DNA from: Acidobacteriota bacterium
GTDB lineage: Bacteria > Acidobacteriota > Aminicenantia > Aminicenantales > Saccharicenantaceae
Direction: 5' to 3'
Assembly: GCA_039683095.1 (NCBI GenBank)
Contig: JBDKSB010000012.1
Span: 342,293-406,292 of the forward strand
Length of the DNA stretch: 64,000 nt
Shown: positions 1 through 64,000 of the stretch, piece by piece
Layout of the letters: the number at the start of each line of letters is the position of its first letter
Numbering within the stretch: position 1 is the first letter of the stretch
Made by a program: the position numbers and the translations under genes
Notes under the pieces: model-generated
The model's input: the letters and a program-made list of their open reading frames with translations, nothing else
The model's database searches: none
Told to the model about the DNA's origin: nothing

Positions 1-255
1 CCCGAGGAGAGCCCAGCCGTCGAGACCGGCCAGGAAGGCCGGCCGGTCGGGAACGTAGCCGACCCGGCCCGGGCCGACGGCCACGGTGCCAGAATCGGCC
101 CGAAGGAAGCCCAGCACGATCTTCAGGGTGGTCGTCTTGCCGGCCCCGTTCTCGCCGAGCATGGCCGTGATCGTGCCCCTCCGGGTCTTGAAGCTGACGT
201 CCCGCAGGGCCTCGACCCGGCCGTACTTCTTGACCAGCTTGTGCGCTTCGATCAT
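1..255 (-). CDS. ABC transporter ATP-binding protein, N-terminal part (C-terminus beyond window edge)
   Basis: Only the first 85 codons are inside the window. The start (MIEAHKLVKKYG) is followed by a Walker A motif, GENGAGKTTT, at residues 34-43, typical of ABC-2/drug-exporter-type ATPases, and by the beginning of the next strand region (VGYVPDRP). The Q-loop signature, Walker B and H-loop are off the left edge. It starts 9 bp after the stop of the permease gene (265-999), so the two should form one exporter. It is the last visible gene of a five-gene minus-strand operon beginning with a secreted Cys peptide at 2777, and export of that peptide or a related molecule is a plausible but unproven role. 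Confidence 0.9.
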   Translation of the reverse strand, partial: MIEAHKLVKKYGRVEALRDVSFKTRRGTITAMLGENGAGKTTTLKIVLGFLRADSGTVAVGPGRVGYVPDRPAFLAGLDGWALLG

Positions 256-264
256 GAACCAGTC

Positions 265-999
265 CTATTTCCGGAGCTCGAGGGCCGCGACGAGCCTGTA
301 TCGGGCAAAAGCGGCCAGGCCGAGACCGGCCAGGATGCCGGCGGCGAAGACGGGAAGCCGCCCCGACACGACGATGTTCGGCAGGACGGCGACGAGCGCG
401 CCGAACCGGAGCGCGGCGCCAGGTCCGGGGAAGCGGCCCGCGGCCGCGTAGTCGACCAGCCCCGTCCGCGCCGTCGTCGACAGGATGAGCGCGATCACGG
501 CCGCGGCCTGGGCCAGCAGCAGGACCAGCACGCTCGCCCCGCCCCTGAGGAAATGGCTCAGCACGCCGGCGGCCGCGACGTAATAAAGCCCGGCTAGGAG
601 GGCCAGGCCGAAGCGGAGGACGAAGGCCGCGTCGAAGCCGCCGGCCGCCGCGCCCCAGCCCGCCAGCAGGCCGAAGAGCAGGCCGGCGTAAGCCGCGATG
701 ACGGCGGCGACGACGAGGCTCTTGAGGCCGAGGTAGCCGCGGAACCGGCCGCCGAGGAAGAGGACGCTCTCCATGGCCCCGCTCTCGACCTCGGTGCGCA
801 CGGCGTCCTGGCAGCCGACGAGAAAGAGATGGGGCAGGAGGAAGAAAAAGAGCCTGGCCGCGGTCCCGTAGGATTCGTGGAGGCCCGTCCAGACGATGAG
901 GGCCGGGAAGGCCAGCCCGGCCGCGACGACTGGCGGCGAGGCCAGAAGGCCGCGGCGGGCGGCCCGCCAGGTCAGCGCGAGAAGCGCCGGGTCAGGCAT
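265..999 (-). CDS. ABC-2-like membrane permease, putative
   Basis: A 244-residue, very hydrophobic protein with about six predicted transmembrane stretches (around residues 18-38, 50-65, 90-115, 122-145, 150-175 and 215-238). The run of Leu/Phe/Ala segments separated by short Arg-containing loops is what ABC-2 type permeases look like, and the ATPase gene lies 9 bp downstream. The chosen ATG (MPDPALLALTWR) lies inside the 3' end of the redoxin gene, overlapping it by 28 bp. A much longer reading frame upstream in this frame is only a shadow of the propeller and redoxin genes. I do not recognise a specific transporter subfamily. Confidence 0.75.
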   Translation of the reverse strand: MPDPALLALTWRAARRGLLASPPVVAAGLAFPALIVWTGLHESYGTAARLFFFLLPHLFLVGCQDAVRTEVESGAMESVLFLGGRFRGYLGLKSLVVAAVIAAYAGLLFGLLAGWGAAAGGFDAAFVLRFGLALLAGLYYVAAAGVLSHFLRGGASVLVLLLAQAAAVIALILSTTARTGLVDYAAAGRFPGPGAALRFGALVAVLPNIVVSGRLPVFAAGILAGLGLAAFARYRLVAALELRK

Positions 1000-1442
1000 C
1001 GGACGAGCTCCTTCCGGCGGGCGTCCGGTCCGAGGTAGGGATCGTCCCGGTAGACCGCCTCCGTTCCCAGGAGCAGCGCCCTGTAGGGAACGGCATCCAC
1101 CTTGTATTTCCGGAAGAGGGTCTTGCGCCGGTCGAGGACCACCGGCGCGGTCCAGGCGTGCTTGTCGAGGAAAACCTGGAGGTCGTCGCGGAGAGCCAGG
1201 GCGACGCCGACGACGGCGACGGGCCAGCCCCCCCGGTCGACGAGATAGCGAGTCTCGAAGAGCTCCTCGTAGCAGACCGGGCACTCGATCGAGAAGAAGA
1301 CCAGGAGAACAGCGCCCGTCCCGGGCGGAGCCGCCTCGTCGAGGCTGGAGCAGATGCGGGCCGTGGACGGCCCCGCGGCCGGGGCCTGGAGCCCGGCCGC
1401 GACGAGCGCGGCCGCCGCGACGAAAGGCAGGACCGGGCTCAT
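972..1442 (-). CDS. Thioredoxin-fold (redoxin/TlpA-like) protein with CPVC motif
   Basis: A 156-residue protein with an N-terminal hydrophobic signal or anchor (about residues 1-23), then a thioredoxin-like fold. The sequence LLVFFSIECPVCYEEL puts a CxxC pair at C54/C57 in the usual position after the first beta strand, and a cis-proline-like VDAVPYRAL occurs about 65 residues later. The protein is therefore predicted to act on thiols outside the cytoplasm. Its ATG overlaps the stop of the propeller gene (ATGA), indicating translational coupling. Because the first gene of this operon encodes a secreted peptide with four cysteines, disulfide formation or reduction of that peptide is an attractive hypothesis. 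A general peroxiredoxin/TlpA role is the alternative. Confidence 0.8.
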   Translation of the reverse strand: MSPVLPFVAAAALVAAGLQAPAAGPSTARICSSLDEAAPPGTGAVLLVFFSIECPVCYEELFETRYLVDRGGWPVAVVGVALALRDDLQVFLDKHAWTAPVVLDRRKTLFRKYKVDAVPYRALLLGTEAVYRDDPYLGPDARRKELVRCLTRRFSR

Positions 1443-2494
1443 CGCCCGACCTCGAAGATGCGCAGCTCGCCCTCGTCGTCGACGGCGAACATGCGGCCCC
1501 CGACGACAAGGAAGCGATGAACGGGGCAGGCCAGCTCGACCACGGCCAGGAGACCGCCCTGCCCGTCGACGACCGAGACCGTCCGGCCCGGTCCGAGGTC
1601 CCGGCCGTCCAGGGGATCGGGGGCCGAGAGATAGAAGCGCCCGCCGTCATAGGCCGCGGCCCAGCAGAAGCCCTCGAGCCTGATCGCGCCCCGGAGGGAA
1701 GGGATGTCCAGGGATCTGAAGGCATGCCGTTCGTCGACCGGGATCTCCCCGAGCGTAGCCCCCGACGCCGAGAAGCGGCGGATGGTCCGCTCCGCGATCC
1801 GGCGGACGACATAAAAGTCGTCTTCGGCGCCCGGACAGATGAGGATCATGTTCCGGAAGGCGTCGAGGGCCGGATCGGACGACCTCGAGGCGTCGAGCGC
1901 CGTCCAGACCTCGCGGCCGGTCGCGTCGAAAGCGTGCAGGAGCCGCTCGTCCGGCCGCTTGCCGGCGGGGTTGGCGGTGACGAGGAGCCGTCCTTTCCCC
2001 AGGTGATAGACCCGGTCCGGCGGGAAAGGGACTTTGAAGCCGCCGAGGAGCTTCCCGTCGCCGTCGAACGTCTGGATCCGGAAATTAAGCTTGTCGGCGA
2101 CGGCGACCGCGCCGCCCGCGACGGCCAGGCCCGACGGCAACGACAGTTCGCCCGGTCCCGCGCCCTTGCGCCCGAAGGATCGCAGGAACCGGCCGTCCCG
2201 CGAAAAGACCTTGACGGCGCAATCCAGCCCGTCGGCGATATAAAGGCGGTCGCCTCCCCAGGCCAGGGCCAGGGGCCGCCCGAGCACGGCCGCTTCCTCG
2301 CCGTTCGCGGCCCGCCCGATCTCGACCGCCTTCCGGCGGGCCACCCCCGGCCCGGACAGGCCGGCCGGCCCCCCCGCCGCGGCGCCGGGTCCGCTCCCCG
2401 CTTTCGCGCCGGCGAAGGCCGCTCCTCCCGCGACGGCCAGAACGACGGCGGCGGCCGAAACGGCCGCCGCCGCTCCGCGTCTTGTCACGATCAT
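1439..2494 (-). CDS. Secreted 6-bladed beta-propeller (NHL-like) protein
   Basis: A 351-residue product if translation starts at ATG 2494 (MIVTRRGAAAAV), preceded by a GGGGGGA stretch 5-6 nt upstream. An in-frame upstream ATG at 2536 would lie in the intercistronic hairpin and is less likely. Residues 1-28 are a signal peptide or signal anchor. The body contains blade-like units of the type LxxPxGLAVxGGxVxVADxxNxRIQ(T/V)F, for example around residues 72-140, as in NHL/6-bladed propellers. In Bacteroidota such propellers accompany small secreted peptides, and here the gene follows a small secreted Cys peptide. Ligand or enzymatic activity is unknown. Confidence 0.8.
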   Translation of the reverse strand: MIVTRRGAAAAVSAAAVVLAVAGGAAFAGAKAGSGPGAAAGGPAGLSGPGVARRKAVEIGRAANGEEAAVLGRPLALAWGGDRLYIADGLDCAVKVFSRDGRFLRSFGRKGAGPGELSLPSGLAVAGGAVAVADKLNFRIQTFDGDGKLLGGFKVPFPPDRVYHLGKGRLLVTANPAGKRPDERLLHAFDATGREVWTALDASRSSDPALDAFRNMILICPGAEDDFYVVRRIAERTIRRFSASGATLGEIPVDERHAFRSLDIPSLRGAIRLEGFCWAAAYDGGRFYLSAPDPLDGRDLGPGRTVSVVDGQGGLLAVVELACPVHRFLVVGGRMFAVDDEGELRIFEVGR

Positions 2495-2521
2495 CCCGGT
2501 CCCCCCGTCCGCCGGTCCGAG

Positions 2522-2547
2522 GCGGGCCCCCACCACCGGGGACCCGC
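2522..2547 (-). promoter_or_regulatory. Intercistronic stem-loop between peptide and propeller genes
   Basis: On the minus-strand RNA, GCGGGUCCCC (2538-2547) pairs with GGGGGCCCGC (2522-2531) around a 6-nt loop, giving a 10-bp stem with one U-G wobble. It sits 14 nt after the peptide stop and before the propeller start. There is no U-run, so it looks more like an mRNA-stabilising or attenuating element than a full terminator. It would favour higher expression of the peptide than of the downstream genes. Confidence 0.55.
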
Positions 2548-2561
2548 TTCGGCCGCCGCGC

Positions 2562-2777
2562 TCAGATGCTCAGCATGCACTTGCCGAAGGCGACGTCGCA
2601 GGCGGTGAGCAACAGCGCCATCTTGTACCAGGGCGCGTCGATCGTGAAGACGTACTCCCGGCACTTCACGTGGTTGGAGTTGCAGTCGGTCTGATTGTTC
2701 ACGTCGGCCGAAGCGAAGGGCGCGCTCGCCGTGAGCAGGATCAGGCCGGCCAGGGCCAAGATCGCCAGCTTCTTCAT
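2562..2777 (-). CDS. Small secreted peptide with paired CX6C motifs
   Basis: A 71-residue product starting at MKKLAILALAGL, preceded by AAAGGAGAGAG at good spacing (the longer frame back to 3065 has no such site). Residues 1-24 form a classic signal peptide ending ASA before D25. The predicted mature peptide has about 47 residues with exactly four cysteines, C32, C39, C60 and C67, arranged as CX6C-X20-CX6C. The symmetry suggests a two-disulfide hairpin. It is the first gene of an operon that continues with a beta-propeller, a CxxC redoxin and an ABC exporter. I recognise no family. A bacteriocin-like, signalling or redox-carrier role would be speculation. Confidence 0.8.
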   Translation of the reverse strand: MKKLAILALAGLILLTASAPFASADVNNQTDCNSNHVKCREYVFTIDAPWYKMALLLTACDVAFGKCMLSI

Positions 2778-2798
2778 GGGCTCTCTCCTTTCGCCCCT

Positions 2799-2807
2799 TA
2801 TATAGCA
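2799..2807 (-). promoter_or_regulatory. Candidate extended -10 element for the Cys-peptide operon
   Basis: On the minus strand, TGCTATATA reads as an extended -10 (TGnTATATA) 21 nt before the peptide start codon. No convincing -35 is present, as expected for extended -10 promoters. Confidence 0.4.
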
Positions 2808-2943
2808 AGGCGCATGCCACTGCCTGGCCTTAATCTGGAGATACAATCCTTTGAAAAAGAAGAGGATAGAAACCGGGTCGGGCGCGCCCTGGCAACGCGG
2901 GTTGACGATCGCGGAAAAAAGAAAGGAAGGACGGTCACCGGCA

Positions 2944-2989
2944 GGGAGCGGAGTCTTCGGAGCGACCATCAGAAGCATGGCGGAGCGAC
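2944..2989 (-). repeat. 46-bp dispersed repeat, copy 1 (inverted relative to 12980-13025)
   Basis: Read on the minus strand this matches 12980-13025 at 43 of 46 positions, including an unbroken shared core beginning GTCGCTCCGCCATGCTTCTG. Both copies lie in non-coding DNA. Confidence 0.85.
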
Positions 2990-3114
2990 TCGGCCGTGAT
3001 TCTGACCTCCGCTCCCCAGAGTCCGCTCCGCGCCGGACGGGGAGCAAGAGACATATCGCGCGCAAAGCCGGAGAGAGGTTCGCTTGCGCGCGTCCCCGGC
3101 GGGCCCCCGCCCGG

Positions 3115-4785
3115 CTACTTCATCATCGGGATCTTGATGCCGTTCTTCCTGGCGCAGGCGACGGCTTCCGGGTAGCCCGCGTCGGCGTGCCGCGCGACGC
3201 CAAGCCCCGGGTCGGCCGTCAGGACGCGCTCCAGGCGCCGCCCCATCGCCGCCGTGCCGTCGGCCACCGTGACCATCCCGGCGTGGATCGACAGCCCGAT
3301 GCCCACGCCGCCGCCGTGGTGAACGGACACCCATGAGGCGCCGTTGACCGCGTTGAGCAGGGCGTTGAGGATGGGCCAGTCGGCGATGGCGTCCGAGCCG
3401 TCGCGCATGCCCTCGGTCTCGCGGTTGGGCGAGGCGACCGATCCCGTGTCGAGGTGGTCCCGGCCGATGACGACCGGCGCCGAGATCTTGCCCGTCCGCA
3501 CCAGCCGGTTGATGACCGCGCCGAAGCGGGCCCGCTCGCCGTAGCCGAGCCAGCAGATGCGCGACGGCAGCCCCTGGAACTTGACCTGCTCCCGGGCCTT
3601 GCGGATCCACCGCGCCAGGGCCTCGTCCTCGGGGAACTCCTTGAGCACGGCCTCGTCCGTGGCGTAGATGTCCTGCGGCTTGCCCGACAGCGCCGCCCAG
3701 CGGAACGGCCCCTTGCCGACGCAGAAGAGCGGCCGGATGTACTCGGGCACGAACCCGGGGATGTCGAAGGCGTCGGCCACCCCGGCCTTCTGGGCCTGGC
3801 CGCGGATGTTGTTGCCGTAGTCGAAGGTCCGGGCGCCGCGCTTCTTGAGCTCGAGCATGGCCTCGACGTGGGCGGCCATGGCCGCGTACGAGCGCCGGAT
3901 GTAGTCGGCGGGGTCTTTCGTCCGCAGCGCGATCGCCTCCTCGTACGGCAGGCCGTTCGGGACGTAGCCGTTGAGCTCGTCGTGGGCCGAGGTCTGGTCG
4001 GTCAGCACGTCCGGCGTGATGCCGCGGCGCACGAACTCGGGCAGGACGTCGGCGGCGTTACCGAGCAGGGCCATCGACAGGGGCGCGCCCCTGCGCATGG
4101 CCTCGTTGGCCAGCTTCAGGGCCTCGTCCAGGCTGTCCGTCATCGTATCGACGTAGCGCGTCTGGAGGCGCCGCTCGATGCGGCGCCGGTCGACCTCGAC
4201 GACGATGGCCACGCCGTCGTTCATGGTCACGGCCAGCGGCTGGGCCCCGCCCATGCCGCCGAGCCCGGCCGTCAGCGTCAGCCGGCCCTTGAGCGAGCCG
4301 CCGAAGTGCTTCCGGGCCGCGGCCGCCAGCGTCTCGTACGTGCCCTGGAGGATGCCCTGGGTGCCGATGTAGATCCAGCTGCCGGCCGTCATCTGGCCGT
4401 ACATGGTCAGGCCCAGGGCCTCGAGGCGCCGGAACTCGTCCCAGGTGGCCCACTTGGGGACGATCATGGCGTTGGAGATGAGGACCCGGGGCGCTTCGGC
4501 GTGGGTCCTGAACACGGCCACCGGCTTGCCCGACTGGACGACGAGCGTCTCGTCGTTCTCGAGCTTCTTCAGGCTGGCCACGATGGCCCGGTAGGCCTCC
4601 CAGCTGCGGGCGGCCTTGCCGGTGCCCCCGTAGACGATGAGCTCGGCCGGCTTCTCGGCCACCTGCGGGTCGAGGTTGTTCATGAGCATCCGCAGGGCGC
4701 CTTCCTGCGACCAGCCCTTGGTCGTCAGGCGGGAACCCCTCGGGGCCCGGATATTCAGGATCGGCTCGGAGGCAGGCTTGGCCAT
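3115..4785 (-). CDS. hutU: Urocanate hydratase (urocanase)
   Basis: A 556-residue protein of normal urocanase length. It catalyses hydration of urocanate to 4-imidazolone-5-propionate in cytoplasmic histidine catabolism, using tightly bound NAD+. Diagnostic stretches are [16 protein letters not shown] (dinucleotide-binding region), [15 protein letters not shown], which carries the conserved active-site-region cysteine, and [17 protein letters not shown] near the C-terminus. The start at 4785 (MAKPASEP) is supported by AGAGGAG 8 nt upstream. A start at 4827 would lie in the promoter. No hutH, hutI or ftcD is adjacent, so the rest of the pathway must be elsewhere in the genome. Confidence 0.97.
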
Positions 4786-4817
4786 ATTTTGTCTCCTCTG
4801 CGGCGTTATCTGCGAAA

Positions 4818-4846
4818 AATATACCACAGCCCGGCGGGCCTTTCAA
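4818..4846 (-). promoter_or_regulatory. Sigma70-like promoter for hutU
   Basis: Minus strand TTGAAA (4841-4846), 17-bp spacer, TATATT (4818-4823). It lies about 33 nt upstream of the hutU start and back-to-back with the promoter of the diguanylate cyclase gene. Confidence 0.6.
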
Positions 4847-4862
4847 AACCGGAAAAAAGCGG

Positions 4863-4891
4863 TTGACCCGGGCCGCCTTCTGTTGTAAATA
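4863..4891 (+). promoter_or_regulatory. Sigma70-like promoter for the diguanylate cyclase gene
   Basis: TTGACC (4863-4868), 17-bp spacer, TAAATA (4886-4891), about 56 nt upstream of the start codon at 4948. The -35 is strong and the -10 imperfect. Confidence 0.5.
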
Positions 4892-4947
4892 ATGGGAGGA
4901 AAAGGAAGAGGACGCGGCTCTTTCGCAAGAAAGACGCAGCGAGGGCT

Positions 4948-6957
4948 ATGATCCAGAAGCGTATTGTCGTAATCCATCCGTCTTCTGCGGAAGCCGAGCG
5001 CCTGGCCCGCCTGGCCCAGAAGCACGGCCCGGTCACGACGCAGACCGACCCGGAAGCGGCCTTGCCCGATCTCGCCGCGGGCGGCGTCGCGGCCGCGGTC
5101 GTCGACGCGGCCTTTGCCGCTTCGCTCTCCCTCCGCTCCATGGTCCGGCCGCCGACCGGCGTCCTCATCACCGGGGCGGCCGAAGAGGATCTGGCGCGCG
5201 CGGCCGAAGGCTGGCCGGCCGCCGTCGACATCGACGTCTGCCTGACCTCCCCCGCCGCGCCGCGAGAGATCCCCTTCCTCCGGGCCCTCGGCCGGGTCGT
5301 CGAAATCGCCCGGCTCAAAACCGAGGCGGCCGACCTGCGGCGCTCCCTCGGCCTCCAGGAGGTCAAGGTCAAGGACGTGCTCGGCGAGATCAGCGAGATC
5401 AAGGGGCTGCTCAACGCCGGCTTCCTGCACGAGGTCGAGAAGCGCCTGGCCATCGAGGCCCGCTACGTCGGCTCGCAGAAGGAGCGCCGGCAGTTCGAAT
5501 CCATCCTGCGCCGGATCTACGGGGCCGACGACGTCAGCAGCCTGCTCGACATCGTCCCCGACATCCGGGACATCGTCCGGGCCGCCAGCGTCTCGGTCTA
5601 CCTCCTGGAGGAGAACGAGGTCATCGGCCGCTACCTCAAGCCCCTGGTCTGGGACAACACCTTCCTGATCCACTCGGACTTCTCCAGGTACATCGCCCCG
5701 CTCGAGTCCCAGGATTTCGCCGCCTCGGTGGCCCGGTTCGGCCACGACATCAGCATCGCCAGCCTGGCCTATGACCGGCGCCTGAGCAAGCGCTACACCT
5801 CGCTGCTCAAGGCCGCCCCGAAGAGCTTGCTCGGCGTGCCGATCATGCAGGGGCCGCGGGTCATCGGCGTCCTGGAGGTCACCAACAAGACCGCCGGCGG
5901 CCAGCTCGTCGCCGAAGGCTTCAGCCGCGAGGACCAGCAGACCCTGCGCGGGCTGTCGGACCACATGGCCATCGCCATGGCCAAGCTCAATCTCATCCAG
6001 TACGACCCCCTGACCGGGCTGCTGCGGCCCGAGCCCTTCTTCGAACGGGTCCTCCAGAAGGTCAACGCCCTGAGCAAGCGCCGCCGCGAGGAAGGCGCCA
6101 TGGCCCTGGTCATGGGCGACGTCGACTGGTTCAAGGCCTACAACGACCGGAACGGGCAGGAGGCCGGCAACCGGCTGCTGCGCGAGCTCGGCCACGTGCT
6201 CAAGCTGGCCATCCGCGAGGAGGACGTCATCTGCCGCTACGGCGGCGAGGAGTTCCTGTTCTTCCTGATGGGCGTCAAGGGCGTGGAGGAGGCGGCCCAG
6301 CTAACGGAGCGCATCCGCAAGAACGTCGAGGACCACTACTTCGAGCTCCAGGAGTTCCAGCCGCGCGGCAACCTGACCATGTCTTTCGGCGTCACGGTCT
6401 TTCCGAAGGAGGCCGGCGGCGAGCCCGCCCCGCTGACCAAGAAGGAGATCAAGCGCCTGGCCGGCGAGGCCGACCTGGCCCTGGCCGAGGCCAAGGGCAA
6501 GCGCCGACCCGACCTCAAGCCCCGCGAGCCCGGCGAGGCGCCGGCCAACAAGAACCGGGTCTGCTCCTTCGCCTCGCAGGACCTGGGCGAATGCGAGATC
6601 GCGGGCCGAACCGCCCCGAGCTTCCGCGAGAAGCGCAAGTACGAGCGCTTCAACGTCTCGACGCCCTTCCTCGTCCGCGAAGAGGGCGGCTTCCGGGTCG
6701 CCAAGACGGTCAACATCAGCCTCGAGGGGGCGCGCATCGTTTCCGACGCTCCCGTCGCCGGGGGGATCTCGCTCGAAACCATCCTGATCATCGAGGACAC
6801 GGCCACGCCCATCCGGAGCACGGTCGTCTATTCCGAAAAGGGCGGCGGCGACGCGGGCCTCTACTACTCGGGGATCAAGTTCGAGAGCCTGACGTTCAAG
6901 GAGATCCGGAGCCTGGAGAGCTATCTCTCCCACTTCCGGAAGAGGGACGCGCTCTAG
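4948..6957 (+). CDS. GAF-GGDEF-PilZ diguanylate cyclase with degenerate receiver-like N-terminus
   Basis: A 669-residue multidomain protein. Residues 1-115 resemble a receiver fold but lack the standard acidic pocket. A helical linker follows (about 120-170), then a GAF-like sensor domain (about 185-345, ending LGVPIMQGPRVIGVLEV), a GGDEF domain (about 350-510) and a C-terminal PilZ domain (about 560-660). The active-site motif is GGEEF at 432-436, preceded by an inhibitory-site RxxD (REED, 423-426) exactly five residues upstream. The PilZ signature is complete: RxxxR at 563-567, then NISLEG. It should make c-di-GMP and also bind the product. Its stop overlaps that of the convergent coiled-coil gene in a CTAG palindrome. 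Confidence 0.93.
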   Translation: MIQKRIVVIHPSSAEAERLARLAQKHGPVTTQTDPEAALPDLAAGGVAAAVVDAAFAASLSLRSMVRPPTGVLITGAAEEDLARAAEGWPAAVDIDVCLTSPAAPREIPFLRALGRVVEIARLKTEAADLRRSLGLQEVKVKDVLGEISEIKGLLNAGFLHEVEKRLAIEARYVGSQKERRQFESILRRIYGADDVSSLLDIVPDIRDIVRAASVSVYLLEENEVIGRYLKPLVWDNTFLIHSDFSRYIAPLESQDFAASVARFGHDISIASLAYDRRLSKRYTSLLKAAPKSLLGVPIMQGPRVIGVLEVTNKTAGGQLVAEGFSREDQQTLRGLSDHMAIAMAKLNLIQYDPLTGLLRPEPFFERVLQKVNALSKRRREEGAMALVMGDVDWFKAYNDRNGQEAGNRLLRELGHVLKLAIREEDVICRYGGEEFLFFLMGVKGVEEAAQLTERIRKNVEDHYFELQEFQPRGNLTMSFGVTVFPKEAGGEPAPLTKKEIKRLAGEADLALAEAKGKRRPDLKPREPGEAPANKNRVCSFASQDLGECEIAGRTAPSFREKRKYERFNVSTPFLVREEGGFRVAKTVNISLEGARIVSDAPVAGGISLETILIIEDTATPIRSTVVYSEKGGGDAGLYYSGIKFESLTFKEIRSLESYLSHFRKRDAL

Positions 6958-8270
6958 CCTTCCTCGATCTCGTCCCGGAGCGCCAGCAGGTAGGGCAGCC
7001 GCGGCGTGACGCGGGCCTGGAAAGCCTTGCGGATCTCGCCCACGTAGGCCGCGAACGCGGCGAACTCCTCGAGGTTGCTCCAGTTCTCCATGCTCAGCCG
7101 CTCGAGCAGCCGGCGCAGGACCTGGGGATTGAGGACGGCTTCCGTGTAGCGGGGCAGCACCCAGGCGTCCTTCTCGCACATCCGGACGACGCGCAGGAAG
7201 AGCGCCCGCAGGCCCTCCTGCCAGTTGATGAGCTCCTGCTTGATGAAGAACTGGTCCTTGGGCGATTCTGTCTGGCCGAGCCGGACCGACAGGCGCTGGC
7301 CTTCTTCGAGCGTCCGGTCGACGGTCGACAGCAGCTTCTCCGGATCGGCGATGGGCGTCCGGTCCTTCTGAAAATAGTGGATCTCGCCCAGGCCGTTGGC
7401 CGGCTCGGTGCGCCGGTAGCTTTCGATACAGGCCTCGACCTCTTCCTCGGCGACGCCGCCGGTGATCTTGGGCGCGGGCGCAGGGGCCGGAGCGGGTTCC
7501 GGTTCGGGCTCAGGCGCGGGGGCGGCCTCGACCGGAACGGGTTCCGGTTCGGGCGCGGGCACCGGCGCCGCGGCGGGGGCTTCCGGCTTTTCGGCGGCCG
7601 GCGCCCCGGAGATCAGGTCGGGGATGCGGGGGATGTCGGGCACGGCCCGGCGCGCGTCGGCGTCCATCCGGGCCAGGTCCTCCTCGGCGAAGGGCTGCCC
7701 GCCCAGCCGCCCGAGATTGGCGGCGGCGGACTCGATGGCCAGGAGGTCCTTGATCTTTCGCAGCTTCTCGAGCTCGTCGTCGAGATCGAACCCGGCGGCC
7801 TTCGACGGCTCCTCGTCGATGACCTCGGCGACGATGCCGAAGCGCTCGCGCAGGTCGTTCTTGAGGAAGGCGGCCCGCTCGGAGGTCTGCTGCCGGATAG
7901 CCTCGAGATGGTCCTGGATCTCGTTGACCCGCTTGATCTCCTCGACCGTGGACTTGGCCAGGGCGTCGATCTCGGCCTGGAACTTCAGGACCTTCTGGAA
8001 GCGATCGCGGGCCTCGTTGAGCAGGCCGGCCCGCTGCTCCTCGAAATCGCGGACCATGGTCCGGTAATCGTTGAGGGAAGATTTCTCCTTCTCGAAGTCG
8101 CGCTCGATCTCTTCCTTGCGCAGGCGGGCGGCTTCCTTTTCGCGGTTGATGCGCTCGATGAGATCGGAGTCGACGTCGCGGAACTTCTTCTGGAGGATGC
8201 GCTCGAGCTGCTCTTCGACTTCCTGGATGACTTGAGACGAATCCCTGAAAATGTTCGGGTCGTGTTCCAT
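6954..8270 (-). CDS. Coiled-coil protein with Pro/Ala/Glu-rich linker, function unknown
   Basis: A 438-residue product from ATG 8270 (MEHDPNIFRDSS), with AAGGAG upstream. Residues about 15-195 are strongly charged heptad-type helix (many E/K/R with regular Leu/Ile), predicted coiled coil. Residues about 217-268 are a low-complexity Pro-Ala-Glu-Val linker. The C-terminal 170 residues form a helical globular domain without a motif I recognise. There is no signal peptide. It lies between a c-di-GMP cyclase (convergent) and an HD-GYP protein (divergent), so a scaffold or effector role in c-di-GMP signalling is a context-based guess. A chromosome-partition or cytoskeletal role is possible. Confidence 0.85.
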   Translation of the reverse strand: MEHDPNIFRDSSQVIQEVEEQLERILQKKFRDVDSDLIERINREKEAARLRKEEIERDFEKEKSSLNDYRTMVRDFEEQRAGLLNEARDRFQKVLKFQAEIDALAKSTVEEIKRVNEIQDHLEAIRQQTSERAAFLKNDLRERFGIVAEVIDEEPSKAAGFDLDDELEKLRKIKDLLAIESAAANLGRLGGQPFAEEDLARMDADARRAVPDIPRIPDLISGAPAAEKPEAPAAAPVPAPEPEPVPVEAAPAPEPEPEPAPAPAPAPKITGGVAEEEVEACIESYRRTEPANGLGEIHYFQKDRTPIADPEKLLSTVDRTLEEGQRLSVRLGQTESPKDQFFIKQELINWQEGLRALFLRVVRMCEKDAWVLPRYTEAVLNPQVLRRLLERLSMENWSNLEEFAAFAAYVGEIRKAFQARVTPRLPYLLALRDEIEEG

Positions 8271-8297
8271 AGCCGCTCCTTCAACCTTAGCGCGCCT

Positions 8298-8327
8298 ATT
8301 ATGAAGATTCGGTCGCCGGATTGTCAA
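8298..8327 (-). promoter_or_regulatory. Sigma70-like promoter for the coiled-coil gene
   Basis: Minus strand TTGACA (8322-8327), 18-bp spacer, CATAAT (8298-8303), about 27 nt before the start at 8270. Confidence 0.55.
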
Positions 8328-8343
8328 GAAAATTTGGCCGAAC

Positions 8344-8372
8344 TTGAACACGAAAATGAAAAGGGGTATAAG
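8344..8372 (+). promoter_or_regulatory. Sigma70-like promoter for the HD-GYP gene
   Basis: TTGAAC (8344-8349), 17-bp spacer, TATAAG (8367-8372). A start site about 7 nt downstream would fall within a few bases of the ATG at 8382, implying a nearly leaderless mRNA. No Shine-Dalgarno sequence precedes that ATG. Confidence 0.55.
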
Positions 8373-8381
8373 AAAACCTAA

Positions 8382-9206
8382 ATGAAGGAAGACGGGGTCC
8401 TGCTGGTCGTCAAGGATGACAAAAAACGGGCGGAGATTTGCGCATTTTTGTCCGAACGCGGCATCGACGTCGATGCCCGGACGAGCCTGCCCGAGGCGCC
8501 CGACGCCTCCGAAATGCGCCGGATGAAGAAGGAGCTGGCCCGGCACCTGCGCAAGGCCCGGGAGCTCGAGGAAGCCTACGACACCACCCTCGAGAACTTC
8601 ATGGCCGCCCTCGACCTGCGGGACGTCGAGACGTACGGCCATTCCAAGACCGTGGCCCGCTACAGCCACGTGCTGGCCGAGGCAGCCGGCATCAGCGATC
8701 CGGAGGCTCTCGACAGCATCCGCAAGGGCGCCCTGCTCCACGACGCCGGCAAGATGGCCATCCCCGACTCCATCCTCAAGAAGCCCGGACCGCTGGCCCC
8801 GAAGGAATGGGAGATCATCAGGCGCCATCCCGCCCTGGGCTACGGCCTGGTGAGGGACGTCAAGCTCGTCCGCGAGGTCGGCGCCATCATCCTGTGCCAT
8901 CACGAGCACTACGACGGCTCGGGCTATCCCAAGGGTCTCAAGGGGAAGGCCATCCCGATCGAGGCGCGGATCTTCGCCGTGGCCGACACGCTCGACGCCG
9001 TCACCTCCCACCGCCCCTATCGCGCGCCAAGGGACTTCAGGGCCGCCCGCCGCGAGCTTCAGAAGAACGCCGGCCGGCAGTTCGATCCCGAGGTCGTCGA
9101 CGTCTTCTGCGGCATGGACCTGGCCGTCTGGGAGAAGATCCGCTTCGAGACGACCAGGCTGATGCCGCCGTTCGATCCGGACGGGATGCCGTCCGCCGCA
9201 AGGTGA
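8382..9206 (+). CDS. HD-GYP domain protein, probable c-di-GMP phosphodiesterase
   Basis: A 274-residue protein. Residues 1-40 are a short receiver-like remnant (LLVVKDDKKRAEICAFLSERG), 45-75 a helical linker and about 80-260 an HD-GYP domain. Metal and active-site motifs are intact: H120-D121 in LLHDAGK, and HHExxDGxGYP at 173-183. Such enzymes hydrolyse c-di-GMP to pGpG and/or GMP in the cytoplasm. With the GGDEF-PilZ gene 1.4 kb away it makes a local synthesis/degradation pair. The N-terminal receiver is too short to be a functional phosphoacceptor domain. The stop at 9206 is 5 bp from the next gene's ATG, so the two are cotranscribed. Confidence 0.93.
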   Translation: MKEDGVLLVVKDDKKRAEICAFLSERGIDVDARTSLPEAPDASEMRRMKKELARHLRKARELEEAYDTTLENFMAALDLRDVETYGHSKTVARYSHVLAEAAGISDPEALDSIRKGALLHDAGKMAIPDSILKKPGPLAPKEWEIIRRHPALGYGLVRDVKLVREVGAIILCHHEHYDGSGYPKGLKGKAIPIEARIFAVADTLDAVTSHRPYRAPRDFRAARRELQKNAGRQFDPEVVDVFCGMDLAVWEKIRFETTRLMPPFDPDGMPSAAR

Positions 9207-9211
9207 TCACC

Positions 9212-9781
9212 ATGGCGAAAGCGAAGAAGGTTATGGTCGTGATGGCCAGTCCCCGGGCCCGGGGCAACAGCGCGGTGCTGGCCGCCGAGGCCGCGCGCGG
9301 CGCCGAGGAGGCCGGGGCCGACGTCCAGGTGGTCCGCCTGGCCCGGATGAAGCTCGCGCCCTGCCTCGCCTGCGAGGCGTGTCACAAGCCGGGGGCCCGC
9401 GGCTGCGTCCAGGCCGACGACCTGACGGCCCTTCACGGCGACATCAAGGCCGCCGGCGCCCTGCTCATCGCCTCGCCGGTCTACTGGTTCACGATGAGCG
9501 GCCAGGCCAAGCTGTTCATGGACCGGCTCTACGCCTTCGGCGCCGGGAAGTACCGCGACCTCAAGGGCAAGCGCGTCGGCATCATCCTCGCTTCGGGGAC
9601 CGCCGGCCTCCGGGAATCGGGCGCGCTCAACGCCATGCGCTCGTTCCAGGACGCCTTTGCCTTTCTGGACTCTCCGATCGTCGGGATGATCCACTGCGGC
9701 GGGGGCCGGGCCGGGGCCGCGAAGCGGAACAAGGCCATGATGCAAGAGGCCTGCGCCCTCGGCCGTTCCCTCGTAAAATGA
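9212..9781 (+). CDS. Iron-sulfur flavoprotein / NADPH-dependent FMN reductase family
   Basis: A 189-residue flavodoxin-fold protein. The N-terminus VMVVMASPRARGNSAVLA is the FMN-phosphate-binding loop of the NADPH-dependent FMN reductase family. A compact cysteine cluster, C51, C54, C57 and C65 (CX2CX2CX7C), matches the spacing of iron-sulfur flavoproteins (Isf), where it binds a [4Fe-4S] cluster next to FMN. The stretch ASPVYWFTMSGQAKLFMDR is the conserved strand-loop after it. An electron-transfer role in an anaerobe fits this. It follows the HD-GYP gene by 5 bp, but a functional link is doubtful. The gene ends directly against a GGGACATGATACC repeat. Confidence 0.88.
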   Translation: MAKAKKVMVVMASPRARGNSAVLAAEAARGAEEAGADVQVVRLARMKLAPCLACEACHKPGARGCVQADDLTALHGDIKAAGALLIASPVYWFTMSGQAKLFMDRLYAFGAGKYRDLKGKRVGIILASGTAGLRESGALNAMRSFQDAFAFLDSPIVGMIHCGGGRAGAAKRNKAMMQEACALGRSLVK

Positions 9782-9810
9782 GGGACATGATACCCGTTTC
9801 CTATTTTCCC
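9782..9810 (+). repeat. GGGACATGATACC repeat, copy A1
   Basis: Begins at the last base pairs of the flavoprotein stop region: GGGACATGATACCCGTTTCC followed by TATTTTCCC. The first 16 bases recur in inverted orientation at 10020-10035. Confidence 0.85.
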
Positions 9811-10019
9811 GCCTGTTGAAAAAGCAGGACACGATGTCTTTCTAAGGGTTCTTCTCCAGATTCCGGGATAATCCCTCTCTTCGGCTTTGCTCAGGGCATT
9901 GCCCTTTGCCCCCCGGCCCCCCCCTGGGAACCAGTTCGCACGGTCCCCCCCCGCTTCGCGGGTCCCCCTCTCCGGCAACGGGGATCTTCGAGGCAACGCC
10001 CATCGCCGCCGCGAGAGGG

Positions 10020-10035
10020 ACGGGTATCATGTCCC
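10020..10035 (-). repeat. GGGACATGATACC repeat, copy A2 (inverted)
   Basis: The reverse complement reads GGGACATGATACCCGT, identical over 16 bases to the start of copy A1. Confidence 0.85.
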
Positions 10036-10084
10036 GCATCGTTGAAACTTCGCCGGCCCCGTTCCCGTAATATTTATCTCGGCG

Positions 10085-10090
10085 TATAAT
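10085..10090 (+). promoter_or_regulatory. Consensus -10 box for the M16 peptidase gene
   Basis: A perfect TATAAT, 30 nt upstream of the ATG. The hexamer 17 bp upstream (TTCCCG) is a poor -35. AAGGAG at 10109-10114 is the ribosome-binding site. Confidence 0.5.
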
Positions 10091-10120
10091 TCTATTCATC
10101 CTCAAGAAAAGGAGCCATTC

Positions 10121-12874
10121 ATGCGCAGTTCCCCGTCCCGTCGGGCCGCCGTGGCGGCCCTGGCCGCCGGCCTGGTCGTCCTGGCCGCCCCCTTCCTGGC
10201 CGCCCAGACGGCCAAGGTCGACATCCCCTACCAGAAGTTCGTCCTCGACAACGGATTGACCCTGATCGTCCACGAGGACCACAAGGCGCCGATCGTCGCC
10301 TTCAACGTCTGGTACCACGTCGGCTCGAAGAACGAGAAGCCCGGCAAGACCGGCTTCGCCCACCTCTTCGAGCACCTGATGTTCAACGGCAGCGAGAACT
10401 ACAACGACGACTACTTCAAGCCCATGCAGAAGGTCGGGGCGACCGACCTCAACGGCACGACCAACGAGGACCGGACCAACTATTTCGAGAACGTCCCGGT
10501 CTCGGCCCTCGACCTCGTCCTGTGGATGGAGTCCGACCGCATGGGGCACCTCAAGGGCGCCATCACCCAGGCCAAGCTCGACGAGCAGCGGGGCGTCGTC
10601 CAGAACGAGCTCCGCCAGAGCTACAACGAGCCCTTCGGCATCACCGAGGACCTAATCTGCAAGGGCACCTATCCGCAGGGCCACCCCTACTCCTGGTCCG
10701 TCGGCGGCTCGATCCAGGACCTCGACAGCGGCAAGCTCGAGGACTTCCAGACCTGGTTCTCGACCTACTACGGCCCGAACAACGCCGTCATCGCCATCGC
10801 CGGCGACATCGACGCCAAGACGGCGCTCGAGAAGGTCAAGAGGTATTTCGGCGACATCCCGCCCTCGCCTCCCGTCGCCCGGCCCACCGCCTGGACCGCC
10901 AAGATGGCCGGGACCCACCGCGAGTCCGTCCAGGACCGCGTCGCCCAGGCCCGGATCTACAAGTTCTGGAACGTCCCGGGCTGGGGCACCGAGTGCGCCG
11001 ACAAGCTCGATCTCGCGAGCTCCATCCTGGCCGACGGCAAGACCTCCCGGCTCTACAAGCGCCTGGTCTATGACGACCAGATCGCCAGCGCCGTCGGGGC
11101 CTACATCAACGCCCGCGAGATCGGCGGGCAGTTCGCCATCCAGGCCGACGCCAAGCCCGGCGTCGATCTGGCCCTGGTCGAGAAGGCCATCGACGAAGAG
11201 ATGGCCAGGTTCCTCAAGGAGGGCCCGACCGCGGCCGAGGTCGAGCGGGTCAAGATCCAGTACCGGGCCCGCTTCGTCCAGGGCATCGAGCGGATCGGCG
11301 GCTTCGGCGGCAAGTCCGACATCCTGGCCTCGAGCCTGGTCTACGGCGGCTCGCCCGACGCCTACAAGAAAACCCTGAAGCACGTCGAGGACGCCACGCC
11401 GGAGACGCTCAAGGAAAGCGCCAACCGCTGGCTCGCCGACGGCGTGTACATCCTCGAGGTCCATCCGTATCCGGCCCTCAAGGCCGACACGTCCGGCGCC
11501 GACCGGAAGACCATGCCCGCGGTCGGCCCTTCGCCTCAGGTCACGTTCCCGGCCATCCAGCGGGCCACGCTCGGGAACGGGCTGAAGGTCCTGCTGGCCG
11601 AGCGCCACAACATCCCCGTCGTCCATTTCGCCCTGACGCTCGACGCTGGCTACGCCTCCGACCAGGGCGGCCTCGCGGGCACGGCCTCGCTGGCCATGAA
11701 CATGCTCGATGAAGGCACGGCCAAGCGGACCTCGCTCCAGATCAGCGACGAGCTGGCCATGCTCGGGGCCAGCCTCGGCACGGGCTCGAACCTGGACGTC
11801 TCGTCCGTTTCCCTGACAACGCTCAAGGACAAGCTCGACCCGGCGCTCGCGATCTACGCCGACGTCATCCTCAACCCCTCCTTCCCGGAGGCGGACTTCC
11901 AGCGCCTCCAGAAGCTGCAGATCGCCCGCATCGCCCAGGAGAAGGCCTCGCCCTTCGGCATGGCCCTGCGCGTCTTCCCCAGGCTCGTCTACGGCGCCGG
12001 CCACCCCTACGCCATCCCCTTCTCCGGCTCCGGTTACGCCGACACCGTGGCCAAGATCACCCGGGCCGACCTGGTCAAGTTCCACGAGACCTGGTTCAAG
12101 CCCTCGGGAACCACGCTGATCGTGGTCGGCGACACGACCATGGCCGAGCTCAAGCCCAAGCTCGAGGCGCTCTTCAAGGGCTGGGCGGCCGGACGGACGC
12201 CCGAGAAGAAGATCCCGGCCGTCCCGATCGCGGCCAAGCCGGTCGTCTACATCATGGACAAGCCGGGCGCGCCCCAATCCATGGTCGTCTGCGGCCACCC
12301 CGCGCCCTCGTCGGCCGATCCGGACAACGTCGCCATCACGACGATGAACACCATCCTCGGCGGCGACTTCGTCTCGCGCATCAACATGAACATCCGCGAG
12401 GACAAGCACTGGAGTTACGGCGCCCAGAGCGCCATCCCCGGCGCCCGCGGCCAGCGGCCCTTCCTGGTCCTGGCGCCCGTGCAGTCCGACAAGACCAAGG
12501 AGACCATGATCGAGATCAAGGGCGAGCTCGAGGGCATCCTGGGCAAGAAACCCATCACTCAGGACGAGTACGCCAACGCCAAGAACAGCATCGTCCTGGG
12601 GCTGCCCGGCCAGTGGGAGACCATGGGGGCCGTCCTGGGATCGCTCGAGGAGATGGTCGAGTACGGCCTCCCGGACGACTACTACCAGAAGTATCCGGGA
12701 CTCGTCCGGAAGCTGACCATCGCCGACCTGACCAAGGCGGCGGTGAAGACCGTCCATCCCGAGGGCGTCGTCTGGATCATCGTCGGCGACCGGGCCCAGA
12801 TCGAGCCCAAGATCCGCGAGCTCGGCTTCTCGCAGATCTCAGTCATCGATGCCGACGGCAACGTCGTCAAATAA
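10121..12874 (+). CDS. M16 family zinc metallopeptidase (two-domain, pitrilysin/insulinase-like), secreted
   Basis: A 917-residue protein with a signal peptide (about 1-28, ending FLAAQ). The N-terminal M16 half carries the inverted zinc motif HLFEH (H81, E84, H85) in GFAHLFEHLMFNG, with the downstream metal-ligand glutamate E163 in VVQNELRQ. The C-terminal half (from about residue 480) repeats the fold without HxxEH, as usual for the inactive structural domain, and ends with a typical RxxYSYGAQS-like segment (HWSYGAQSAIPG). It is probably a periplasmic peptidase that processes or scavenges peptides. It is monocistronic, with its own promoter and a strong terminator at 12917-12947. Inverted GGGACATGATACC repeats border it on both sides. 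Confidence 0.94.
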   Translation: MRSSPSRRAAVAALAAGLVVLAAPFLAAQTAKVDIPYQKFVLDNGLTLIVHEDHKAPIVAFNVWYHVGSKNEKPGKTGFAHLFEHLMFNGSENYNDDYFKPMQKVGATDLNGTTNEDRTNYFENVPVSALDLVLWMESDRMGHLKGAITQAKLDEQRGVVQNELRQSYNEPFGITEDLICKGTYPQGHPYSWSVGGSIQDLDSGKLEDFQTWFSTYYGPNNAVIAIAGDIDAKTALEKVKRYFGDIPPSPPVARPTAWTAKMAGTHRESVQDRVAQARIYKFWNVPGWGTECADKLDLASSILADGKTSRLYKRLVYDDQIASAVGAYINAREIGGQFAIQADAKPGVDLALVEKAIDEEMARFLKEGPTAAEVERVKIQYRARFVQGIERIGGFGGKSDILASSLVYGGSPDAYKKTLKHVEDATPETLKESANRWLADGVYILEVHPYPALKADTSGADRKTMPAVGPSPQVTFPAIQRATLGNGLKVLLAERHNIPVVHFALTLDAGYASDQGGLAGTASLAMNMLDEGTAKRTSLQISDELAMLGASLGTGSNLDVSSVSLTTLKDKLDPALAIYADVILNPSFPEADFQRLQKLQIARIAQEKASPFGMALRVFPRLVYGAGHPYAIPFSGSGYADTVAKITRADLVKFHETWFKPSGTTLIVVGDTTMAELKPKLEALFKGWAAGRTPEKKIPAVPIAAKPVVYIMDKPGAPQSMVVCGHPAPSSADPDNVAITTMNTILGGDFVSRINMNIREDKHWSYGAQSAIPGARGQRPFLVLAPVQSDKTKETMIEIKGELEGILGKKPITQDEYANAKNSIVLGLPGQWETMGAVLGSLEEMVEYGLPDDYYQKYPGLVRKLTIADLTKAAVKTVHPEGVVWIIVGDRAQIEPKIRELGFSQISVIDADGNVVK

Positions 12875-12875
12875 A

Positions 12876-12904
12876 GGGGACATGATACTTATACCCCTAT
12901 TTCC
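12876..12904 (+). repeat. GGGACATGATACC repeat, copy A3
   Basis: GGGGACATGATACTTATACC followed by CCTATTTCC, starting two bases after the peptidase stop. It keeps the GGGACATGATAC core and the CTATTT tail of copy A1. Confidence 0.8.
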
Positions 12905-12916
12905 TGAGATCTGAGC

Positions 12917-12947
12917 GGGGGGCGGGGCGACCCGCCCCCCTTTTTTT
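12917..12947 (+). terminator. Rho-independent terminator of the M16 peptidase gene
   Basis: GGGGGGCGGG, GCGA tetraloop, CCCGCCCCCC, followed immediately by seven T residues: a perfect 10-bp GC stem. Confidence 0.9.
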
Positions 12948-12979
12948 GCGGTCCCTTCTTTCCGGGGGCCCCATTCCGT

Positions 12980-13025
12980 GTCGCTCCGCCATGCTTCTGA
13001 TGGTCGCCTCGAGGACTCCGCTCCC
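12980..13025 (+). repeat. 46-bp dispersed repeat, copy 2
   Basis: Matches 2944-2989 (opposite strand) at 43 of 46 positions without gaps. It lies between the peptidase terminator and the inverted A4/A5 repeats. Confidence 0.85.
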
Positions 13026-13176
13026 GGCCTGTCCCCCGCCCCCCCCACTTTTCTCGCTCCCGATCCTTCGAAACCCGTCGCGATGCGGGCCTGGCGGCGG
13101 ATCGCGCAGACTGGAAAGGAGGCCTTGAAGATCGGACGAAACGCCCTGATCGGCAGGCCAGGGAGAGCTAAAAAAT

Positions 13177-13189
13177 GGTATCATGTCCC
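13177..13189 (-). repeat. GGGACATGATACC repeat, copy A4 (inverted, short)
   Basis: The reverse complement reads GGGACATGATACC. The similarity ends after 13 bases. Confidence 0.75.
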
Positions 13190-13201
13190 GAATTCTTTAC
13201 A

Positions 13202-13236
13202 GGGGAAAAAATAGGAAACGGGTAATCATGTCCCCC
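13202..13236 (-). repeat. GGGACATGATACC repeat, copy A5 (inverted)
   Basis: The reverse complement reads GGGGGACATGATTACCCGTT, then TCCTATTTTTTCCCC. It is nearly the same as copy A1 over its whole 29 bases, with one inserted T in the core. Confidence 0.85.
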
Positions 13237-13247
13237 ATTGTTAAGGC

Positions 13248-13277
13248 TTGACATCGGCTTTGGAGCGGCCCTATCAT
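13248..13277 (+). promoter_or_regulatory. Near-consensus sigma70 promoter for the TonB-dependent receptor gene
   Basis: TTGACA (13248-13253), 18-bp spacer, TATCAT (13272-13277). It predicts a start site near 13284 and an approximately 85-nt leader. Confidence 0.75.
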
Positions 13278-13367
13278 GCGGGGGAGGGGAATGGGGATAA
13301 CCGAACGCCGAATAATCACGTCAGGGCTCCTTCCCTTCATCATCCGCATCGTCGAAAGGAGGCCATC

Positions 13368-16220
13368 GTGAGACAAGCCAAAACAGGTTTGGGCGTCCTG
13401 CTCGTCCTCCTCGCGGCCGGGCTTCTCGCGGCCCAGGACTCCACCCAAACGGGCATCATCGCCGGCCGGGTGCAGGACCAGGAAGGCAATCCCCTGCCGG
13501 GCGTGAGCGTGACCATCGCCAGCCCGGCCATTATCCGGGAGACCGCGGCCGCCGTCACCTCAACGAGCGGCACCTACAGGTTCGTCCTGCTGCCCATCGG
13601 GACTTACCGGGTGACCTTCGAGCTGACCGGGTTCAAGACGCTCGTCAAGACCGACGTCAGCGTGGCCCTGCGCGCCACGACCACGGTGAACGCCGCGCTG
13701 GAGGCGGCGGCCATCCAGGAGACCGTGACCGTCGTCGGCGAGAAGCCGGTCGTCGACATCAAGTCGGCCACGATCTCCACGAACTTCACGGCGGACATGC
13801 TGCAGAAGCTGCCCAGCGCCCGCGATCCGTGGAGCCTCATGGAGATGACGCCGGGCATGGTCATGAACGCCCAGAACGTCGGCGGCAACGCCAGCGGCTC
13901 GCAGAGCAGCGGCTACTCCCACGGCACCCTCCGGAGCCAGACCCAGTACAACCTGGACGGCATCACGGTGACCGACGCGGCCATGAACGGGGCCTCGGTC
14001 ATGTACTTCGACTTCGATTCGTTCGCCGAGATCTCCATCGAGACGGGCGCCCACGCCGTCGACACCCAGTCGAGCGGCGTCGTCCTCAACATGGTCACCA
14101 AGTCCGGCGGCAACACGTTCAGCGGCGGGCTCAGCGGCTACGCCGAGCCCAACTGGAAGTGGATCCAGGCCAACAACGTCCCGGATACGCCGGACTACGA
14201 GAGCGCCGGGGCCGGGAACCCGACGAAGTACTACGACGATTACGGCGGGGACATCGGCGGACCGATCGTCAAGGACCGGCTTTGGTTCTACACGGCCTTC
14301 CGCCGGACCGAGATCAACCGCTTCATCATCGGCTACGAGGTCAACGGCCAGCCGGGCACCGAGTACACGGACCTCATCCACTGGACGGGCAAGCTGACCG
14401 GGCAGACCTCCAAGAACAACCGGGTCATGGTCTGGGTCAATTTCGACAACAAGATCCAGCCCAACCGTGCCGCCGGCACGCGCCGTCCCGAGGAAGTGAC
14501 CTGGGACCAGAAGGGCCCGGCCTGGTACTTGCACGGCGAGGACACCTGGACGCTGAGCCCCAACCTCCTCCTGAACTTCAAGCTCGGCTACTACAACACC
14601 TGGTGGCAGGAAGGCCCCCAGTCGTCCGTGGACCTGAGCAAGCCGTCCGTCCTGATCCGCTATTCCACGCCCTACCCGCGGATGTACCAGGACGCCTACT
14701 ACCAGTATTCCAAGTACTACAGCGACCGGCTCTCCTTCACGGCGTCGGCGGACTATTTCAAGGACGACTTCCTCGGCGGCGACCACGAGATCAAGGTCGG
14801 CTTCGACTACCAGCACACGCCCTTCAAGACGGACCGGCAGTTCCCGGGGAACCACACGCTCTATTTCAGCAACATGGACCGGACCGGGACCCGCGAGGTC
14901 TGGACCTGGCGCCAGATCCAGTGGGCCGAGACCAACGACATCTATTCGGTCTACCTCCAGGACATTTTCACGCTCAAGAAGCACCTGACCGTCAACCTCG
15001 GCCTGCGCTTCGACAGCACCCACATGCACAACGACGCCACCAGCGCCCCCGGCAACGCCTGGACCGACTACTACACCGAGCGGACGGGCGAGGCCGTGCC
15101 GACGTCGTCCCCGAAGATGAAGAACGTCGTCGACTGGAACGTTCTCTACCCCCGCCTCGGCCTGACCTACGACCTGTTCAACGACGGTTCCACGGTCCTC
15201 AAGTTCAACCTCTCCCGCTATTCCTACCAGGTCAGCTACGATCCCGCCTACCGGGTCATCGCCACGAGCTACTGGGAAGTCGATTACGACTGGCTCGGCG
15301 ACTTCAACAGCGACCATGAAGCCCAGACCGACGAGCTCGGCGAGATCATCTACACCGACATCGCCACGAAGTACACCATCGACCCCCACCTCAAGGCCCC
15401 CTACATCAACGAGGCCGTCCTCGGCCTCGAGCGGCGGGTGACCAACGACATCGGCGCCAGCGTCAACTTCCTCTACCGCGAGACCAAGCGCCTCTTCTTC
15501 CCCTACAACCGGGCCGTCGACCCGGTCACGGATTACGCGGCCGTCCCGGTCACCGATCCCGGCCCCGACGGCGAGCTCGGCACGGCCGACGACGGCATCA
15601 CGGTCAACGCCTACAGCCTCAACGAGGACAAGCTCGCCGCCATCGACTACTACGTGACGACCCGGAACGGATACAAGGAGTCCTACCGCGGCGTGGAGTT
15701 CAGCCTGCGGAAGAAATTCTCCCACCACTGGCTGGGCCAGGCCTCGGTCAGCTACGGGCGGAGCAACGTCAAGCTGCCGATCACGGCCGTCAACGATCCC
15801 AACAACCGTGTCTTCGAGGACGACGTCGTCGCCTGGAACGACTGCCCCTGGATCGTCAAAGTCATCGGGAGCTACGAGCTGCCCTTCGGCATCACCGTGG
15901 GCGGCTTCTTCAACTTCCGCTCCGGCATGCCGAGCCAGCGCTACCTTCTCTTCGACGGGGTGAACCAGGGCGAGGTCAACGTCGAGTTCGAGAAGTTCGG
16001 CAGCCATCGCTACCCCAGCATGACCATCCTGGACCTGCGGCTCAGCAAGGTCTTCAACGCCAGGAAGCTCGGCACCTTCGAGGTCATGGCCGACGTCTTC
16101 AACTCGCTCAACGCCCACACGCCCCTGGACTGGGAACAGGAGGTCACCAGCGGGCTCCACAGCGTCTACACCATTCTCGCCCCGCGGATCCTGCGGCTCG
16201 GCCTGAAGTGGAAGTTCTGA
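13368..16220 (+). CDS. TonB-dependent receptor with N-terminal carboxypeptidase-regulatory domain (Oar-like)
   Basis: A 950-residue outer-membrane protein starting at GTG 13368 with AAAGGAGG 5 nt upstream. Upstream in-frame starts would lie in the promoter. Residues 1-22 are a signal peptide (LLAAGLLAAQ). About 28-110 is a CarboxypepD_reg Ig-like domain (GRVQDQEGNPLPGVSVTI, GTYRVTFELTGF). A plug domain follows (VVDIKSATISTNFTADML, then the YNLDGITVTD region), then a barrel ending LRLGLKWKF with the C-terminal Phe typical of BamA substrates. No recognisable TonB box is seen. The substrate is unknown; large polymers or peptides are usual for the class. It is followed by a perfect terminator. 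Confidence 0.93.
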   Translation: MRQAKTGLGVLLVLLAAGLLAAQDSTQTGIIAGRVQDQEGNPLPGVSVTIASPAIIRETAAAVTSTSGTYRFVLLPIGTYRVTFELTGFKTLVKTDVSVALRATTTVNAALEAAAIQETVTVVGEKPVVDIKSATISTNFTADMLQKLPSARDPWSLMEMTPGMVMNAQNVGGNASGSQSSGYSHGTLRSQTQYNLDGITVTDAAMNGASVMYFDFDSFAEISIETGAHAVDTQSSGVVLNMVTKSGGNTFSGGLSGYAEPNWKWIQANNVPDTPDYESAGAGNPTKYYDDYGGDIGGPIVKDRLWFYTAFRRTEINRFIIGYEVNGQPGTEYTDLIHWTGKLTGQTSKNNRVMVWVNFDNKIQPNRAAGTRRPEEVTWDQKGPAWYLHGEDTWTLSPNLLLNFKLGYYNTWWQEGPQSSVDLSKPSVLIRYSTPYPRMYQDAYYQYSKYYSDRLSFTASADYFKDDFLGGDHEIKVGFDYQHTPFKTDRQFPGNHTLYFSNMDRTGTREVWTWRQIQWAETNDIYSVYLQDIFTLKKHLTVNLGLRFDSTHMHNDATSAPGNAWTDYYTERTGEAVPTSSPKMKNVVDWNVLYPRLGLTYDLFNDGSTVLKFNLSRYSYQVSYDPAYRVIATSYWEVDYDWLGDFNSDHEAQTDELGEIIYTDIATKYTIDPHLKAPYINEAVLGLERRVTNDIGASVNFLYRETKRLFFPYNRAVDPVTDYAAVPVTDPGPDGELGTADDGITVNAYSLNEDKLAAIDYYVTTRNGYKESYRGVEFSLRKKFSHHWLGQASVSYGRSNVKLPITAVNDPNNRVFEDDVVAWNDCPWIVKVIGSYELPFGITVGGFFNFRSGMPSQRYLLFDGVNQGEVNVEFEKFGSHRYPSMTILDLRLSKVFNARKLGTFEVMADVFNSLNAHTPLDWEQEVTSGLHSVYTILAPRILRLGLKWKF

Positions 16221-16250
16221 GCGCCGGCTGACGCGCGTTTTCGACGGTTC

Positions 16251-16282
16251 GAAGGGGAACTCGCGGGAGTTCCCCTTCTTTT
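16251..16282 (+). terminator. Rho-independent terminator after the TonB-dependent receptor gene
   Basis: GAAGGGGAACTC, GCGG loop, GAGTTCCCCTTC, then TTTT: a perfect 12-bp stem with a T-run. Confidence 0.92.
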
Positions 16283-16290
16283 GCTATATT
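16283..16290 (+). promoter_or_regulatory. Extended -10 element directly upstream of the sulfatase-fold gene
   Basis: GCTATATT preceded by T gives TGCTATATT (TGn extended -10). Its expected start site falls on or next to the GTG at 16297, so the transcript may be leaderless. No Shine-Dalgarno sequence or good -35 is visible. Confidence 0.4.
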
Positions 16291-16296
16291 AATGAC

Positions 16297-18492
16297 GTGG
16301 GTGAATGCCTGGAACGCCGGGGCGGGAATTTCCGCCAGTTCGGCCCGGTCTTCCTTCTTTGTCTTCTCGCGACCGTCCTCTCCCCGTCCGTGGCGGCGGC
16401 CGCCGCCCCGCCGGCGAAGCTCAGCCTGCTCGTCGTCACGATAGACACCCTGCGGGCCGACCATGTCGGGGCCTACGGTGACAGGGAGGCCCGGACGCCG
16501 GCGCTGGACGGGCTGGCCCGGCGCGGGGTCAGGTTCGACCAGGCGTTCAGCCACGTCCCGCTCACCCTGCCCTCCCACTGCACGCTGTTCACGGGCCTCC
16601 TGCCCGCTTCCCACGGCGTCCGCGACAACGGCCAGCGGCTCGGCCCGGGCCCGGCGACCCTGGCCGAGGCGGCCCGCGCCCGGGGCTACGCCACGGCCGC
16701 CGTCGTGGGCGCTTTTCCCCTGGATTCGCGGTTCGGGCTGGCCCGGGGCTTCGACCTCTACGACGACCTCTACGGGAGCCGCAACAAGGCCCGCGACCTG
16801 GCCTTCGTCGAGCGGCGCGGCGGGGATGTCAGCGAGAGGGCCGGCCGATGGATCCGTGGACGCGGCCGGGAGCCCTTCTTCCTCTGGGCCCACTACTTCG
16901 ACCCGCACGCGCCCTACGACCCGCCGCCCCCCTACGACAGGGACTTCGCCGGCCGGGAGTACGACGGCGAGATCGCCTACGCGGATGCCTGCCTGGGCCG
17001 GCTCCTCGCGGCGCTCGACGAGGCCGGGCGGACGGCTGACACGCTGATCGTGGTGACCTCCGATCACGGCGAGGGGCTGGGAGATCACGAGGAGAAGACC
17101 CACGGCATTTTCATCTACGACGCGACGCTCCGCGTTCCGTTGATCGTCGCCGGGCCGGGCATCCGGCCCGGAGGCCGGACCGTCGGGGCCCAGGCCGGCC
17201 TGGTCGACGTCCTCCCGACCGTTCTCGAGCTCCTGGGCTGGCCGGCCCCGAAGGGCCTGCCCGGCCGGTCGCTCGTCCCGCTGCTGACCCGCCCGGACGC
17301 CGGACGGACGGAAGCGGGGCGCGCGATCTACGTCGAGTCGATGAGCCCTCTCCTCGGCCGCAACTGGGCTCCGCTCCGCGGCCTGCGCACGCCCTCGTGG
17401 AAATACGTCGACGCCCCGGCCGCCGAGCTCTACGACGTCGCGGCCGATCCCGGCGAGACCCGGAATCTCCTGGACAAGCGCCCGGACGTAGCCGGGCGGC
17501 TCCGCCGCGATCTGGAGGCCGAGGTCCGGCGCCAGGCCGCGGGGTCTGCCGGGCCGCCGCAGGGGCCGGGACCAGGCCGAGAGGCCCGCGAGAAGCTCCG
17601 GGCCCTCGGCTACGTCGTCGGCGGCGCCGCCGCCGCGGCCGGCGGACCCCGGCCGGATCCCAAGACGATGATCGGCCTCGACAACCTCTTCAACGAGGCC
17701 GCGAACGCCTCGGCGGCCGGCCGGCTCGAGGAGGCCGAGGCGATCTACGGGGACCTGCTGCGCCGCGAGCCCGGGGACATCGTCGTCTACGATCATGCCG
17801 CCTACAACCTGACGAAGATGAACAAGGGGGACGAGGCCATCCGCATGCTGGAGGAGGCCGTCGGCCGCGGCCTGGTCAACGGCCAGGTCCTGGCCCATCT
17901 CGGCCTCTGCTTGCAGGAGGCCGGCCGGCTCGAGGAGTCCATCCGCGTCCTGGAGAGGGCCCTGGCCCTCGACCCGGACGCCGCCGAGACCCACAACGAT
18001 CTCGGGGTCAGCCTCTACAAGAGCGGACGGCTAGAGGACGCGGCCGCGGCCTTTCGGCGATCGCTGACCCTCGACCCGCACGACGCCATGGCCGCGAACA
18101 ACCTGGCGAACGCCCTCCTGGCCCTGAAGAGATACGACGAGGCGGCGGCCCAGTACGGCTCGGCCATCGCGCTGGACGGCGACCTGGCCTCGGCCCGCAA
18201 CGGCCTGGCCGCGGTCCTGTACCGCCAGGGCCGGATCGATGAGGCCGTGAAGTCCTGGGAGAAGTCCCTCGAGCTCGACCCCGGGCTGGCGAACGCCCTC
18301 TACAACCTCGGGCGGGCCTATCTCCGGATGGGCCGCAGGGAAGAGGCCCTCGGCCTCTTCGAGCGTTACGTCCGCTGCGCCTCGCCCCGCGACGAGGCCA
18401 AGGACATCGACGAGGTCCGGGGCGTCATCGAAAGGCTCAGGAAGGAGCTCCGGCCGGCGATCTCTTCTCCAGGGACTCGACCAGCTTCCTGA
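16297..18492 (+). CDS. Sulfatase-fold (alkaline phosphatase superfamily) hydrolase fused to C-terminal TPR repeats
   Basis: A 731-residue protein with a hydrophobic segment at about 17-37 (signal peptide or anchor). Residues about 42-400 form a sulfatase-type domain: VVTIDTLRADHVGAYG with metal ligand D50, and a second metal site at SDHGEGLGDHEEKTHG. The class I sulfatase CxPxR formylglycine motif is absent. In its place is LTLPSHCTLFTG (T90 to G101), which lines up with the TxPxH...TG segment of nucleotide pyrophosphatase/phosphodiesterases, so T90 is the likely nucleophile. About seven TPR units follow from residue 470. It could be a phosphodiesterase or transferase rather than a true sulfatase. 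Its 3' end overlaps the convergent GWxTD gene by 56 bp. Confidence 0.88.
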   Translation: MGECLERRGGNFRQFGPVFLLCLLATVLSPSVAAAAAPPAKLSLLVVTIDTLRADHVGAYGDREARTPALDGLARRGVRFDQAFSHVPLTLPSHCTLFTGLLPASHGVRDNGQRLGPGPATLAEAARARGYATAAVVGAFPLDSRFGLARGFDLYDDLYGSRNKARDLAFVERRGGDVSERAGRWIRGRGREPFFLWAHYFDPHAPYDPPPPYDRDFAGREYDGEIAYADACLGRLLAALDEAGRTADTLIVVTSDHGEGLGDHEEKTHGIFIYDATLRVPLIVAGPGIRPGGRTVGAQAGLVDVLPTVLELLGWPAPKGLPGRSLVPLLTRPDAGRTEAGRAIYVESMSPLLGRNWAPLRGLRTPSWKYVDAPAAELYDVAADPGETRNLLDKRPDVAGRLRRDLEAEVRRQAAGSAGPPQGPGPGREAREKLRALGYVVGGAAAAAGGPRPDPKTMIGLDNLFNEAANASAAGRLEEAEAIYGDLLRREPGDIVVYDHAAYNLTKMNKGDEAIRMLEEAVGRGLVNGQVLAHLGLCLQEAGRLEESIRVLERALALDPDAAETHNDLGVSLYKSGRLEDAAAAFRRSLTLDPHDAMAANNLANALLALKRYDEAAAQYGSAIALDGDLASARNGLAAVLYRQGRIDEAVKSWEKSLELDPGLANALYNLGRAYLRMGRREEALGLFERYVRCASPRDEAKDIDEVRGVIERLRKELRPAISSPGTRPAS

Positions 18493-20524
18493 TGCGGTCC
18501 TGGCCGGGGCTGATCTCGAGCGATCTCTTCCAGACCGCCAGCGCCTCCTCGGTCCGGCCCAGCTTGAGGCAGCAATCGCCGAGCGAGTTCATGACGTTGA
18601 TGTTCGAGCCGTAGGCCGCCAGGTAGTCCTGGTAGAAGATCACGGCCGCGCCGGGATCACCCTGGGCCTCGGCCGCCTGGCCGAGGAGCCCGGAGAACTC
18701 GTGCCGGGCCTTGTCCTTGAACAGCGGCTCGGCGATCGCCCGCAGGCCGGCGAAGTCCTTTGTCGTCAGCAGCCACTTGCAGTAATCCAGGGCCAGCTTG
18801 GCCGATCCGGGCGAGGCCTTGAAGGCCTTCGCCAGCCACCGCCCCGCTTCGGGCAGGGCGCCGCTCGCCAGGTACTGGTTGCCGATCATGTTGTCGTAGA
18901 CCGGATCGCCCGGCGGCGGCAGGGGGTAGGACACGACGAAGGGGCGCGGCAGCGTTTCGGCGTGCGAGACGTAGAATCCCGCTTCCCGCGACGCCACGGT
19001 CGCGCCCGCCTGGTCGAGGACCTCGACCCGGGCCGTGTACAGGGCCGGGGCCAGGGAGGCGAGGGGCACGGCCTCGAAGACGTCGGGCAAGCCGGCCGTC
19101 TCGGCCAGGGAGCGGCGCGTCTCGAAGACGACCTTCTTGTCGTCGGAGACGGCGATCCGCAGGGCGCCCGATCGCCGCAAGGACGGGCCGAGGCCGAGGG
19201 CCTGGCAGAAAAGATAAAGCGTGTCCGACCGCGCGAAATCGGCCCGGGGCGAGAGCACGAACTGGCGGGCGCCGAAAAGATAAGGCTTGCTCTTGCCCTG
19301 ATAGGACGAGTTCTCGACCGTCCGGTTGGCCAGGACCAGGGGGCCGATCTCGGGCCCGCCCGGAGGCGTGATCGTGATCTTGGCTTCGGCGGACGTGAAG
19401 TCCTTGGAGGCCGCGTTCTTGACCAGGACGCTCAGGTTGTAGGAGCCCTCGATCAGGGGGAAAAGGTCCTGGAAGCTGAAGAGCTTCGTCTTCAGATTCT
19501 CCATCTGCTCGCCGCTGAACTCCATCGGCAGCAGGCGTTCGCCCTGGTGGACGGCCCGGCCGCGGTCGTCGGAGACGAGGAGGTTGATCTGCAGCGTCGT
19601 CGCGTATCGGTCGCCGCGCCGTTCGAAGGAAAGCTTGGACGGCTCGATGAGATAGTGGACGAACGCGATCCCCGACGGGTCGCGGAAGACATGGACGGCG
19701 AAATCGTTGTCGACGTAGTTGGCCGTGTACTCCACGCCGACGGAGTCCTTGTACTTGAGGAACTTCTCGGCGTAGATGTCCTTGACCTTTTCCCGGGGCA
19801 CCGAGGGGATCTGGGCCTGGATGAGGATCTCGGACGCGATCGAGGGCTGCGTGATCTGTCCGCTCTCGGACGGGATCAGGGACAGGGACACGCCGGCCAC
19901 GGCCGGCTCGATCGCCATGAGCTGCTTGAAGGCAGCGTAGGCGTCCGTCGGGTCGGCGTAGGAGTCGACCATCAGCTCCCTGGGGCCGTGGCTGACGGGG
20001 CTGTAGAGGACCCATTCGCCCACGCCGTCCTTCTTGAAGAAGACGACGTAGAAGGTGTTCGGCAGGCCGAGCTTGGCCATGCCGTCGTAGAACCAGAGGA
20101 TCGTCGGCCGCAGCTCGGTCGTGTTCTCGTACCGTTCGATCTGGTTCGGCATGCCGAGCGTGATGTAGACCTGGCCCATGGGCGTCCGCCAGCCGGGGCC
20201 GGGCGTGTCCCGCCCGAAGTTCTGATCGGCGTAGGCGATGCGCCGGTAGTGCTCCTTCTGGAACTCGTTCTCCGGCGTGTTCGGGTCGGGGTCGCGCTGC
20301 CTCCAGAAGGCCTCGATGAAGCGCTCCCGCTCCCGGTCGGTCGTGAGCTGGAGGAAGACCTCCTTCTCCTTCGGCGTGATGATGTAGACGACCTCCTCGT
20401 CGAGCCAGGTCCGATAGCGCTCCGGCAGGCCCCCCGCCTTCTTCGCGGTTTGGCCGCCGGAGGCGAGGCCGAAGCCGAGGCAGGCCAGCAGCGCGATGCC
20501 GATGATCACTTCCGTCCGTTTCAT
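18437..20524 (-). CDS. GWxTD domain protein with C-terminal TPR repeats, exported
   Basis: A 695-residue protein. Residues 1-22 form a signal peptide (MKRTEVIIGIALLACLGFGL). The N-terminal part (about 35-165) is a GWxTD domain, a family name taken from its signature, seen here as GPGWRTPMGQVYITLG after the conserved RDPxPxTPxNEFxxEHYRRI. The middle has Ig-like beta segments (about 190-500). Residues about 540-690 are TPR-like helices (EEALAVWKRSLEISPGQ). The family is common in Acidobacteriota and relatives, and its function is not established. It sits beside a sulfatase-fold/TPR gene (56-bp convergent overlap) and diverges from another TPR gene. The ATG at 20524 is the only plausible start. 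Confidence 0.88.
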   Translation of the reverse strand: MKRTEVIIGIALLACLGFGLASGGQTAKKAGGLPERYRTWLDEEVVYIITPKEKEVFLQLTTDRERERFIEAFWRQRDPDPNTPENEFQKEHYRRIAYADQNFGRDTPGPGWRTPMGQVYITLGMPNQIERYENTTELRPTILWFYDGMAKLGLPNTFYVVFFKKDGVGEWVLYSPVSHGPRELMVDSYADPTDAYAAFKQLMAIEPAVAGVSLSLIPSESGQITQPSIASEILIQAQIPSVPREKVKDIYAEKFLKYKDSVGVEYTANYVDNDFAVHVFRDPSGIAFVHYLIEPSKLSFERRGDRYATTLQINLLVSDDRGRAVHQGERLLPMEFSGEQMENLKTKLFSFQDLFPLIEGSYNLSVLVKNAASKDFTSAEAKITITPPGGPEIGPLVLANRTVENSSYQGKSKPYLFGARQFVLSPRADFARSDTLYLFCQALGLGPSLRRSGALRIAVSDDKKVVFETRRSLAETAGLPDVFEAVPLASLAPALYTARVEVLDQAGATVASREAGFYVSHAETLPRPFVVSYPLPPPGDPVYDNMIGNQYLASGALPEAGRWLAKAFKASPGSAKLALDYCKWLLTTKDFAGLRAIAEPLFKDKARHEFSGLLGQAAEAQGDPGAAVIFYQDYLAAYGSNINVMNSLGDCCLKLGRTEEALAVWKRSLEISPGQDRIRKLVESLEKRSPAGAPS

Positions 20525-20554
20525 GCGTCCTCCCAGTCGCCGCTCCGTCCCCCT

Positions 20555-20583
20555 TTGACGCCGGTCCAGTTAGGGATTACCAT
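20555..20583 (+). promoter_or_regulatory. Sigma70-like promoter for the TPR gene at 20629
   Basis: TTGACG (20555-20560), 17-bp spacer, TACCAT (20578-20583), about 45 nt before the start codon. Confidence 0.6.
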
Positions 20584-20628
20584 AGGGACGGCCGTCAGGC
20601 CATCCAGGTTTCTTGAGGAGGGGTGGAC

Positions 20629-21447
20629 ATGCTTTTGAGAACCGGTGTCGTCGTGTTCCTGTTCGCATCGATCGTCGGCGCGGGAGCCGGAGCCGCTCAG
20701 ATCGGGTTCAAACAGGACGAACGGGCCATGGTCCAGAAGTACAAGGCGTCCAACGCCAAGCTCGAGCAAGCCAAGGCTCTGTTCGCCAAGGGGAAATTCG
20801 ACCAGGCCGAAGCCAAGATCCGGGACTGCCTGGAGATGTTCCCCAAGAATCCCGACGCCCAGTACCTGCGGGCCCAGATCGAGCTCCGGCGGGGCGATCT
20901 CGGCCCCGCCCTGGCCTCGATCGAGGGAGCCGAGCGCTCGTTCACCGAGATCGGCCAGCTCTACAGCTTCACCCACCAGGAGATGATGAACGATCTCCGG
21001 GAACAGAAGGCCAAGCTCGAGGAGAGCATCCGGGCCGCCGAAGATGAGGTCGCCGTGCTCCGGGGCCAGCCGCGGTCGGAATCCACCGTGTCGGCCACGG
21101 CGGCCGCCGAGGGCCGGATGCAGCAGGACAAGAACCTCATCGCCCAGATCGACCGGCAGCTCGAGAACCCGGTGCCCCAAACGATGGGCCTGCCCGCCGT
21201 CTATCATTATATCCACGGCAACATCCTGTTCAAAATGAAGAAGTTCGCCGACGCCGCCCGCGAGTACCAGGAAACGGTCCGTCTCGATCCCGGGCACGGG
21301 GCCGCCTACAACAACCTGGCCAGCATCTATTTCGCCGCCGGTCACTATCAACAGGCCCTCGACTTCCTCAACCAGGCCGAGAAGAACGGCGTCAAGGTCA
21401 ATCCGGCCTTCAAGAAGGACCTGGAGCAGCGGCTGGCCGGGAAATAA
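20629..21447 (+). CDS. Secreted TPR protein
   Basis: A 272-residue product from ATG 20629. GAGGAGG sits 7-8 nt upstream of this ATG but only 2 nt from the in-frame GTG at 20623, so the ATG is preferred. Residues 1-22 are a signal peptide. TPR-like units lie at about 40-110 (KLEQAKALFAKGKFDQAEAK, then DAQYLRAQIELRRGDLGPAL) and about 190-255 (ADAAREYQETVRLDPGHGAA), separated by a charged helical stretch. The protein is probably a periplasmic protein-protein interaction factor. It is monocistronic, bounded by a promoter and a perfect hairpin terminator. Confidence 0.85.
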   Translation: MLLRTGVVVFLFASIVGAGAGAAQIGFKQDERAMVQKYKASNAKLEQAKALFAKGKFDQAEAKIRDCLEMFPKNPDAQYLRAQIELRRGDLGPALASIEGAERSFTEIGQLYSFTHQEMMNDLREQKAKLEESIRAAEDEVAVLRGQPRSESTVSATAAAEGRMQQDKNLIAQIDRQLENPVPQTMGLPAVYHYIHGNILFKMKKFADAAREYQETVRLDPGHGAAYNNLASIYFAAGHYQQALDFLNQAEKNGVKVNPAFKKDLEQRLAGK

Positions 21448-21456
21448 GCGAAAAGG

Positions 21457-21490
21457 AAGGCCCGCCCCCGCGGACGCGGGGGCGGGCCTT
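21457..21490. terminator. Bidirectional hairpin terminator between convergent genes
   Basis: AAGGCCCGCCCCCGC, loop GGAC, GCGGGGGCGGGCCTT: a perfect 15-bp stem between the TPR stop (21447) and the stop of the minus-strand receptor (21513). The arms end in AA/TT only, so the U-tract is short. Confidence 0.85.
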
Positions 21491-21512
21491 GGCGCATCAT
21501 CGGTCGTGCGCT

Positions 21513-24500
21513 CTAGAACGAGAACCGGAGCCCGACGCGGGCGCTGATCGGCCCGTAGAAGTTCATTTTCTGCTTGAACCGGGGATCGAGAACGGGGGAG
21601 TAATCATTGATGTCCCAGCCGGAGCCGGAAGCGATGACATCTTCGGGGACCGTGACCGTGCCCTGGTTATAGATGGCGTAGATCCGCTGGGCCGTCTTCG
21701 TGTTGGTCACGTTGTCGACGTTCAGGTTGACCTCGAAGCTGTTCTTCCCGACCTTGAACTGGTAGGCCAGGTAGGCGTTGGCGAAGAGCGTGAACGGCGA
21801 CCGGCCCAGATCGTTCCGTCCGTTGGGCAGGTAGCCCTGGACGTCCAGGGCCCATTCCGTGGAGGTCGCCAGGCCCGAATAGGCGTTGACGATGAGCCCC
21901 GCGGTCAGGCCGAACGGGAGCGTGTAGGAACCGTAGGCCTTGAAGTAATGCGTCCGGTCGCCGGGCAGGACGCCGTCGACAGGCTTGAGGTTCCGGTCGA
22001 AGGCCAGGTACCAGAGGTCGAAGTACCGTTCGGTGTTCGGGTCGGTGCGGCCGTATTCGTCGCCCGAGGCCAGGCCGTTGTAGTTGCCCCACAGCCGGCT
22101 CCAGGTGTAGGAGAAGCCGGCCATCCAGGCGTTGGAGAACCTCTTGTCAACGGCGAAGTTGACGCCGTAGTAGTTCCTCGTGGCCTTCGGGCAATCCGGG
22201 GCGTTGGCCGGGATCAGCCCCGCGGCCCGGGCGGCGGCGTACTTCTCCTTGATGAAGGCCCCGCCGGGATTGGTCGTGTAGTAGAACTCGCCCTCGGGGA
22301 GCAGGACGCCGATGTCCTCGATGGCCCAGAGCAGGTGCTTGTTGACGAACCGGAGCGACACCGACAGGTCCGTCATCAGCTTCTTCTCGACGCCGAGGCT
22401 GATCTCCCGCATGCTCATCGGCTTCATGCCGGGATCGGTCGAGTCGAACGAGACCGGCCGGAAATCGAAGGTGTACGGGGCCGGCAGGAGGAAATCGCCC
22501 GGGAAGTAGCCGTCGACGCCGATCTTGTCCCACTCGTACGTGTCGAGCTTGTAGTAGGTGCTTTTCCACTTGAAGCCGCCGTAGGAGCCGGCCGCCATCT
22601 GCAGCTTCATGACGTCGTAGAACCAGCCCAGCGATCCGAAGACCTTGAGGGTCGAGTCGCCGAAAACGTCATAGACGAAGCCGAAGCGCGGCGCCAGCTT
22701 GTCGCCGAAGCCGAACTTGACCGCCTTGATGTTCTCGAACTCCGGATTGCCCGTGGCGTAGGAGGGGATGTACTCGGACTCGGTGCGCAGGCCCAGGTTG
22801 ATCGTGAACCGGTCCTTGATCGTCCAGGAATCCTGGATGTAGAGGGCCCAGCGGTTGCTGTAGGCGTCGTAGAAATCGCCGTAGGGACCGGTCACGTCGT
22901 TGCCGCGGACGCCGTAGTAGCCGTAGTTGCCGCGGCCATAGTTGACGCTGTAGGCGACGAAGTCGCGATTCCAGCCGAAGAAGAGCACGGGATAGTTCGC
23001 CGTGGCGTCGTAGTTCTGACCCTGGCGGACCCACTGTGCGCCGATCTTGAAGGCGTGCTCGCCGCCGGCCGTGAGGTAGTAGGTCAGGTCGGCGTTGACG
23101 CTGTACTTCTCGTTGAGGGATTTGTTCACGACCGGCGAGTTGGCCCGGGCGTAGTTATAGTAGCCGGTCGGCCTCTGGTATTCCACCGGGACCGGGGTCC
23201 CGTCCAGCCCGACCAGGCCGATGTTGGTCGTCCGGAAGTAGCCGCCGGGCGCTTCGGTCAGGAACTGGAAGCAGGGCGTGGTGGGCGCCACGAGCTGATT
23301 GTTCTGGTTGGTCATGAAATACCCGCCGCGGAGCGACACGAAGAGGTTGTTGGTCAGGGTGATGTCGGCCGTGGCGCTGGCCGAGTAGTTGGGATAGGTG
23401 AAGCCGTAGTCGTCGTAGGAAACGGTCGGGTTGGGGTCGCCGTACGCGTTCGACAGGTCGCCCTTGTACTCGTACCAGTTGTTGACGAACGAGGCGGAGA
23501 GGCGCACGTTCTTGAAGGGCTGGGAGGTCAGCTTGGCGTTGAAGTTGATGTTCGTCTGTCTACGGAACCAGTCCCTCGTGGCATCGACCGTGACGCCGTC
23601 GCTGGTGTAGTTGACGGTCCGGGTGTTACCGTAGAACACCGGCAGGAACGACCCGAAGAACCAGAGCTTATCCTTGATGATATAGCCGCCCAGGCTAGCG
23701 CCGACCTCGAACCGGTTGTCCCGGTTCCGCCCGGTCAGGACCTCGTACGGGTAATAGGTCGCGACCGAGTCGTCGGCCAGGTTGAGCTCCAGCGTCTCGC
23801 GGTACTTGTCGCGGAGCGGAGACCCGCTGTAGTAGCCGACCACCTCGCCGTGGAACTCGTTGCCGCCGGAGCGGGTGATGACGCTGACGACGCCGCCCAG
23901 CGAGCCGCCGAATTCGGCCTGATACCCGGAGGCCTTGACCTGGACCTCGTCGACGAACTCGAAGGCCGCGCCCTGGGCGCGGTCGCCGTAGACGATGTCC
24001 GTGACGTCGGTGCCGTCGATGTAATAGACGTTCTCCAGGCCCGACGCGCCGTCGACCGACGTGCCGCCGATGATGCTCTCGTTGGAAACGCCGGGGATGG
24101 CCGTGATCAGCGAATCGAAGTCGCGGCCCTTGGGCAGGTTGTCGAAGACCTCCTTGGTCATCGTCATCCCCTTGACCGTGCTCTTGACGTCGATCAAGGG
24201 CGATTTGCCGACGACCGTGATCTGCTCCGCCAGCGTCCCGACCTGCAGGGTCTCATGAAGCGTGATCGTCTGCTCCAGGCTGACGATGATGCCCTCGCGG
24301 ACGAGGGTCTGGAAGCCCTGGAGCGAGAAGACGACCTTGTAGGTGCCGGGCACCAGGCCCATGAGGCGGAACGTGCCCGTCGAGTCGGACACGGCGGTGG
24401 CCTGGCCGACCATCTTGGGAGACGTCGCGATGACGCTCACCCCGGGCAGCGGATTGCCTTCGGAATCGCTGACGACGCCGAAGAGCTTGGCGTTGACCTG

Positions 24501-24566
24501 CTGAGCGAGCCCGAAGCTGGCGATCGCGAGCAGGAACACCGCTAAAATCGCTACTTTCTTACCCAT
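21513..24566 (-). CDS. TonB-dependent receptor with N-terminal carboxypeptidase-regulatory domain
   Basis: A 1017-residue outer-membrane receptor. Residues 1-21 are a signal peptide (AIASFGLAQQ). About 25-110 is a CarboxypepD_reg domain (GVVSDSEGNPLPGVSVIA, GTYKVVFSLQGFQTLV). The plug domain carries VYYIDGTDVTD and GSLGGVVSVITRSGGNEFHG, and a long barrel ends VGLRFSF with the C-terminal Phe. It shares architecture and plug motifs with the receptor at 13368-16220 but is clearly divergent. GGGGGAAAG upstream of the ATG serves as ribosome-binding site. The substrate cannot be read from sequence. A perfect hairpin terminator lies 23 bp beyond its stop. Confidence 0.94.
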   Translation of the reverse strand: MGKKVAILAVFLLAIASFGLAQQVNAKLFGVVSDSEGNPLPGVSVIATSPKMVGQATAVSDSTGTFRLMGLVPGTYKVVFSLQGFQTLVREGIIVSLEQTITLHETLQVGTLAEQITVVGKSPLIDVKSTVKGMTMTKEVFDNLPKGRDFDSLITAIPGVSNESIIGGTSVDGASGLENVYYIDGTDVTDIVYGDRAQGAAFEFVDEVQVKASGYQAEFGGSLGGVVSVITRSGGNEFHGEVVGYYSGSPLRDKYRETLELNLADDSVATYYPYEVLTGRNRDNRFEVGASLGGYIIKDKLWFFGSFLPVFYGNTRTVNYTSDGVTVDATRDWFRRQTNINFNAKLTSQPFKNVRLSASFVNNWYEYKGDLSNAYGDPNPTVSYDDYGFTYPNYSASATADITLTNNLFVSLRGGYFMTNQNNQLVAPTTPCFQFLTEAPGGYFRTTNIGLVGLDGTPVPVEYQRPTGYYNYARANSPVVNKSLNEKYSVNADLTYYLTAGGEHAFKIGAQWVRQGQNYDATANYPVLFFGWNRDFVAYSVNYGRGNYGYYGVRGNDVTGPYGDFYDAYSNRWALYIQDSWTIKDRFTINLGLRTESEYIPSYATGNPEFENIKAVKFGFGDKLAPRFGFVYDVFGDSTLKVFGSLGWFYDVMKLQMAAGSYGGFKWKSTYYKLDTYEWDKIGVDGYFPGDFLLPAPYTFDFRPVSFDSTDPGMKPMSMREISLGVEKKLMTDLSVSLRFVNKHLLWAIEDIGVLLPEGEFYYTTNPGGAFIKEKYAAARAAGLIPANAPDCPKATRNYYGVNFAVDKRFSNAWMAGFSYTWSRLWGNYNGLASGDEYGRTDPNTERYFDLWYLAFDRNLKPVDGVLPGDRTHYFKAYGSYTLPFGLTAGLIVNAYSGLATSTEWALDVQGYLPNGRNDLGRSPFTLFANAYLAYQFKVGKNSFEVNLNVDNVTNTKTAQRIYAIYNQGTVTVPEDVIASGSGWDINDYSPVLDPRFKQKMNFYGPISARVGLRFSF

Positions 24567-24913
24567 TCTTTCTTTCCCCCTTTCTCATGGATGGAAAACG
24601 GAATGCCCCTTTTCCCCCAATAGTGGTTCTTTCTCCCGGATCGATCACCTCCTTCTCGAGTCCCCCTTCAGCGCAGGCCGCGGTTTCTAAAGCGGAGCCA
24701 GGCCCCGGGACGTCGATCTTATTAACCGGCCGTTTCCATTTTTAGCAATAAGCGTGCCATGGCTGGAAAGGGGGTATTTTATTTATATTCTGACATTTAA
24801 AAAGTTCAGATTTTCGAATTTTATCCAACGGGATGTAGCCATCTGAAAGATTGAATAAGTCGCCGAAAATATTCGAATTTTTGAACGTGGCGAACCGTTA
24901 TGCTCGCCGTTTT

Positions 24914-24979
24914 GGGGACACGTGCGCACCTGTCCCCGACAGCGCCAACAGCAGCGGGGACGCGCACCTGCGTGTCCCC
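24914..24979. repeat. Pair of REP-like palindromes
   Basis: GGGGACA...TGTCCCC (24914-24937) forms a perfect 7-bp stem. GGGGACGCG...CGTGTCCCC (24956-24979) forms a 9-bp stem with one G-T wobble. The two units are 42 bp apart and share GCGCACCTG, as in tandem REP/BIME elements. No REP-associated transposase is in the window. Confidence 0.75.
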
Positions 24980-25075
24980 GGTCGGCAGCGGCGGGAGGCC
25001 GGGCTGAAGACGGAGCACGGCCCGTTCTGAAGGAGGGATCAGGCCGGGATGGCCCGAAAGAGGTGAGCGGCCAAG

Positions 25076-25123
25076 GCCCGCAGCGGCCCGGGCTCAGGCC
25101 CGGCTGGCGGTGATGACGCGGGG
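25076..25123 (-). repeat. 48-bp near-duplicate of the prmC 3' end
   Basis: Matches 29217-29264 at 44 of 48 positions without gaps, in the same orientation. The other copy encodes the last residues of PrmC (PRVITARRA) plus 18 bases beyond its stop. This copy starts 6 bases past the stop of the FecR gene. Read as minus-strand RNA it can form a CCGGGC-CTGA-GCCCGG hairpin. Confidence 0.75.
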
Positions 25124-25129
25124 CGCCCG

Positions 25130-26215
25130 TTACCTTACGGTACCGGGCTGCTTCTCCCACCAGGCGTCGATCGTCTCCATTTTAAGCGGCTCCGAGATGC
25201 CGTCTTGCGCGGCGGTCGCCTTGAAGCCCTGGCCCACGATGACGGTCTTGCCGTTCACGATATTGCGGAGTTCGACCTCGCCTTCGTAGACCGCGAGCTC
25301 CGTTCCTCCGTCGCTCTTGACCTCGAAGCTGAACCGGGTTCCCCGGATGCTTCCGACCGTGGGACTATGAATGACCTCGAACCACTTCCGGGCCAGCCGC
25401 CGCAAGGGTCTGAGGAGTTTCTCCGTCAGCTTGTCGAGGCTGCCGGGCTCTTCGAAATGCCGGCCGGGCTTCGGCCCCGACAGCCTGGCTTCCAGCTCCT
25501 CGGGTTTGTCCACGGCGGAGTACATCCGGCCCTTGACGAGCTCCATGGCCTGCTTGTCGACCGTGTCCCCTGCCAGCCTGATCTCGGATTCCCCTCCGAG
25601 GCGCACAACCGCGCGGCCTCCCAGGGTTTGGAGCTCGGCCCGGCCGCCGGGCCCGGTCGTGATCGCGTCCCCCGTTTCGAGAAAGACTGGTCCGCCCGAG
25701 GCCGGGTCGATGATCTCTCCGCTCTTCTTGGCGATCCGGACGCTGCCGGAAAGGTCGGAGACGAGCCCGCGGAGCTGCGGATCCGGGCCCGGGGTCCGGC
25801 CGAGCGCGTCTATCCGGCCCCGCAGGGCATCCCGGGAAGCGATCGATCTCGCCCGCAGGCGCTCGAGCGCGGCCCATGTCTCCTCGTTCTTCGTTCCGGC
25901 CGCCCGCGCCGTCCGCAGCGTCTCCTCGGCGGCCTTCTCGGCCCGAGCGTCGTTCGCCTGCCTGGCCCGCGACCGGATGTTCTCGAGCTTGCGGATGAGC
26001 CCGTCGTCCGCCTGGATGTCCCGCTTCACCTTCTCGAGATCGGCCTCTGTCCGCTCGATGACAGTCTGCGTCTTCAAATAGGCGCCGAGCAGAAAGGCCT
26101 TTGCCCCGTCCGGGTCCTGGTCGGCCTGGCCGCGAAGGATCGAGGCCGAGCCGGCAAGCAGCAGGCAGGCCAGGACGGCCAGGCCCGCCAGGTTCGGTTT
26201 CGTGATCCTCTTCAT
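25130..26215 (-). CDS. FecR-domain protein with N-terminal coiled coil, exported
   Basis: A 361-residue product. Three consecutive ATGs occur at 26221, 26218 and 26215. GGAG is best spaced for the last, so MKRITKPNLAGL is preferred. Residues 1-29 are a signal peptide or anchor. About 40-150 is a charged coiled coil. About 155-340 is a FecR-like beta domain (LSGSVRI, DAITTGPGGRAELQTLGG, HSPTVGSIRGTRFSFEV, GGTELAVYEGEVELRN). Classical FecR is an anti-sigma regulator, but here there is no sigma factor. Domain-only FecR proteins like this one are commonly envelope proteins in Acidobacteriota. It is the last gene of a three-gene operon with TPR and coiled-coil proteins. Confidence 0.88.
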   Translation of the reverse strand: MKRITKPNLAGLAVLACLLLAGSASILRGQADQDPDGAKAFLLGAYLKTQTVIERTEADLEKVKRDIQADDGLIRKLENIRSRARQANDARAEKAAEETLRTARAAGTKNEETWAALERLRARSIASRDALRGRIDALGRTPGPDPQLRGLVSDLSGSVRIAKKSGEIIDPASGGPVFLETGDAITTGPGGRAELQTLGGRAVVRLGGESEIRLAGDTVDKQAMELVKGRMYSAVDKPEELEARLSGPKPGRHFEEPGSLDKLTEKLLRPLRRLARKWFEVIHSPTVGSIRGTRFSFEVKSDGGTELAVYEGEVELRNIVNGKTVIVGQGFKATAAQDGISEPLKMETIDAWWEKQPGTVR

Positions 26216-26252
26216 CATCATCTCCAGTCTCCCGCGGGTCCGCCGCGGCGTC

Positions 26253-27953
26253 TCACCGGCGCTCCTGCAGGCGCTCCCAGGCCCAGATCTGTGCCTGGGC
26301 CGCAGTCGCGGAGGGCGCTTCGGGATCGAGCCCGATCACGGTCGTCAGATGCCCGATGGCCGCGCGATAATATCCGAGCTGGCCGCAAAGAAGGGCGGTG
26401 TTGACGAGGAGCCGGCGGTCGAAGGGCGCCAGGCCGAGGGCCGCCCCGTATTCATCGAGGGCGTCGAGGAACCGGCCTTGTTTGACGCGGGCGTCGCCGC
26501 CCAGGGCCAGCCGCCGCGCCCCGTCGGGCAGGCGGGCCAGCGACGGATCGGCCGCGAAAAGGGCTTCGACCTTCCCGCGAACTGATGCGGCGGTCGTCGT
26601 GTCGGCGAAGCGCACGGCGCAGGCGTATCCGGCCAAGGCCTCGGCCCGCCGGCCGGCCGCCGCCGCGGCGTCCGCCTTTTCCAGCCTCTCCCGGACGAGG
26701 TCTCGCGAAGCTTCGAAAAGGGCGGCCAAAGCGTTCGCCAGGTCGGCCCGGGGGGCCATCAGCTCCGCGGCCCGCACCTTGGCGAGGATCGCGCCGGCCC
26801 GTTCGAGATCGCCCTTCGCCGCGCAGGCCCTCGCTTCGAGCAGGCGGGCGCGCGGATCGCCCTTCACGGACAGGAGCAGGCCGAGGGCCTGGTCGGGCCG
26901 GCCTTCGTCGAGCCGCACGGCGGCCAGGGCCGTCCGCGCGTCGCCGTCCCCGGGAGCGGCCGCGCAGGCCGCCTCGGCGTCGCGGCGCGCCGCGTCCCGA
27001 TCGCCCATCTCCCGGCGGACGCGGCTGCGGCAGCCGAGGAGCGTGGCTGAGGCCTTCGACCCGGCCGGGACCAGCGCGACGGCCTTGTCCCAGGCGGCCG
27101 CCGCCTCAGGGAACCGGCCGGCCCGTTCATGGACCAGGCCTTGGCCATGGACCGGCCAGGGGTTGTTCCTCACCCAGCCCTCGGCCTTCGAGAACTCGTT
27201 CAGGGCGCCTTTCAGGTCCCCCATCGCCAGGCGGACGGAGCCTGCCGTCAGGAAGCACTCGGCGTCGAGCCGGCCGTCGCCGGCCCCGCCCGCGGCGGCC
27301 GGCCCGGCGGCGCGCCGGCTTATGGCGTCGAGGTTGATATCGGCGGCGCAGTTCGCGGCGGCCAAGGCGTCCCCGTAGCGCCTCATCCCCACGTAGATCG
27401 AGGCCAACGCCAGATACATGCGCGGGTCCCGGGGAGAGAGCTCGACCGCGCTCTTCTGCGCCGCGAGGGCGTCATCCGGCGATCCGCCGGCTCGATAGGC
27501 CTCGGCTAGCCCCGCATAAGCTTCGGCGGCGTCCGTCGGCCGCTCCCGGACGAGGGCGTCGGTCACGGCTTCGGCAAAGCTCGCGACGGCACTGGCCGGA
27601 TCGCCGGATTCGAGGAGGGCCCAGCCCAAATCTCTCTTGATCTTCCGGGAGGAAACCCAGGTCCAGCCCTGCTCGACGCGCGCCAGGACTTCCCGGTAGA
27701 CGAGGACCGCTTCGCCGGCGCGGCCGGCGGCCCGACAGGACCGGGCCATCATCAGCAGGTTCCTGCATCGCGTCTCGGCGTCCTTGCTTCTCGCGGCCGC
27801 ATCGCCGAAGATGGCGGTGGCTTTCTCGAAGTCCCCCGCGGAATAGGCGGACACTCCCTTCCGGTCCTGGGCCGCCAAGCCGGACGCCCCGGCGAGAACG
27901 CCCAGGAGGAGCCCGGCGGAGACCGTCCGTCGAACAGCCTGATCCCCGGTCAT
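26253..27953 (-). CDS. Secreted TPR-repeat protein
   Basis: A 566-residue, Ala/Arg-rich protein with signal peptide (about 9-28, ending GLAAQ) and a string of TPR-like helix pairs along its whole length, for example GDFEKATAIFGDAAARSKDA, EAYAGLAEAYRAGGSPDDAL, LASIYVGMRRYGDALAAAN and ALGLAPFDRRLLVNTALLCG. There is no enzymatic domain. It lies 7 bp downstream of the coiled-coil gene and 37 bp upstream of the FecR gene. The three exported proteins probably assemble in the cell envelope. Confidence 0.85.
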   Translation of the reverse strand: MTGDQAVRRTVSAGLLLGVLAGASGLAAQDRKGVSAYSAGDFEKATAIFGDAAARSKDAETRCRNLLMMARSCRAAGRAGEAVLVYREVLARVEQGWTWVSSRKIKRDLGWALLESGDPASAVASFAEAVTDALVRERPTDAAEAYAGLAEAYRAGGSPDDALAAQKSAVELSPRDPRMYLALASIYVGMRRYGDALAAANCAADINLDAISRRAAGPAAAGGAGDGRLDAECFLTAGSVRLAMGDLKGALNEFSKAEGWVRNNPWPVHGQGLVHERAGRFPEAAAAWDKAVALVPAGSKASATLLGCRSRVRREMGDRDAARRDAEAACAAAPGDGDARTALAAVRLDEGRPDQALGLLLSVKGDPRARLLEARACAAKGDLERAGAILAKVRAAELMAPRADLANALAALFEASRDLVRERLEKADAAAAAGRRAEALAGYACAVRFADTTTAASVRGKVEALFAADPSLARLPDGARRLALGGDARVKQGRFLDALDEYGAALGLAPFDRRLLVNTALLCGQLGYYRAAIGHLTTVIGLDPEAPSATAAQAQIWAWERLQERR

Positions 27954-27960
27954 CGCCGGC

Positions 27961-29103
27961 TCACTTTCCGTTCCCGGCCGGCCCGAGCCTGGATTCGAGC
28001 TCGCGGGCCTGGTCGCCGGCCCGCTTCGCCTCCTCCAGCAGGCCGCTCTCGTTGTCCGAGGCGATCTTCAGCCGGTTCTCGGCCTCGCCCTTGACGGCCT
28101 CGAGCTCCTTGAGCAGGGCGTCGGCCTCCCGCGCATCTTTCGGGCTGGAAGCGGTTTCGGCCCGCTGCTTGAGGTCGGCGATCCTCGTCCGGGCTTCGAG
28201 GAGGTCGGCCTCCGCGTCGACCTTCTGCCGTCTCACTTCGATAAGCTTCCGCGAAGTGTCGAGGAGCGCCCGCACTTGGTTCCTGTACTGGTCCATGACC
28301 TCCGTGGCGGCAACTGGCCCCGCGGCCGGACCGGCGCTCGCCTTCGCCCGGCAGGGCTCGTCAAGGGGTTCGCCGGACATGGCCTTCTGGGCCTGGAGGG
28401 TCATGAACTCGGCCTCGTCGTTCTTCCCCCGGGCCGCAAGGTCGCGGGCCCGTTCGGAAAAGTAGGCGGCGCAGCGAGCCCGGTCCGCGGCCGATCCGGG
28501 CTCCTTGCCCCGGACCGATGCCGCGGCGACCGGCTGGAAAGGCACGAGAGGGGCATTGGCGCCGCCCGCAGGGACGAGCATTTCGCCCCCCTGCCGGCGG
28601 GCCTTTTCGAGCCGCTTCAGCTCTCCGGCCTCGAAGGCCTCCCATCTGGCGACGGCTTTCTGCCGCTCTGCCTCCTGATCCCGGAGCGCCGCCTCGCGGG
28701 CCCGGAGAGCGGCGGCTTCCGACTCGGCGTCATCCTTGGCGGACGACCTGAATAGGCCGCCGATGAGCCCCGACACGATGTTTTGGATCGCCCTCTCGGC
28801 GATCTGGCCGGACGATACGGCATCGGGACCCGCCGCTCCCGAACCGCCCGAGCCTGCCGGCCTGCAAACGGGCGGACGGTTCTGGTCGGGACAGGTGCAG
28901 ATGTACTCGACGCCGCCGCGGACCATGATGACGGCCGTATGACCGCCGTTCCAGCGGGCGTTCAGGCCGCGGTCGCGGAGCCAGGCGTCGAGGGTTTCCC
29001 GGCACATCGCCTGCTGGCCGGAGGCCCTCGGCGGCAGCGCCGTCACGGCCGCCGCGAGCGCCAGGAGGATGGGGATCGGGGTCCGGCCCATGCTTGGTCC
29101 CAT
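27961..29103 (-). CDS. Exported protein with C-terminal coiled coil, function unknown
   Basis: A 380-residue product from ATG 29103 with AGGAGG 9 nt upstream. Residues 1-29 are a signal peptide. About 30-85 form a small domain with four cysteines (C34, then CTC and C in VEYICTCPDQNRPPVCRPAG). A glycine/alanine linker follows, then helical segments at about 115-175 and a long coiled coil at about 270-375. I recognise no family. It leads the FecR/TPR operon. The cysteine cluster could hold disulfides or, less likely outside the cytoplasm, a metal. Confidence 0.82.
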   Translation of the reverse strand: MGPSMGRTPIPILLALAAAVTALPPRASGQQAMCRETLDAWLRDRGLNARWNGGHTAVIMVRGGVEYICTCPDQNRPPVCRPAGSGGSGAAGPDAVSSGQIAERAIQNIVSGLIGGLFRSSAKDDAESEAAALRAREAALRDQEAERQKAVARWEAFEAGELKRLEKARRQGGEMLVPAGGANAPLVPFQPVAAASVRGKEPGSAADRARCAAYFSERARDLAARGKNDEAEFMTLQAQKAMSGEPLDEPCRAKASAGPAAGPVAATEVMDQYRNQVRALLDTSRKLIEVRRQKVDAEADLLEARTRIADLKQRAETASSPKDAREADALLKELEAVKGEAENRLKIASDNESGLLEEAKRAGDQARELESRLGPAGNGK

Positions 29104-29216
29104 GATCGGCCACCTCCTGTGCGAAACTGATCGGCCCGGAATAAGAGCGTGTATCTATCACAGGTCGGCGTCCGGAGTCCAGGAGATCATTCAATGACAG
29201 CCTGTCGGGCGACCCC

Positions 29217-29264
29217 GCCCGCAACGGCCCGGCTTCAGGCCCGGCGGGCGGTGATGACGCGGGG
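29217..29264 (-). repeat. 48-bp repeat partner overlapping the prmC 3' end
   Basis: This segment includes the prmC stop codon (29235-29237) and shares 44 of 48 bases with 25076-25123. Confidence 0.75.
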
Positions 29265-30086
29265 CTTGCCGGCCAGGTCCCAGGCCGTCTCGATCTCGGT
29301 CCAGCGCCTGCCGAAAAGCCCCAGCACCCTGTCCCTCTGCCCTTCGCCGATCTCGAAGATGAGGTAGCCGCCGGGCTTCAGGAAGGACCCGGAGCGCCGG
29401 ACCAGCCGCTCGATGACGTCGAGCCCCGACTCCCCCGCGAACAGGGCCCGTCGCGGCTCGAAGTCCCGGACGTCGGCCGGCAGGACCTCCCACTCGGCGC
29501 GCGAGACATAGGGCGGGTTCGAGACGATGAAATCGAACTTGAGGCCGCTGCCGCGGAAGGCCGAGAGCAGGTCGCTCCGCAGAAACTCGATGCGCCGGGC
29601 CTTGTGGCGGGCCGCGTTCCTCCGGGCCACCCGCAGCGCCCTCTCGGAGACGTCCACGGCCCGGATCCGGGCCCGCGGCAGCTCCCGGGCCAGGGCGACG
29701 GCGATGCAGCCGCTGCCCGTCCCGACGTCGACGATGTCCTCGTCCTCCCGGCTCGAGAGCTCGAGGACCTTCTCGACCAGGCCCTCGGTCTCCGGCCGCG
29801 GCACGAGGACGGACGGGCCCACCTCGAACGGGAGGGACCAGAACTCCCTGGTCCCGGCGAGGTGCGCCAGCGGCGCGCCCGCCAGCCGCCGTTCGACCAG
29901 GCGCCTGAAGAACGCCTCGGCCTGCGGCGGGCACGGCCTGTCCGGGGCGGCCAGGTAGCGCTCCTCCGTCAGCCGGGCCGCGCGCAGCAGGAGGACCTTG
30001 GCTTCGAGGAGGGCTTGGGGCCGGCCGCCGAGAAGGGCGGCGCCGGTGCGGAAGAGTTCGCTTAGGGTCGTCGTGTTAGCGTCCAA
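29235..30086 (-). CDS. prmC: Peptide chain release factor N5-glutamine methyltransferase
   Basis: A 283-residue class I SAM methyltransferase that methylates the Gln of the GGQ motif in RF1/RF2. The SAM-binding loop is VDVGTGSGCIAVALA (about residues 121-135), and the catalytic motif NPPY occurs in FDIIV-type context as DFIVSNPPYVSRAEW. The N-terminal helical domain (about 1-80) and overall length match PrmC. Its ATG overlaps the end of prfA by 11 bp, giving the usual prfA-prmC coupling. Its last codons lie within a 48-bp sequence also found at 25076-25123. Confidence 0.96.
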   Translation of the reverse strand: MDANTTTLSELFRTGAALLGGRPQALLEAKVLLLRAARLTEERYLAAPDRPCPPQAEAFFRRLVERRLAGAPLAHLAGTREFWSLPFEVGPSVLVPRPETEGLVEKVLELSSREDEDIVDVGTGSGCIAVALARELPRARIRAVDVSERALRVARRNAARHKARRIEFLRSDLLSAFRGSGLKFDFIVSNPPYVSRAEWEVLPADVRDFEPRRALFAGESGLDVIERLVRRSGSFLKPGGYLIFEIGEGQRDRVLGLFGRRWTEIETAWDLAGKPRVITARRA

Positions 30087-31179
30087 CGTCCTTGGCCTGG
30101 CCGCCCTCGGGAGCGGTTTCGCCCAGCGCCTGGGCTTGGGCCTGGCTGACGAGATGTCCCAGGATCTCGTCGAGGTCCCCGTCCAGGACGGCTTCGATGT
30201 TGTGGAAGTTCTCGTTCAGGCGGTGGTCGGTGATGCGCGACTGGGGAAAGTTGTAGGTCCGGATCTTCTCGCTCCGCTCCCCCGTCCCGACCTGGGAGCG
30301 GCGGTGGTCGGCGATCTTGGCCTGCCGCTCCCGCTCGGCGATGTCCATGAGCCGCGAGCGCAGGACCCGGAGGGCCTTCTCCTTGTTCCGGTGCTGGGAT
30401 TTCTCGTCCTGGCAGGAGACGACGAGGCCGGACGGCTTATGGGTGATGCGGATGGCCGTGTAGTTCCGGTTGACGTTCTGGCCGCCCGGGCCCGACGAGC
30501 CGAAGGCCTCGATCTTGAGGTCCTTCGGGTCGATCTTGAGGTCGATCTCCTCGGCTTCCGGCAGCACGGCCACAGTAGCGGTCGAGGTGTGGATGCGGCC
30601 GGCCGCCTCGGTCTTCGGCACGCGCTGGACGCGGTGGACGCCGCTCTCGTACTTCAGCAACGCGTAGGCGCCGGCGCCGCGGATCTCGGCGATGGCCTCC
30701 TTGACCCCGCCGACCGGCGAGAAGCTGGTGTCGACGACCTCGAGCTTCCAGCCCCGCTTCTCGGCGAACCGGGCGTACATGCGGAATAGGTCCTGGGCGA
30801 AGAGCGAGGCCTCGTCGCCGCCGGCCCCGGCCCGGATCTCCAGGATGACGTTCTTCCCGTCGTTGGGGTCCTTGGGCAGGAGCAGGGTCCGGAGCTCGCC
30901 GGCCAGAGCGTTCTCCCGGGCCTCCAGGTCCGCGGCCTCGCCCTCGGCCAGGCGCCTGAGGTCGGGCTCGCTGGCCGGGTCGGCCAGGAGGGCCTGGGTC
31001 TCGGCGCGGTCCTTGCGGACGCGCGTCCACTCCTGGAATTTGCGGTAGACGGGCTCGAGCTCGGCCCGTTCCTTGGCCAGCTCGCGGATCTTCTGCGGAT
31101 TGGCGGCGATCGCGGGGTCGGAGAGGGCGGCGGTCAGCTGACGGTATTTATCCTCGATCGCCTGGAGTTCAGGGATCAT
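30076..31179 (-). CDS. prfA: Peptide chain release factor 1
   Basis: A 367-residue class I release factor for UAA/UAG. The peptidyl-hydrolysis motif is in GSSGPGGQNVNRNYTAIR. The codon-recognition tripeptide PKT in RVPKTEAAGRIHTS is of the PxT (RF1) type rather than SPF (RF2). The N-terminal helical domain and the acidic AGAGGDEASLFAQDL segment are as expected. It lies 10 bp downstream of rpmE and overlaps prmC, the gene for the enzyme that modifies its GGQ glutamine. Confidence 0.97.
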   Translation of the reverse strand: MIPELQAIEDKYRQLTAALSDPAIAANPQKIRELAKERAELEPVYRKFQEWTRVRKDRAETQALLADPASEPDLRRLAEGEAADLEARENALAGELRTLLLPKDPNDGKNVILEIRAGAGGDEASLFAQDLFRMYARFAEKRGWKLEVVDTSFSPVGGVKEAIAEIRGAGAYALLKYESGVHRVQRVPKTEAAGRIHTSTATVAVLPEAEEIDLKIDPKDLKIEAFGSSGPGGQNVNRNYTAIRITHKPSGLVVSCQDEKSQHRNKEKALRVLRSRLMDIAERERQAKIADHRRSQVGTGERSEKIRTYNFPQSRITDHRLNENFHNIEAVLDGDLDEILGHLVSQAQAQALGETAPEGGQAKDVGR

Positions 31180-31189
31180 CGGTCGCGGA

Positions 31190-31447
31190 TCAACGCGAGG
31201 ATTTCTTGGTCTTCGCCAGGTTCTTGATGTTCCGGTTCCGGAAGTCCTTGGCGTCGCCGAATTTCTTCTTGAACTTCTCGACCCGGCCGGCGCTGTCGAT
31301 GAACTTCTGCTTGCCGGTGAAGAAGGGGTGGCACTGGGAGCAGATCTCGACCCGGATCTCCTTCTTCGTTGACCGCGTCATGAACGTGCTGCCGCAGGCG
31401 CAGGTCACGAGGCAGTCCTGGTATTCGGGATGGACGTCTTTTTTCAT
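31190..31447 (-). CDS. rpmE: 50S ribosomal protein L31, zinc-binding form
   Basis: An 85-residue protein starting [12 protein letters not shown], with AAGGAGAT upstream. It has the four zinc ligands of the C+ type, C16, C18, C36 and C39 (CAC and CSQC), and [18 protein letters not shown], the standard L31 core. A basic C-terminal extension ([11 protein letters not shown]) is present. It is encoded just ahead of prfA and prmC, the common bacterial arrangement. Confidence 0.97.
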
Positions 31448-31482
31448 GGACGATCTCCTTGAGCGCGGTATTATAGCAGAAT

Positions 31483-32352
31483 CTATGCGCCGCCGCAAAG
31501 CGTGGGGATGTCGGCGGATTTCCTCTCGAATTCGTCCTTGTCGACGGTGAAGGACAGGGCCTTCAGCCCCGTTTTCACGACCTCTTTATAGCGCCGGGAG
31601 TCGAAATACTCCTTGAGCGGGCGGGTGAAGGGGAAGAGCTGCTCGGCGGCCTGCCACTCGAAGACGCTGCCGTCGGCCCGCCGCAGGCAGTTCAGGTGGA
31701 CGACCCAGGCCAGCTGGCGGAAAGGCATGTGGCGGAACTCCCGGCGGATGGCCAGGAGCTCGGCCTCCTTGAGCGGGTCCCAGAAGTGGAAGTAGCGCGA
31801 GAAGAGCACCCCGTTGTGAAAATAGGCCGGGAAGGCCAGGAGGCAGTCCTTGTGCGTCAGGCGTCCGAGGTAGACGAACAGGTCCTTGATCTTGGCCCGT
31901 AGGCTCAGGCCGGGCCGGGTCTGGCCGGGCATGGGCGAGAACGGCTCGCCCGGCTTGACCAGGGGGTTCTGTATGGTCAGCCACTCGAAGGCCAGGGCCC
32001 GCTGCGGCGGCAGCGCGGGCAGGCCGTCCGCGGTCTGCCTGGCGATGAAGTCGCACTCCTTGACCTTTATGTCGACGATCAGGTTGTCCGGGGCGGGCTC
32101 GCGCAGGAAGATCTGCAGCCGCTGTGTCGGGTACTCGGACGAGTCGAGATCGTAGGCCAGCGGCCAGAGGAAGCGCTTGCGGGCCTCCTTGAGGAAGCCC
32201 TTCTTGTTGAGGACGGCCAGGACCTCGTTGAGCGAGTAGCGGCCGAGGAAGAGGGAGCTCCCCTGCGTGACATGGAGCTCGGTGAAGATGTCGGACTCGT
32301 CAACGATCGGGGATTCGTCCCAGAAAGGATCAGCCGCCCCGGCCTTCTTCAT
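31483..32352 (-). CDS. Conserved-looking hypothetical protein
   Basis: A 289-residue soluble protein with no signal peptide or transmembrane segment. Composition and codon use match its neighbours and it starts with an ATGA overlap on the rsmD stop, so it is a real gene. Notable stretches are [39 protein letters not shown] and [20 protein letters not shown] recognise no domain. The position between rsmD and rpmE suggests a housekeeping role, but nothing in the sequence shows one. Confidence 0.8.
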
Positions 32353-33020
32353 GTCCCTATTTTAAGGGAACGCCGCTTCGCGGGCAAGCGGGTCCCGGAC
32401 CGCTTCGGCGGGGCGCTTTCGGCCGCGGCCTCAACGGCGGCCTCGGCGGCGGTTCCGGCGCCCGGACCGGACGGCAGGGAAGTGAACAGCTCCAGGATGT
32501 CGTCGCCCATGTCCACCCGGCGCTCGAGCTTGAAGTCGCCGAGCTTGGGTTTGATCTTGAAGAAATGGCGGAGGACGATCAGGCCGCCGGGCTTGAGCAG
32601 GCCGCGCTTGCGGATGACCTTGAGCGGGTTCCGCTCCTCCAGGAGCCGGTAGGGCGGATCGAGGAAGATGACGTCGAAGCGCACCCCCTCCCCGGCCAGG
32701 TCGATGACGGCCCGGTTGAACTCCCGGTGGAGGACGACGGACTTCTCCTCGGCCCCGCACCGGGCGATGTTGGCGCGGATGACCTTGACCGCCGGATAGA
32801 ACTCGTCGACGAAGACGCACTTCGCCGCGCCGCGGCTCAGGGCCTCGAGCCCGATCGAGCCCGTGCCGGCGAAGCCGTCGAGACAGGCCGCGCCGGGCAG
32901 CCGGCCGCCGACGATGCTGAAGAGGGCCCCCTTGACCTTGTCCTGCATCGGGCGGACCGAGGTGCTGGGCACGAGCTTGAGACGGCGCCCCTTGTAGATG
33001 CCGCTGATGATCCTGATCAT
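32349..33020 (-). CDS. rsmD: 16S rRNA (guanine(966)-N(2))-methyltransferase
   Basis: A 223-residue class I methyltransferase. The start MIRIISGIYKGRRLKL and VRPMQDKVKGALFSIV are the RsmD N-terminal signature. DGFAGTGSIGLEALSRGA is the SAM-binding loop, and FLDPPYRLL carries the catalytic DPPY of N2-guanine methyltransferases. The last about 35 residues are an Ala/Pro-rich basic extension beyond the usual end. It overlaps the next gene by 4 bp (ATGA). It is more likely RsmD than another DPPY methyltransferase because of the N-terminal signature. Confidence 0.93.
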   Translation of the reverse strand: MIRIISGIYKGRRLKLVPSTSVRPMQDKVKGALFSIVGGRLPGAACLDGFAGTGSIGLEALSRGAAKCVFVDEFYPAVKVIRANIARCGAEEKSVVLHREFNRAVIDLAGEGVRFDVIFLDPPYRLLEERNPLKVIRKRGLLKPGGLIVLRHFFKIKPKLGDFKLERRVDMGDDILELFTSLPSGPGAGTAAEAAVEAAAESAPPKRSGTRLPAKRRSLKIGT

Positions 33021-33021
33021 G

Positions 33022-33654
33022 TCAGTAGATGACGACGACCTGGCCGGGCCGCGTCTCGAGGCGCAGGACGCCGTGCGGCAGCTCGTACCAATCGTCGAGG
33101 GACGTCGGCGCGACGCCCTGGAGGCGGGCGACGACGCCGATGACCAGGTCGATGAAGGCGGGCGAGATCTCCTGGGCGCCCAGGAAAAGCTTGTCCATGG
33201 TGATGCGGATCCTGCCGTCCCCGGTCTGGATATGGGCGGCGAAGAGCAGGTCCTGCTTCTGCGGCAGGACGCCGCCGGCCTGGGGCTGGCCCAGGTCGAT
33301 GCTGATGCGGCCCTCGACCTTGTCGCCGGCCAGGAGCTTGAGCACGGCGCCCTTGACGTACGGGCCGCCCTCGGCCTCGAGCCGGCAGGCGGTGTAGGCG
33401 TTGAATTCGTCCTCGCTGAAGGTCAGGCGGCGCGATCCCGGCGCGGCCGCGGGAACGGCCGGGACGGGCTTCTTCCGGGAGGGAGAAAGCTGCCGGGCCT
33501 CGGCCTGGATCCTGTCCAGGGCGGCGAAGACCGGGGCAGCCTTGGCCCGGACCTCGGGCGGCACCTCGGCCAAGACGGCCAGGGCCGCGCCGGCAATCAG
33601 GACCGCTCCAGCCGCCCAGGCGGACGGGCGCGGGGCTCTCGATCGAAACATCAT
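33022..33654 (-). CDS. Hypothetical exported protein
   Basis: A 210-residue product with an N-terminal signal or anchor (about 12-29, SAWAAGAVLIAGAALAVLAE). A proline-rich spacer (about 55-72) is followed by a beta-rich domain of about 135 residues with LTFSEDEFNAYTACRLE, GAVLKLLAGDKVEGRISID and LPHGVLRLETRPGQVVVIY. It looks like a periplasmic lipid- or ligand-binding beta fold, but I know no family match. It precedes rsmD by 1 bp and heads the translation operon. Confidence 0.78.
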   Translation of the reverse strand: MMFRSRAPRPSAWAAGAVLIAGAALAVLAEVPPEVRAKAAPVFAALDRIQAEARQLSPSRKKPVPAVPAAAPGSRRLTFSEDEFNAYTACRLEAEGGPYVKGAVLKLLAGDKVEGRISIDLGQPQAGGVLPQKQDLLFAAHIQTGDGRIRITMDKLFLGAQEISPAFIDLVIGVVARLQGVAPTSLDDWYELPHGVLRLETRPGQVVVIY

Positions 33655-33696
33655 GACGTGCTTCCGCCCTTATGTTAGCAGATAAGGGGATCGGAG

Positions 33697-33717
33697 AAAA
33701 CAGGCCGTTCGCGGCCT
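33697..33717 (-). terminator. Candidate terminator of the ABC transporter operon
   Basis: Minus-strand AGGCCG, CGAA loop, CGGCCT (33702-33717) followed by GTTTT. A short 6-bp stem 48 bp beyond the permease stop. Confidence 0.55.
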
Positions 33718-33764
33718 TTGGAGAGGATCCCCGGAGCGCGGGGACGGACGGGAAACGGGAGGGA

Positions 33765-34568
33765 TCAGTAATGAGAGAGGGTGCCGTCCTTCTTGGCCTT
33801 GCGGACGGCCAGGCGGAAGGCGGCCAGGCTGAGGGGCACGAGAAGGACGTCGAAGACGGCCAGGGCGACGATGTCGGGCAGGACGGCCCGGAACGGCGAC
33901 GAGGCCAGGAGCGACTTCCTCATGCCGTCGAGGGCGTAGGTGACGGGCAGCAGGGACGACGCCCAGCGGATCCACGGCGGCAGGAGGGAGACGGGGAAGA
34001 CGACGCCGCCGAGCAGGCCCGAGACCGTGCCCAGGATCCAGCTGAAGGGGTTGCCGGTCTTGTAGACGAGGATGAAGCTGGCCGAGAGGACGCCGGCGCT
34101 GAGGAAGCAGACGACCGTGAGCAGGCCGACCGCGACGACGCCGGCGAAGTCAATCCGGCCGAAGGCCAGGCCGAAGAAGGCTGCGGCCACGGCCAGGTGG
34201 AGCGCGGTCCGGAAGATCTGGAAGAGGAGCGAATAGAGCGACGAGCCGAACAGGATGACCGGGATCGGCACCGGGGTCACGAGCAGCGCTTCGAGCGTCC
34301 CCGACAGCTGGGCGCTCCGGATGACCGCGCTCAGTCCCTCCTGGAACATGCCCAGGAGCCCGGAGAAGGCTACCCCGACGACGGCGAAGGAGAAATAATC
34401 GCCGCCGAACGGACCGAGCGACGGCGAACCCGGAGGCACCAGCTTGGCCACGAAGTAGAACGTCGCCAGCGAGAGGAGGATGCCGACGATGGACGAGACG
34501 AACGAGAACTTGTAGGTCACGGCCTCCCGGAAATCGCGCCGGAGGAAGGCGCCCAGGACGCCGCTCAC
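33765..34568 (-). CDS. ABC-2 type transporter permease
   Basis: A 267-residue integral membrane protein with six predicted transmembrane helices (about 23-43, 62-80, 110-135, 140-165, 172-195, 230-252). It has the ABC-2 family features RDFREAVTYKFSF at the N-terminus and SLLPVTYALDGMRKSLL before the last helix. It overlaps the ATPase stop by 4 bp (ATGA). Together they form an exporter, probably of a glycolipid, polysaccharide or small peptide. The gene lies next to an exopolysaccharide locus and behind a nucleotidyltransferase gene. Confidence 0.9.
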   Translation of the reverse strand: MSGVLGAFLRRDFREAVTYKFSFVSSIVGILLSLATFYFVAKLVPPGSPSLGPFGGDYFSFAVVGVAFSGLLGMFQEGLSAVIRSAQLSGTLEALLVTPVPIPVILFGSSLYSLLFQIFRTALHLAVAAAFFGLAFGRIDFAGVVAVGLLTVVCFLSAGVLSASFILVYKTGNPFSWILGTVSGLLGGVVFPVSLLPPWIRWASSLLPVTYALDGMRKSLLASSPFRAVLPDIVALAVFDVLLVPLSLAAFRLAVRKAKKDGTLSHY

Positions 34569-35365
34569 GGCCGGCCCTCCGCCTCGCCGACGGCCTGTTC
34601 ATAGGCCCGGCGCAGGGCCCCGCGCCCGCCCGCGGCCAGGGACGCGGCCGGGCCGCTCAGGCGGATGCGGCCGCGGCTGATGACGGCGATGTCGTCGGCG
34701 CAGTCGGCGGCCTCGCCGAGATCGTGGGTGGCCCAGAGGATGGTCTTGCCCCGGCGGCCTGCCAGCTCGCCGCGGAGGAAGGCCCGGGCCCGGTCGGCGG
34801 CCTGGGGATCGAGCGAGCGCGTCGGCTCGTCGACGAGCAGGATGGCCGCGTCGGCGAGCAGCGCCCGGGCCAGGGACAGCATCTGGCGCATGCCGGTCGA
34901 GTAGCCGCTGAAGCGGAGATCGGCGGCTTCTTCGAGACCGGCGAGGCGCAGCAGCTCGTCGATCCGCCGGCCGCGGGCCGGCCCGCGCAGGCCGTAGAGG
35001 GCGCCGAAGAACTCGAGGTTCTGCCGGCCGGTCAGGCGCCAGTAGAAGCTCCGCTCGTCGCCGATCGCGCAGCCGACGGCCGACCGGGCCGGTCCGGGCT
35101 CGCGGGCGACGTCGCGGCCGCCGGCCAGGGCCCGGCCGCCGTCCGGCAGGACGAGCCCGGCCAGGATCTTGACGAGCGTGGTCTTGCCCGCCCCGTTCGG
35201 CCCGAGCAGGCAGAAGACCCGGCCGGGGCCGATCTCGAGGTCGAGCCCGTCGAGCGCGGTCACCGTGCGCCGGTCGAGGGGATGGCGGATAAGCTCCCGG
35301 AAGCCGCGGAAGACCGGGTACCTCTTGACCAGGCCCTGGACGAGAACGGCCGGCGTTTCGCTCAT
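34565..35365 (-). CDS. ABC transporter ATP-binding protein
   Basis: A 266-residue ABC-2 type ATPase. Walker A GPNGAGKTTLVK lies at about 54-65, the signature is YSTGMRQMLSLARALL, Walker B is AAILLVDEPTRSLDPQA, and the H-loop is WATHDLGEAADCADDIAVIS. The signature begins STGM rather than LSGG, an accepted variant in this subfamily. It partners the downstream permease by a 4-bp overlap and follows the nucleotidyltransferase gene by 1 bp, so the three are cotranscribed. Confidence 0.93.
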   Translation of the reverse strand: MSETPAVLVQGLVKRYPVFRGFRELIRHPLDRRTVTALDGLDLEIGPGRVFCLLGPNGAGKTTLVKILAGLVLPDGGRALAGGRDVAREPGPARSAVGCAIGDERSFYWRLTGRQNLEFFGALYGLRGPARGRRIDELLRLAGLEEAADLRFSGYSTGMRQMLSLARALLADAAILLVDEPTRSLDPQAADRARAFLRGELAGRRGKTILWATHDLGEAADCADDIAVISRGRIRLSGPAASLAAGGRGALRRAYEQAVGEAEGRP

Positions 35366-35366
35366 C

Positions 35367-36545
35367 TCACTTCGCGCCCGTTATCCGCCGGGCCGCGGTG
35401 ACGGCCGGCCGGAAGACCCGTTCGAGGTAGCGCCACCAGATCCGGGGCGAGGATGCGGCGACGCCGGTCGCCGAGGCCAGCCAGGCCCGGGGCGGGAAGA
35501 AGATCTCCCTCAGGGTCCGCGCCGCCAGGACCGGATCGCGGCGCTCCCAGAGCGAGAAGATCGAGGGCATGTAGTACGGCCAGGCCGGCGCCTCCCGCCG
35601 GGCGGCCGTCGCGGCCTCGGGCCAGAGCAGCCGGAGCCCGGCCGACTCGACCGGCCCGGGACGGAGGGCGGCCCGCGGCGACGCCGGGACGGACCCCGGC
35701 CAGAGCCTCTCCGCCAGGTGGAGGCCGTAGAAGACCGGACCCCTGATCCGCTCGTCGCCGGCGATGCGGCAGATCCAGTCCCAATCGAGCTCCGGCCGCC
35801 CCGCCAGCCGGGCGATGTCGGCCAGCCAGATGAGCCGGTCGTACGAGTGCTGCTGGACGTGGACGCAGAGATAGCAGAGCTCGTTCTCCGCCGGCAGGAC
35901 CAGGGCCTCGGTGCCCCGGACCGCCAGGCGGCCCGCCGAGGACCAGAAGCCGTCTTCCCCCCGCCTCGGGAAGTGGAGACCGAGGGGATGGGCGTGGAAC
36001 TCGAGGAATAGCGAGCCCTTCTTGAAGTAGGGGGAGAACATCCAGTCGAGCGGCCGGTCCGGCGGGACGCTCTCCCCTTCCGGCCGGCCCGAAACCTCGG
36101 CGAAGCCGAGATGGACGATGAGGCGCCGCACCTCCCCCCAGTCCGAGGGATGGACGATGAAATCTATGTCCCAGAAGGGGCGCAGGGCGATGTCGGGATA
36201 GACGTCGATGGCCAGCCGGGCGCCCTTGGTCAGGGCGGCGCGTAGGCCGGCCCGGCGGAGAGAGGCCAGGACCGGCTCGAGCTCGCGGTAGACCTGGCTC
36301 GCCCGGCCGAGGTTCCTCAGGTAGGCGAGCCGGAGCCGGTCACGGGCGGAACCCGGCATGGCCTCGGCGCGGTCGCGCAGCGTCCAGTAGACGAGCGGCA
36401 GAAGGCCTTCCCTCCCGGCCCGGCTCAGGACCCGGTCCCAATCCCGGATCTCGCCGGCCAGGCGGACGGCCTCCCCCGCCGCTCCGGCGTCGCAGCCGGG
36501 GCGGGCGCAGTGCGCGAGCAGGGCAAAGGGAAGATGTTCGCTCAA
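35367..36545 (-). CDS. Nucleotidyltransferase-fold protein, PF14907-like
   Basis: A 392-residue protein. The core ALTKGARLAIDVYPDIALRP followed by WDIDFIV is the LKG...YP..R...DID pattern of the uncharacterised nucleotidyltransferase family (PF14907). The helical N-terminus (about 1-100) and the CVHVQQHSYDRLIWLADIAR segment, with its His residues, also fit. Members occur in polysaccharide loci and in some lasso/RiPP clusters, where a related enzyme is thought to modify the product or a sugar phosphate. It is the second gene of an operon with a CarboxypepD_reg-like protein and an ABC-2 exporter. The promoter of that operon resembles that of the RiPP cluster at 61930-61959. Confidence 0.8.
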   Translation of the reverse strand: MSEHLPFALLAHCARPGCDAGAAGEAVRLAGEIRDWDRVLSRAGREGLLPLVYWTLRDRAEAMPGSARDRLRLAYLRNLGRASQVYRELEPVLASLRRAGLRAALTKGARLAIDVYPDIALRPFWDIDFIVHPSDWGEVRRLIVHLGFAEVSGRPEGESVPPDRPLDWMFSPYFKKGSLFLEFHAHPLGLHFPRRGEDGFWSSAGRLAVRGTEALVLPAENELCYLCVHVQQHSYDRLIWLADIARLAGRPELDWDWICRIAGDERIRGPVFYGLHLAERLWPGSVPASPRAALRPGPVESAGLRLLWPEAATAARREAPAWPYYMPSIFSLWERRDPVLAARTLREIFFPPRAWLASATGVAASSPRIWWRYLERVFRPAVTAARRITGAK

Positions 36546-36599
36546 GGAAGAATGTCCGGGCGCGGGAGCCGCGCCGTCCGAAGGCGGGGTCAGGACCCG

Positions 36600-37385
36600 C
36601 TAGTCGTTCCGGATCTTGTAGGGAGAGGCGTGCTCTTCCTCGAAGGTGGCGGACAGGGGCACGGCCCCGGCCACGATCGCGGCGACGCCGAGCGGCGCCA
36701 GGAAGAACGGCGGAACGCCGCGCTTGCAGACGACGTAGACGAAGTCGCCCTCCTGGCACGGCTTGGCCGTCTTGAGCAGGGCCGTGTAGCCGGAGGTGAC
36801 CCGCTTCGTCCTGGCCCCGTAGGCTTTGAGGGCCCGGTTGTCCTGGTAGAAGTCCGTGACCTGGCCCTTGACATGGATCCGGTCCTCGACCTGGATCAGC
36901 CCGATCTCAACCAGGATCTCGGCCTCCTTGCTGTCCGGGTGATACCGGACAACCCGCCCGACAAAGGCCTCGCCCTTCTCTTTCTGCTCCTTGATGACGG
37001 CCGCGGCGCCGGCGGCGGCCACGCTGTCATACGGGTTCAGGGCGATGGCCAGCTTGGAGGTCTGCAGGGCCGTGATCCCGAAAAAGTCCTGGGAGTTGAA
37101 CGTCCGCGACGCCGACTTCACGCCCAAGGCGTAAAGCCCGGGGCCGAGCCCCTGGATCCTGAACGAGCCCAGGGCGTCGGAAGCGGCGGCTTCGGTCATG
37201 ATCCCGGTCGTCAGGTTCCGGACGACGACGACCGCCCCCGCGACGGGCGACGAACCGTCCTGGCCGTAGACGAACCCCACCAGGTTGCCCGTGCCGGGCT
37301 CCTGGGCGGCCGCAAACGATGAAAACAGGATAAGGATCGGCACAAAAGCCAATCCCCACAATACACCCTTGGCACCTCGCCTCAT
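36600..37385 (-). CDS. CarboxypepD_reg-like exported protein with C-terminal transmembrane segment
   Basis: A 261-residue product from ATG 37385 (MRRGAKGVLWGL), with AAGGAGG 8 nt upstream. A longer frame to 37463 would run through the promoter. Residues about 5-27 are a signal peptide. About 35-115 is an Ig-like carboxypeptidase-regulatory domain (LVGFVYGQDGSSPVAGAVVV, GSFRIQGLGPGLYALGV). A beta-rich region follows (RIHVKGQVTDFYQDN), and about 225-242 is a hydrophobic segment (FFLAPLGVAAIVAGAVPL). Function is unknown; it is probably an envelope accessory protein. It heads the nucleotidyltransferase/ABC operon. Confidence 0.8.
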   Translation of the reverse strand: MRRGAKGVLWGLAFVPILILFSSFAAAQEPGTGNLVGFVYGQDGSSPVAGAVVVVRNLTTGIMTEAAASDALGSFRIQGLGPGLYALGVKSASRTFNSQDFFGITALQTSKLAIALNPYDSVAAAGAAAVIKEQKEKGEAFVGRVVRYHPDSKEAEILVEIGLIQVEDRIHVKGQVTDFYQDNRALKAYGARTKRVTSGYTALLKTAKPCQEGDFVYVVCKRGVPPFFLAPLGVAAIVAGAVPLSATFEEEHASPYKIRND

Positions 37386-37408
37386 GGGCTTCCTCCTTGG
37401 CAATAAAT

Positions 37409-37438
37409 ATGATAAGCGTCCGATCGGGCCCTTGTCAA
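37409..37438 (-). promoter_or_regulatory. Sigma70 promoter of the nucleotidyltransferase/ABC operon
   Basis: Minus strand TTGACA (37433-37438), 18-bp spacer, TATCAT (37409-37414), about 24 nt before the ATG at 37385. Over its 30 bases it matches the RiPP promoter at 61930-61959 at 23 positions, including CGGACGCTTAT next to the -10. Confidence 0.75.
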
Positions 37439-37475
37439 GGCCCATAACCCGCTCCATCTCCATCGGATATGATGG

Positions 37476-39173
37476 TTACGTCGCTCCGGGCCCGGAGATC
37501 GTCAGGCGGACGAGGCTGACCGTGTCGCTGACGGACGCCGCCTCGAGGGTCGACGACCCCGGAGCCAGGGTCGCGGCGAATTCCGCGAATCCAGCCTCCC
37601 CATAACCTTCCCAGACGACGCGGCCGTCCAGGAAGACGGACACGAGGGCCCGGCCGGACGGCCCGGCCGGCGCGAATTCCAGGCGGACGGTCCGCCGGCC
37701 GCCCCCCGTGACGAGGTCGATCTTGAACGACCCCCCCTTGGGGACGGGGCGGCCCCCCAGATCGATCGACGGCGGGCTGGTCAGCCGGTCGACGGCCCGG
37801 CGGACCTCGGCGGCCTTGGCCTCGTCGTTCAGGCGGCCGTAGCAGCGCTCCAGGCCCAGGAGCGCCCCCAGGTCGTCCGGGACGGTCTCGAGGGCGGCGC
37901 GGTAATACCGCTCGGCTTCGTAGATGTTATCCAGCTTGAAGTTCGATTCGCCGATGAGCTTGAGGATGCGGACGTAGCTCGGCCGCCCCGAGGGGGCGAT
38001 GACAAGCGAGCTCGACGAGAGCAGCGCGCCCATCCTGGCGATGTCCCGGTAGCGGTTCAGCTGGAAGTCGAGGGCCAGGCGGAAGGCCAGCGTCTCGAGG
38101 TCCTTGAAGGGGGAATCCCGGTCGGACTCGGCGAGGAGCCCGCGTTCCTTGATGAAGGTCTCGAACTCGCTCAGGGCGGTGAAATCGTCCTCGACCGCGA
38201 GATAGGCCGCGATCGTTCCGTCCCGGTCCGCGAACGACCGGGTCTCGTCGATGCGGTTCATGGCCAGGAGCCGCCGGGCGCCCCGGCGCGCCTCGGCGTA
38301 TTCCCGGGGGTCGAAGAGCGGCCGGCCGGCCAAGTCCTGGTAAAAGCGGACGGAGCCGAGGGCTTCGACGGCCGTCGAGCAGCGAGCCGAGGCCTCCGCC
38401 GTCCGGAAGGAATCGGCCTCGCGACGGGCCTGGTCGAGATCGGCCCTGGCCAGCGCCACCTCGAGGGCGTCGGCCCGGGCCAGCGCCGCCTGCCGGGCCT
38501 CGAGGGAGAGCGCCCGCTCCCCCAGGAAGCGGGCGTAGGTCCTGAGCGCGCCGGCCTCGTCCGGCAGAACCCGGCCGGCCAGGTCGTAATCCCGGAGCGT
38601 GACGTTCCAGGTTTCCAGGAAATCGACAAGGCGATCCTGGTCGCGCCCGGCCAGCGAGCTCCGGAGAAGGCCGGCGACGAAATCCCGCTCCTCCGGCGCG
38701 AGGTCCGGCCAGCGGCCGAGCAGGATCTTGCCCGCGTCATAGCGGATCTGGCTGTTGTGCCCGGTGAGCTCGGCCGCCCGGCGGTACTCGTCGAAGTAGC
38801 GCAGGGGCGCCGGCCGGCCGAGGTAGCTCATATAAAGGAGCGTCTGGCCGAGCTCGAAATGGGCGGCCGGCGAGGCCGGGTTGAGCCGCAGCGAGCGCAG
38901 GAACGAGGCCTGCGACAGCCCGAACAGGCGGTCGCGCGCCGCCGGGTCGCCCAGGGCCTCCGCGCCCTGCTGGAAATAGGCTTTGCCGAGCTCGAAAGGC
39001 ACGGCCTCGTTCCAGGGGAAGAGGCGGTCGGCCCGCCGGAGGAGGCGGATCTTGGCCTCCGGGAGGGACTCGACGCCCCGGGCCCGCCAGCACAGCCAGG
39101 CGTTTCGGGCCACCGCGGCCTGGACGGCCACGAGGACCGCCAGCCCGGCGAGCGACAGGATCTTCTTCTTCAC
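37476..39173 (-). CDS. TPR-containing protein at the end of the exopolysaccharide operon
   Basis: A 565-residue product starting at GTG 39173 (VKKKILSLAGLAV), 8 bp after the O-antigen-ligase-like gene. The frame upstream of this GTG is a shadow of that gene. Residues about 5-23 are a signal anchor. TPR-like helical units follow (PAAHFELGQTLLYMSYLGRP, IYEAERYYRAALETVPDDLG). The last about 85 residues are a beta-sandwich-like domain (GSFKIDLVTGGGRRTVRLEF, FLDGRVVWEGYGEA). TPR proteins accompany polymerases or secretion in many polysaccharide loci. Here it would be extracytoplasmic. The specific role is unknown. Confidence 0.82.
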   Translation of the reverse strand: MKKKILSLAGLAVLVAVQAAVARNAWLCWRARGVESLPEAKIRLLRRADRLFPWNEAVPFELGKAYFQQGAEALGDPAARDRLFGLSQASFLRSLRLNPASPAAHFELGQTLLYMSYLGRPAPLRYFDEYRRAAELTGHNSQIRYDAGKILLGRWPDLAPEERDFVAGLLRSSLAGRDQDRLVDFLETWNVTLRDYDLAGRVLPDEAGALRTYARFLGERALSLEARQAALARADALEVALARADLDQARREADSFRTAEASARCSTAVEALGSVRFYQDLAGRPLFDPREYAEARRGARRLLAMNRIDETRSFADRDGTIAAYLAVEDDFTALSEFETFIKERGLLAESDRDSPFKDLETLAFRLALDFQLNRYRDIARMGALLSSSSLVIAPSGRPSYVRILKLIGESNFKLDNIYEAERYYRAALETVPDDLGALLGLERCYGRLNDEAKAAEVRRAVDRLTSPPSIDLGGRPVPKGGSFKIDLVTGGGRRTVRLEFAPAGPSGRALVSVFLDGRVVWEGYGEAGFAEFAATLAPGSSTLEAASVSDTVSLVRLTISGPGAT

Positions 39174-39181
39174 GGCGGACC

Positions 39182-40576
39182 TCAAGTCTTCCGGTAGTAG
39201 GCCATGACCAGCGTCAGGCTCAGGACGACGGCGAACAGGACCATGTTGGCCGGGACGTGCAGGTTGAAATCCGTGACGGCGTGAAGGCCGGCCCCGGCCA
39301 GGGCCACGAGCCCCCCGAGGGCCAGCGCCCGCGCCTGGGGGTTCCGCCGCTGCCGCCAGGCCAGGAAGGCCGACACGGCGAGATAGAGGATCATTCCGGC
39401 CAGGAGGGCGAAGCCGACCAGGCCGAGCTCGGCGGCGTATTCGAGGAAGTCGTTGTGGGCGTGGGTCAGGAGGAGCTCCGACGAGGCTGTCTTCTCGTAA
39501 GCGCCGTAGGCCGAGGCGAACGTCCCCAGCCCCGTGCCGAAGAGCGGGAAGTCGCCGATGATCTCGACCGTGTTGGCCCAGTATTGGGGCCGGTCCTCGC
39601 GGAGGAGCGAGTCGAGCGAGAAGCGGCGGATGGTCGAGCCGACGCCGACGGCGACGGCCAGGACGGTGACGCACAGGAACGTCCAGCGGACGGGCTTGCC
39701 GATCCAGGGCTGGCGGAAGCCGGTCCGGCTGAAGGCCGCGACCGAGAGGCCGAGGAAGAGGAACACGGAGAAGCCCAGGACGGCCGCCCCGGACCGGGAG
39801 TTCGAGAGGATGACGGCCAGGGACATGACCACGACGCCGGCCAGGATGAGGACGTTGGCCAGGACGCCCTTGGACGTCCAGAGCATCAGCTTCTCGCGGA
39901 AGCCCTTGACGCCGAAGGTCATCATGTTCATCCGGGCCAGGGCCAGGCCCAGGGCCAGGGGCACGATCATCTCCAGGTAGCCGGAGAGGTGGTTGCGGTT
40001 GACGAACGTCCCGGTCACCGATTCCGGGCTGAACAGCTTCTTATAGAAAAGGAGGCGCGGACTCTCGCGGGTCAGCTCGAAGAGCCCGTACATGGCCTGG
40101 AAGACGCCGGCAGCGGCCAGGGCCGCCAGGATAGTCCGGATCTGCCGGCCGCGGACGACCGTCCGCAGGACGAGGGCGCCGAGGATGACGAGCGCGGCCA
40201 GGAAGAGCCCGGCGGCGACGGTCGAAGCGGGGGCGATCGACAGGGTCATGAACTTCATCTTGGCGAACTCCGGGGCGTAGATCTCGCGGAAGTGGTAGCT
40301 CCCGGGCGAGAGGATCCGGACGAGCCAGGCCGGCAGCGGCACGACCTGGAGGGCCAGGAAGCCGAAGAGCGCCGCGGCGATCGGCGCCGCCTTCCGGACG
40401 ACCGGCGCCAGGCGCGGATTGAGGCCCGGCTTGGGGTCGAGGAGGAGGTAGGCCCCGGCCAGGACGGCCGCGACGAGCTCGATGACGAAGATCGACCACT
40501 CCTCGACCGAGGCCGCGGGCAGCGGGCTCCAGAGGAGCAGGGCCAGGAGCCCGTATTCGAGGATCTTCTTTTTCAT
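39182..40576 (-). CDS. O-antigen ligase / polymerase family membrane protein (Wzy_C-type)
   Basis: A 464-residue polytopic membrane protein with about eleven hydrophobic segments. The Wzy_C/WaaL-like core is visible: GTFVNRNHLSGYLEMIVPLA, LSNSRSGAAVLGFSVFLFLG and the late periplasmic loop motif FGTGLGTFASAY...THAHNDFLEYAAELG. The conserved Arg and His in these loops are those needed for glycan polymerisation or ligation in characterised members. It overlaps the Wzc gene by 4 bp. It is one of two such proteins in the cluster (the other at 48583-49788), so one may be the polymerase and the other a ligase. Confidence 0.9.
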   Translation of the reverse strand: MKKKILEYGLLALLLWSPLPAASVEEWSIFVIELVAAVLAGAYLLLDPKPGLNPRLAPVVRKAAPIAAALFGFLALQVVPLPAWLVRILSPGSYHFREIYAPEFAKMKFMTLSIAPASTVAAGLFLAALVILGALVLRTVVRGRQIRTILAALAAAGVFQAMYGLFELTRESPRLLFYKKLFSPESVTGTFVNRNHLSGYLEMIVPLALGLALARMNMMTFGVKGFREKLMLWTSKGVLANVLILAGVVVMSLAVILSNSRSGAAVLGFSVFLFLGLSVAAFSRTGFRQPWIGKPVRWTFLCVTVLAVAVGVGSTIRRFSLDSLLREDRPQYWANTVEIIGDFPLFGTGLGTFASAYGAYEKTASSELLLTHAHNDFLEYAAELGLVGFALLAGMILYLAVSAFLAWRQRRNPQARALALGGLVALAGAGLHAVTDFNLHVPANMVLFAVVLSLTLVMAYYRKT

Positions 40577-42915
40577 GAACGCCCCGGATCCCCGCTCCTG
40601 GCCGCGGCGCCGGACCCGGCCCGGTCGCCGGCATCCTTCGGCTCGGCGGACTCGTACTCGTATTCGTAGTAATGGTAGAACGGCGTGCCGATCGCCTGCC
40701 GCCCGACGCGGACCTCGTTGAAGACGACGCCGATGATGTCGGCCTTGGACCGGCGGACCTCCTCGACGGCCCGCTGCAGGGACCGCCGCGTCGTCTTGCC
40801 GGCCCGGACCACGAAGACGGTCGAGTCGGCGAGCGAGCTGACGATGACCGGATCGATGACGGCCAGCACCGGCGGCGTGTCGAGCAGGACCACGCTGAAC
40901 TCGTCCTTGGCCCGGGCCAGGAGCTCCTTCATCCGCTTCGAGTTCAGCAGCTCGGCCGGGTTCGGCGGGTGCGGGCCGCTCGGGACCGTCCAGACGTTCT
41001 CGATACTGGTCTTCTGGACGACCTCCTCGAAGGAGCTCTTGCCGGCCAGGTAGCTGCTGAGGCCGTTGGCGTTCCGCAGGGCGAAGACCTTGCTCAGGCG
41101 GGGCTTGCGCAGGTCGGCGTCGATGAGGAGGACCCGGCCCTCGAGCTGGGCGAAGGACACGGCCAGGTTGGAGACCGTGGCCGTCTTGCCCTCCTGGGGC
41201 AGGGTGCTGGTGAAGGCGATCGTTTTCGGCGAGCCGTCGGCGTGAGAGAACAGGATCGAGGTCCGGACCGTCCGGTAATCCTCGGCGATGGAGAACTTGG
41301 GATAGAGGTGGTTGATGAGCTCGATCTCCCGGACCGCGGGCGGGCCCTCGGCGCCCTTGGCCTCCTCGGCGCCGTAGGAGCGGTAGGAGCCGTAGACGTC
41401 TGACTTCTTCCGGCCCGCCTCGGCCGAGAGATACGGGATGACGCCGAGGGACGGCAGGCCGGCCACCTTCTCCACGTCCTCGGGCCCCTTGACCGTGTTG
41501 TCGAGGTACTCGATGAGGAAGACCAGGCCCAGCCCGCCGAACAGGCCGGCCAGGAGGGCCATGAGCAGGTTGCGGCGGATGTCGGGCGTGAACGGGCCCG
41601 GCGGCACGAGGGCCCGGTCGACGACCTTGATGTTGCTCGTCCGCAGGCCGCCGAGCTGGCTCGAGACCTGGATCTCGTTCTGCTTGGCCACCAGCGTGCT
41701 GAGGAGGGTGCGCATGTTCTCGACCTCGGTCCTCAGCGTGTGATAGAAGATGGCGTTCTTGTTCATCCGCGTGACGTCGCCCCGCTGCTCGTCGAGGAGC
41801 CCCCGCAGGGAATTCTCTTTCTTGAGGGCGGCGCGATATTCGGACTCGGCGCCGTCGACGGCCTTGCGGATCTCCTCCTGCAGCGTGTTGCGGGTGGCCT
41901 CGAGCCTGGCCTTGAGCTGGACCATCTCGGGATACTCGGGCCGGTAGATGCGGCCCTTCTCCTCGAAGTCGGACTTGACCTGGGTGTAGGTCGTCCGCAG
42001 CGCCTGGATGGTCGGGTTGCTGACCGACTCCGGCAGGCTGTCGACGTTGAGGTTCTTGAGCTCGAGGTAGGCCGACTCCCTGGCGTAGCGCTCGATCTGG
42101 GCCGTGGTCAGGGCCGTGTTGACGTCGGCGAACTTGTTGACGACCGTGCTCTCGTTGTCGCTGAGGTAGAGGAGGTTCTTCTCCTGGCCGTACTTCTGGA
42201 GGTCCTCCTCCTTGCGCTTGAGCTCGTCGCGGAGCTGGGCCGTCTGCTCGGTCAGGAACTCCGAGGTCTGCTTGGTCGCCTCGTAGCGGGACTCGACGGA
42301 GAAGCTGACGAACTCCTCGACCACGGCGTTGACGATGTCGGCGGACAGGGCCGCGTAGGGACAGACGTAGCTGACGTTGACGAGCCGCGTCTCGGGAACG
42401 GGGGCGATGCTGAGCCCGCCCTGGACGACCGAGGCGAAGCTCGCGGCGGAGGCCCCGGCGGCGGCGGGCGGGGCCGCGGCGCCGGCACGGCGGCCGGAGA
42501 GCCAGCGGAACGTGACCGCCGACTTCAGGCCGGCCAGCAGCCCGGCGCGCGGGCCGCCGGCCTGCCTGAGCTCGGGCCGGGCCGCCAGGTTTAGCCGCTT
42601 GGCCACCCGCTCGGCCAGCGACCGGCTGGTCAGGAGCCGGAGCTGGGTGTTGAAGTACGTGCCCAGGTAGTCGCTGCGGTAGTAGCCCCCGGCGTTGAGG
42701 ACGTCCTGGATGTTGAGCAGGCTCGCCCCCGGCTCGTCGATGAGCAGGCTGGCGGTGGCCCGGTAGAGCGGCGTCTTGGTGAACGACATGATGGCCGCGA
42801 GCGCGACCAGGATCCCGGTGAAGACGACCAGGACCCACTTGCGCTTGAGGACGATCCGGACGTATTCGAGGAGGTCGATCTCCTTCTTGTCCGTCTTGCT
42901 GCTGAAACCTTTCAT
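40573..42915 (-). CDS. Wzc-like polysaccharide copolymerase with tyrosine autokinase domain
   Basis: A 780-residue inner-membrane protein. It has a Wzz-like N-terminus with a transmembrane helix at about 28-48 (WVLVVFTGILVALAAIMSF), a long periplasmic coiled-coil region (about 180-440), a second transmembrane helix with a Pro-rich motif at about 455-480 (PPGPFTPDIRRNLLMALLAG) and a BY-kinase domain from about 530. The kinase has Walker A TLPQEGKTATVSN, Walker A' LLIDADLRKPRL and Walker B VVLLDTPPV. The C-terminal Tyr cluster FYHYYEYEYE (five Tyr) is the autophosphorylation site of the family. It controls polymer length and export with the Wza-like protein encoded 24 bp upstream. Confidence 0.95.
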   Translation of the reverse strand: MKGFSSKTDKKEIDLLEYVRIVLKRKWVLVVFTGILVALAAIMSFTKTPLYRATASLLIDEPGASLLNIQDVLNAGGYYRSDYLGTYFNTQLRLLTSRSLAERVAKRLNLAARPELRQAGGPRAGLLAGLKSAVTFRWLSGRRAGAAAPPAAAGASAASFASVVQGGLSIAPVPETRLVNVSYVCPYAALSADIVNAVVEEFVSFSVESRYEATKQTSEFLTEQTAQLRDELKRKEEDLQKYGQEKNLLYLSDNESTVVNKFADVNTALTTAQIERYARESAYLELKNLNVDSLPESVSNPTIQALRTTYTQVKSDFEEKGRIYRPEYPEMVQLKARLEATRNTLQEEIRKAVDGAESEYRAALKKENSLRGLLDEQRGDVTRMNKNAIFYHTLRTEVENMRTLLSTLVAKQNEIQVSSQLGGLRTSNIKVVDRALVPPGPFTPDIRRNLLMALLAGLFGGLGLVFLIEYLDNTVKGPEDVEKVAGLPSLGVIPYLSAEAGRKKSDVYGSYRSYGAEEAKGAEGPPAVREIELINHLYPKFSIAEDYRTVRTSILFSHADGSPKTIAFTSTLPQEGKTATVSNLAVSFAQLEGRVLLIDADLRKPRLSKVFALRNANGLSSYLAGKSSFEEVVQKTSIENVWTVPSGPHPPNPAELLNSKRMKELLARAKDEFSVVLLDTPPVLAVIDPVIVSSLADSTVFVVRAGKTTRRSLQRAVEEVRRSKADIIGVVFNEVRVGRQAIGTPFYHYYEYEYESAEPKDAGDRAGSGAAARSGDPGRS

Positions 42916-42939
42916 GGCGGTTCTCCCCGGTCGCCCGGC

Positions 42940-43794
42940 CTAGAGGAGGCTCTCCGGGACGTACACGGTATCGTTGGGCTGGAGGGGGATGTCCTTGATC
43001 CTCCCCTTGAGGATGTCGCGGACGTTGACGGTGAACTCGAGCTCCTGGCCGGCCGCGTCCTTGCGGCGGATCCGGACCTTCTTGCGGTTGGCCCGGTCGG
43101 TGAAGCCGCCGGCCTGGGCGATGACCTGGGTCAGGGTCGGCGGGCTGGAGCGCTTGACCTGGAGTGCGCCCGGGCTCTTGACCTGCCCGAAGACGTAGAT
43201 GGGCACGGCCTTGTCGACGGGCACGTTGATGACGTCGCCCGGCTCGAGGGCGATGTTGAGCTTCGGGTCGCCCTGGACGAACAGGCCGTCGATGGACAGG
43301 CGGATGGAGGTGCTCTCGCCGCCCGGGAGCTGGCGGATGACGAAGATGTCCTCGCCCGCGTCCCGGGTCAGTCCGCCGGCCTCGGAGATCGCGGCCAGGA
43401 CCGTCTGCCGGCCCAGGAGCTCGAACGGGCCCGGCTTCTCGACCGCCCCGACGACCGAGACGCGCCGGCTGCGGTACTCGACGATATGGACGGTCACCTG
43501 GGGGGCGTTGACGACGATCTTCTCGCCGGCCAGCCCGGCCAGCTTCTTTTCGAGCTCGAACTTGGTCAGGTCGCCGACCACGACCTCGCCCAGGAGCGGC
43601 AGGGTGATCCGGCCCTCCTCGGAGACGCGGACGACGATCTTGTTGATCTCCTGCACCCCGAGGACGGTGATCTCGAGGAGATCCTTGGGGCCGATCTTGT
43701 ATTCGGCGCCGGTGTCCTGCGGGCCGGCCGGCGCGGCGCCGAGGGCGGCCGCGGCCAGCAGGAGGATCGCGGCGATCCGGGCGATGGCGTTCAT
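42940..43794 (-). CDS. Polysaccharide export outer-membrane protein, Wza-like, with two SLBB domains
   Basis: A 284-residue product from ATG 43794 (MNAIARIAAILL) with AAAGGAG upstream. Residues 1-23 form a signal peptide with no lipobox cysteine, unlike Wza of E. coli. About 33-105 is the Poly_export domain (YKIGPKDLLEITVLG...GRITLPLLGEVVVGDLT). Two SLBB repeats follow, about 117-195 (VVGAVEKPGPFELLGRQTVL) and about 205-280 (VFGQVKSPGALQVKRSSPPT). It should form the periplasmic/outer-membrane export channel together with Wzc. It lacks the C-terminal amphipathic helix of E. coli Wza, so the separate barrel protein encoded at 43817-45085 may complete the pore. Confidence 0.93.
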   Translation of the reverse strand: MNAIARIAAILLLAAAALGAAPAGPQDTGAEYKIGPKDLLEITVLGVQEINKIVVRVSEEGRITLPLLGEVVVGDLTKFELEKKLAGLAGEKIVVNAPQVTVHIVEYRSRRVSVVGAVEKPGPFELLGRQTVLAAISEAGGLTRDAGEDIFVIRQLPGGESTSIRLSIDGLFVQGDPKLNIALEPGDVINVPVDKAVPIYVFGQVKSPGALQVKRSSPPTLTQVIAQAGGFTDRANRKKVRIRRKDAAGQELEFTVNVRDILKGRIKDIPLQPNDTVYVPESLL

Positions 43795-43816
43795 GGCAGG
43801 CTCCTTTGGCCGGAGG

Positions 43817-45085
43817 CTAGAATTCATAGGTGACGAAAGCCCCGACGAAGTTCCGGCGGACGTCGAAGCCGGGGGCGTTCGACGTCCGCTTGTAGAAATT
43901 GTAGGTCAGGCCGAGCCCGACCGTGCCGGAGATCCGGAGGACCGGGCCGACGGAGAAGTTCCTCTGGCTGTCGCGGCGGCGGTCGACGATGACGGCGCCG
44001 CCTCCCGTCCAGACCGTCTGCGGCTCGGGATAGACGATCGTGCCGAGCTGGAGGCCGCCGTCGATCCGCAGGGACCGGCCGAGATAGAGCGACAGGGTCA
44101 GCCGGCCGCGGGTGTCGACGTAATAATAGGCGCTCTCGTTGTACGAGAAGGCGTTGTCCCGGTCGAAGCCCAGGCTGACGGCCGCGAGCCCGAGGCGCAG
44201 CGAGACTTCGCTCGCCGCGACCAGGCCGTTGAAGGCCTTCCGGTCCGGGGAATCGGGCCGGAACGATTTCCAGCCGAGGCGCACCTCTCCGCGGGCCAGG
44301 CCCGTGAGAGGGAAGCGGAAGCCGGCGACGGCCTCGACCGACGAGCCGTCGCGCCAGGCCGACCCCTCGAAGCGGAAGACGTAGTCCCGCCACTCGGCCA
44401 GGCCGAAGAGATAGCTCCGGGTGAAGACCCGGTAGTGGACCTCGAAGGCCGCCGACGTCTCGCGGCGGTCCAGGGCCCGGCCGTAGGCGTCGTCCGGGGC
44501 GCTCGAGGCGACGTCCTGGTAGCGGAAATCGTCCACCGTTGCGGTGATCCCGATGGCCGTGCCCCGCGGCGTCTCGAAGAACAGGCCGGCCGCGCCTCCC
44601 GTCGCCGTGTCCCGGATGCGGCCGGCGAACTCGCTCAGGGCCCGGCGGACGTGGCTCAGGACATGGTACTCGCCCGAGAGCGAGAAGCGACGCAGGGCCA
44701 GCCAGCGCAGGCCGGCGGAGAAGCTGTTGGAGAAGGCCCGCAGCTCCTTCTCCCGGGCGAAGGCCAGGTACTCCGGGTTCTCGGTGACCGAGAGGATGAG
44801 CGAGCCGCCGCCGAGCCAGTAGCCGCGGAGCTCCGGCGAGACGGTCGCCGTGGCGTCCGCGACGACCTGGCTTCCCTCGGCCCGGAAATAGACGTTCGAG
44901 TCGTAGCCGACGTCCGTCAGCCGGAAGCGGGGCACGAGCTTTAGAGAGCCGAGCCGGAGCCCGTTCTGCTGGCGGACCGCCTCGTACTCCTCGCGGAAGC
45001 TCCGGTAGGTCTGGCCGGCCAGCGGCGCAACCGCGGCCAGGGCCAGCCCGCAGATGGCGGCGGCGCAGGCGATCGTTCGTTTCAT
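43817..45085 (-). CDS. Outer-membrane beta-barrel protein of the exopolysaccharide operon
   Basis: A 422-residue protein with a signal peptide (about 1-25, ending PLAGQ). It is composed of alternating amphipathic beta strands with aromatic ends (GGGSLILSVTENPEYLAF, LFGLAEWRDYVFRF, SLGFDRDNAFSYNESAYYYV) and ends FVGAFVTYEF, an outer-membrane C-terminal signature. It resembles the BBP2/OMP_b-brl barrels that accompany Wza and Wzc in exopolysaccharide loci lacking a self-sufficient Wza pore. It lies 22 bp upstream of the Wza-like gene. Role as the outer-membrane exit channel is inferred from context. Confidence 0.88.
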   Translation of the reverse strand: MKRTIACAAAICGLALAAVAPLAGQTYRSFREEYEAVRQQNGLRLGSLKLVPRFRLTDVGYDSNVYFRAEGSQVVADATATVSPELRGYWLGGGSLILSVTENPEYLAFAREKELRAFSNSFSAGLRWLALRRFSLSGEYHVLSHVRRALSEFAGRIRDTATGGAAGLFFETPRGTAIGITATVDDFRYQDVASSAPDDAYGRALDRRETSAAFEVHYRVFTRSYLFGLAEWRDYVFRFEGSAWRDGSSVEAVAGFRFPLTGLARGEVRLGWKSFRPDSPDRKAFNGLVAASEVSLRLGLAAVSLGFDRDNAFSYNESAYYYVDTRGRLTLSLYLGRSLRIDGGLQLGTIVYPEPQTVWTGGGAVIVDRRRDSQRNFSVGPVLRISGTVGLGLTYNFYKRTSNAPGFDVRRNFVGAFVTYEF

Positions 45086-45105
45086 GGGGGATTCTTTATC
45101 GGGAT

Positions 45106-46296
45106 CTAGGAAAGATCGTTCGGCCCGAGCCGGTCCCGGACCTCGCGGAAGACCTTCATGAAGGAGAGCCGCTCGAGCAGGGCGAAGATAAGCCCGCTGT
45201 GCCAGTCGAAGTCCGCCTTGTCGCGGATGATTGGCACGATGCCGTCGGTCCTGGCCAGCTGGAACAGGCTCTCGATGCGGCCGTCGCTCAGGCGGGCGCA
45301 CATGCGCCTGGTGCAGCGGCCGACCAGTATCTCCTTCCGGAGCAGGGCCTTCCAGCGCCGTTCGTAGGCGGCCAGGGCGGCCGCGCCGAAGGTCCCGCGG
45401 CCGAAGCACTCGAGGAGGACGTCCGCGGCCAGGTCGGCGCAGGCCAGGCCGTAGCTGATCCCGCCGCCGGTCGTCGTCTTGGTCTGCCCGGCGGCCTCCC
45501 CGACGGCCAGGATCCGGTCGCCGCAGGTCCGGGCGAGCAGGCCCTGGGCCACGGGCCTGGTCCGGATGGCCTCCGGCCCGTCCGGCGGCGGGACCGCGCC
45601 GTCGAAGCGGCTTTCGAGAAGCCGGCGCAGGCAGCCCTTGGGGTCCCTCTGGGTCAGCAGGCCGATCCGGGCCCGGCCCGGGCCGGCCGGGACCGACCAG
45701 GCGAAGGCGCCGGGGGCCACGTTCCGTCCGAAGAACAGGGTCGTCATGTCCGCGTCCGGCGTCGTCCGCTCGACCTGGGCCCCCTTCAGGAAATCGCGCG
45801 GCGAGGACAGCCCGGTCCGCTTCTGAAGGGCGTAATCGACGCCCGTGGCCAGCACGGCCACGGCCGCGCTCTCGCGCCTGACCCCGCCGTTCGCGCCGGC
45901 CACCTTGACCTGGACGCCGCCGCGGACGACGGCGATGTCCTCGACCCTGGCGCCGCAGATGATCTCGGCGCCGGCCGCCGCCGCGGCCCGGCCCAGGCCG
46001 CCGTCGAAGCGCTCCCGGTCGACGACGCAGGCGAACGGCCGCGGGTGCTCGTAGACGAGCTCGCTGGCGCGCGGCGAGACCAGCCGGACCCGGCGGAGAT
46101 CGTCGACCACCGCGCCGCGGTCGAGGCCGCGGTCGTCGAAGACCTCCAGGCCGACGATCCCGGTGCAGACGACGCCCGCCCCGACGCGCGGCTTCCTCTC
46201 CAGGACCAGCACGTCCAGGCCGGCGCCGGCCAGCCGGGCCGCGGTCCGCAGCCCGCTCGGCCCCGCTCCCACCACGATAACGTCGGACGTGCACAT
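45106..46296 (-). CDS. Geranylgeranyl-reductase-family FAD-dependent oxidoreductase
   Basis: A 396-residue flavoprotein from ATG 46296 (MCTSDVIVVGAG), 2 bp after the initiating transferase stop. FAD is bound by VIVVGAGPSGLRTAARLAGA and the later GDRILAVGEAAGQTKTTTGG. PGAFAWSVPAG resembles the conserved PxxYxWxFP segment that positions the isoprenoid in geranylgeranyl reductases. The family reduces double bonds in prenyl lipids. Inside a lipid-linked glycan operon the likely substrate is a polyprenyl phosphate carrier (giving a dolichol-like saturated lipid), but menaquinone or other prenyl lipids, or a halogenase-like activity, cannot be excluded. Confidence 0.85.
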   Translation of the reverse strand: MCTSDVIVVGAGPSGLRTAARLAGAGLDVLVLERKPRVGAGVVCTGIVGLEVFDDRGLDRGAVVDDLRRVRLVSPRASELVYEHPRPFACVVDRERFDGGLGRAAAAAGAEIICGARVEDIAVVRGGVQVKVAGANGGVRRESAAVAVLATGVDYALQKRTGLSSPRDFLKGAQVERTTPDADMTTLFFGRNVAPGAFAWSVPAGPGRARIGLLTQRDPKGCLRRLLESRFDGAVPPPDGPEAIRTRPVAQGLLARTCGDRILAVGEAAGQTKTTTGGGISYGLACADLAADVLLECFGRGTFGAAALAAYERRWKALLRKEILVGRCTRRMCARLSDGRIESLFQLARTDGIVPIIRDKADFDWHSGLIFALLERLSFMKVFREVRDRLGPNDLS

Positions 46297-46298
46297 GA

Positions 46299-47366
46299 TC
46301 AGACCTTGGGCTCCCGCGACTCCCATTTCCCGCGGAAGGTGATCCAGAACGACAGCGCGATCAGCCGCAAATCGAGCGCGAAGCTGCGCCGCCGGACATA
46401 GACGAGATCGTAGCGGAACTTCTTCCTTCGCGGCGTCTCGCCCGGCAGGAACACCTGGGTCAGGCCGGTCAGCCCCGGCCGGACGGCGTGGCGCTCCCGG
46501 TAGCCGGGGATGTCCGCGAGCGCGACCGGGGCCGCGCCGTCGTTCACTTCCTTCTCGTTCGGCCGCAGGGCCCGGGGGCCGACGAAGCTCATGTCGCCCT
46601 TGAGGATATTGAGGAGCTGGGGCAGCTCGTCCATGGCCGTGGCCCGCAGGATCCGGCCCGCGCGCGTCACCCTGGGATCGCGGGCCGTCGCCTGGACCGG
46701 GCCGCTCCCCGACTCCGCGTCCTCGATCATCGACCGGAACTTGAGCGCCCGGAAGGTCCGGCCGTTCAGGCCGACGCGGTCCTGGGCGTAGAAGACGCGG
46801 CCGCGGTCCTCGAGCCGGATGGCCAGCGAGATCACGATCCAGAGCGGCGCCGAGAGCAGGAGTCCGAGCGAGGACAGGGCGACGTCGAACGTCCGCTTGA
46901 GGACCGCCGCCCCGCCGCCGCTCCGGTCCTTCCTTCTGCTCGCCGCGGCGACGATCGTCATGACGGTCAGGATGCCCGCGGCATCCACGGCCCAGTCGAT
47001 CGGGCTGCCGACGCGCCGGGGGACGAACGACTGGAGGAACTCGTCGAGGAAGCCATAGGCGATCGCGGCGGCCGCCGCCAGGGCGCCCGCCTTCCGCGAC
47101 CAGGCCGGGCCCCGGCCGCCGCGGAAGGCCCGGTAGAAAAGGAAGGCCAGGAAGCCGTATTCGACGAAATGCAGGCTCTTGCGGAAGACGATGTAGGCCG
47201 CGCCGAGGGCCCGGGCCGAAGCGTGCGGGACGAGCCAGCGGAAGACGCCGGCGAAGATGTCGTAGATCCGGCTCGAGCCCAGGGCCCGGTTCCAGACCGG
47301 GAAGATGAAGGCCATCCAGAGCAGGAGCGGCAGGACGTAGACGAGGAACTTCTTGAGCTTCGACAT
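46299..47366 (-). CDS. VanZ-like membrane domain fused to an initiating sugar-phosphate transferase
   Basis: A 355-residue fusion. Residues about 1-145 are a VanZ-like four-helix membrane domain (LLLWMAFIFPVWN, KSLHFVEYGFLAFLFYRAF, YGFLDEFLQSFVPRRVGS, DWAVDAAG). Residues about 155-355 are a bacterial sugar transferase (PF02397 type): KRTFDVALSSLGLLLSAPLW membrane hairpin, RVGLNGRTFRALKFRSM, DELPQLLNILKGDMSFVGPR and VRPGLTGLTQV. The transferase half links sugar-1-phosphate to undecaprenyl phosphate and so starts the repeat unit on the cytoplasmic face. VanZ domains are membrane proteins of unclear function linked to lipid-carrier and teicoplanin phenotypes. The fusion suggests that they act on the same lipid. 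Confidence 0.92.
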   Translation of the reverse strand: MSKLKKFLVYVLPLLLWMAFIFPVWNRALGSSRIYDIFAGVFRWLVPHASARALGAAYIVFRKSLHFVEYGFLAFLFYRAFRGGRGPAWSRKAGALAAAAAIAYGFLDEFLQSFVPRRVGSPIDWAVDAAGILTVMTIVAAASRRKDRSGGGAAVLKRTFDVALSSLGLLLSAPLWIVISLAIRLEDRGRVFYAQDRVGLNGRTFRALKFRSMIEDAESGSGPVQATARDPRVTRAGRILRATAMDELPQLLNILKGDMSFVGPRALRPNEKEVNDGAAPVALADIPGYRERHAVRPGLTGLTQVFLPGETPRRKKFRYDLVYVRRRSFALDLRLIALSFWITFRGKWESREPKV

Positions 47367-47374
47367 CGGGACCC

Positions 47375-48586
47375 TTAGGATACCATGGACCTCAAGAGCG
47401 CGTCATAGGAGCGCAGGACCTTGTCCTTGGCGAAGCGGCGGACGGCGTAGCCGCGGGCGTTCGCTCCGAGGGCGCGGCGGCGTTCCGGCTCCCGCGCCAG
47501 CGCCCGCACGGCCGCCGCGACGGCCGCCGGATCGTCCGGCGGCGCGGCCAGGCCGCAATCGTTGCCGCGGAGGAGCGCTCCCACCTCCGAATCCGGGGCG
47601 GCCAGGCCGAGGATGGGCCGGCCCGCCGCCATGAAGGTGTAGAGCTTCGACGGCACGGACAGGTCCGACTTGGCCCGGTCGAGGGGCACGAGCAGGACGT
47701 CGCTCGAAGCCAGCAGGTCGGGCAGCTCGGGATAGGGCACGAAGGGCAGGAAGAGGACGTTGGCCAGGCCCAGGGCCGCCGCCTTGTCCTCGAGCTCCCG
47801 CTTCTTCAGCCCCTCCCCGACCAGGACGAAGAGGATCTCGCGGTCGCCGGCCAGGAGCGCGGCCGCCTCGAGGGCCCTCTCCAGGGCCCGGTTGCTGCTG
47901 ATGCTGATCGTCCCGGAATACATGACCACGAACTTCCGGTCCAGGCCGTGCCGGCGGGCCACCGGGTTGTCCTTGGGCCCGGGCCGGAGGAAGTCCGTGT
48001 CGACCCAGTTCGGCAGGACCTCGATCTTGGCGGCCGGGACGCCCTTGGCCAGGAGGTTCCGGGCGAAGCCGTCGCTGATGACCACGATGCGGTCGGCCAG
48101 CCCGTAGACCCACTTCTCGAGCGCCCGGGCGAAGCGGATGCCGGCCGGGTTCTTCAGGAGGCCCGACTCGATGGCCAGGTCCGGGTGGATGTCCTGGACG
48201 TTGACGACCACGCGGGCCCCGCGCAGGGCCTTGGCGAACAGGGCCGGGACGCCCAGCTGGAGGGGCGGCGTCCGCAGGAACATCACGTCGCCCCGGCGCA
48301 CGGTCCGGAGGTTGGCCAGCGCCCCAACGGTGTAGATATTCCAGGCCAGGAGCCGGGCCAGCGGGTGCGAGGCGCTGTTGGCCCACAGGCGCTTGACGAC
48401 GGCCCCGCCTTCGACCCGGGTCGAGGAGAGCAGGCCGCGGAACTCCGCGCCCCGCGTCCGCGGCAGCGTGGTCACGACCTCGACCTCGTGGCCGGCGGCG
48501 ACCAGGCCGCGAGCTAGCTCGTCCATGAGCACCGGCGCGCTCCCGAAGTCCGGGAAGAAGTACATCGTGTGGATGAGGATCTTCAC
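47375..48586 (-). CDS. Glycosyltransferase family 4 (WbuB-like)
   Basis: A 403-residue GT-B enzyme starting at GTG 48586 (VKILIHTMYFFPDFGS), with GGAGG 5 nt upstream. It overlaps the upstream stop in a GTGA. The N-terminal domain has FFPDFGSAPVLMDELARGL and VVNVQDIHPDLAIESGLL, as in WbuB-type fucosamine/GalNAc-like transferases. The C-terminal nucleotide-sugar domain has VVMYSGTISISSNRALE and VPSKLYTFMAAGRPILGLA (the ExxxxxE region is altered to SKLYTFMAAG). Cytoplasmic, membrane-associated. The exact donor sugar cannot be told. Confidence 0.92.
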   Translation of the reverse strand: MKILIHTMYFFPDFGSAPVLMDELARGLVAAGHEVEVVTTLPRTRGAEFRGLLSSTRVEGGAVVKRLWANSASHPLARLLAWNIYTVGALANLRTVRRGDVMFLRTPPLQLGVPALFAKALRGARVVVNVQDIHPDLAIESGLLKNPAGIRFARALEKWVYGLADRIVVISDGFARNLLAKGVPAAKIEVLPNWVDTDFLRPGPKDNPVARRHGLDRKFVVMYSGTISISSNRALERALEAAALLAGDREILFVLVGEGLKKRELEDKAAALGLANVLFLPFVPYPELPDLLASSDVLLVPLDRAKSDLSVPSKLYTFMAAGRPILGLAAPDSEVGALLRGNDCGLAAPPDDPAAVAAAVRALAREPERRRALGANARGYAVRRFAKDKVLRSYDALLRSMVS

Positions 48587-49788
48587 TGGCCCTCCGGGGC
48601 CGGATGGTCGAAGGCCCATTGATAGAGGTAGGCGGCGGCCGGGACGAAGAGCAGGAGGTCGACGCCGTAGAAGGCGGCGGTCGACTCGAAGGCGCTGCGG
48701 GCCGTCAGGAAGCCGAGGATGAGGACGGACTGCGTCAGCAGGGCCCGGTCCGGCGCCTCGGCCGAGGCGATCCGCCTCAGGATGCCGCTCCTGACCAGGA
48801 AGGCCCAGAGGACGATGATGCCCGCGGTGAAGAGCAGGGCCCCGGGCAGGCCGGCCTGGATGCCGGCGTGGAGATACGAATTGTGCATGTGCTGGGAATC
48901 GAGCAGGAGGCGGTCGGCCTGGAAGCCCCAGCCGAAGAAGGGCGACTCCCCGATCCGGCCCAGCCCCTTCCGCCAGGTGCTTTCGCGCCCCGTCAGGAAG
49001 ACGAGCGAGCCGAGCGCGCCCTTGGCCCGCCAGGTCACGCCCGAGATCCAGATGATGTAGGCCACGGCCGGGCCGGCGACGAGGAAGCGGAGGTCGACGC
49101 CGCGGACGACGACGTAGAGCATGCTGGCCACGGCCAGGCCGAGCAGGGACGAGCGCGACTGGGTCTGCATCAGGATGAAGGCGGCCGGCAGGACGATCGG
49201 CAGCCAGAGGAGGCGCTTCTTCGTGGCCGACATGGCCAGGCTGACGCCGGCCAGGATGAGGACGATGACGGCGTAGCGGCCGACGCCGTTGGCCCGGACC
49301 TCGCCGAGTCCGAAGGGCATGCGATAGACCTCGTAGCGCGTAGCCCGGCCGAACCCGAAGCGATAGGCCTCGGGCAGGAGGACCAGCAGCAGCAGGGTTA
49401 TGATGGCTCCGTTCAGCCGCAGGATGGTCCTGAGCGCGGGCAGCGGCTCGGGAAGCTCGATGACGAACCAGGCGACAAGCAGGGGCGCCAGGTAGGCCGA
49501 GCCCCAGTAGACAGCCGTGACCGGATCGGGCGAATAGAAGACCGAGGCGACCAGGCCGAACGCCCCGTAAATGGTCAGGCAGCCGAGCGTGGTCAGCCCG
49601 AAGCGGAAGCGGGCCCGCGAGGCCAGGGCCCAGAGCACGCAGAAATAAGCGGCGGCCGGCGGCAGGAAGGCCCGGACGGCCTGGAAGAGGGCCAGGCGGT
49701 CGTAGAGCGACGGCCAGGGGATGAAGTTGTACGGTCCGGTGAACATGCCGCCCCAGACCAGGCCCCAGAGGATGAGCGCCAGGGTCAT
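48583..49788 (-). CDS. Wzy/O-antigen-ligase-like polymerase
   Basis: A 401-residue polytopic membrane protein with about ten hydrophobic helices. The start at ATG 49788 has GGAGGGG upstream and overlaps the previous stop (ATGA). The Wzy_C-type motifs are LMQTQSRSSLLGLAVASML (conserved Arg loop) and SPFFGWGFQADRLLLDSQHM followed by HNSYLHAGIQAGLPG, equivalent to the HN.yL...ElG loop of ligases and polymerases. It lies among the glycosyltransferases, so it is the better candidate for the repeat-unit polymerase; the second family member is at 39182-40576. Confidence 0.88.
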   Translation of the reverse strand: MTLALILWGLVWGGMFTGPYNFIPWPSLYDRLALFQAVRAFLPPAAAYFCVLWALASRARFRFGLTTLGCLTIYGAFGLVASVFYSPDPVTAVYWGSAYLAPLLVAWFVIELPEPLPALRTILRLNGAIITLLLLVLLPEAYRFGFGRATRYEVYRMPFGLGEVRANGVGRYAVIVLILAGVSLAMSATKKRLLWLPIVLPAAFILMQTQSRSSLLGLAVASMLYVVVRGVDLRFLVAGPAVAYIIWISGVTWRAKGALGSLVFLTGRESTWRKGLGRIGESPFFGWGFQADRLLLDSQHMHNSYLHAGIQAGLPGALLFTAGIIVLWAFLVRSGILRRIASAEAPDRALLTQSVLILGFLTARSAFESTAAFYGVDLLLFVPAAAYLYQWAFDHPAPEGQ

Positions 49789-51056
49789 GGGCGCCCCTCC
49801 TCCGCCCGGCCCGCCGAAAGGACCTCCCGGTAGATCTCCGCGAGCCTGTCGCCGAGCTTGTCCCAGAGATAGAACGACGCGACCCGCTCCCGGCCGGCCC
49901 GGCCCATCCGCTCCCGGAGGGCGCGGTCCCCGGCCAGGCGCGCCAGCCCGGCCGCCAGGCCGTCGACGACCGAGGCCGGATCGCCCGGCGCGACCTTGAT
50001 GCCCCAAGCGTCCTGGACGTGAAAGGCCGGGCCGCCCGTATCCAGGCAGATGACCGGCTTGCCGCAGGCCATGGCCTCGACGACGACGGCCCCTCCCCCG
50101 TCTCGGAAGCTGGGGAAAAGAAGGACGTCGCAGTCGCGCATGCGCCGCATCAGCTCCGGCCGGTCGAGCCAGGGGACCAGGCGGATGCGGTCCTCCTGGC
50201 CGAGACGCCGGACGAGGTCCCGGACCTCGGCTTCGGCCTCGCCGGAGCCGATGATCTCGAACGTGGCGCCGGGGCAGGAGCGGCCGAGCGCGGCGAAGGC
50301 CCGGACGCCGAGCTTTAGCCCCTTGATCGGGTCGAGACGGCCGGCAAAGAGCGCCCGGAACCCCCGGCTTGGCGCATCGCCCGCCGGCGGCGCCGGAGGC
50401 AGCTCGGCGGCGTCGATGCCGTTAACCGGGAAGAACCTCAGCCGGGGACCGGCGGCGGCCAGGGCGGTCTCCGTCTCGCGGTTGCAGACCAGGATGGCCG
50501 CGGCCCGCTTCAGGCCGCGCCGCCGGAAGGGCGTGGCCCGCCAGAGGTCCTTGAGGGCTTCCCGGACCAGCTCCTTCCTCCGGAAGCGCGGCCCGAGCTC
50601 GGCCAAAAGGGCCGGAGGGGTCCGGTGGGCGCCGCCGAGCGGGCCCCAGACAAAAGGCATCCGGAGATAGGCGCCGATGAAGCTCGGCATCCAGTCGTTG
50701 GCGAAAGTCACCTGGTGGAAGATATCAAAAGAGCCGCCGCGGACGAGCCGCCGGGCTAGGCCGCAGGCCCGGATCTGCCAGAAAAGATAATAGAGCGAGA
50801 AGCCGAGATAATGCCGGAGCAGGGGCGAGAAGGCCCGGGGCAGCGAAGGATAAAGGCAGGTCGCTTCGAGGCCCTTCTCCTTCAGGCCGCGCTCCAGGGC
50901 CTCCTTGTTGTACGGCCTGGTCAGGACGGTGACGTCGTGGAAGCGGCACAGCTGCCGGACGATGTTCCAGCCCAGGATGGCCTCGCCGGGGAAGGATCCC
51001 TCGGTCGCCAGCGGATGGCAGGCATAGGCCGAGACCAGGACCTTGAGCCTTTTCAC
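49785..51056 (-). CDS. Glycosyltransferase family 4
   Basis: A 423-residue GT-B enzyme. The N-terminal acceptor domain starts KVLVSAYACHPLATEGSFPG with GEAILGWNIVRQL. The C-terminal donor domain shows FRALFAGRLDPIKGLKLGVR, the ADP/UDP-sugar-binding LLFPSFRDGGGAVVVEAMAC with the E(x7)E-like pair, and CGKPVICLDTGGP. Cytoplasmic, it adds a sugar to the lipid-linked repeat. It overlaps both flanking genes by 4 bp, so it is translationally coupled. Confidence 0.92.
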   Translation of the reverse strand: MKRLKVLVSAYACHPLATEGSFPGEAILGWNIVRQLCRFHDVTVLTRPYNKEALERGLKEKGLEATCLYPSLPRAFSPLLRHYLGFSLYYLFWQIRACGLARRLVRGGSFDIFHQVTFANDWMPSFIGAYLRMPFVWGPLGGAHRTPPALLAELGPRFRRKELVREALKDLWRATPFRRRGLKRAAAILVCNRETETALAAAGPRLRFFPVNGIDAAELPPAPPAGDAPSRGFRALFAGRLDPIKGLKLGVRAFAALGRSCPGATFEIIGSGEAEAEVRDLVRRLGQEDRIRLVPWLDRPELMRRMRDCDVLLFPSFRDGGGAVVVEAMACGKPVICLDTGGPAFHVQDAWGIKVAPGDPASVVDGLAAGLARLAGDRALRERMGRAGRERVASFYLWDKLGDRLAEIYREVLSAGRAEEGRP

Positions 51057-53077
51057 GACGAGGCCTCCGCGGGCATGATCCGGGCCAGGATATCGCGGAC
51101 GTTCTTCTCGTAGACGGCCGGCGTGAACTCCTGTTCGTAGCGGCGCCGGCCGGCTTGTCCCATGGCCGACCTGAGCGTGGCGCTCAGGGCCAGGTCCAGC
51201 AGACGCCGGGCCAGGGCCTCCGGGTCGTCGGGCGGAACGAGGAAGCCCGTGACGCCGTCGACGACGGCCTCGGACATCGCCCCGACGTCGCTCGAGACGA
51301 CCGGCAGCGAGGCCCGCATGGCCTCGAGAACGGCCAGGCTCAAGGCCTCCCGCCGCGAGGGCAGGACGAAGATGTCGTGCCGGGCCATGATCTCTTTTTT
51401 TCGGTCGCCGTAGGCCTCGCCGGCCAGGATCACCGACCGTTTCAGGGCGTTTCGGGCGAGGAAGTCCTCGACCCGGCGGCGGATGGCCGCGTCACGCCAC
51501 GGGCCGACGATCGAGAACGTGACGCCCGGAGCCTGGGCCAGGACGAGGGGGACGGACCGGAGCAGGGTCATGATCCCTTTCGACTCTTCGATGTTCGACA
51601 GGAACAGTATCTTCGGGGCCGCGCCGGCCGGACGGGTCCCGTTCGGGCCGGCCGGATCGTCCACGCAGTTCGGCAGGACGAAGACCCGCCCCGGCTGACA
51701 CGGCTCCAGCTCGTCCCGGAAGACGCCGCCCAGGACCAGGCACGCGGCGGCCGAACGGAACTCGGCGGCAAGGACCGGGCGCAGGGGGAACGGCGCGGCC
51801 GGGAGCCGCCGGTGGACGTCCGTGTGTAGGTAAAGCACATACGGGACGCGGGCCAGGCGGCAGAGGCCGACGATGACCGATTCGGCCGCGAGCCCGACGA
51901 CAGTCGAGGACGAGAAGACAACAGCCAAGGCGGGACGGACACGCCGGATCCGGCTCCCGAAGCGGGCCCAGGTGGCGAAAAGCCGGAAAAGCTTGGCGGG
52001 GCGGATCCTGTTGACGTCGGCCACGTCCCCGGACAGGGATTTCCGGCTCAGGACCGTCTCGAAGCCGCTCTTGCGCGCGGCCTCCAGGAAATGCCGCGTC
52101 ATGACGTTGGACCCGATGTGGGGCGGCGGGACCTGGCCGTAGACCAGGATCGCGGCCCGGCCGCCGCCGGCCGGCCCGGGCTCGATGAGCGAACGGACCA
52201 GGCCCACGGCGTTGCCCCAGGCCCGCGCGAGATGCGCCGGCCGAAACTCCCTGATGCCGGCCGCGACGCTCATCAGCATCCTGGCCGTGAGGGCCGCGCG
52301 GCACCTGACGAGGGAAAGCTCGGGGTTCTTGCGGACGAAGCGGACGCGGTTGAGCGCTTCGCGGACGCCGAACTCGCATCCGCCGCCGCGGCCCCCGGCC
52401 GCCGGCAGGTGCAGGTAGCGGGCGGCGGCGACGACGGCCAGCCGGCCGGTCTTGCCGACGCGGTAGCTGAAGTCGAGGTCCTCGAGGTAGCTGTAGCCTT
52501 CGAACCATTCGTCGAAGCGATGACGCGAGAAAACGGCCCGGCGCCAGACCGAGGCCCCGCTCGGAAGCCAATCGGCCCAGGCGTCGGCGTCGACGGGCCC
52601 GATCATCGTCTGGAAGCCCGAGGCGGTCACCTTGCCGCCGCGGCGGGAATAGAAGCCCAGGCGCTCGGCGAGCGGCGCCCGCTTGAGGCCGGGAAGGCCG
52701 AGCGGCGGATGGTTGGCCATGTTGAAGGCCGCCCCGGCGACGTCGGGGCCGGCCTGGGACCAGAAGCGCAGCATCGCCTCGACGGCGCCGGGCTCGAGGA
52801 CGGCGTCGTCGTCGAGGAAGCCGACGAGATCGACGTCCGGGCCGACGGCGCCGAGCCCGAGGTTGCGCTGGCGCGAGGCCGAGGCGATCGACGAGCGGAT
52901 GAAGCGCTGTTCGGGCCGGCCGCCGCCCGGCCCGGCCGGCGGGGACGGGCGCGCGCTCGCGTCCACGATGACGACCTCGTCGGGGGGACGGCTCTGTGCG
53001 AGCAAGCTCGCCCAGAGCCGGCGCAGCTCGTCCGGACGGTCCTTGGTCGCGACGACGAAGGCGATCCTAGGCTCCAT
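51053..53077 (-). CDS. Bifunctional glycosyltransferase: GT2 domain fused to GT4 domain
   Basis: A 674-residue fusion from ATG 53077 (MEPRIAFVVATKDRPDEL). Residues 1-about 300 are a GT-A fold GT2 enzyme: VVATKDRPDEL, DEVVIVDASA, VGFLDDDAVLEPGAVEAML (DDD metal site) and SYLEDLDFSYRVGKTG (the ED base region). Residues about 310-674 are a GT-B fold GT4 enzyme: VPPPHIGSNVMTRHFLEAA, ILFLSNIEESKGIMTLLRSV, FVLPSRREALSLAVLEAMRA and SDVGAMSEAV. One polypeptide could add two successive sugars. The reading frame upstream of 53077 belongs to a shadow of the preceding gene. It overlaps that gene by 11 bp. Confidence 0.9.
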   Translation of the reverse strand: MEPRIAFVVATKDRPDELRRLWASLLAQSRPPDEVVIVDASARPSPPAGPGGGRPEQRFIRSSIASASRQRNLGLGAVGPDVDLVGFLDDDAVLEPGAVEAMLRFWSQAGPDVAGAAFNMANHPPLGLPGLKRAPLAERLGFYSRRGGKVTASGFQTMIGPVDADAWADWLPSGASVWRRAVFSRHRFDEWFEGYSYLEDLDFSYRVGKTGRLAVVAAARYLHLPAAGGRGGGCEFGVREALNRVRFVRKNPELSLVRCRAALTARMLMSVAAGIREFRPAHLARAWGNAVGLVRSLIEPGPAGGGRAAILVYGQVPPPHIGSNVMTRHFLEAARKSGFETVLSRKSLSGDVADVNRIRPAKLFRLFATWARFGSRIRRVRPALAVVFSSSTVVGLAAESVIVGLCRLARVPYVLYLHTDVHRRLPAAPFPLRPVLAAEFRSAAACLVLGGVFRDELEPCQPGRVFVLPNCVDDPAGPNGTRPAGAAPKILFLSNIEESKGIMTLLRSVPLVLAQAPGVTFSIVGPWRDAAIRRRVEDFLARNALKRSVILAGEAYGDRKKEIMARHDIFVLPSRREALSLAVLEAMRASLPVVSSDVGAMSEAVVDGVTGFLVPPDDPEALARRLLDLALSATLRSAMGQAGRRRYEQEFTPAVYEKNVRDILARIMPAEASS

Positions 53078-54242
53078 GGCGGCGGCCGTCCTCCAGGAAA
53101 TCGCGAACGATGCGGCGCATGCCGGCCGCGAAGCGCTCCGGCGCGAAAGTGGCCGCCCGGCGCTCGAGCCCGGCGCGAAGATCGGCTTCGACGGCCGGGA
53201 CGCCGATGACGGAGCCGATGCGCGAGACGGCGTCGTCGCGCCCGGCGTAGACGAGCCGCGGGTCGGCCACGATCTCGGTCTGGCCGCCGCGGTCGGGGAC
53301 CCAGACGATCTGGCCGGCCGCGGCCATCTCGGCCACGGCGATGCCGAACGGCTCGGCCCGGCGGCCGGAGATGCCGTACTTGTGCCTGGCCAGGAAAGCC
53401 TCTTTCTCCGGCCCGTACATCTCGCCCTCGAGGCGCACCCAATCCGCGTTGCGCCGGACCAAGTCCTCGATCTCGCGGGCGTAGGCGCTCCCGACCCGGC
53501 GGCCGAGGATGTGCAGGTGGACGGGCTTCCGCGCCCGGACACGGCCGAGGATGTCGATGACGAGGTCGATGCCCTTTTCCGGGACCAGCCGGCCCATGAC
53601 GACGAAGCCGTCCTCGCGCTCGCTCCAGGGCAGGCGCGGCCAGGCACCGGCGACGGGGGGATAAACGACCTCGGAGGCCAGGCCAAAGCGGTCGCGCAGG
53701 ACCCCGGCGGTCCACTCGGAGTTGGCCGCGGTGCGGTTCTTTTTCCAGGCCTCCTTGCAGTCCCCGGCCAGGGCCCGGGCCAGACCGAGATAGGCCGATC
53801 TCCAGGCCGAGGCCCTGTGGAGCGGGCTCGCGGCGGCGATCGCGCCTTCGGCCGGATCGAGCTCGCGGCGCAGGCCCTCGTCGAAGGAGAAGTCGGCGAT
53901 CCTCTGGATGCCGGGCCTGCCGAAATCCATGGCGTTGTAGGCCGAGATCATGACGTCGAACTCGCGGGCATGGCGGCGGCAGTAGCGGGCCAGCGGGACG
54001 CCCCGCAGCGCGTCGCCCCCCGTCCTTGTCCCGGGGAGCAGGGGCAGGAAGCGGGCCTCGAGCCCGGCCAGGTCGATGCCCGCGCCGTACTTCGCGTCGA
54101 GCGCCGCCAGGTCGGGGCGGCCCATGGTCACGAGGGTCACCCGGTGGTCGTCCTGCAGGGCTCGGATGGTCCACAACGCGCAGGCCTCCGAGCCGCCGCC
54201 GGCGACGAGGAAGGGATGGGCGACGGCGACGCGCGGCGTCAT
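53067..54242 (-). CDS. Glycosyltransferase family 4
   Basis: A 391-residue GT-B enzyme from ATG 54242 (MTPRVAVAHPFLVAGGGSEA), overlapping the flippase stop (ATGA). The donor-sugar domain contains FVVMGRLVPEKGIDLVIDIL, VHLHILGRRVGSAYAREIED, GISGRRAEPFGIAVAEMAAA (E(x7)E motif EPFGIAVAE) and the nearby VWVPDRGGQTEIV. The glycine-rich VAGGGSEAC is the acceptor-side loop. It should act early on the lipid-linked repeat unit because its gene follows the flippase directly, but order in the operon does not prove order in the pathway. Confidence 0.92.
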   Translation of the reverse strand: MTPRVAVAHPFLVAGGGSEACALWTIRALQDDHRVTLVTMGRPDLAALDAKYGAGIDLAGLEARFLPLLPGTRTGGDALRGVPLARYCRRHAREFDVMISAYNAMDFGRPGIQRIADFSFDEGLRRELDPAEGAIAAASPLHRASAWRSAYLGLARALAGDCKEAWKKNRTAANSEWTAGVLRDRFGLASEVVYPPVAGAWPRLPWSEREDGFVVMGRLVPEKGIDLVIDILGRVRARKPVHLHILGRRVGSAYAREIEDLVRRNADWVRLEGEMYGPEKEAFLARHKYGISGRRAEPFGIAVAEMAAAGQIVWVPDRGGQTEIVADPRLVYAGRDDAVSRIGSVIGVPAVEADLRAGLERRAATFAPERFAAGMRRIVRDFLEDGRRHGA

Positions 54243-55774
54243 CCCCGCTCCTCCGTTCCCGCCGCCGCGGCCGGGGCCGGTGTCCGCCGGGGCCGGAGCG
54301 CCCGGACGACGAAACCGCGTTCTTCGGGGTCGAGCAGGCGGAACCAGGCGGCCGCGGCGAAGGCCGCCGAGCAGGCGCCGGCGCCCCACAGCCCGAAGCC
54401 CAGGGCGCGGCTGACCGCCAGGCCGGCGGCGAAGAGCCCCAGGACGGACAGGGCCTGGCCCAGGCCGTTCTTCCAGACGTAGCCGAAGCGGATCCGGCCC
54501 GGGGCGAACGAGACGATCATCAGGAAGACCGAGAAGGCGGTCAGGCGCAGCGCCGAGGCGGCGGCCACGCCGTTGATGCCGGCGAGCCTGGCCCCGGCCC
54601 AGATCAGGGCCGTGAAGACCGCCAGCTCGACGGCCTGGTACTTGGGCGCGACATCGACCCGGCCGATGCCGATCAGGTAGTTGTTCGGCACGGCGATGAC
54701 CGTGTTGACGAGGAAGCCGGCGGCCAGGATCTGGACGACGAACGTGCTCCGGGCCGCGAAGTCGGGCCCGAGCCAGAGCCGGAGGCCGTCGCCGGCGAAG
54801 AACATCAGCAGCACGAAGATCGGCCCGGTCGTGAGCAGGAGGAACTTGACGGACCGGGCGAAGAGCGCCTCGATCTTCTCGGCCCGGCGGCCGGCGTCGA
54901 GGGCGCTGAAGGCCGGGAACAGGACCATCGACAGGCTGCCGGGGACGACCCCGATCCGGTTGATGGCCTCGTACGGCGCGCTGTAGTAGGTCACGGCCTC
55001 GACCGAGAGCAGCGAGCCGATGACCAGCCGGTCGATGGACGTCGTCACGGCGTAGAGGATGCCGGACAGCCCCAGCCAGCCGCTGAAGGAAAAGAGCGGC
55101 CGGACAAGGTCTCGGCGCAGGACGGGCCGGGCCCGCAGGGCCGGCAGGACGCGGAGGTCCATCGCCCCCCAGGCGGCCATGGCCGCGACCCGCGACAGGA
55201 CCAGCAGGACGACGATCCCCGGGAGCGAATAGCCCAGGGCCACGCCTAGAAGCGGCAGGACGTAGAACAGGATGTTCAGCGGGACCTTGACCGCGTTGAC
55301 CAGCTCGAAGCGCTGGGCCGCCTCGAGGGCGCCGCGAAAGGACGAGCTGATGAACATGACCGGCAGGGACCAGCCGACGAGGCGCAGCGTCAGGATCGTT
55401 TCCGCCTCGAAGCCGGCCGGGATGTTGAGGAAGCGCCTGACGATGAGCGGCGCCGAGACCTGCAGCAGGACGGCGGCCGCGGCCCCTATGGCCGTCTGGA
55501 GCAGGACGGTCGTCCAGAGATAGGCCGGGAGCTTCCCGGTCTCGTCGCGCCCCAGGCAGTCGGCGACGCAGCGCGTCGTCGTCCGTCCCAGGCCCAGGTC
55601 GAACAGGCCGAAGTAGCCGAAGACGACCCAGACCAGGGCCAGGATGCCGAAGCGCTCCGTTCCCAGGGCCCGGACGACCAGGGGGATGGTGAAAAAGCCG
55701 ACGGCCAGGGGAACGGCCAGCCCGAAGAAGTTCAGGACCGTGTTCCTGACGATGAGCTTATGAGGGACGTCCAT
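54239..55774 (-). CDS. Oligosaccharide flippase (Wzx-like, MOP superfamily)
   Basis: A 511-residue polytopic membrane protein with about fourteen hydrophobic helices. The N-terminus NTVLNFFGLAVPLAVGFFTI and LVVRALGTERFGILALVWVV carries the typical polysaccharide-flippase pattern of a Gly-x-E-x-(Y/F)-G loop after helix two. It should move the lipid-linked repeat unit across the inner membrane to the polymerases encoded downstream. It is the first gene of the 18-kb operon and has a consensus TATAAT on the minus strand about 110 nt upstream. Confidence 0.93.
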   Translation of the reverse strand: MDVPHKLIVRNTVLNFFGLAVPLAVGFFTIPLVVRALGTERFGILALVWVVFGYFGLFDLGLGRTTTRCVADCLGRDETGKLPAYLWTTVLLQTAIGAAAAVLLQVSAPLIVRRFLNIPAGFEAETILTLRLVGWSLPVMFISSSFRGALEAAQRFELVNAVKVPLNILFYVLPLLGVALGYSLPGIVVLLVLSRVAAMAAWGAMDLRVLPALRARPVLRRDLVRPLFSFSGWLGLSGILYAVTTSIDRLVIGSLLSVEAVTYYSAPYEAINRIGVVPGSLSMVLFPAFSALDAGRRAEKIEALFARSVKFLLLTTGPIFVLLMFFAGDGLRLWLGPDFAARSTFVVQILAAGFLVNTVIAVPNNYLIGIGRVDVAPKYQAVELAVFTALIWAGARLAGINGVAAASALRLTAFSVFLMIVSFAPGRIRFGYVWKNGLGQALSVLGLFAAGLAVSRALGFGLWGAGACSAAFAAAAWFRLLDPEERGFVVRALRPRRTPAPAAAAGTEERG

Positions 55775-55883
55775 GGGAATGACAGACTTTTCGAGGCAGG
55801 CTACCGCCGTTGGACAAAACGCCGCACCTCGCGGCAGGAAGTTCGGGCGTCTTATCGGCTATTGCGCGTGAAGGGATCGCCCC

Positions 55884-55889
55884 ATTATA
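55884..55889 (-). promoter_or_regulatory. Consensus -10 box for the exopolysaccharide operon
   Basis: Minus-strand TATAAT. The hexamer 17 bp upstream (TTTCTC) is a weak -35. The spacer includes CCGAAGGTTCGG, a perfect 5-bp inverted repeat with a 2-base centre that could be an operator. The predicted leader is about 100 nt. Confidence 0.5.
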
Positions 55890-55989
55890 GCCGAACCTTC
55901 GGCCGGAGAAAGAGCGCGGGCGGTCCGTTCCATAGCGGGCCCATGATAAGGGGGCCTCCCCTGGCCGGCAATCGTCGGCCCGGATGAAT

Positions 55990-56045
55990 CCCGGGGTGAA
56001 AAACCACCCCCGGAGATGACCTTTCGGGGTGAGGCCGTTCACCCC
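55990..56045. other. Two adjacent hairpins upstream of the thiC promoter
   Basis: CCGGGGTG...CCACCCCCGG (about 55991-56012) and GGGGTGA...TCACCCC (56026-56045). Both arms reuse GGGGTGA. They lie upstream of the predicted thiC start site, so they are DNA palindromes or ends of an untranscribed region rather than thiC leader structure. Confidence 0.45.
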
Positions 56046-56077
56046 GCGGCTAATCCGGTCCCCGGCCGCCAGGTTCC

Positions 56078-56106
56078 TTGACAGTCCAAGGGCCCTACTC
56101 TATACT
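56078..56106 (+). promoter_or_regulatory. Near-consensus sigma70 promoter for thiC
   Basis: TTGACA (56078-56083), 17-bp spacer, TATACT (56101-56106). It predicts a start near 56113 and a leader of only about 28 nt before ATG 56141, too short for a TPP riboswitch. Confidence 0.8.
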
Positions 56107-56140
56107 TTTCTTTCGCTCCGTCCGAGATTTCCGGACCAAC

Positions 56141-57448
56141 ATGACGCAATTCGAAAAAGCCAGGAAAGGCATCCTCAGCCCGGCCCTGAAGAAGGTCGCC
56201 GGGGACGAGTCCGTCGCCCCGGAGAAGCTGGCCGAGCTCGTCGCCGCCGGCCAGGTCGTCATCCCCTTCAACCCGGCCCACGCCCCGGCCCGGCCGGCGG
56301 GGATCGGCCGCGGCCTGAGGACCAAGGTCAACGTCAACCTGGGCACCTCCCGCGACTTCCCGCTCTTGGCCGACGAGCTGCGCAAGGTCCGGATCAGCCT
56401 GGCCTACGGGGCCGACGCCCTGATGGACCTGAGCACGGGCGGCGACCTCGTCCGGATCCGCAAGGCCATCCTGGCCCGGACGCCCATCCCGCTGGGAACC
56501 GTTCCTATCTACCAGGCCGCGGTCAGGATCCTCGAGCGCCGCAAGTCCATCGTCGAAATGACGGAAGAGGACCTGTTCGAGGCCGTCGAGGCCCAGGCCC
56601 GCGAGGGCGTCGACTTCATGACCGTCCACAGCGGCCTGACACTGAAGGCCATCGACCGCCTGAAGAAGCAGGGCCGCGTCGCGGACGTCGTCTCGCGCGG
56701 CGGGGCCTTCCTGCTGGCCTGGATGCTCCACAACGGCAGGGAGAATCCCTTCTACGCCCGCTTCGACCGCCTGCTCGCGATCGCCCGGCGCCACGACGTC
56801 ACGCTCAGCCTGGGAGACGGGCTGCGTCCCGGCTCGGTCGTCGACGCGACCGACCGGCCCCAGATCGAGGAGCTGCTGACGCTCGGCGAGCTCGTCGATC
56901 GGGCCCGGGCGGCCGGCGTCCAGGTCATGGTCGAGGGGCCGGGCCATGTCCCGCTCGACCAGGTCGAGATGAACATGCGCCTGGAGAAGCGGGTCTGCCA
57001 CGGCGCGCCGTTCTACGTCCTCGGGCCCCTGGTCACCGACATCGCCCCGGGCTACGACCACATCGTCTCGGCCATCGGCGGGGCCGTGGCCGCGGCAGCG
57101 GGCGCCGATTTCCTGTGCTACGTCACCCCGGCCGAGCATCTCGGCCTGCCCACGGACGACGACGTCCGCGAGGGGCTGATCGCTTCGAAGATCGCCGCCC
57201 ATGCGGCCGATATCGTCAAGGGCGTTCCCGGGGCGCTCCTCCGCGACCGCGAGCTGGCCCGGGCCCGCAAGCGGCTCGACTGGGAGACCCAGCGGCGCCT
57301 GGCCATCGACCCGGTCAAGTTCGCGGCCGTGCGCAAGAGGCGCCGGTCGAAGAGCCGGGCCTGCTCGATGTGCGGAGAGTTCTGCGCCATGCGCATCGTC
57401 GGCGAATTCCTCGGCGCCAAGGGGACCGCCGATGGCGAATGCGCCTAG
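56141..57448 (+). CDS. thiC: Phosphomethylpyrimidine synthase
   Basis: A 435-residue ThiC, the short form without the long N-terminal domain of E. coli ThiC. It converts aminoimidazole ribotide to HMP phosphate in thiamine biosynthesis by radical SAM chemistry. Signature stretches are [52 protein letters not shown] and [15 protein letters not shown]. The C-terminal cluster site reads CSMCGEFC, a CX2CX3C spacing, one residue shorter than the CSMCGPKFC form. ATG 56141 is chosen because the upstream TTG is inside the -35 box. The following gene overlaps its end by 17 bp. Confidence 0.96.
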
Positions 57449-58280
57449 TGGCCTGCGCTTTGGCACGGCCGGCGTTCCCTTCTCCGCGGCCGACGACTCC
57501 AGCCTCGCCGGGATCGAGCGGATCAGGGCCCTCGGGCTCGACGCCCTGGAGATCGAGTTCGTCAACGGCGTCAAGATGGGCCTCGACACGGCCGCCAAGG
57601 TCAGGGAGACGGCCGGCCGGCTGGGCGTCCGGCTGAGCGTCCACGCCCCCTACCACATCAACTTCAACTCCGAGAACCCCGGCATCAGGCTGCAGAGCCG
57701 CGACCGCCTGCTCAAGACGGCCCGCGTCGCCGCGGCCTGCGGCGCGACGAGCGTCGTCTTCCACGCCGCCTTCTACGGCCAGGACCAGGCCGAGAAGGCC
57801 TACGACGCCGTGCGGCGGGAGCTGGCCGCCGTCCAGTCCGTCGTCCGGACCGAGCGGCTGCCCGTCGCGCTCCGGGTCGAGACCATGGGGAAAAGGAGCC
57901 AGCTCGGGACGCTCGACGAGGTCCTGTCGCTCTGCCGGGACGTCGACGGCCTCCAGCCGTGCCTCGATTTTTCGCACCTCTACGCCCGCGAAGGCAAAGT
58001 CAATTCGTACGGCGAATTCGAGCGGGTCCTGACCAAGGTGGCCCGCAAGCTCGGTCCGCGGTCCCTGCGCAACGCCCATATCCACATCGCCGGCATCCAC
58101 TTCGGGGACAAGGGCGAGATCAAGCACCTCAACCTCGGGGAGACGGATTTCCGGTACGACGAATGGCTCCAGGCCCTGCGCGACCTCGGCGTCGAGGGCC
58201 TGGTCATCTGCGAGAGCCCCAACCTCGAGGCCGACGCGGTCATGCTGAAGAAGCTCTACGACGCCCAGGCCTCGCGATAA
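57432..58280 (+). CDS. TIM-barrel protein of the AP endonuclease family 2 / endonuclease IV type
   Basis: A 282-residue protein from ATG 57432, overlapping the thiC stop by 17 bp. Predicted zinc ligands follow the endonuclease IV pattern: H in [17 protein letters not shown] in [11 protein letters not shown] in [14 protein letters not shown] and H in [14 protein letters not shown] in [11 protein letters not shown] and E in GLVICESPN. This supports Nfo-like DNA repair (AP-site cleavage), though sugar phosphate isomerase/epimerase relatives share the fold. Coupling to thiC is unexpected and probably only transcriptional. A large hairpin begins 13 bp after its stop. Confidence 0.85.
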
Positions 58281-58292
58281 AGCCAGATCTTA

Positions 58293-58352
58293 AGAAGGGG
58301 CTAAACCCACTTTTTGCTCAAAAATGCGCAAAAAGTGGGTTTGACCCCTTCT
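58293..58352. repeat. Large REP-like palindrome
   Basis: AGAAGGGG-ct-AAACCCACTTTTTGC (58293-58317) faces GCAAAAAGTGGGTTT-ga-CCCCTTCT (58328-58352): 25-base arms with 23 matched bases and a 10-nt loop. It lies between two same-direction genes and could also terminate the thiC operon. The right arm ends two bases before the -35 of the next gene. Confidence 0.8.
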
Positions 58353-58354
58353 GA

Positions 58355-58383
58355 TTGACAAGCCGCGGGGCCTGACTTACACT
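58355..58383 (+). promoter_or_regulatory. Sigma70-like promoter for the PDZ/multi-TM gene
   Basis: TTGACA (58355-58360), 17-bp spacer, TACACT (58378-58383). It implies a leader of about 12 nt before ATG 58402, with no Shine-Dalgarno sequence. Confidence 0.65.
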
Positions 58384-58401
58384 CCGGCCGGGGATCGATC
58401 C

Positions 58402-60294
58402 ATGACCGGCAGCCGCCTTCCGGAAGCGCCGCCCGCCGCGGCCCGCCCGCGGGCGCGGACGGCGCTTCTCCGGCCCGCCTCCCTGGCCGTCCTCATCCTG
58501 ACGGTCGTCGTCATCATCGTCGCCATCCCCGCCAACCTGAAGCGGCAGCGCACCGTCTCCCTCGGCGGCGTCGAGGGCCAGGTGAACGCTTCCGGCGAAG
58601 TCGTCTTCACCCGCGTCGCGCCCGGCACCCCCTCGGCCAAGGCCGGGATCGCCCAAGGCGACATCCTCGTCGCCGTCGATGGCCAGGCCCTGAAAGGCAG
58701 CCCGGCCCCGGCCCGGATCCTCGGCCGGCTCGACGGCCGGGCGGGAACGGCCGTGAGCCTGACCGTCCGCACCGGCGACTCCCCACCCCGCACCGTCTCC
58801 GTCATGAGGTCCCCCGAGCCCGGCAGCATCGCCGAGCGATTGGGCTCCATCGGCATCGGGACGAACGTCATCATCGGCTACCTGATCTTCCTGGACATCG
58901 TCGTCCTCCTGGTCTACCTCGGCGTTTCGGTCGTGCTGATCCTGCACCGCCGCGGCACCCCGCTGACCTATTTCGGCTCCGTCGCGCTGGCCACGTTCGG
59001 CGCCGCGGCCACCACGAGCGTCCAGGTCCTGGCTTACGAACCCAGCGGCTGGGGCCGGCTGGCGGCCGCGCTCGTGCCGACGGGATTCGCCGCGGCCTTC
59101 ACCTTCATGGGATTCCTCTACCCGAACGGCCGCTGGGTGCCTCGCGGCGGCCGGGTCATGGCCGCCGTCGTCTGGGCCTGGACGTTCGCCCAATGGTTCT
59201 GGCCCGCGGCGCGTCCGGGCAACTGGGGGTCCGTTCCCGCGCTGGCCGTCTACCTGGCGATGATCGTGGCCATGTTCGCCGCCCAGGTCCGCCGCTACCG
59301 GCGGGCGGCCACGCCCGCGGAGCGCGAGCAGATCAAGTGGTTCGTCGCGGCGCTGGCCTCGGTCGTCGTCGGATACGCCGTCTCCCAGGCCGCGGCCCTG
59401 GCCATCGGCGAGCTGGCCCGGCGCCCGGCCGGCGTCCCGGGCGTGGCCGTCTTCGTCCTCTGGCAGATCAGCACGCTCGGCTACCAGGTCCCCTACGCCC
59501 TGCTGGCCGTGGCCATCGGCCGGGCCCTGCTGAAGCACCGGCTCTGGGACATCGACGTCGTCATCAACCGGTCGCTCGTCTACAGCTCCGTGACCACGCT
59601 CCTGGCCGTCCTGAGCGCCGTCCTTCTGCCCCTCGTGAGCCGGCTGATCGGCCGGCTGGCCGGCAAGGTCTCGCCGGCGCTGGCCGTGCTCATCACCGCC
59701 GCCTTCCCCATCCTGGCCTTCAATCCCCTGCGGGCCCGCGTCCAGCGCTTCGTCGACCGGCGCATGAAGCCCGAGGACGTCACCTTTGACGAGACGAGCG
59801 ATCTCCTCGGCCTCGAGCTCCAGGCCTGGCTTGGCCCGGGCGAGCTGATGGGCACGCTGGTCGGCAGCGTGGCCGGGCAGCTGGACCTGGCCGCGGCCGC
59901 GGCCTACGTTCCCGAAGGCGGGGACGGACGGCTCGTCCTGGCCAGGGAAACGCCCAGCGGCGCCGGGTCGCCGCACGAGCTCGCGCTTGGGGACGAGGCC
60001 CGGGGCCGGCTCCGCCAGGGAGGGGTCGTGGCGCCGCCCGACGGTTCGGCGTTCTCGTTCCTCGTGCCGCTCGTCGCCGCCAGGACCCCAGGCGCCGAGC
60101 TCAGCGGCGTGCTGGCCCTCGGCGCCCGCCGGAACGGCCGGGGCTACACGACGCCGCTCGAGCGGGGCCTGCGGGTCCTGGGCGTCGAGGCCGGCAAGGC
60201 GATCTACGTGGCCCGGCTGCGAGAGTCCGACCGCTCGGGCCTCGAGGACCGGCTCGACCGGATCGAGCGCCGGATCGCCGAACTCAAGCCCTAG
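58402..60294 (+). CDS. PDZ domain / multi-transmembrane / GAF-like orphan sensor
   Basis: A 630-residue protein. One transmembrane helix (about 27-45, LAVLILTVVVIIVAI) leads to an extracytoplasmic PDZ domain (about 55-135, VFTRVAPGTPSAKAGIAQGD). About seven helices follow (about 150-450), with TPAEREQIKWFVAALASVVV and RALLKHRLWDIDVVINRSLV, the pattern found in membrane sensor histidine kinases of this type. Residues about 470-600 look like a GAF domain (AAAAAYVPEGGDGRLVLARE, LSGVLALGARRNGRGYTTPL). A short coiled coil ends the protein. There is no HisKA or HATPase domain, so the protein senses without an evident catalytic output. The stop overlaps the convergent radical SAM gene by 4 bp. Confidence 0.85.
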   Translation: MTGSRLPEAPPAAARPRARTALLRPASLAVLILTVVVIIVAIPANLKRQRTVSLGGVEGQVNASGEVVFTRVAPGTPSAKAGIAQGDILVAVDGQALKGSPAPARILGRLDGRAGTAVSLTVRTGDSPPRTVSVMRSPEPGSIAERLGSIGIGTNVIIGYLIFLDIVVLLVYLGVSVVLILHRRGTPLTYFGSVALATFGAAATTSVQVLAYEPSGWGRLAAALVPTGFAAAFTFMGFLYPNGRWVPRGGRVMAAVVWAWTFAQWFWPAARPGNWGSVPALAVYLAMIVAMFAAQVRRYRRAATPAEREQIKWFVAALASVVVGYAVSQAAALAIGELARRPAGVPGVAVFVLWQISTLGYQVPYALLAVAIGRALLKHRLWDIDVVINRSLVYSSVTTLLAVLSAVLLPLVSRLIGRLAGKVSPALAVLITAAFPILAFNPLRARVQRFVDRRMKPEDVTFDETSDLLGLELQAWLGPGELMGTLVGSVAGQLDLAAAAAYVPEGGDGRLVLARETPSGAGSPHELALGDEARGRLRQGGVVAPPDGSAFSFLVPLVAARTPGAELSGVLALGARRNGRGYTTPLERGLRVLGVEAGKAIYVARLRESDRSGLEDRLDRIERRIAELKP

Positions 60295-61361
60295 CGCGTC
60301 CCGAAACGCTCCCGCCGGGCCCGGGCGATGCCGCAAAGATAAGGCACGGGCTCCGTCAGCGTGCCGGTCTCAAGTAGCGACCAGGCCGGGCATCGGCCGC
60401 AGAAAGCCCGCGCCTCGCAGTCTCCGCACACCGGCGAGGCCGGCGGCGCGGCGTCGACGAAGGCGCAGACGCTCCGCCAGGCCGCGCGAAAGCCGATCTC
60501 GAGCGGCCGGGCCGCCGGCCGGGGCAGGAGCGAGCAGGCGTTCATCCGCCCGGCCGCGTCGACGACGAAGGCCGCCCGGCCGGCCCGGCAATAGAAATTC
60601 CCGTGGGCCGGGGCGGCGGCGCCCTTGAGAGCGAGCTCGATCCATTCGTCGGCCGAGGCCCGGTCCGCGGCCTCGAGCCCGACCCCCTCCTCCGCCGGCA
60701 GACGGCAGTCGTCCGCCGCCGAGGGCGCCCCGTCGGGTCGGCGGGAAAGGAGCCAGCTCGCGGAGAACGGCACGCCCCAGTTTCGGGCCGTCCGGCGCAT
60801 CTCCTCGAGCTCGCCGGCGTTGCGGCGGGTCAGGGTGGTCTTGAGCCCGAGCGGCAGGCCGCGCTCGAGCAGGGCCTCGATGCCCTTCAGGCAAGCGGCG
60901 TGGCTGCCCGGGACGCCCGTGACCGCCTCGGCCGTGGGCGCAGTGGCGCCGTAGAGGGTGATCTCGATCCGGCTGGGCGGCGCCTGGGCCAGGCGGGCGG
61001 CCACGTCCCGGGTGATCAGGGTGCCGTTGGTGTAGAGGGCCAGGACCAGGCCCAGCCGCGTCAGAGGCTCGTAGATCCCGAAGAAGTCGCGGCGGGCCAG
61101 GGCCTCGCCGCCGGTGACGAGCAGGAAAACCATGCCCGCGTCGACCGCCTGCCGGGCCAGCTCGAGCCAGGCCTGGCCCGGGATGTCAGCGTCCGCCTCC
61201 CGCCCCGCGCCGCCGGGGGGCCGGCGGACATAGCACATGCGGCAGTCCAGGTTGCAGCGGGCCGTCAGCTCGAACGTGCCGTGGGCCGGCTGGCGGTCGG
61301 CGGCCGCCCGCCGCAGCAGGGCCCGGACGAGCGATCCATAGTCCCGGGCCGGGGCGGTCAC
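60291..61361 (-). CDS. Radical SAM/SPASM peptide maturase of a RiPP cluster
   Basis: A 356-residue enzyme. The radical SAM cluster is CNLDCRMC (C36, C40, C43) in FELTARCNLDCRMCYVRRP, followed by LLVTGGEALARRDFFGIYEP (GGE SAM-binding motif). The C-terminal SPASM-like region supplies further cysteines: FYCRAG, NACSLL, VCGDCEARAFCGRC (CX2CX5CX2C) and YLCGIA, enough for auxiliary iron-sulfur clusters. Such enzymes form thioether or C-C crosslinks in precursor peptides. Its start overlaps the PqqD-like gene by 4 bp, and a two-cysteine peptide is encoded just upstream. The final CX2C replaces the usual CX3C spacing. Confidence 0.92.
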   Translation of the reverse strand: MTAPARDYGSLVRALLRRAAADRQPAHGTFELTARCNLDCRMCYVRRPPGGAGREADADIPGQAWLELARQAVDAGMVFLLVTGGEALARRDFFGIYEPLTRLGLVLALYTNGTLITRDVAARLAQAPPSRIEITLYGATAPTAEAVTGVPGSHAACLKGIEALLERGLPLGLKTTLTRRNAGELEEMRRTARNWGVPFSASWLLSRRPDGAPSAADDCRLPAEEGVGLEAADRASADEWIELALKGAAAPAHGNFYCRAGRAAFVVDAAGRMNACSLLPRPAARPLEIGFRAAWRSVCAFVDAAPPASPVCGDCEARAFCGRCPAWSLLETGTLTEPVPYLCGIARARRERFGTR

Positions 61362-61624
61362 GGCTCGAGCAGCCCCTTGCGGCCGAGCTCGTCGAGGAAG
61401 GCCCGGACGTCGGCGCGAGCCCGCTCCGGGTCGACGGCGAACCTCGCGGCGACCCCCGCCGCGATCTCTTCCGGAGAGCGGTCCTCCGCCAAGAGTTCCC
61501 AGACGCAGCGGCCGGCGGCGTTGAGGACGACCAGGGCGTTCATCTCCAGGACCTTCGCGCCGAGCGGCACGAGCAGGTCCCGGCCCCCGACGCGCTGCAG
61601 CCGGAAATCACTGCTCCGCTTCAT
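61358..61624 (-). CDS. PqqD-like RiPP recognition element protein
   Basis: An 88-residue protein with the winged-helix PqqD pattern: LLVPLGAKVLEMNALVVLNA followed by AGRCVWELLAEDRSPEEIAAGVA and DVRAFLDELGRKGLLEP. Members bind the leader region of a precursor peptide and present it to the radical SAM partner. The ATG overlaps nothing upstream. Its stop overlaps the maturase start (ATGA), so both are made together. It is not true PqqD because no other pqq gene is present. Confidence 0.92.
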   Translation of the reverse strand: MKRSSDFRLQRVGGRDLLVPLGAKVLEMNALVVLNAAGRCVWELLAEDRSPEEIAAGVAARFAVDPERARADVRAFLDELGRKGLLEP

Positions 61625-61728
61625 GCGCGCTGCGCCTTGCCCCCCGGCCGCCGCCTGGACGCCGGGCAGGGCGGTCCTCTCCCCGCGTCCTCCGTTCCCG
61701 GCGGCAGGATCCGTGGAACGGTCCCGGC

Positions 61729-61887
61729 CTACACCTCGGTCAGCCCGCAGACCTGGATGGTGGAGAAGTTGCAGCCGCCCAGCTTCGGCTGGAGATCGAC
61801 GGGGACGACGGTCGCTTCCGGCGGCTCGTAGGCTTCCCGGCGCTCCTCGTCCGCGTCGCGGCTCTTGATGAGGTCCCGATCTTCCAT
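61729..61887 (-). CDS. Putative RiPP precursor peptide with two C-terminal cysteines
   Basis: A 52-residue product from ATG 61887 with GGAGGG 7 nt upstream. The longer frame to 62013 has no ribosome-binding site and crosses the promoter. The N-terminal half is highly charged (MEDRDLIKSRDADEERREAY). A leader-like YEPPEATVVPVDLQP segment follows, then a short core, LGGCNFSTIQVCGLTEV, with C39 and C47 spaced by seven residues. There is no signal peptide. The YxPP...V...L leader pattern is shared by peptides matured by radical SAM/PqqD pairs. The gene is first in the operon, and no protease or exporter is adjacent. Confidence 0.85.
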   Translation of the reverse strand: MEDRDLIKSRDADEERREAYEPPEATVVPVDLQPKLGGCNFSTIQVCGLTEV

Positions 61888-61929
61888 AGAACCCTCCAAT
61901 TCCCCAAGGATCGCGAAATGTATGGTCCG

Positions 61930-61959
61930 ACTATAAGCGTCCGGCGGGACGCTTGTCAA
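61930..61959 (-). promoter_or_regulatory. Strong sigma70 promoter of the RiPP operon
   Basis: Minus strand TTGACA (61954-61959), 18-bp spacer, TATAGT (61930-61935), 43 nt before the precursor ATG. The spacer is an inverted repeat, AGCGTCC-CGCC-GGACGCT, that could be an operator. Confidence 0.75.
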
Positions 61960-61999
61960 GACGCGCGCCATGAAGATGCCCTCTCCCGGGGCAACCTGA

Positions 62000-62028
62000 T
62001 TGACCCGACTCACCGGGCGACCTATAAT
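62000..62028 (+). promoter_or_regulatory. Near-consensus sigma70 promoter of the oxidoreductase operon
   Basis: TTGACC (62000-62005), 17-bp spacer, TATAAT (62023-62028). A start near 62035 gives a leader of about 36 nt. Confidence 0.8.
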
Positions 62029-62070
62029 AGACCTTCAACCGAGACCGTCAACTGTCAAGGAGAGAGGCTC

Positions 62071-62613
62071 ATGGTCGAAATCCGTTTCCACGGCCGGGGC
62101 GGTCAGGGGACCGTCGTCGCCTCCAAGATCCTGGCCGACGCCATCGCCAAGGAGGGCAAGTGGGTCCAGGCCTACCCCGAATTCGGGGTGGAGAGACGGG
62201 GTTCGCCCGTCGTCGCCTTCCTCAGGATCGACGACAAGCCCATCTATGACAAGAGCCGCATCTACACGCCCGATGACGTCGTCGTCGTCGACCCGACCCT
62301 GGTCGAGGCCATCGACGTCACCGTGGGCCTCAAGCCCGGCGGCACGATCATCGTCAACAGCGACCGCCGGCCCGGGGACTTCCCCTTCTCCGGCAAGTTC
62401 AACGTCCGGACGATCGACGCCACCAAGATCGCCGTCGCCCACAAGCTCGGCAATATGGCCACGCCGATCGTCAACACGGCCGTCGCCGGGGCGGTCATCA
62501 AGATCCTCGGCCTGACCAAGCCCGAGTTCCTGGCCGCGGCCATCCGGGAAGGGATCGCCGTCAAGCCCGAGGACAACGTCGCGGCGGCCCAGGAAGCCTA
62601 CGATAAGGCCTGA
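62071..62613 (+). CDS. porG: 2-oxoacid:ferredoxin oxidoreductase, gamma subunit
   Basis: A 180-residue subunit from ATG 62071 with AAGGAGAG upstream. FHGRGGQGTVVASKILADAI is the family's N-terminal loop, and AYPEFGVERRGSPVVAFLRI follows as in pyruvate and ketoisovalerate oxidoreductase gamma subunits. The four-subunit archaeal-type enzyme oxidises pyruvate (or another 2-oxoacid) and CoA to acyl-CoA, CO2 and reduced ferredoxin, a hallmark of anaerobic metabolism. The frame upstream of 62071 crosses the promoter. The gene is first in an operon with the delta and alpha subunits. Pyruvate as substrate is the default assumption. Confidence 0.93.
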   Translation: MVEIRFHGRGGQGTVVASKILADAIAKEGKWVQAYPEFGVERRGSPVVAFLRIDDKPIYDKSRIYTPDDVVVVDPTLVEAIDVTVGLKPGGTIIVNSDRRPGDFPFSGKFNVRTIDATKIAVAHKLGNMATPIVNTAVAGAVIKILGLTKPEFLAAAIREGIAVKPEDNVAAAQEAYDKA

Positions 62614-62626
62614 CGAGAGGAACGCG

Positions 62627-62923
62627 ATGAGACCGAAGAAAGCCAAGAAGATCGTTTTCAACTCGGCCGAGGACATGCCCACCATGATCTGCTCGGTCGG
62701 CTCCCAGACCCACAACCTGACCGGGGCCTGGCGGAACATCCGGCCGGAAATGGACCGGACCAAGTGCATCAAGTGCGGCATGTGCTGGAAGTTCTGCCCC
62801 GAGCCCGCGATCGAGGTCGTCGGCGAGTGGCCGGTCGTGGATTACGACTACTGCAAGGGCTGCGGCATCTGCGCCGAGGAATGCCCGGCCAAGTGCATCG
62901 CCATGGTGGAGGAGCGCCGATGA
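62627..62923 (+). CDS. porD: 2-oxoacid:ferredoxin oxidoreductase, delta (ferredoxin-like) subunit
   Basis: A 98-residue subunit with two complete [4Fe-4S] motifs, CIKCGMCWKFCP and CKGCGICAEECP (each CX2CX2CX3CP). The N-terminal extension (about 40 residues, ending RNIRPEMDRTK) is typical of Por/Vor delta subunits. It passes electrons from the thiamine-dependent catalytic subunits to external ferredoxin. It lies 13 bp after the gamma gene and its stop overlaps the alpha start by 4 bp. Confidence 0.95.
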   Translation: MRPKKAKKIVFNSAEDMPTMICSVGSQTHNLTGAWRNIRPEMDRTKCIKCGMCWKFCPEPAIEVVGEWPVVDYDYCKGCGICAEECPAKCIAMVEERR

Positions 62924-64000
62924 AAAAAGTCATCATGGGCAACCACGCGCTGTCGTACGGCGCGATGCTGTCCCGGGCCCAGGTCATCTCGGCCTACCCG
63001 ATCACGCCCCAGACCCAGGTCGTCGAGCTCCTCTCGGAGATGTGCGCCGACGGCACGCTCAACGCCCAGTTCATCAAGGTCGAGTCCGAGCACTCGGCCA
63101 TGGCCTCCTGCATCGGCGCCTCGGCCGCCGGGGCGCGGGCCTTCACCGCGACCTCGTCCCAGGGGCTGGCCCTGATGCACGAGATGCTCCACTGGGCCGG
63201 CGGCGGGCGCCATCCCATCGTCATGGGCGAGGTCAACCGGTCCATGGCCCCTGGCTGGTCGATCTGGGCCGACCAGAACGACAGCCTGTCCCAGCGGGAC
63301 ACGGGCTGGATGCAGTTCTACTGCGCCTCCAACCAGGAGGTCCTGGACACGGTCATCCAGGCGTTCAAGGTCGCCGAGACGCTGATGCTCCCGGCCATGG
63401 TCATCCTCGACGCGTTCGCCCTGTCCCACACCTACGAGGTCGTCGATGTCCCGGACCAGGCCCTGGTCGACAAGTTCCTGCCGCCGTTCAAGCCGGCCAT
63501 CAAGCTGGACCCGGCGGACCCGCGGGCCTTCGGCGGCCTGACCGGGTCCGAGCACTACATGGAGCTCCGCTACAAGCTCGAGAAGGACATGGAGAAGGCC
63601 CCGGCCCTGATCGAGGAGACGGGCCGCGAATACGAGAAGCTCTTCGGCCGACGCCTCGGCCTCATCGACCCCTACCGGTGCGAGGACGCCGACTTCGTCT
63701 TCGTCACCTCGGGCACGGCCGGCTACACGGCCCGGGTGGCCGTCGACGAGCTCCGGGCCTCGGGGGTCAAGGCGGGGAACCTGCGCATGAAGCTCTTCCG
63801 CCCCTTCCCCTTCCAGGCGGTCCGCGAGGTGCTGGCCAAGGTCAAGAAGGCGGCCGTCGTCGACCGCAACTGCTCGTACGGCGCCGGCGGCATCTTTTAC
63901 CAGGAGGTCAAGTCGGCGGTCTACGGCTGGCCGGGCATGCCCCCGATCCTCGGCTACGTCACCGGGCTCGGCGGGCGCGACATCACGACCGACTCGTTCA
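62920..64000 (+). CDS. porA: 2-oxoacid:ferredoxin oxidoreductase, alpha subunit (3' end beyond window)
   Basis: The first 360 codons of the alpha subunit are visible. VISAYPITPQTQVVELLSEM is the substrate-site loop, VESEHSAMASCIGASAAGAR the next conserved strand and WADQNDSLSQRDTGWMQFYC the WxDxxDxxxxRDtGW signature of pyruvate/2-ketoisovalerate oxidoreductases. Later FRPFPFQAVREVLA and AAVVDRNCSYGAGG lie in the domain III region. It binds the 2-oxoacid, while thiamine diphosphate sits mainly on the beta subunit, which should follow beyond the right edge. The start overlaps the delta stop (ATGA). Confidence 0.94.
   Translation, partial: MKKVIMGNHALSYGAMLSRAQVISAYPITPQTQVVELLSEMCADGTLNAQFIKVESEHSAMASCIGASAAGARAFTATSSQGLALMHEMLHWAGGGRHPIVMGEVNRSMAPGWSIWADQNDSLSQRDTGWMQFYCASNQEVLDTVIQAFKVAETLMLPAMVILDAFALSHTYEVVDVPDQALVDKFLPPFKPAIKLDPADPRAFGGLTGSEHYMELRYKLEKDMEKAPALIEETGREYEKLFGRRLGLIDPYRCEDADFVFVTSGTAGYTARVAVDELRASGVKAGNLRMKLFRPFPFQAVREVLAKVKKAAVVDRNCSYGAGGIFYQEVKSAVYGWPGMPPILGYVTGLGGRDITTDSF

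Follow-up and report, generated by a model that had tools for sequence, protein, structure and literature searches.

A radical SAM peptide-maturation cassette inherited with a convergent PDZ membrane protein gene in an Acidobacteriota genus

Introduction

Peptides modified by radical SAM (rSAM) enzymes include antibiotics, cofactors and products under quorum control, and the question raised by a compact locus in a Saccharicenantaceae genome is which kind of product, if any of these, it specifies. The locus lies in a 64,000-nucleotide stretch of DNA (hereafter the window), where a preliminary description had recognized three minus-strand genes as a RiPP locus. We propose that these genes and a convergent membrane protein gene form one module, in which a peptide crosslinked by the rSAM enzyme, probably through Cys thioethers, is paired with a membrane partner, and we give this reading a probability of about 0.6. 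The features are as follows.

58355..58383, plus strand: promoter-like TTGACA-N17-TACACT ahead of the PDZ gene (conserved stretch in G006)
58402..60294, plus strand: convergent membrane protein, 630 aa (PF17820, E 5.5e-10; hydropathy; co-occurrence)
60291..61361, minus strand: radical SAM/SPASM maturase, 356 aa, GTG start (PF04055, E 4.2e-17)
61358..61624, minus strand: PqqD-family RiPP recognition element (RRE), 88 aa (PF05402, E 2.5e-16)
61729..61887, minus strand: precursor peptide, 52 aa, with Cys39 and Cys47 (reading frame, orthologues)
61735..61779, minus strand: conserved core, residues 37-51, GGCNFSTIQVCGLTE (orthologue conservation, dN/dS)
61819..61830, minus strand: leader motif Y20-E-P-P23, a form of [Y/W]xxPx[L/V/I/F/A]
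61959-61930, minus strand: sigma-70-type cassette promoter, TTGACA-N18-TATAGT (11/12 matches to consensus)

Results

The three reading frames are present as first described, in the order precursor, PqqD/RRE and radical SAM/SPASM, with a gap of 104 bp between the precursor and PqqD genes and a 4-bp overlap between the PqqD and rSAM genes. The promoter ascribed to them is near consensus (11 of 12 matches), a quality shared by three sites in the region against 0.1 expected from shuffles, and its TTGACA-N18-TAT form is also found in G002 and G006, two further species of the genus. Two regulatory candidates were rejected, namely a palindrome in the promoter spacer (AGCGTCC CGCC GGACGCT), considered as an operator, which has one mismatch in G002 and is missing in G006, and a conserved hairpin in the precursor-PqqD gap, with folding z values (0.29, 0.51 and -1.44) no better than shuffles.

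The homologue search and core alignment recommended in the preliminary description recovered this three-gene set, with its order kept, in G002 and G006, and the cassette is thereby present in 3 of the 142 genomes of the class. This sample is of three genomes from one genus, two of which are close, since the precursor and rSAM protein of G002 are both 90% identical to those of the window and the G006 proteins are 55 and 70% identical, respectively. The precursor (MEDRDLIKSRDADEERREAYEPPEATVVPVDLQPKLGGCNFSTIQVCGLTEV) has no family match in NCBIfam, Pfam or PADLOC, in agreement with the earlier view that its core is of no described class, and a search for plasmid-borne relatives returned none. 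Across the three orthologues the core conforms to GGCNFS[TS][IV]QVCGLTE, and in the G000-G006 comparison it has a dN of 0.03 versus a dS of 0.50 (dN/dS 0.06), compared with a dN/dS of 0.53 for residues 1-36 and a dN of 0.47 for the precursor outside the core. Hence the core is nearly invariant and the rest of the precursor variable, which places the product under selection. Homologues lacking the conserved cysteines, which the earlier account had named as a refutation, did not appear, as Cys39 and Cys47 are kept in all orthologues. The orthologues and the selection together rule out a chance ORF, and a precursor-like match in L091 (E 0.005) was taken as chance, with neither rSAM nor PqqD adjoining it.

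The leader motif is of the type bound by discrete RREs (PMC13381572, PMC12710340), and the PqqD protein scores 60.2 bits against PF05402 (cut-off 23.4), its best solved relative being the lasso RRE TbiB1 (E 2.7e-07). With leader motif, RRE, maturase, conserved core and orthologues all present, the locus is almost certainly a RiPP maturation cassette, as was first claimed.

The maturase contains a CX3CX2C motif (C36/C40/C43) and a SPASM domain with seven Cys residues (C258, C276, C312, C315, C321, C324 and C343), all invariant in an alignment of 16 except for C321, which is nearly so. By sequence profile its nearest solved structure is the sactisynthase SkfB (E 1e-37), while its structure model (pLDDT 86.6) aligns with SuiB, anSME, SkfB, CteB (5wgg) and PqqE over 259-317 residues, with SuiB (Z 24.7) ranked above SkfB (Z 23.4) and PqqE (Z 21.3) by a margin close to error. 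The enzyme shares with SkfB, CteB, SuiB and PqqE an rSAM fold with a SPASM or twitch domain, at about 15-21% identity in structural alignments, but the RRE is fused in SkfB, CteB and SuiB and is a separate protein in the window, as for PqqE. Scores fell below cut-off for the equivalog models of PqqE (66 bits, cut-off 381) and MftC (88, cut-off 265) and for the sactisynthase models of StsB (52, cut-off 625) and AlbA (46, cut-off 850); the latter two are narrow, and their result therefore excludes those subfamilies and not sactipeptide chemistry. A PADLOC viperin match (34 bits) reflects only the common rSAM fold.

Judged by sequence, the window maturase is a member of a phylum-wide YxxP-leader family of rSAM/SPASM and PqqD loci, for which we found no published name. 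The members (G324 and others) have homologous maturases of 33-64% identity, the leader form Y..P.....V.L is common to the window precursor and its relatives, and many of the relative loci have a discrete PqqD. The first Cys lies 19-21 residues past the motif Tyr/Trp in all 31 related precursors (19-20 in 25 of them), and Cys39, which is 19 residues downstream of Tyr20, therefore occupies the fixed first-Cys position of the family. The window clade is nevertheless distinct. Its four members form a separate branch of the maturase tree (support 100/99) on a stem of 0.82 changes per site, as rooted by midpoint only, and its descent from the three-Cys family found no support, given this separate long-stem position. 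Most relatives have three Cys (range 2-6), usually with CK at the first, whereas the window clade has two and no CK; a C-terminal Ser (29) or Thr (2) ends every one of the 31 related precursors but none of three in the window clade (V, L or E ends); and the precursor gene usually follows that of the maturase in relatives but precedes PqqD in the window clade. An HprK-like kinase is encoded in 30 of the 33 relative loci examined, several of which also have an S26-like peptidase, an ABC exporter and a nucleotidyltransferase, and the G324 locus carries exporter and kinase genes, while the window clade is without kinase, peptidase or exporter and has the PDZ gene as its own feature. The Y/WxxP leader and discrete RRE also resemble those of linear polyphosphorylated and paeninodin-type lasso peptides, with whose clusters the relatives share the HprK-like kinase, signal peptidase, PF14907 nucleotidyltransferase and ABC exporter (PMC13381572). 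No rSAM enzyme belongs to the core genes described for those clusters, however, and the window clade lacks every one of the shared accessory genes. The absence of these genes would fit the decay of a once larger HprK/ABC-type RiPP operon, but all four genes are intact, their promoters are kept and they are under purifying selection (dN/dS between G000 and G006 of 0.43 for the rSAM protein, 0.29 for PqqD and 0.48 for the PDZ protein), so that such decay is already disfavoured and highly improbable.

Crosslinks from C39 and C47, as put forward in the preliminary description, are plausible from the sequence, and the invariant Cys pair with an SkfB-like maturase would be compatible, though only compatible, with a sactipeptide linkage from Cys sulfur to alpha-carbon. 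The acceptors proposed earlier (Asn40, Phe41, Thr43 and Gln45) are not singled out by conservation among the three orthologues, where Thr43 varies between T and S. Ser42 and Thr50, each three residues past a Cys, are invariant in all three, but the chance of Ser/Thr at i+3 of both Cys is 0.04 by composition and 0.23 if any shared offset is allowed, and this pattern thus weakly supports thioethers. Streptosactin (GggA/GggB), a type II sactipeptide, has Cys25-Ser28 and Cys31-Gly34 links (PMC8172795) and is similar in having two Cys with i+3 counterparts, comparable to C39..S42 and C47..T50, a pattern that alone is weak evidence; its leader, neighbours and recognition differ from those of the window, which has a discrete PqqD and a crosslink that is predicted. 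We retain streptosactin-like i+3 rings as a lead only, and the G324 cores conform to them only in part (CDKS, CFGH, CAKQ, CSGS). Features of ranthipeptides (six-Cys SCIFF, freyrasin CX3D/E repeats, NxxC) were not found in the core GGCNFSTIQVCGLTEV. The maturase could instead act without the cysteines, by C-C linkage, epimerisation or decarboxylation, with the two Cys as disulfide or metal ligands, since SPASM enzymes perform all such reactions, the near-error top match SuiB makes a Lys-Trp C-C link and the i+3 statistics add little for thioethers. We consider this unlikely in view of the invariance of both Cys, the coincidence of the first with a Cys in all 31 related precursors and a core that has neither Trp nor Tyr. 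Overall, Cys-thioether formation is the chemistry that we somewhat favour.

The preliminary description was right on the three genes but missed a fourth that we read as part of the unit. The convergent gene encodes a protein with TM1, a PDZ domain at residues 46-135, more TM helices and a GAF-like C-terminal part (GAF_3, E 0.018, or 0.003 for that part alone, both below the Pfam cut-off), whose C-terminus is the same across three orthologues and in which no HisKA or HATPase match was found at E<=10; its structure model (pLDDT 44) was set aside as unusable. With its stop codon the gene reaches into the 3' end of the rSAM gene, and it is convergent with the cassette, stop to stop, in all three genomes. 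It occurs in 3 of the 142 class genomes (E<=1e-20), exactly those with the cassette, a coincidence with a probability of 2e-6 assuming independence, although the genomes are not independent. The 4.4-kb and 1.9-kb flanks that the module has in the window were not found near the G006 module, apart from the PDZ-gene promoter, which sits in a 36-bp stretch that is 92% identical there. A functional link between the PDZ protein and the cassette is probable, although the 19 kb examined at the G324 locus, whose maturase is 64% identical, contain no PDZ gene. The precursors end in LTEV and LTEL (G000 and G002), which match the class I PDZ-ligand pattern S/T-X-hydrophobic, and in LTE (G006), which has no hydrophobic last residue, so that a PDZ-ligand reading suits two of the three.

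Discussion

As first reported, no exporter or protease adjoins the window cassette, and nor does a kinase. The 18-19 kb examined in each of G002 and G006 contained no exporter or leader protease related to those of G324 and no HprK-like kinase, and the 64-kb window has no such kinase either. For the suggested export by the ABC pair at 33765-35365 there is no evidence, and that pair adjoins a PF14907 nucleotidyltransferase among polysaccharide-type genes; a nucleotidyltransferase of this type is also present in related RiPP operons.

Antagonistic peptides typically diversify, and a near-invariant core is atypical for them. An exported bacteriocin or sactipeptide antibiotic, with its transporter elsewhere and the PDZ membrane protein for self-protection, is in keeping with the tailoring or export genes of nearly all related phylum loci and with the frequent antibacterial activity of short thioether peptides (PMC8172795), but seems doubtful for a core that hardly varies between species and for loci where nothing like the G324 exporter or leader protease lies in the 18-19 kb covered in G002 and G006. 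Less probable still is an internal redox- or cofactor-like product that remains in the cell, as with PQQ or mycofactocin. It would account for the missing exporter, the invariant core and the small cassette, and the maturase does match the mycofactocin maturase and PqqE models, albeit far below cut-off, but the three species share no downstream enzyme, such as a peptidase or dehydrogenase, beside the cassette, and the co-inherited, receptor-like PDZ gene is left unexplained.

In the four-gene module that we prefer, the discrete PqqD/RRE would bind the YxxP leader and present the core, the 15 residues at the C-terminal end, to the radical SAM/SPASM enzyme. The enzyme would generate a 5'-deoxyadenosyl radical and form one or two crosslinks, and these would most probably be thioethers that link Cys39 and Cys47 to nearby residues. 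The PDZ/multi-TM/GAF-like protein would be a partner dedicated to the mature peptide, and its likeliest role would be that of a receptor or regulator arranged like the sensory half of ComP, whose PDZ domain lies outside the membrane. In ComP, which has ten TM helices, this domain separates TM1 from TM2 and has been proposed as the site where the modified peptide ComX acts (PMC9620489). As in ComQXPA, a gene for a (here predicted) modified peptide lies beside that of a multi-TM protein with PDZ between TM1 and TM2, but ComQXPA has a prenyl transferase in place of rSAM/PqqD and ComP carries the HisKA and HATPase domains that the window protein lacks. That the PDZ protein is the receptor of the mature peptide is a tentative proposal, and the fuller picture of a two-cysteine, rSAM-crosslinked pheromone sensed by a kinase-less ComP-like receptor, its signal relayed without histidine phosphorylation of its own, is more speculative and rather unlikely as stated. 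The missing adjacent exporter, leader protease and kinase count against a peptide that reaches an outside PDZ domain, and a ComA-like regulator is not conserved beside the module. No report of an rSAM RiPP paired with a PDZ sensor was found among the open-licence papers searched.

The family offers a testable rule, that loci with an HprK-like kinase have a precursor with C-terminal Ser and those without a kinase do not. Such pairing is expected if the kinase phosphorylates that Ser, as ThcoK and SyanK are reported to do (PMC10368454). A sensor-like membrane gene travels with the three RiPP genes, which points to a peptide that serves as a signal or has a partner of its own, more than to an ordinary exported antibiotic. 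The module is tiny, with a core of ~15 residues and every part expressible in a laboratory strain, and hence both the chemistry and the link between peptide and receptor are directly testable.

A RiPP Cassette with a Conserved Core

The three-gene RiPP locus claimed in the preliminary description is real, with all three genes found in transcription order on the minus strand, and a convergent gene that had been overlooked is also present.

61729-61887, minus strand: precursor, 52 residues, first in transcription order
61358-61624, minus strand: PqqD-family protein, 88 residues (Pfam 60.2 bits, cut-off 23.4)
60291-61361, minus strand: radical SAM (rSAM)/SPASM enzyme, 356 residues (Pfam 63.3 bits, cut-off 29.5)
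58402-60294, plus strand: PDZ membrane-protein gene, converging on the cassette with a four-base overlap with the rSAM gene end

Neither PqqD nor the rSAM enzyme scored above the cut-off of any NCBIfam model, and the NCBIfam search gave no model match for the precursor. Cassette orthologues are found in two other genomes of the class (n = 142), both of the same genus and with identical gene order: G002, in which the rSAM enzyme and precursor are each 90% identical to those of the window, and G006, in which they are 70 and 55% identical, respectively. In the codon comparison of the window's genome (G000) with G006, core residues 37-51 gave dN 0.03 and dS 0.50, a rough ratio as it represents 15 codons with one or two replacement changes, versus 0.47 and 0.88 for precursor residues 1-36 (rSAM 0.22/0.51; PqqD 0.18/0.62). 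Hence the core, GGCNFS[TS][IV]QVCGLTE, with both cysteines, is the part under the tightest selection.

A near-consensus sigma-70 promoter (11 of 12 positions) lies upstream of the precursor, and three promoter-type sites were observed in 2.5 kb versus 0.1 expected. The 18-bp spacer of the cassette promoter (61936-61953) is an inverted repeat, AGCGTCC CGCC GGACGCT, which has one mismatch in G002 and is absent in G006. An equally strong divergent promoter (TTGACC-N17-TATAAT, 62000-62028) leads into a 2-oxoacid:ferredoxin oxidoreductase gene starting at 62071.

From their protein families, PqqD would bind the leader and deliver the precursor to the SPASM enzyme. The predicted model of the latter (pLDDT 86.6) aligned best with SuiB, anSME, SkfB, and CteB (Z 23 to 25, 3.1-4.3 A, 271-317 residues; differences under 1 are ties), followed by PqqE (21.3), and its nearest match by sequence profile is SkfB, a sactisynthase (1e-37). 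The two invariant cysteines would therefore most likely form thioethers, with C-C linking by the maturase less likely. Ser42 and Thr50 are each three residues after a Cys, a spacing like that of the un-nested rings of streptosactin (PMC8172795); this offset would arise by chance with a probability of 0.04, rising to 0.23 when any offset common to both is counted. The crosslink acceptors themselves cannot be read from sequence.

A Receptor-Like Protein Linked to the Cassette

In two of the three species the precursor has a T-E-V or T-E-L terminus, which fits the pattern of class I PDZ ligands; the T-E ending of the third is a point against a strict PDZ-tail reading. In the PDZ protein, TM1 and a PDZ domain (PF17820, E 5.5e-10) are followed by more hydrophobic segments, which run to about residue 443, and by a C-terminal part whose GAF match is below threshold (E 0.018; 0.003 when this part is taken alone); the domain search found no kinase domain. 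As all three species share this C-terminus, the absence is not a local truncation. Apart from the missing kinase, the layout matches that of ComP, which acts as receptor for a modified peptide, ComX, and has its PDZ domain outside, between the first and second of ten TM helices (PMC9620489).

At E<=1e-20 the PDZ gene is found in the three cassette-bearing genomes and in no others of the 142, and is convergent to the cassette in each. The chance of such agreement is 2e-6 assuming independent genomes, but all three are in one genus, and so the argument for linkage leans equally on changed flanks. Both flanks of the module match those of the window in G002, while neither was found near the module in G006, save one 36-bp stretch (92% identity) that includes the promoter-like site of the PDZ gene, TTGACA-N17-TACACT. 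Hence the four genes moved, or stayed together, as a unit. Directly upstream of the PDZ gene is a long terminator- or repeat-element-like inverted repeat (58292-58354; AGAAGGGGCTAAACCCACTTTTTG ... CAAAAAGTGGGTTTGACCCCTTCT), related copies of which are held by G002 (locus L072, about 3975-4035).

Relationship to Maturases of the Phylum

Homologous maturases are found across the phylum. Their precursors share the leader form Y..P.....V.L (or W..P), a motif type that discrete RREs recognize in lasso and related pathways (PMC13381572, PMC12710340), and the Tyr/Trp lies 19 to 21 residues ahead of the first Cys in all 31 tabulated relatives (19-20 in 25), compared to 19 for the Tyr in the window. 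In most relatives the first Cys is part of a CK pair and the cysteines number three (range 2 to 6); the C-terminal residue is always Ser (29/31) or Thr (2/31). An HprK-like kinase gene is present at 30 of 33 relative loci, two of the other three having been read for 4 kb only. These two, L103 and L117 of genome G456, encode the Thr-ending pair, with no HprK-like gene in the 4 kb read. Several loci also contain S26-like peptidase, PF14907 nucleotidyltransferase, and ABC exporter genes, the same accessory set as for linear polyphosphorylated peptides and lasso peptides of the paeninodin type (PMC13381572); phosphorylation of C-terminal serines by HprK-like kinases has been reported (PMC10368454). 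In contrast, the window and its two congeners lack both the kinase and the terminal Ser.

In the maximum-likelihood maturase tree these three form one clade on a long stem (support 100/99) with G324, a genome of another order whose maturase and PqqD are 64 and 56% identical to those of the window, likely reflecting horizontal transfer. Its two precursors have window-type leaders (YEPPEATFVPLKLEERLLTC, YEAPKATFVPLKLEERLLVC), two cysteines each and a terminal Ser, and are surrounded by kinase, peptidase, exporter, and nucleotidyltransferase genes.

Export of the product by 33765-35365, as had been proposed, is not supported. This ABC pair adjoins a PF14907 nucleotidyltransferase (E 7e-45) and polysaccharide-type genes, and is possibly an unlinked helper. 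The ABC-2 type exporter pair and nucleotidyltransferase (33765-36545) are next to O-antigen-ligase-like and TPR genes. The RiPP operon of G324 includes a related nucleotidyltransferase as well as an ABC gene.

A second, larger RiPP locus of the window's own genome (L077, 7982-13323; G000:C1:193981-199322) has three rSAM/SPASM genes, HprK-like and S26-like genes, the only other PqqD of the genome, and a WxxP-leader precursor containing six Cys (KRWQTPELIVLFKGRPEETLLCHCKHK...). The genome therefore has both a YxxP and a WxxP system, a pairing like that of LPP and paeninodin in Bacilli, where the RREs distinguish Y from W.

The cassette is thus genuine and under selection; it belongs to a known kind of RiPP cassette, a discrete PqqD plus rSAM/SPASM enzyme, with an undescribed core, and is accompanied by a co-inherited receptor-like membrane protein. 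Signaling is a candidate role for the module, and the interesting one.
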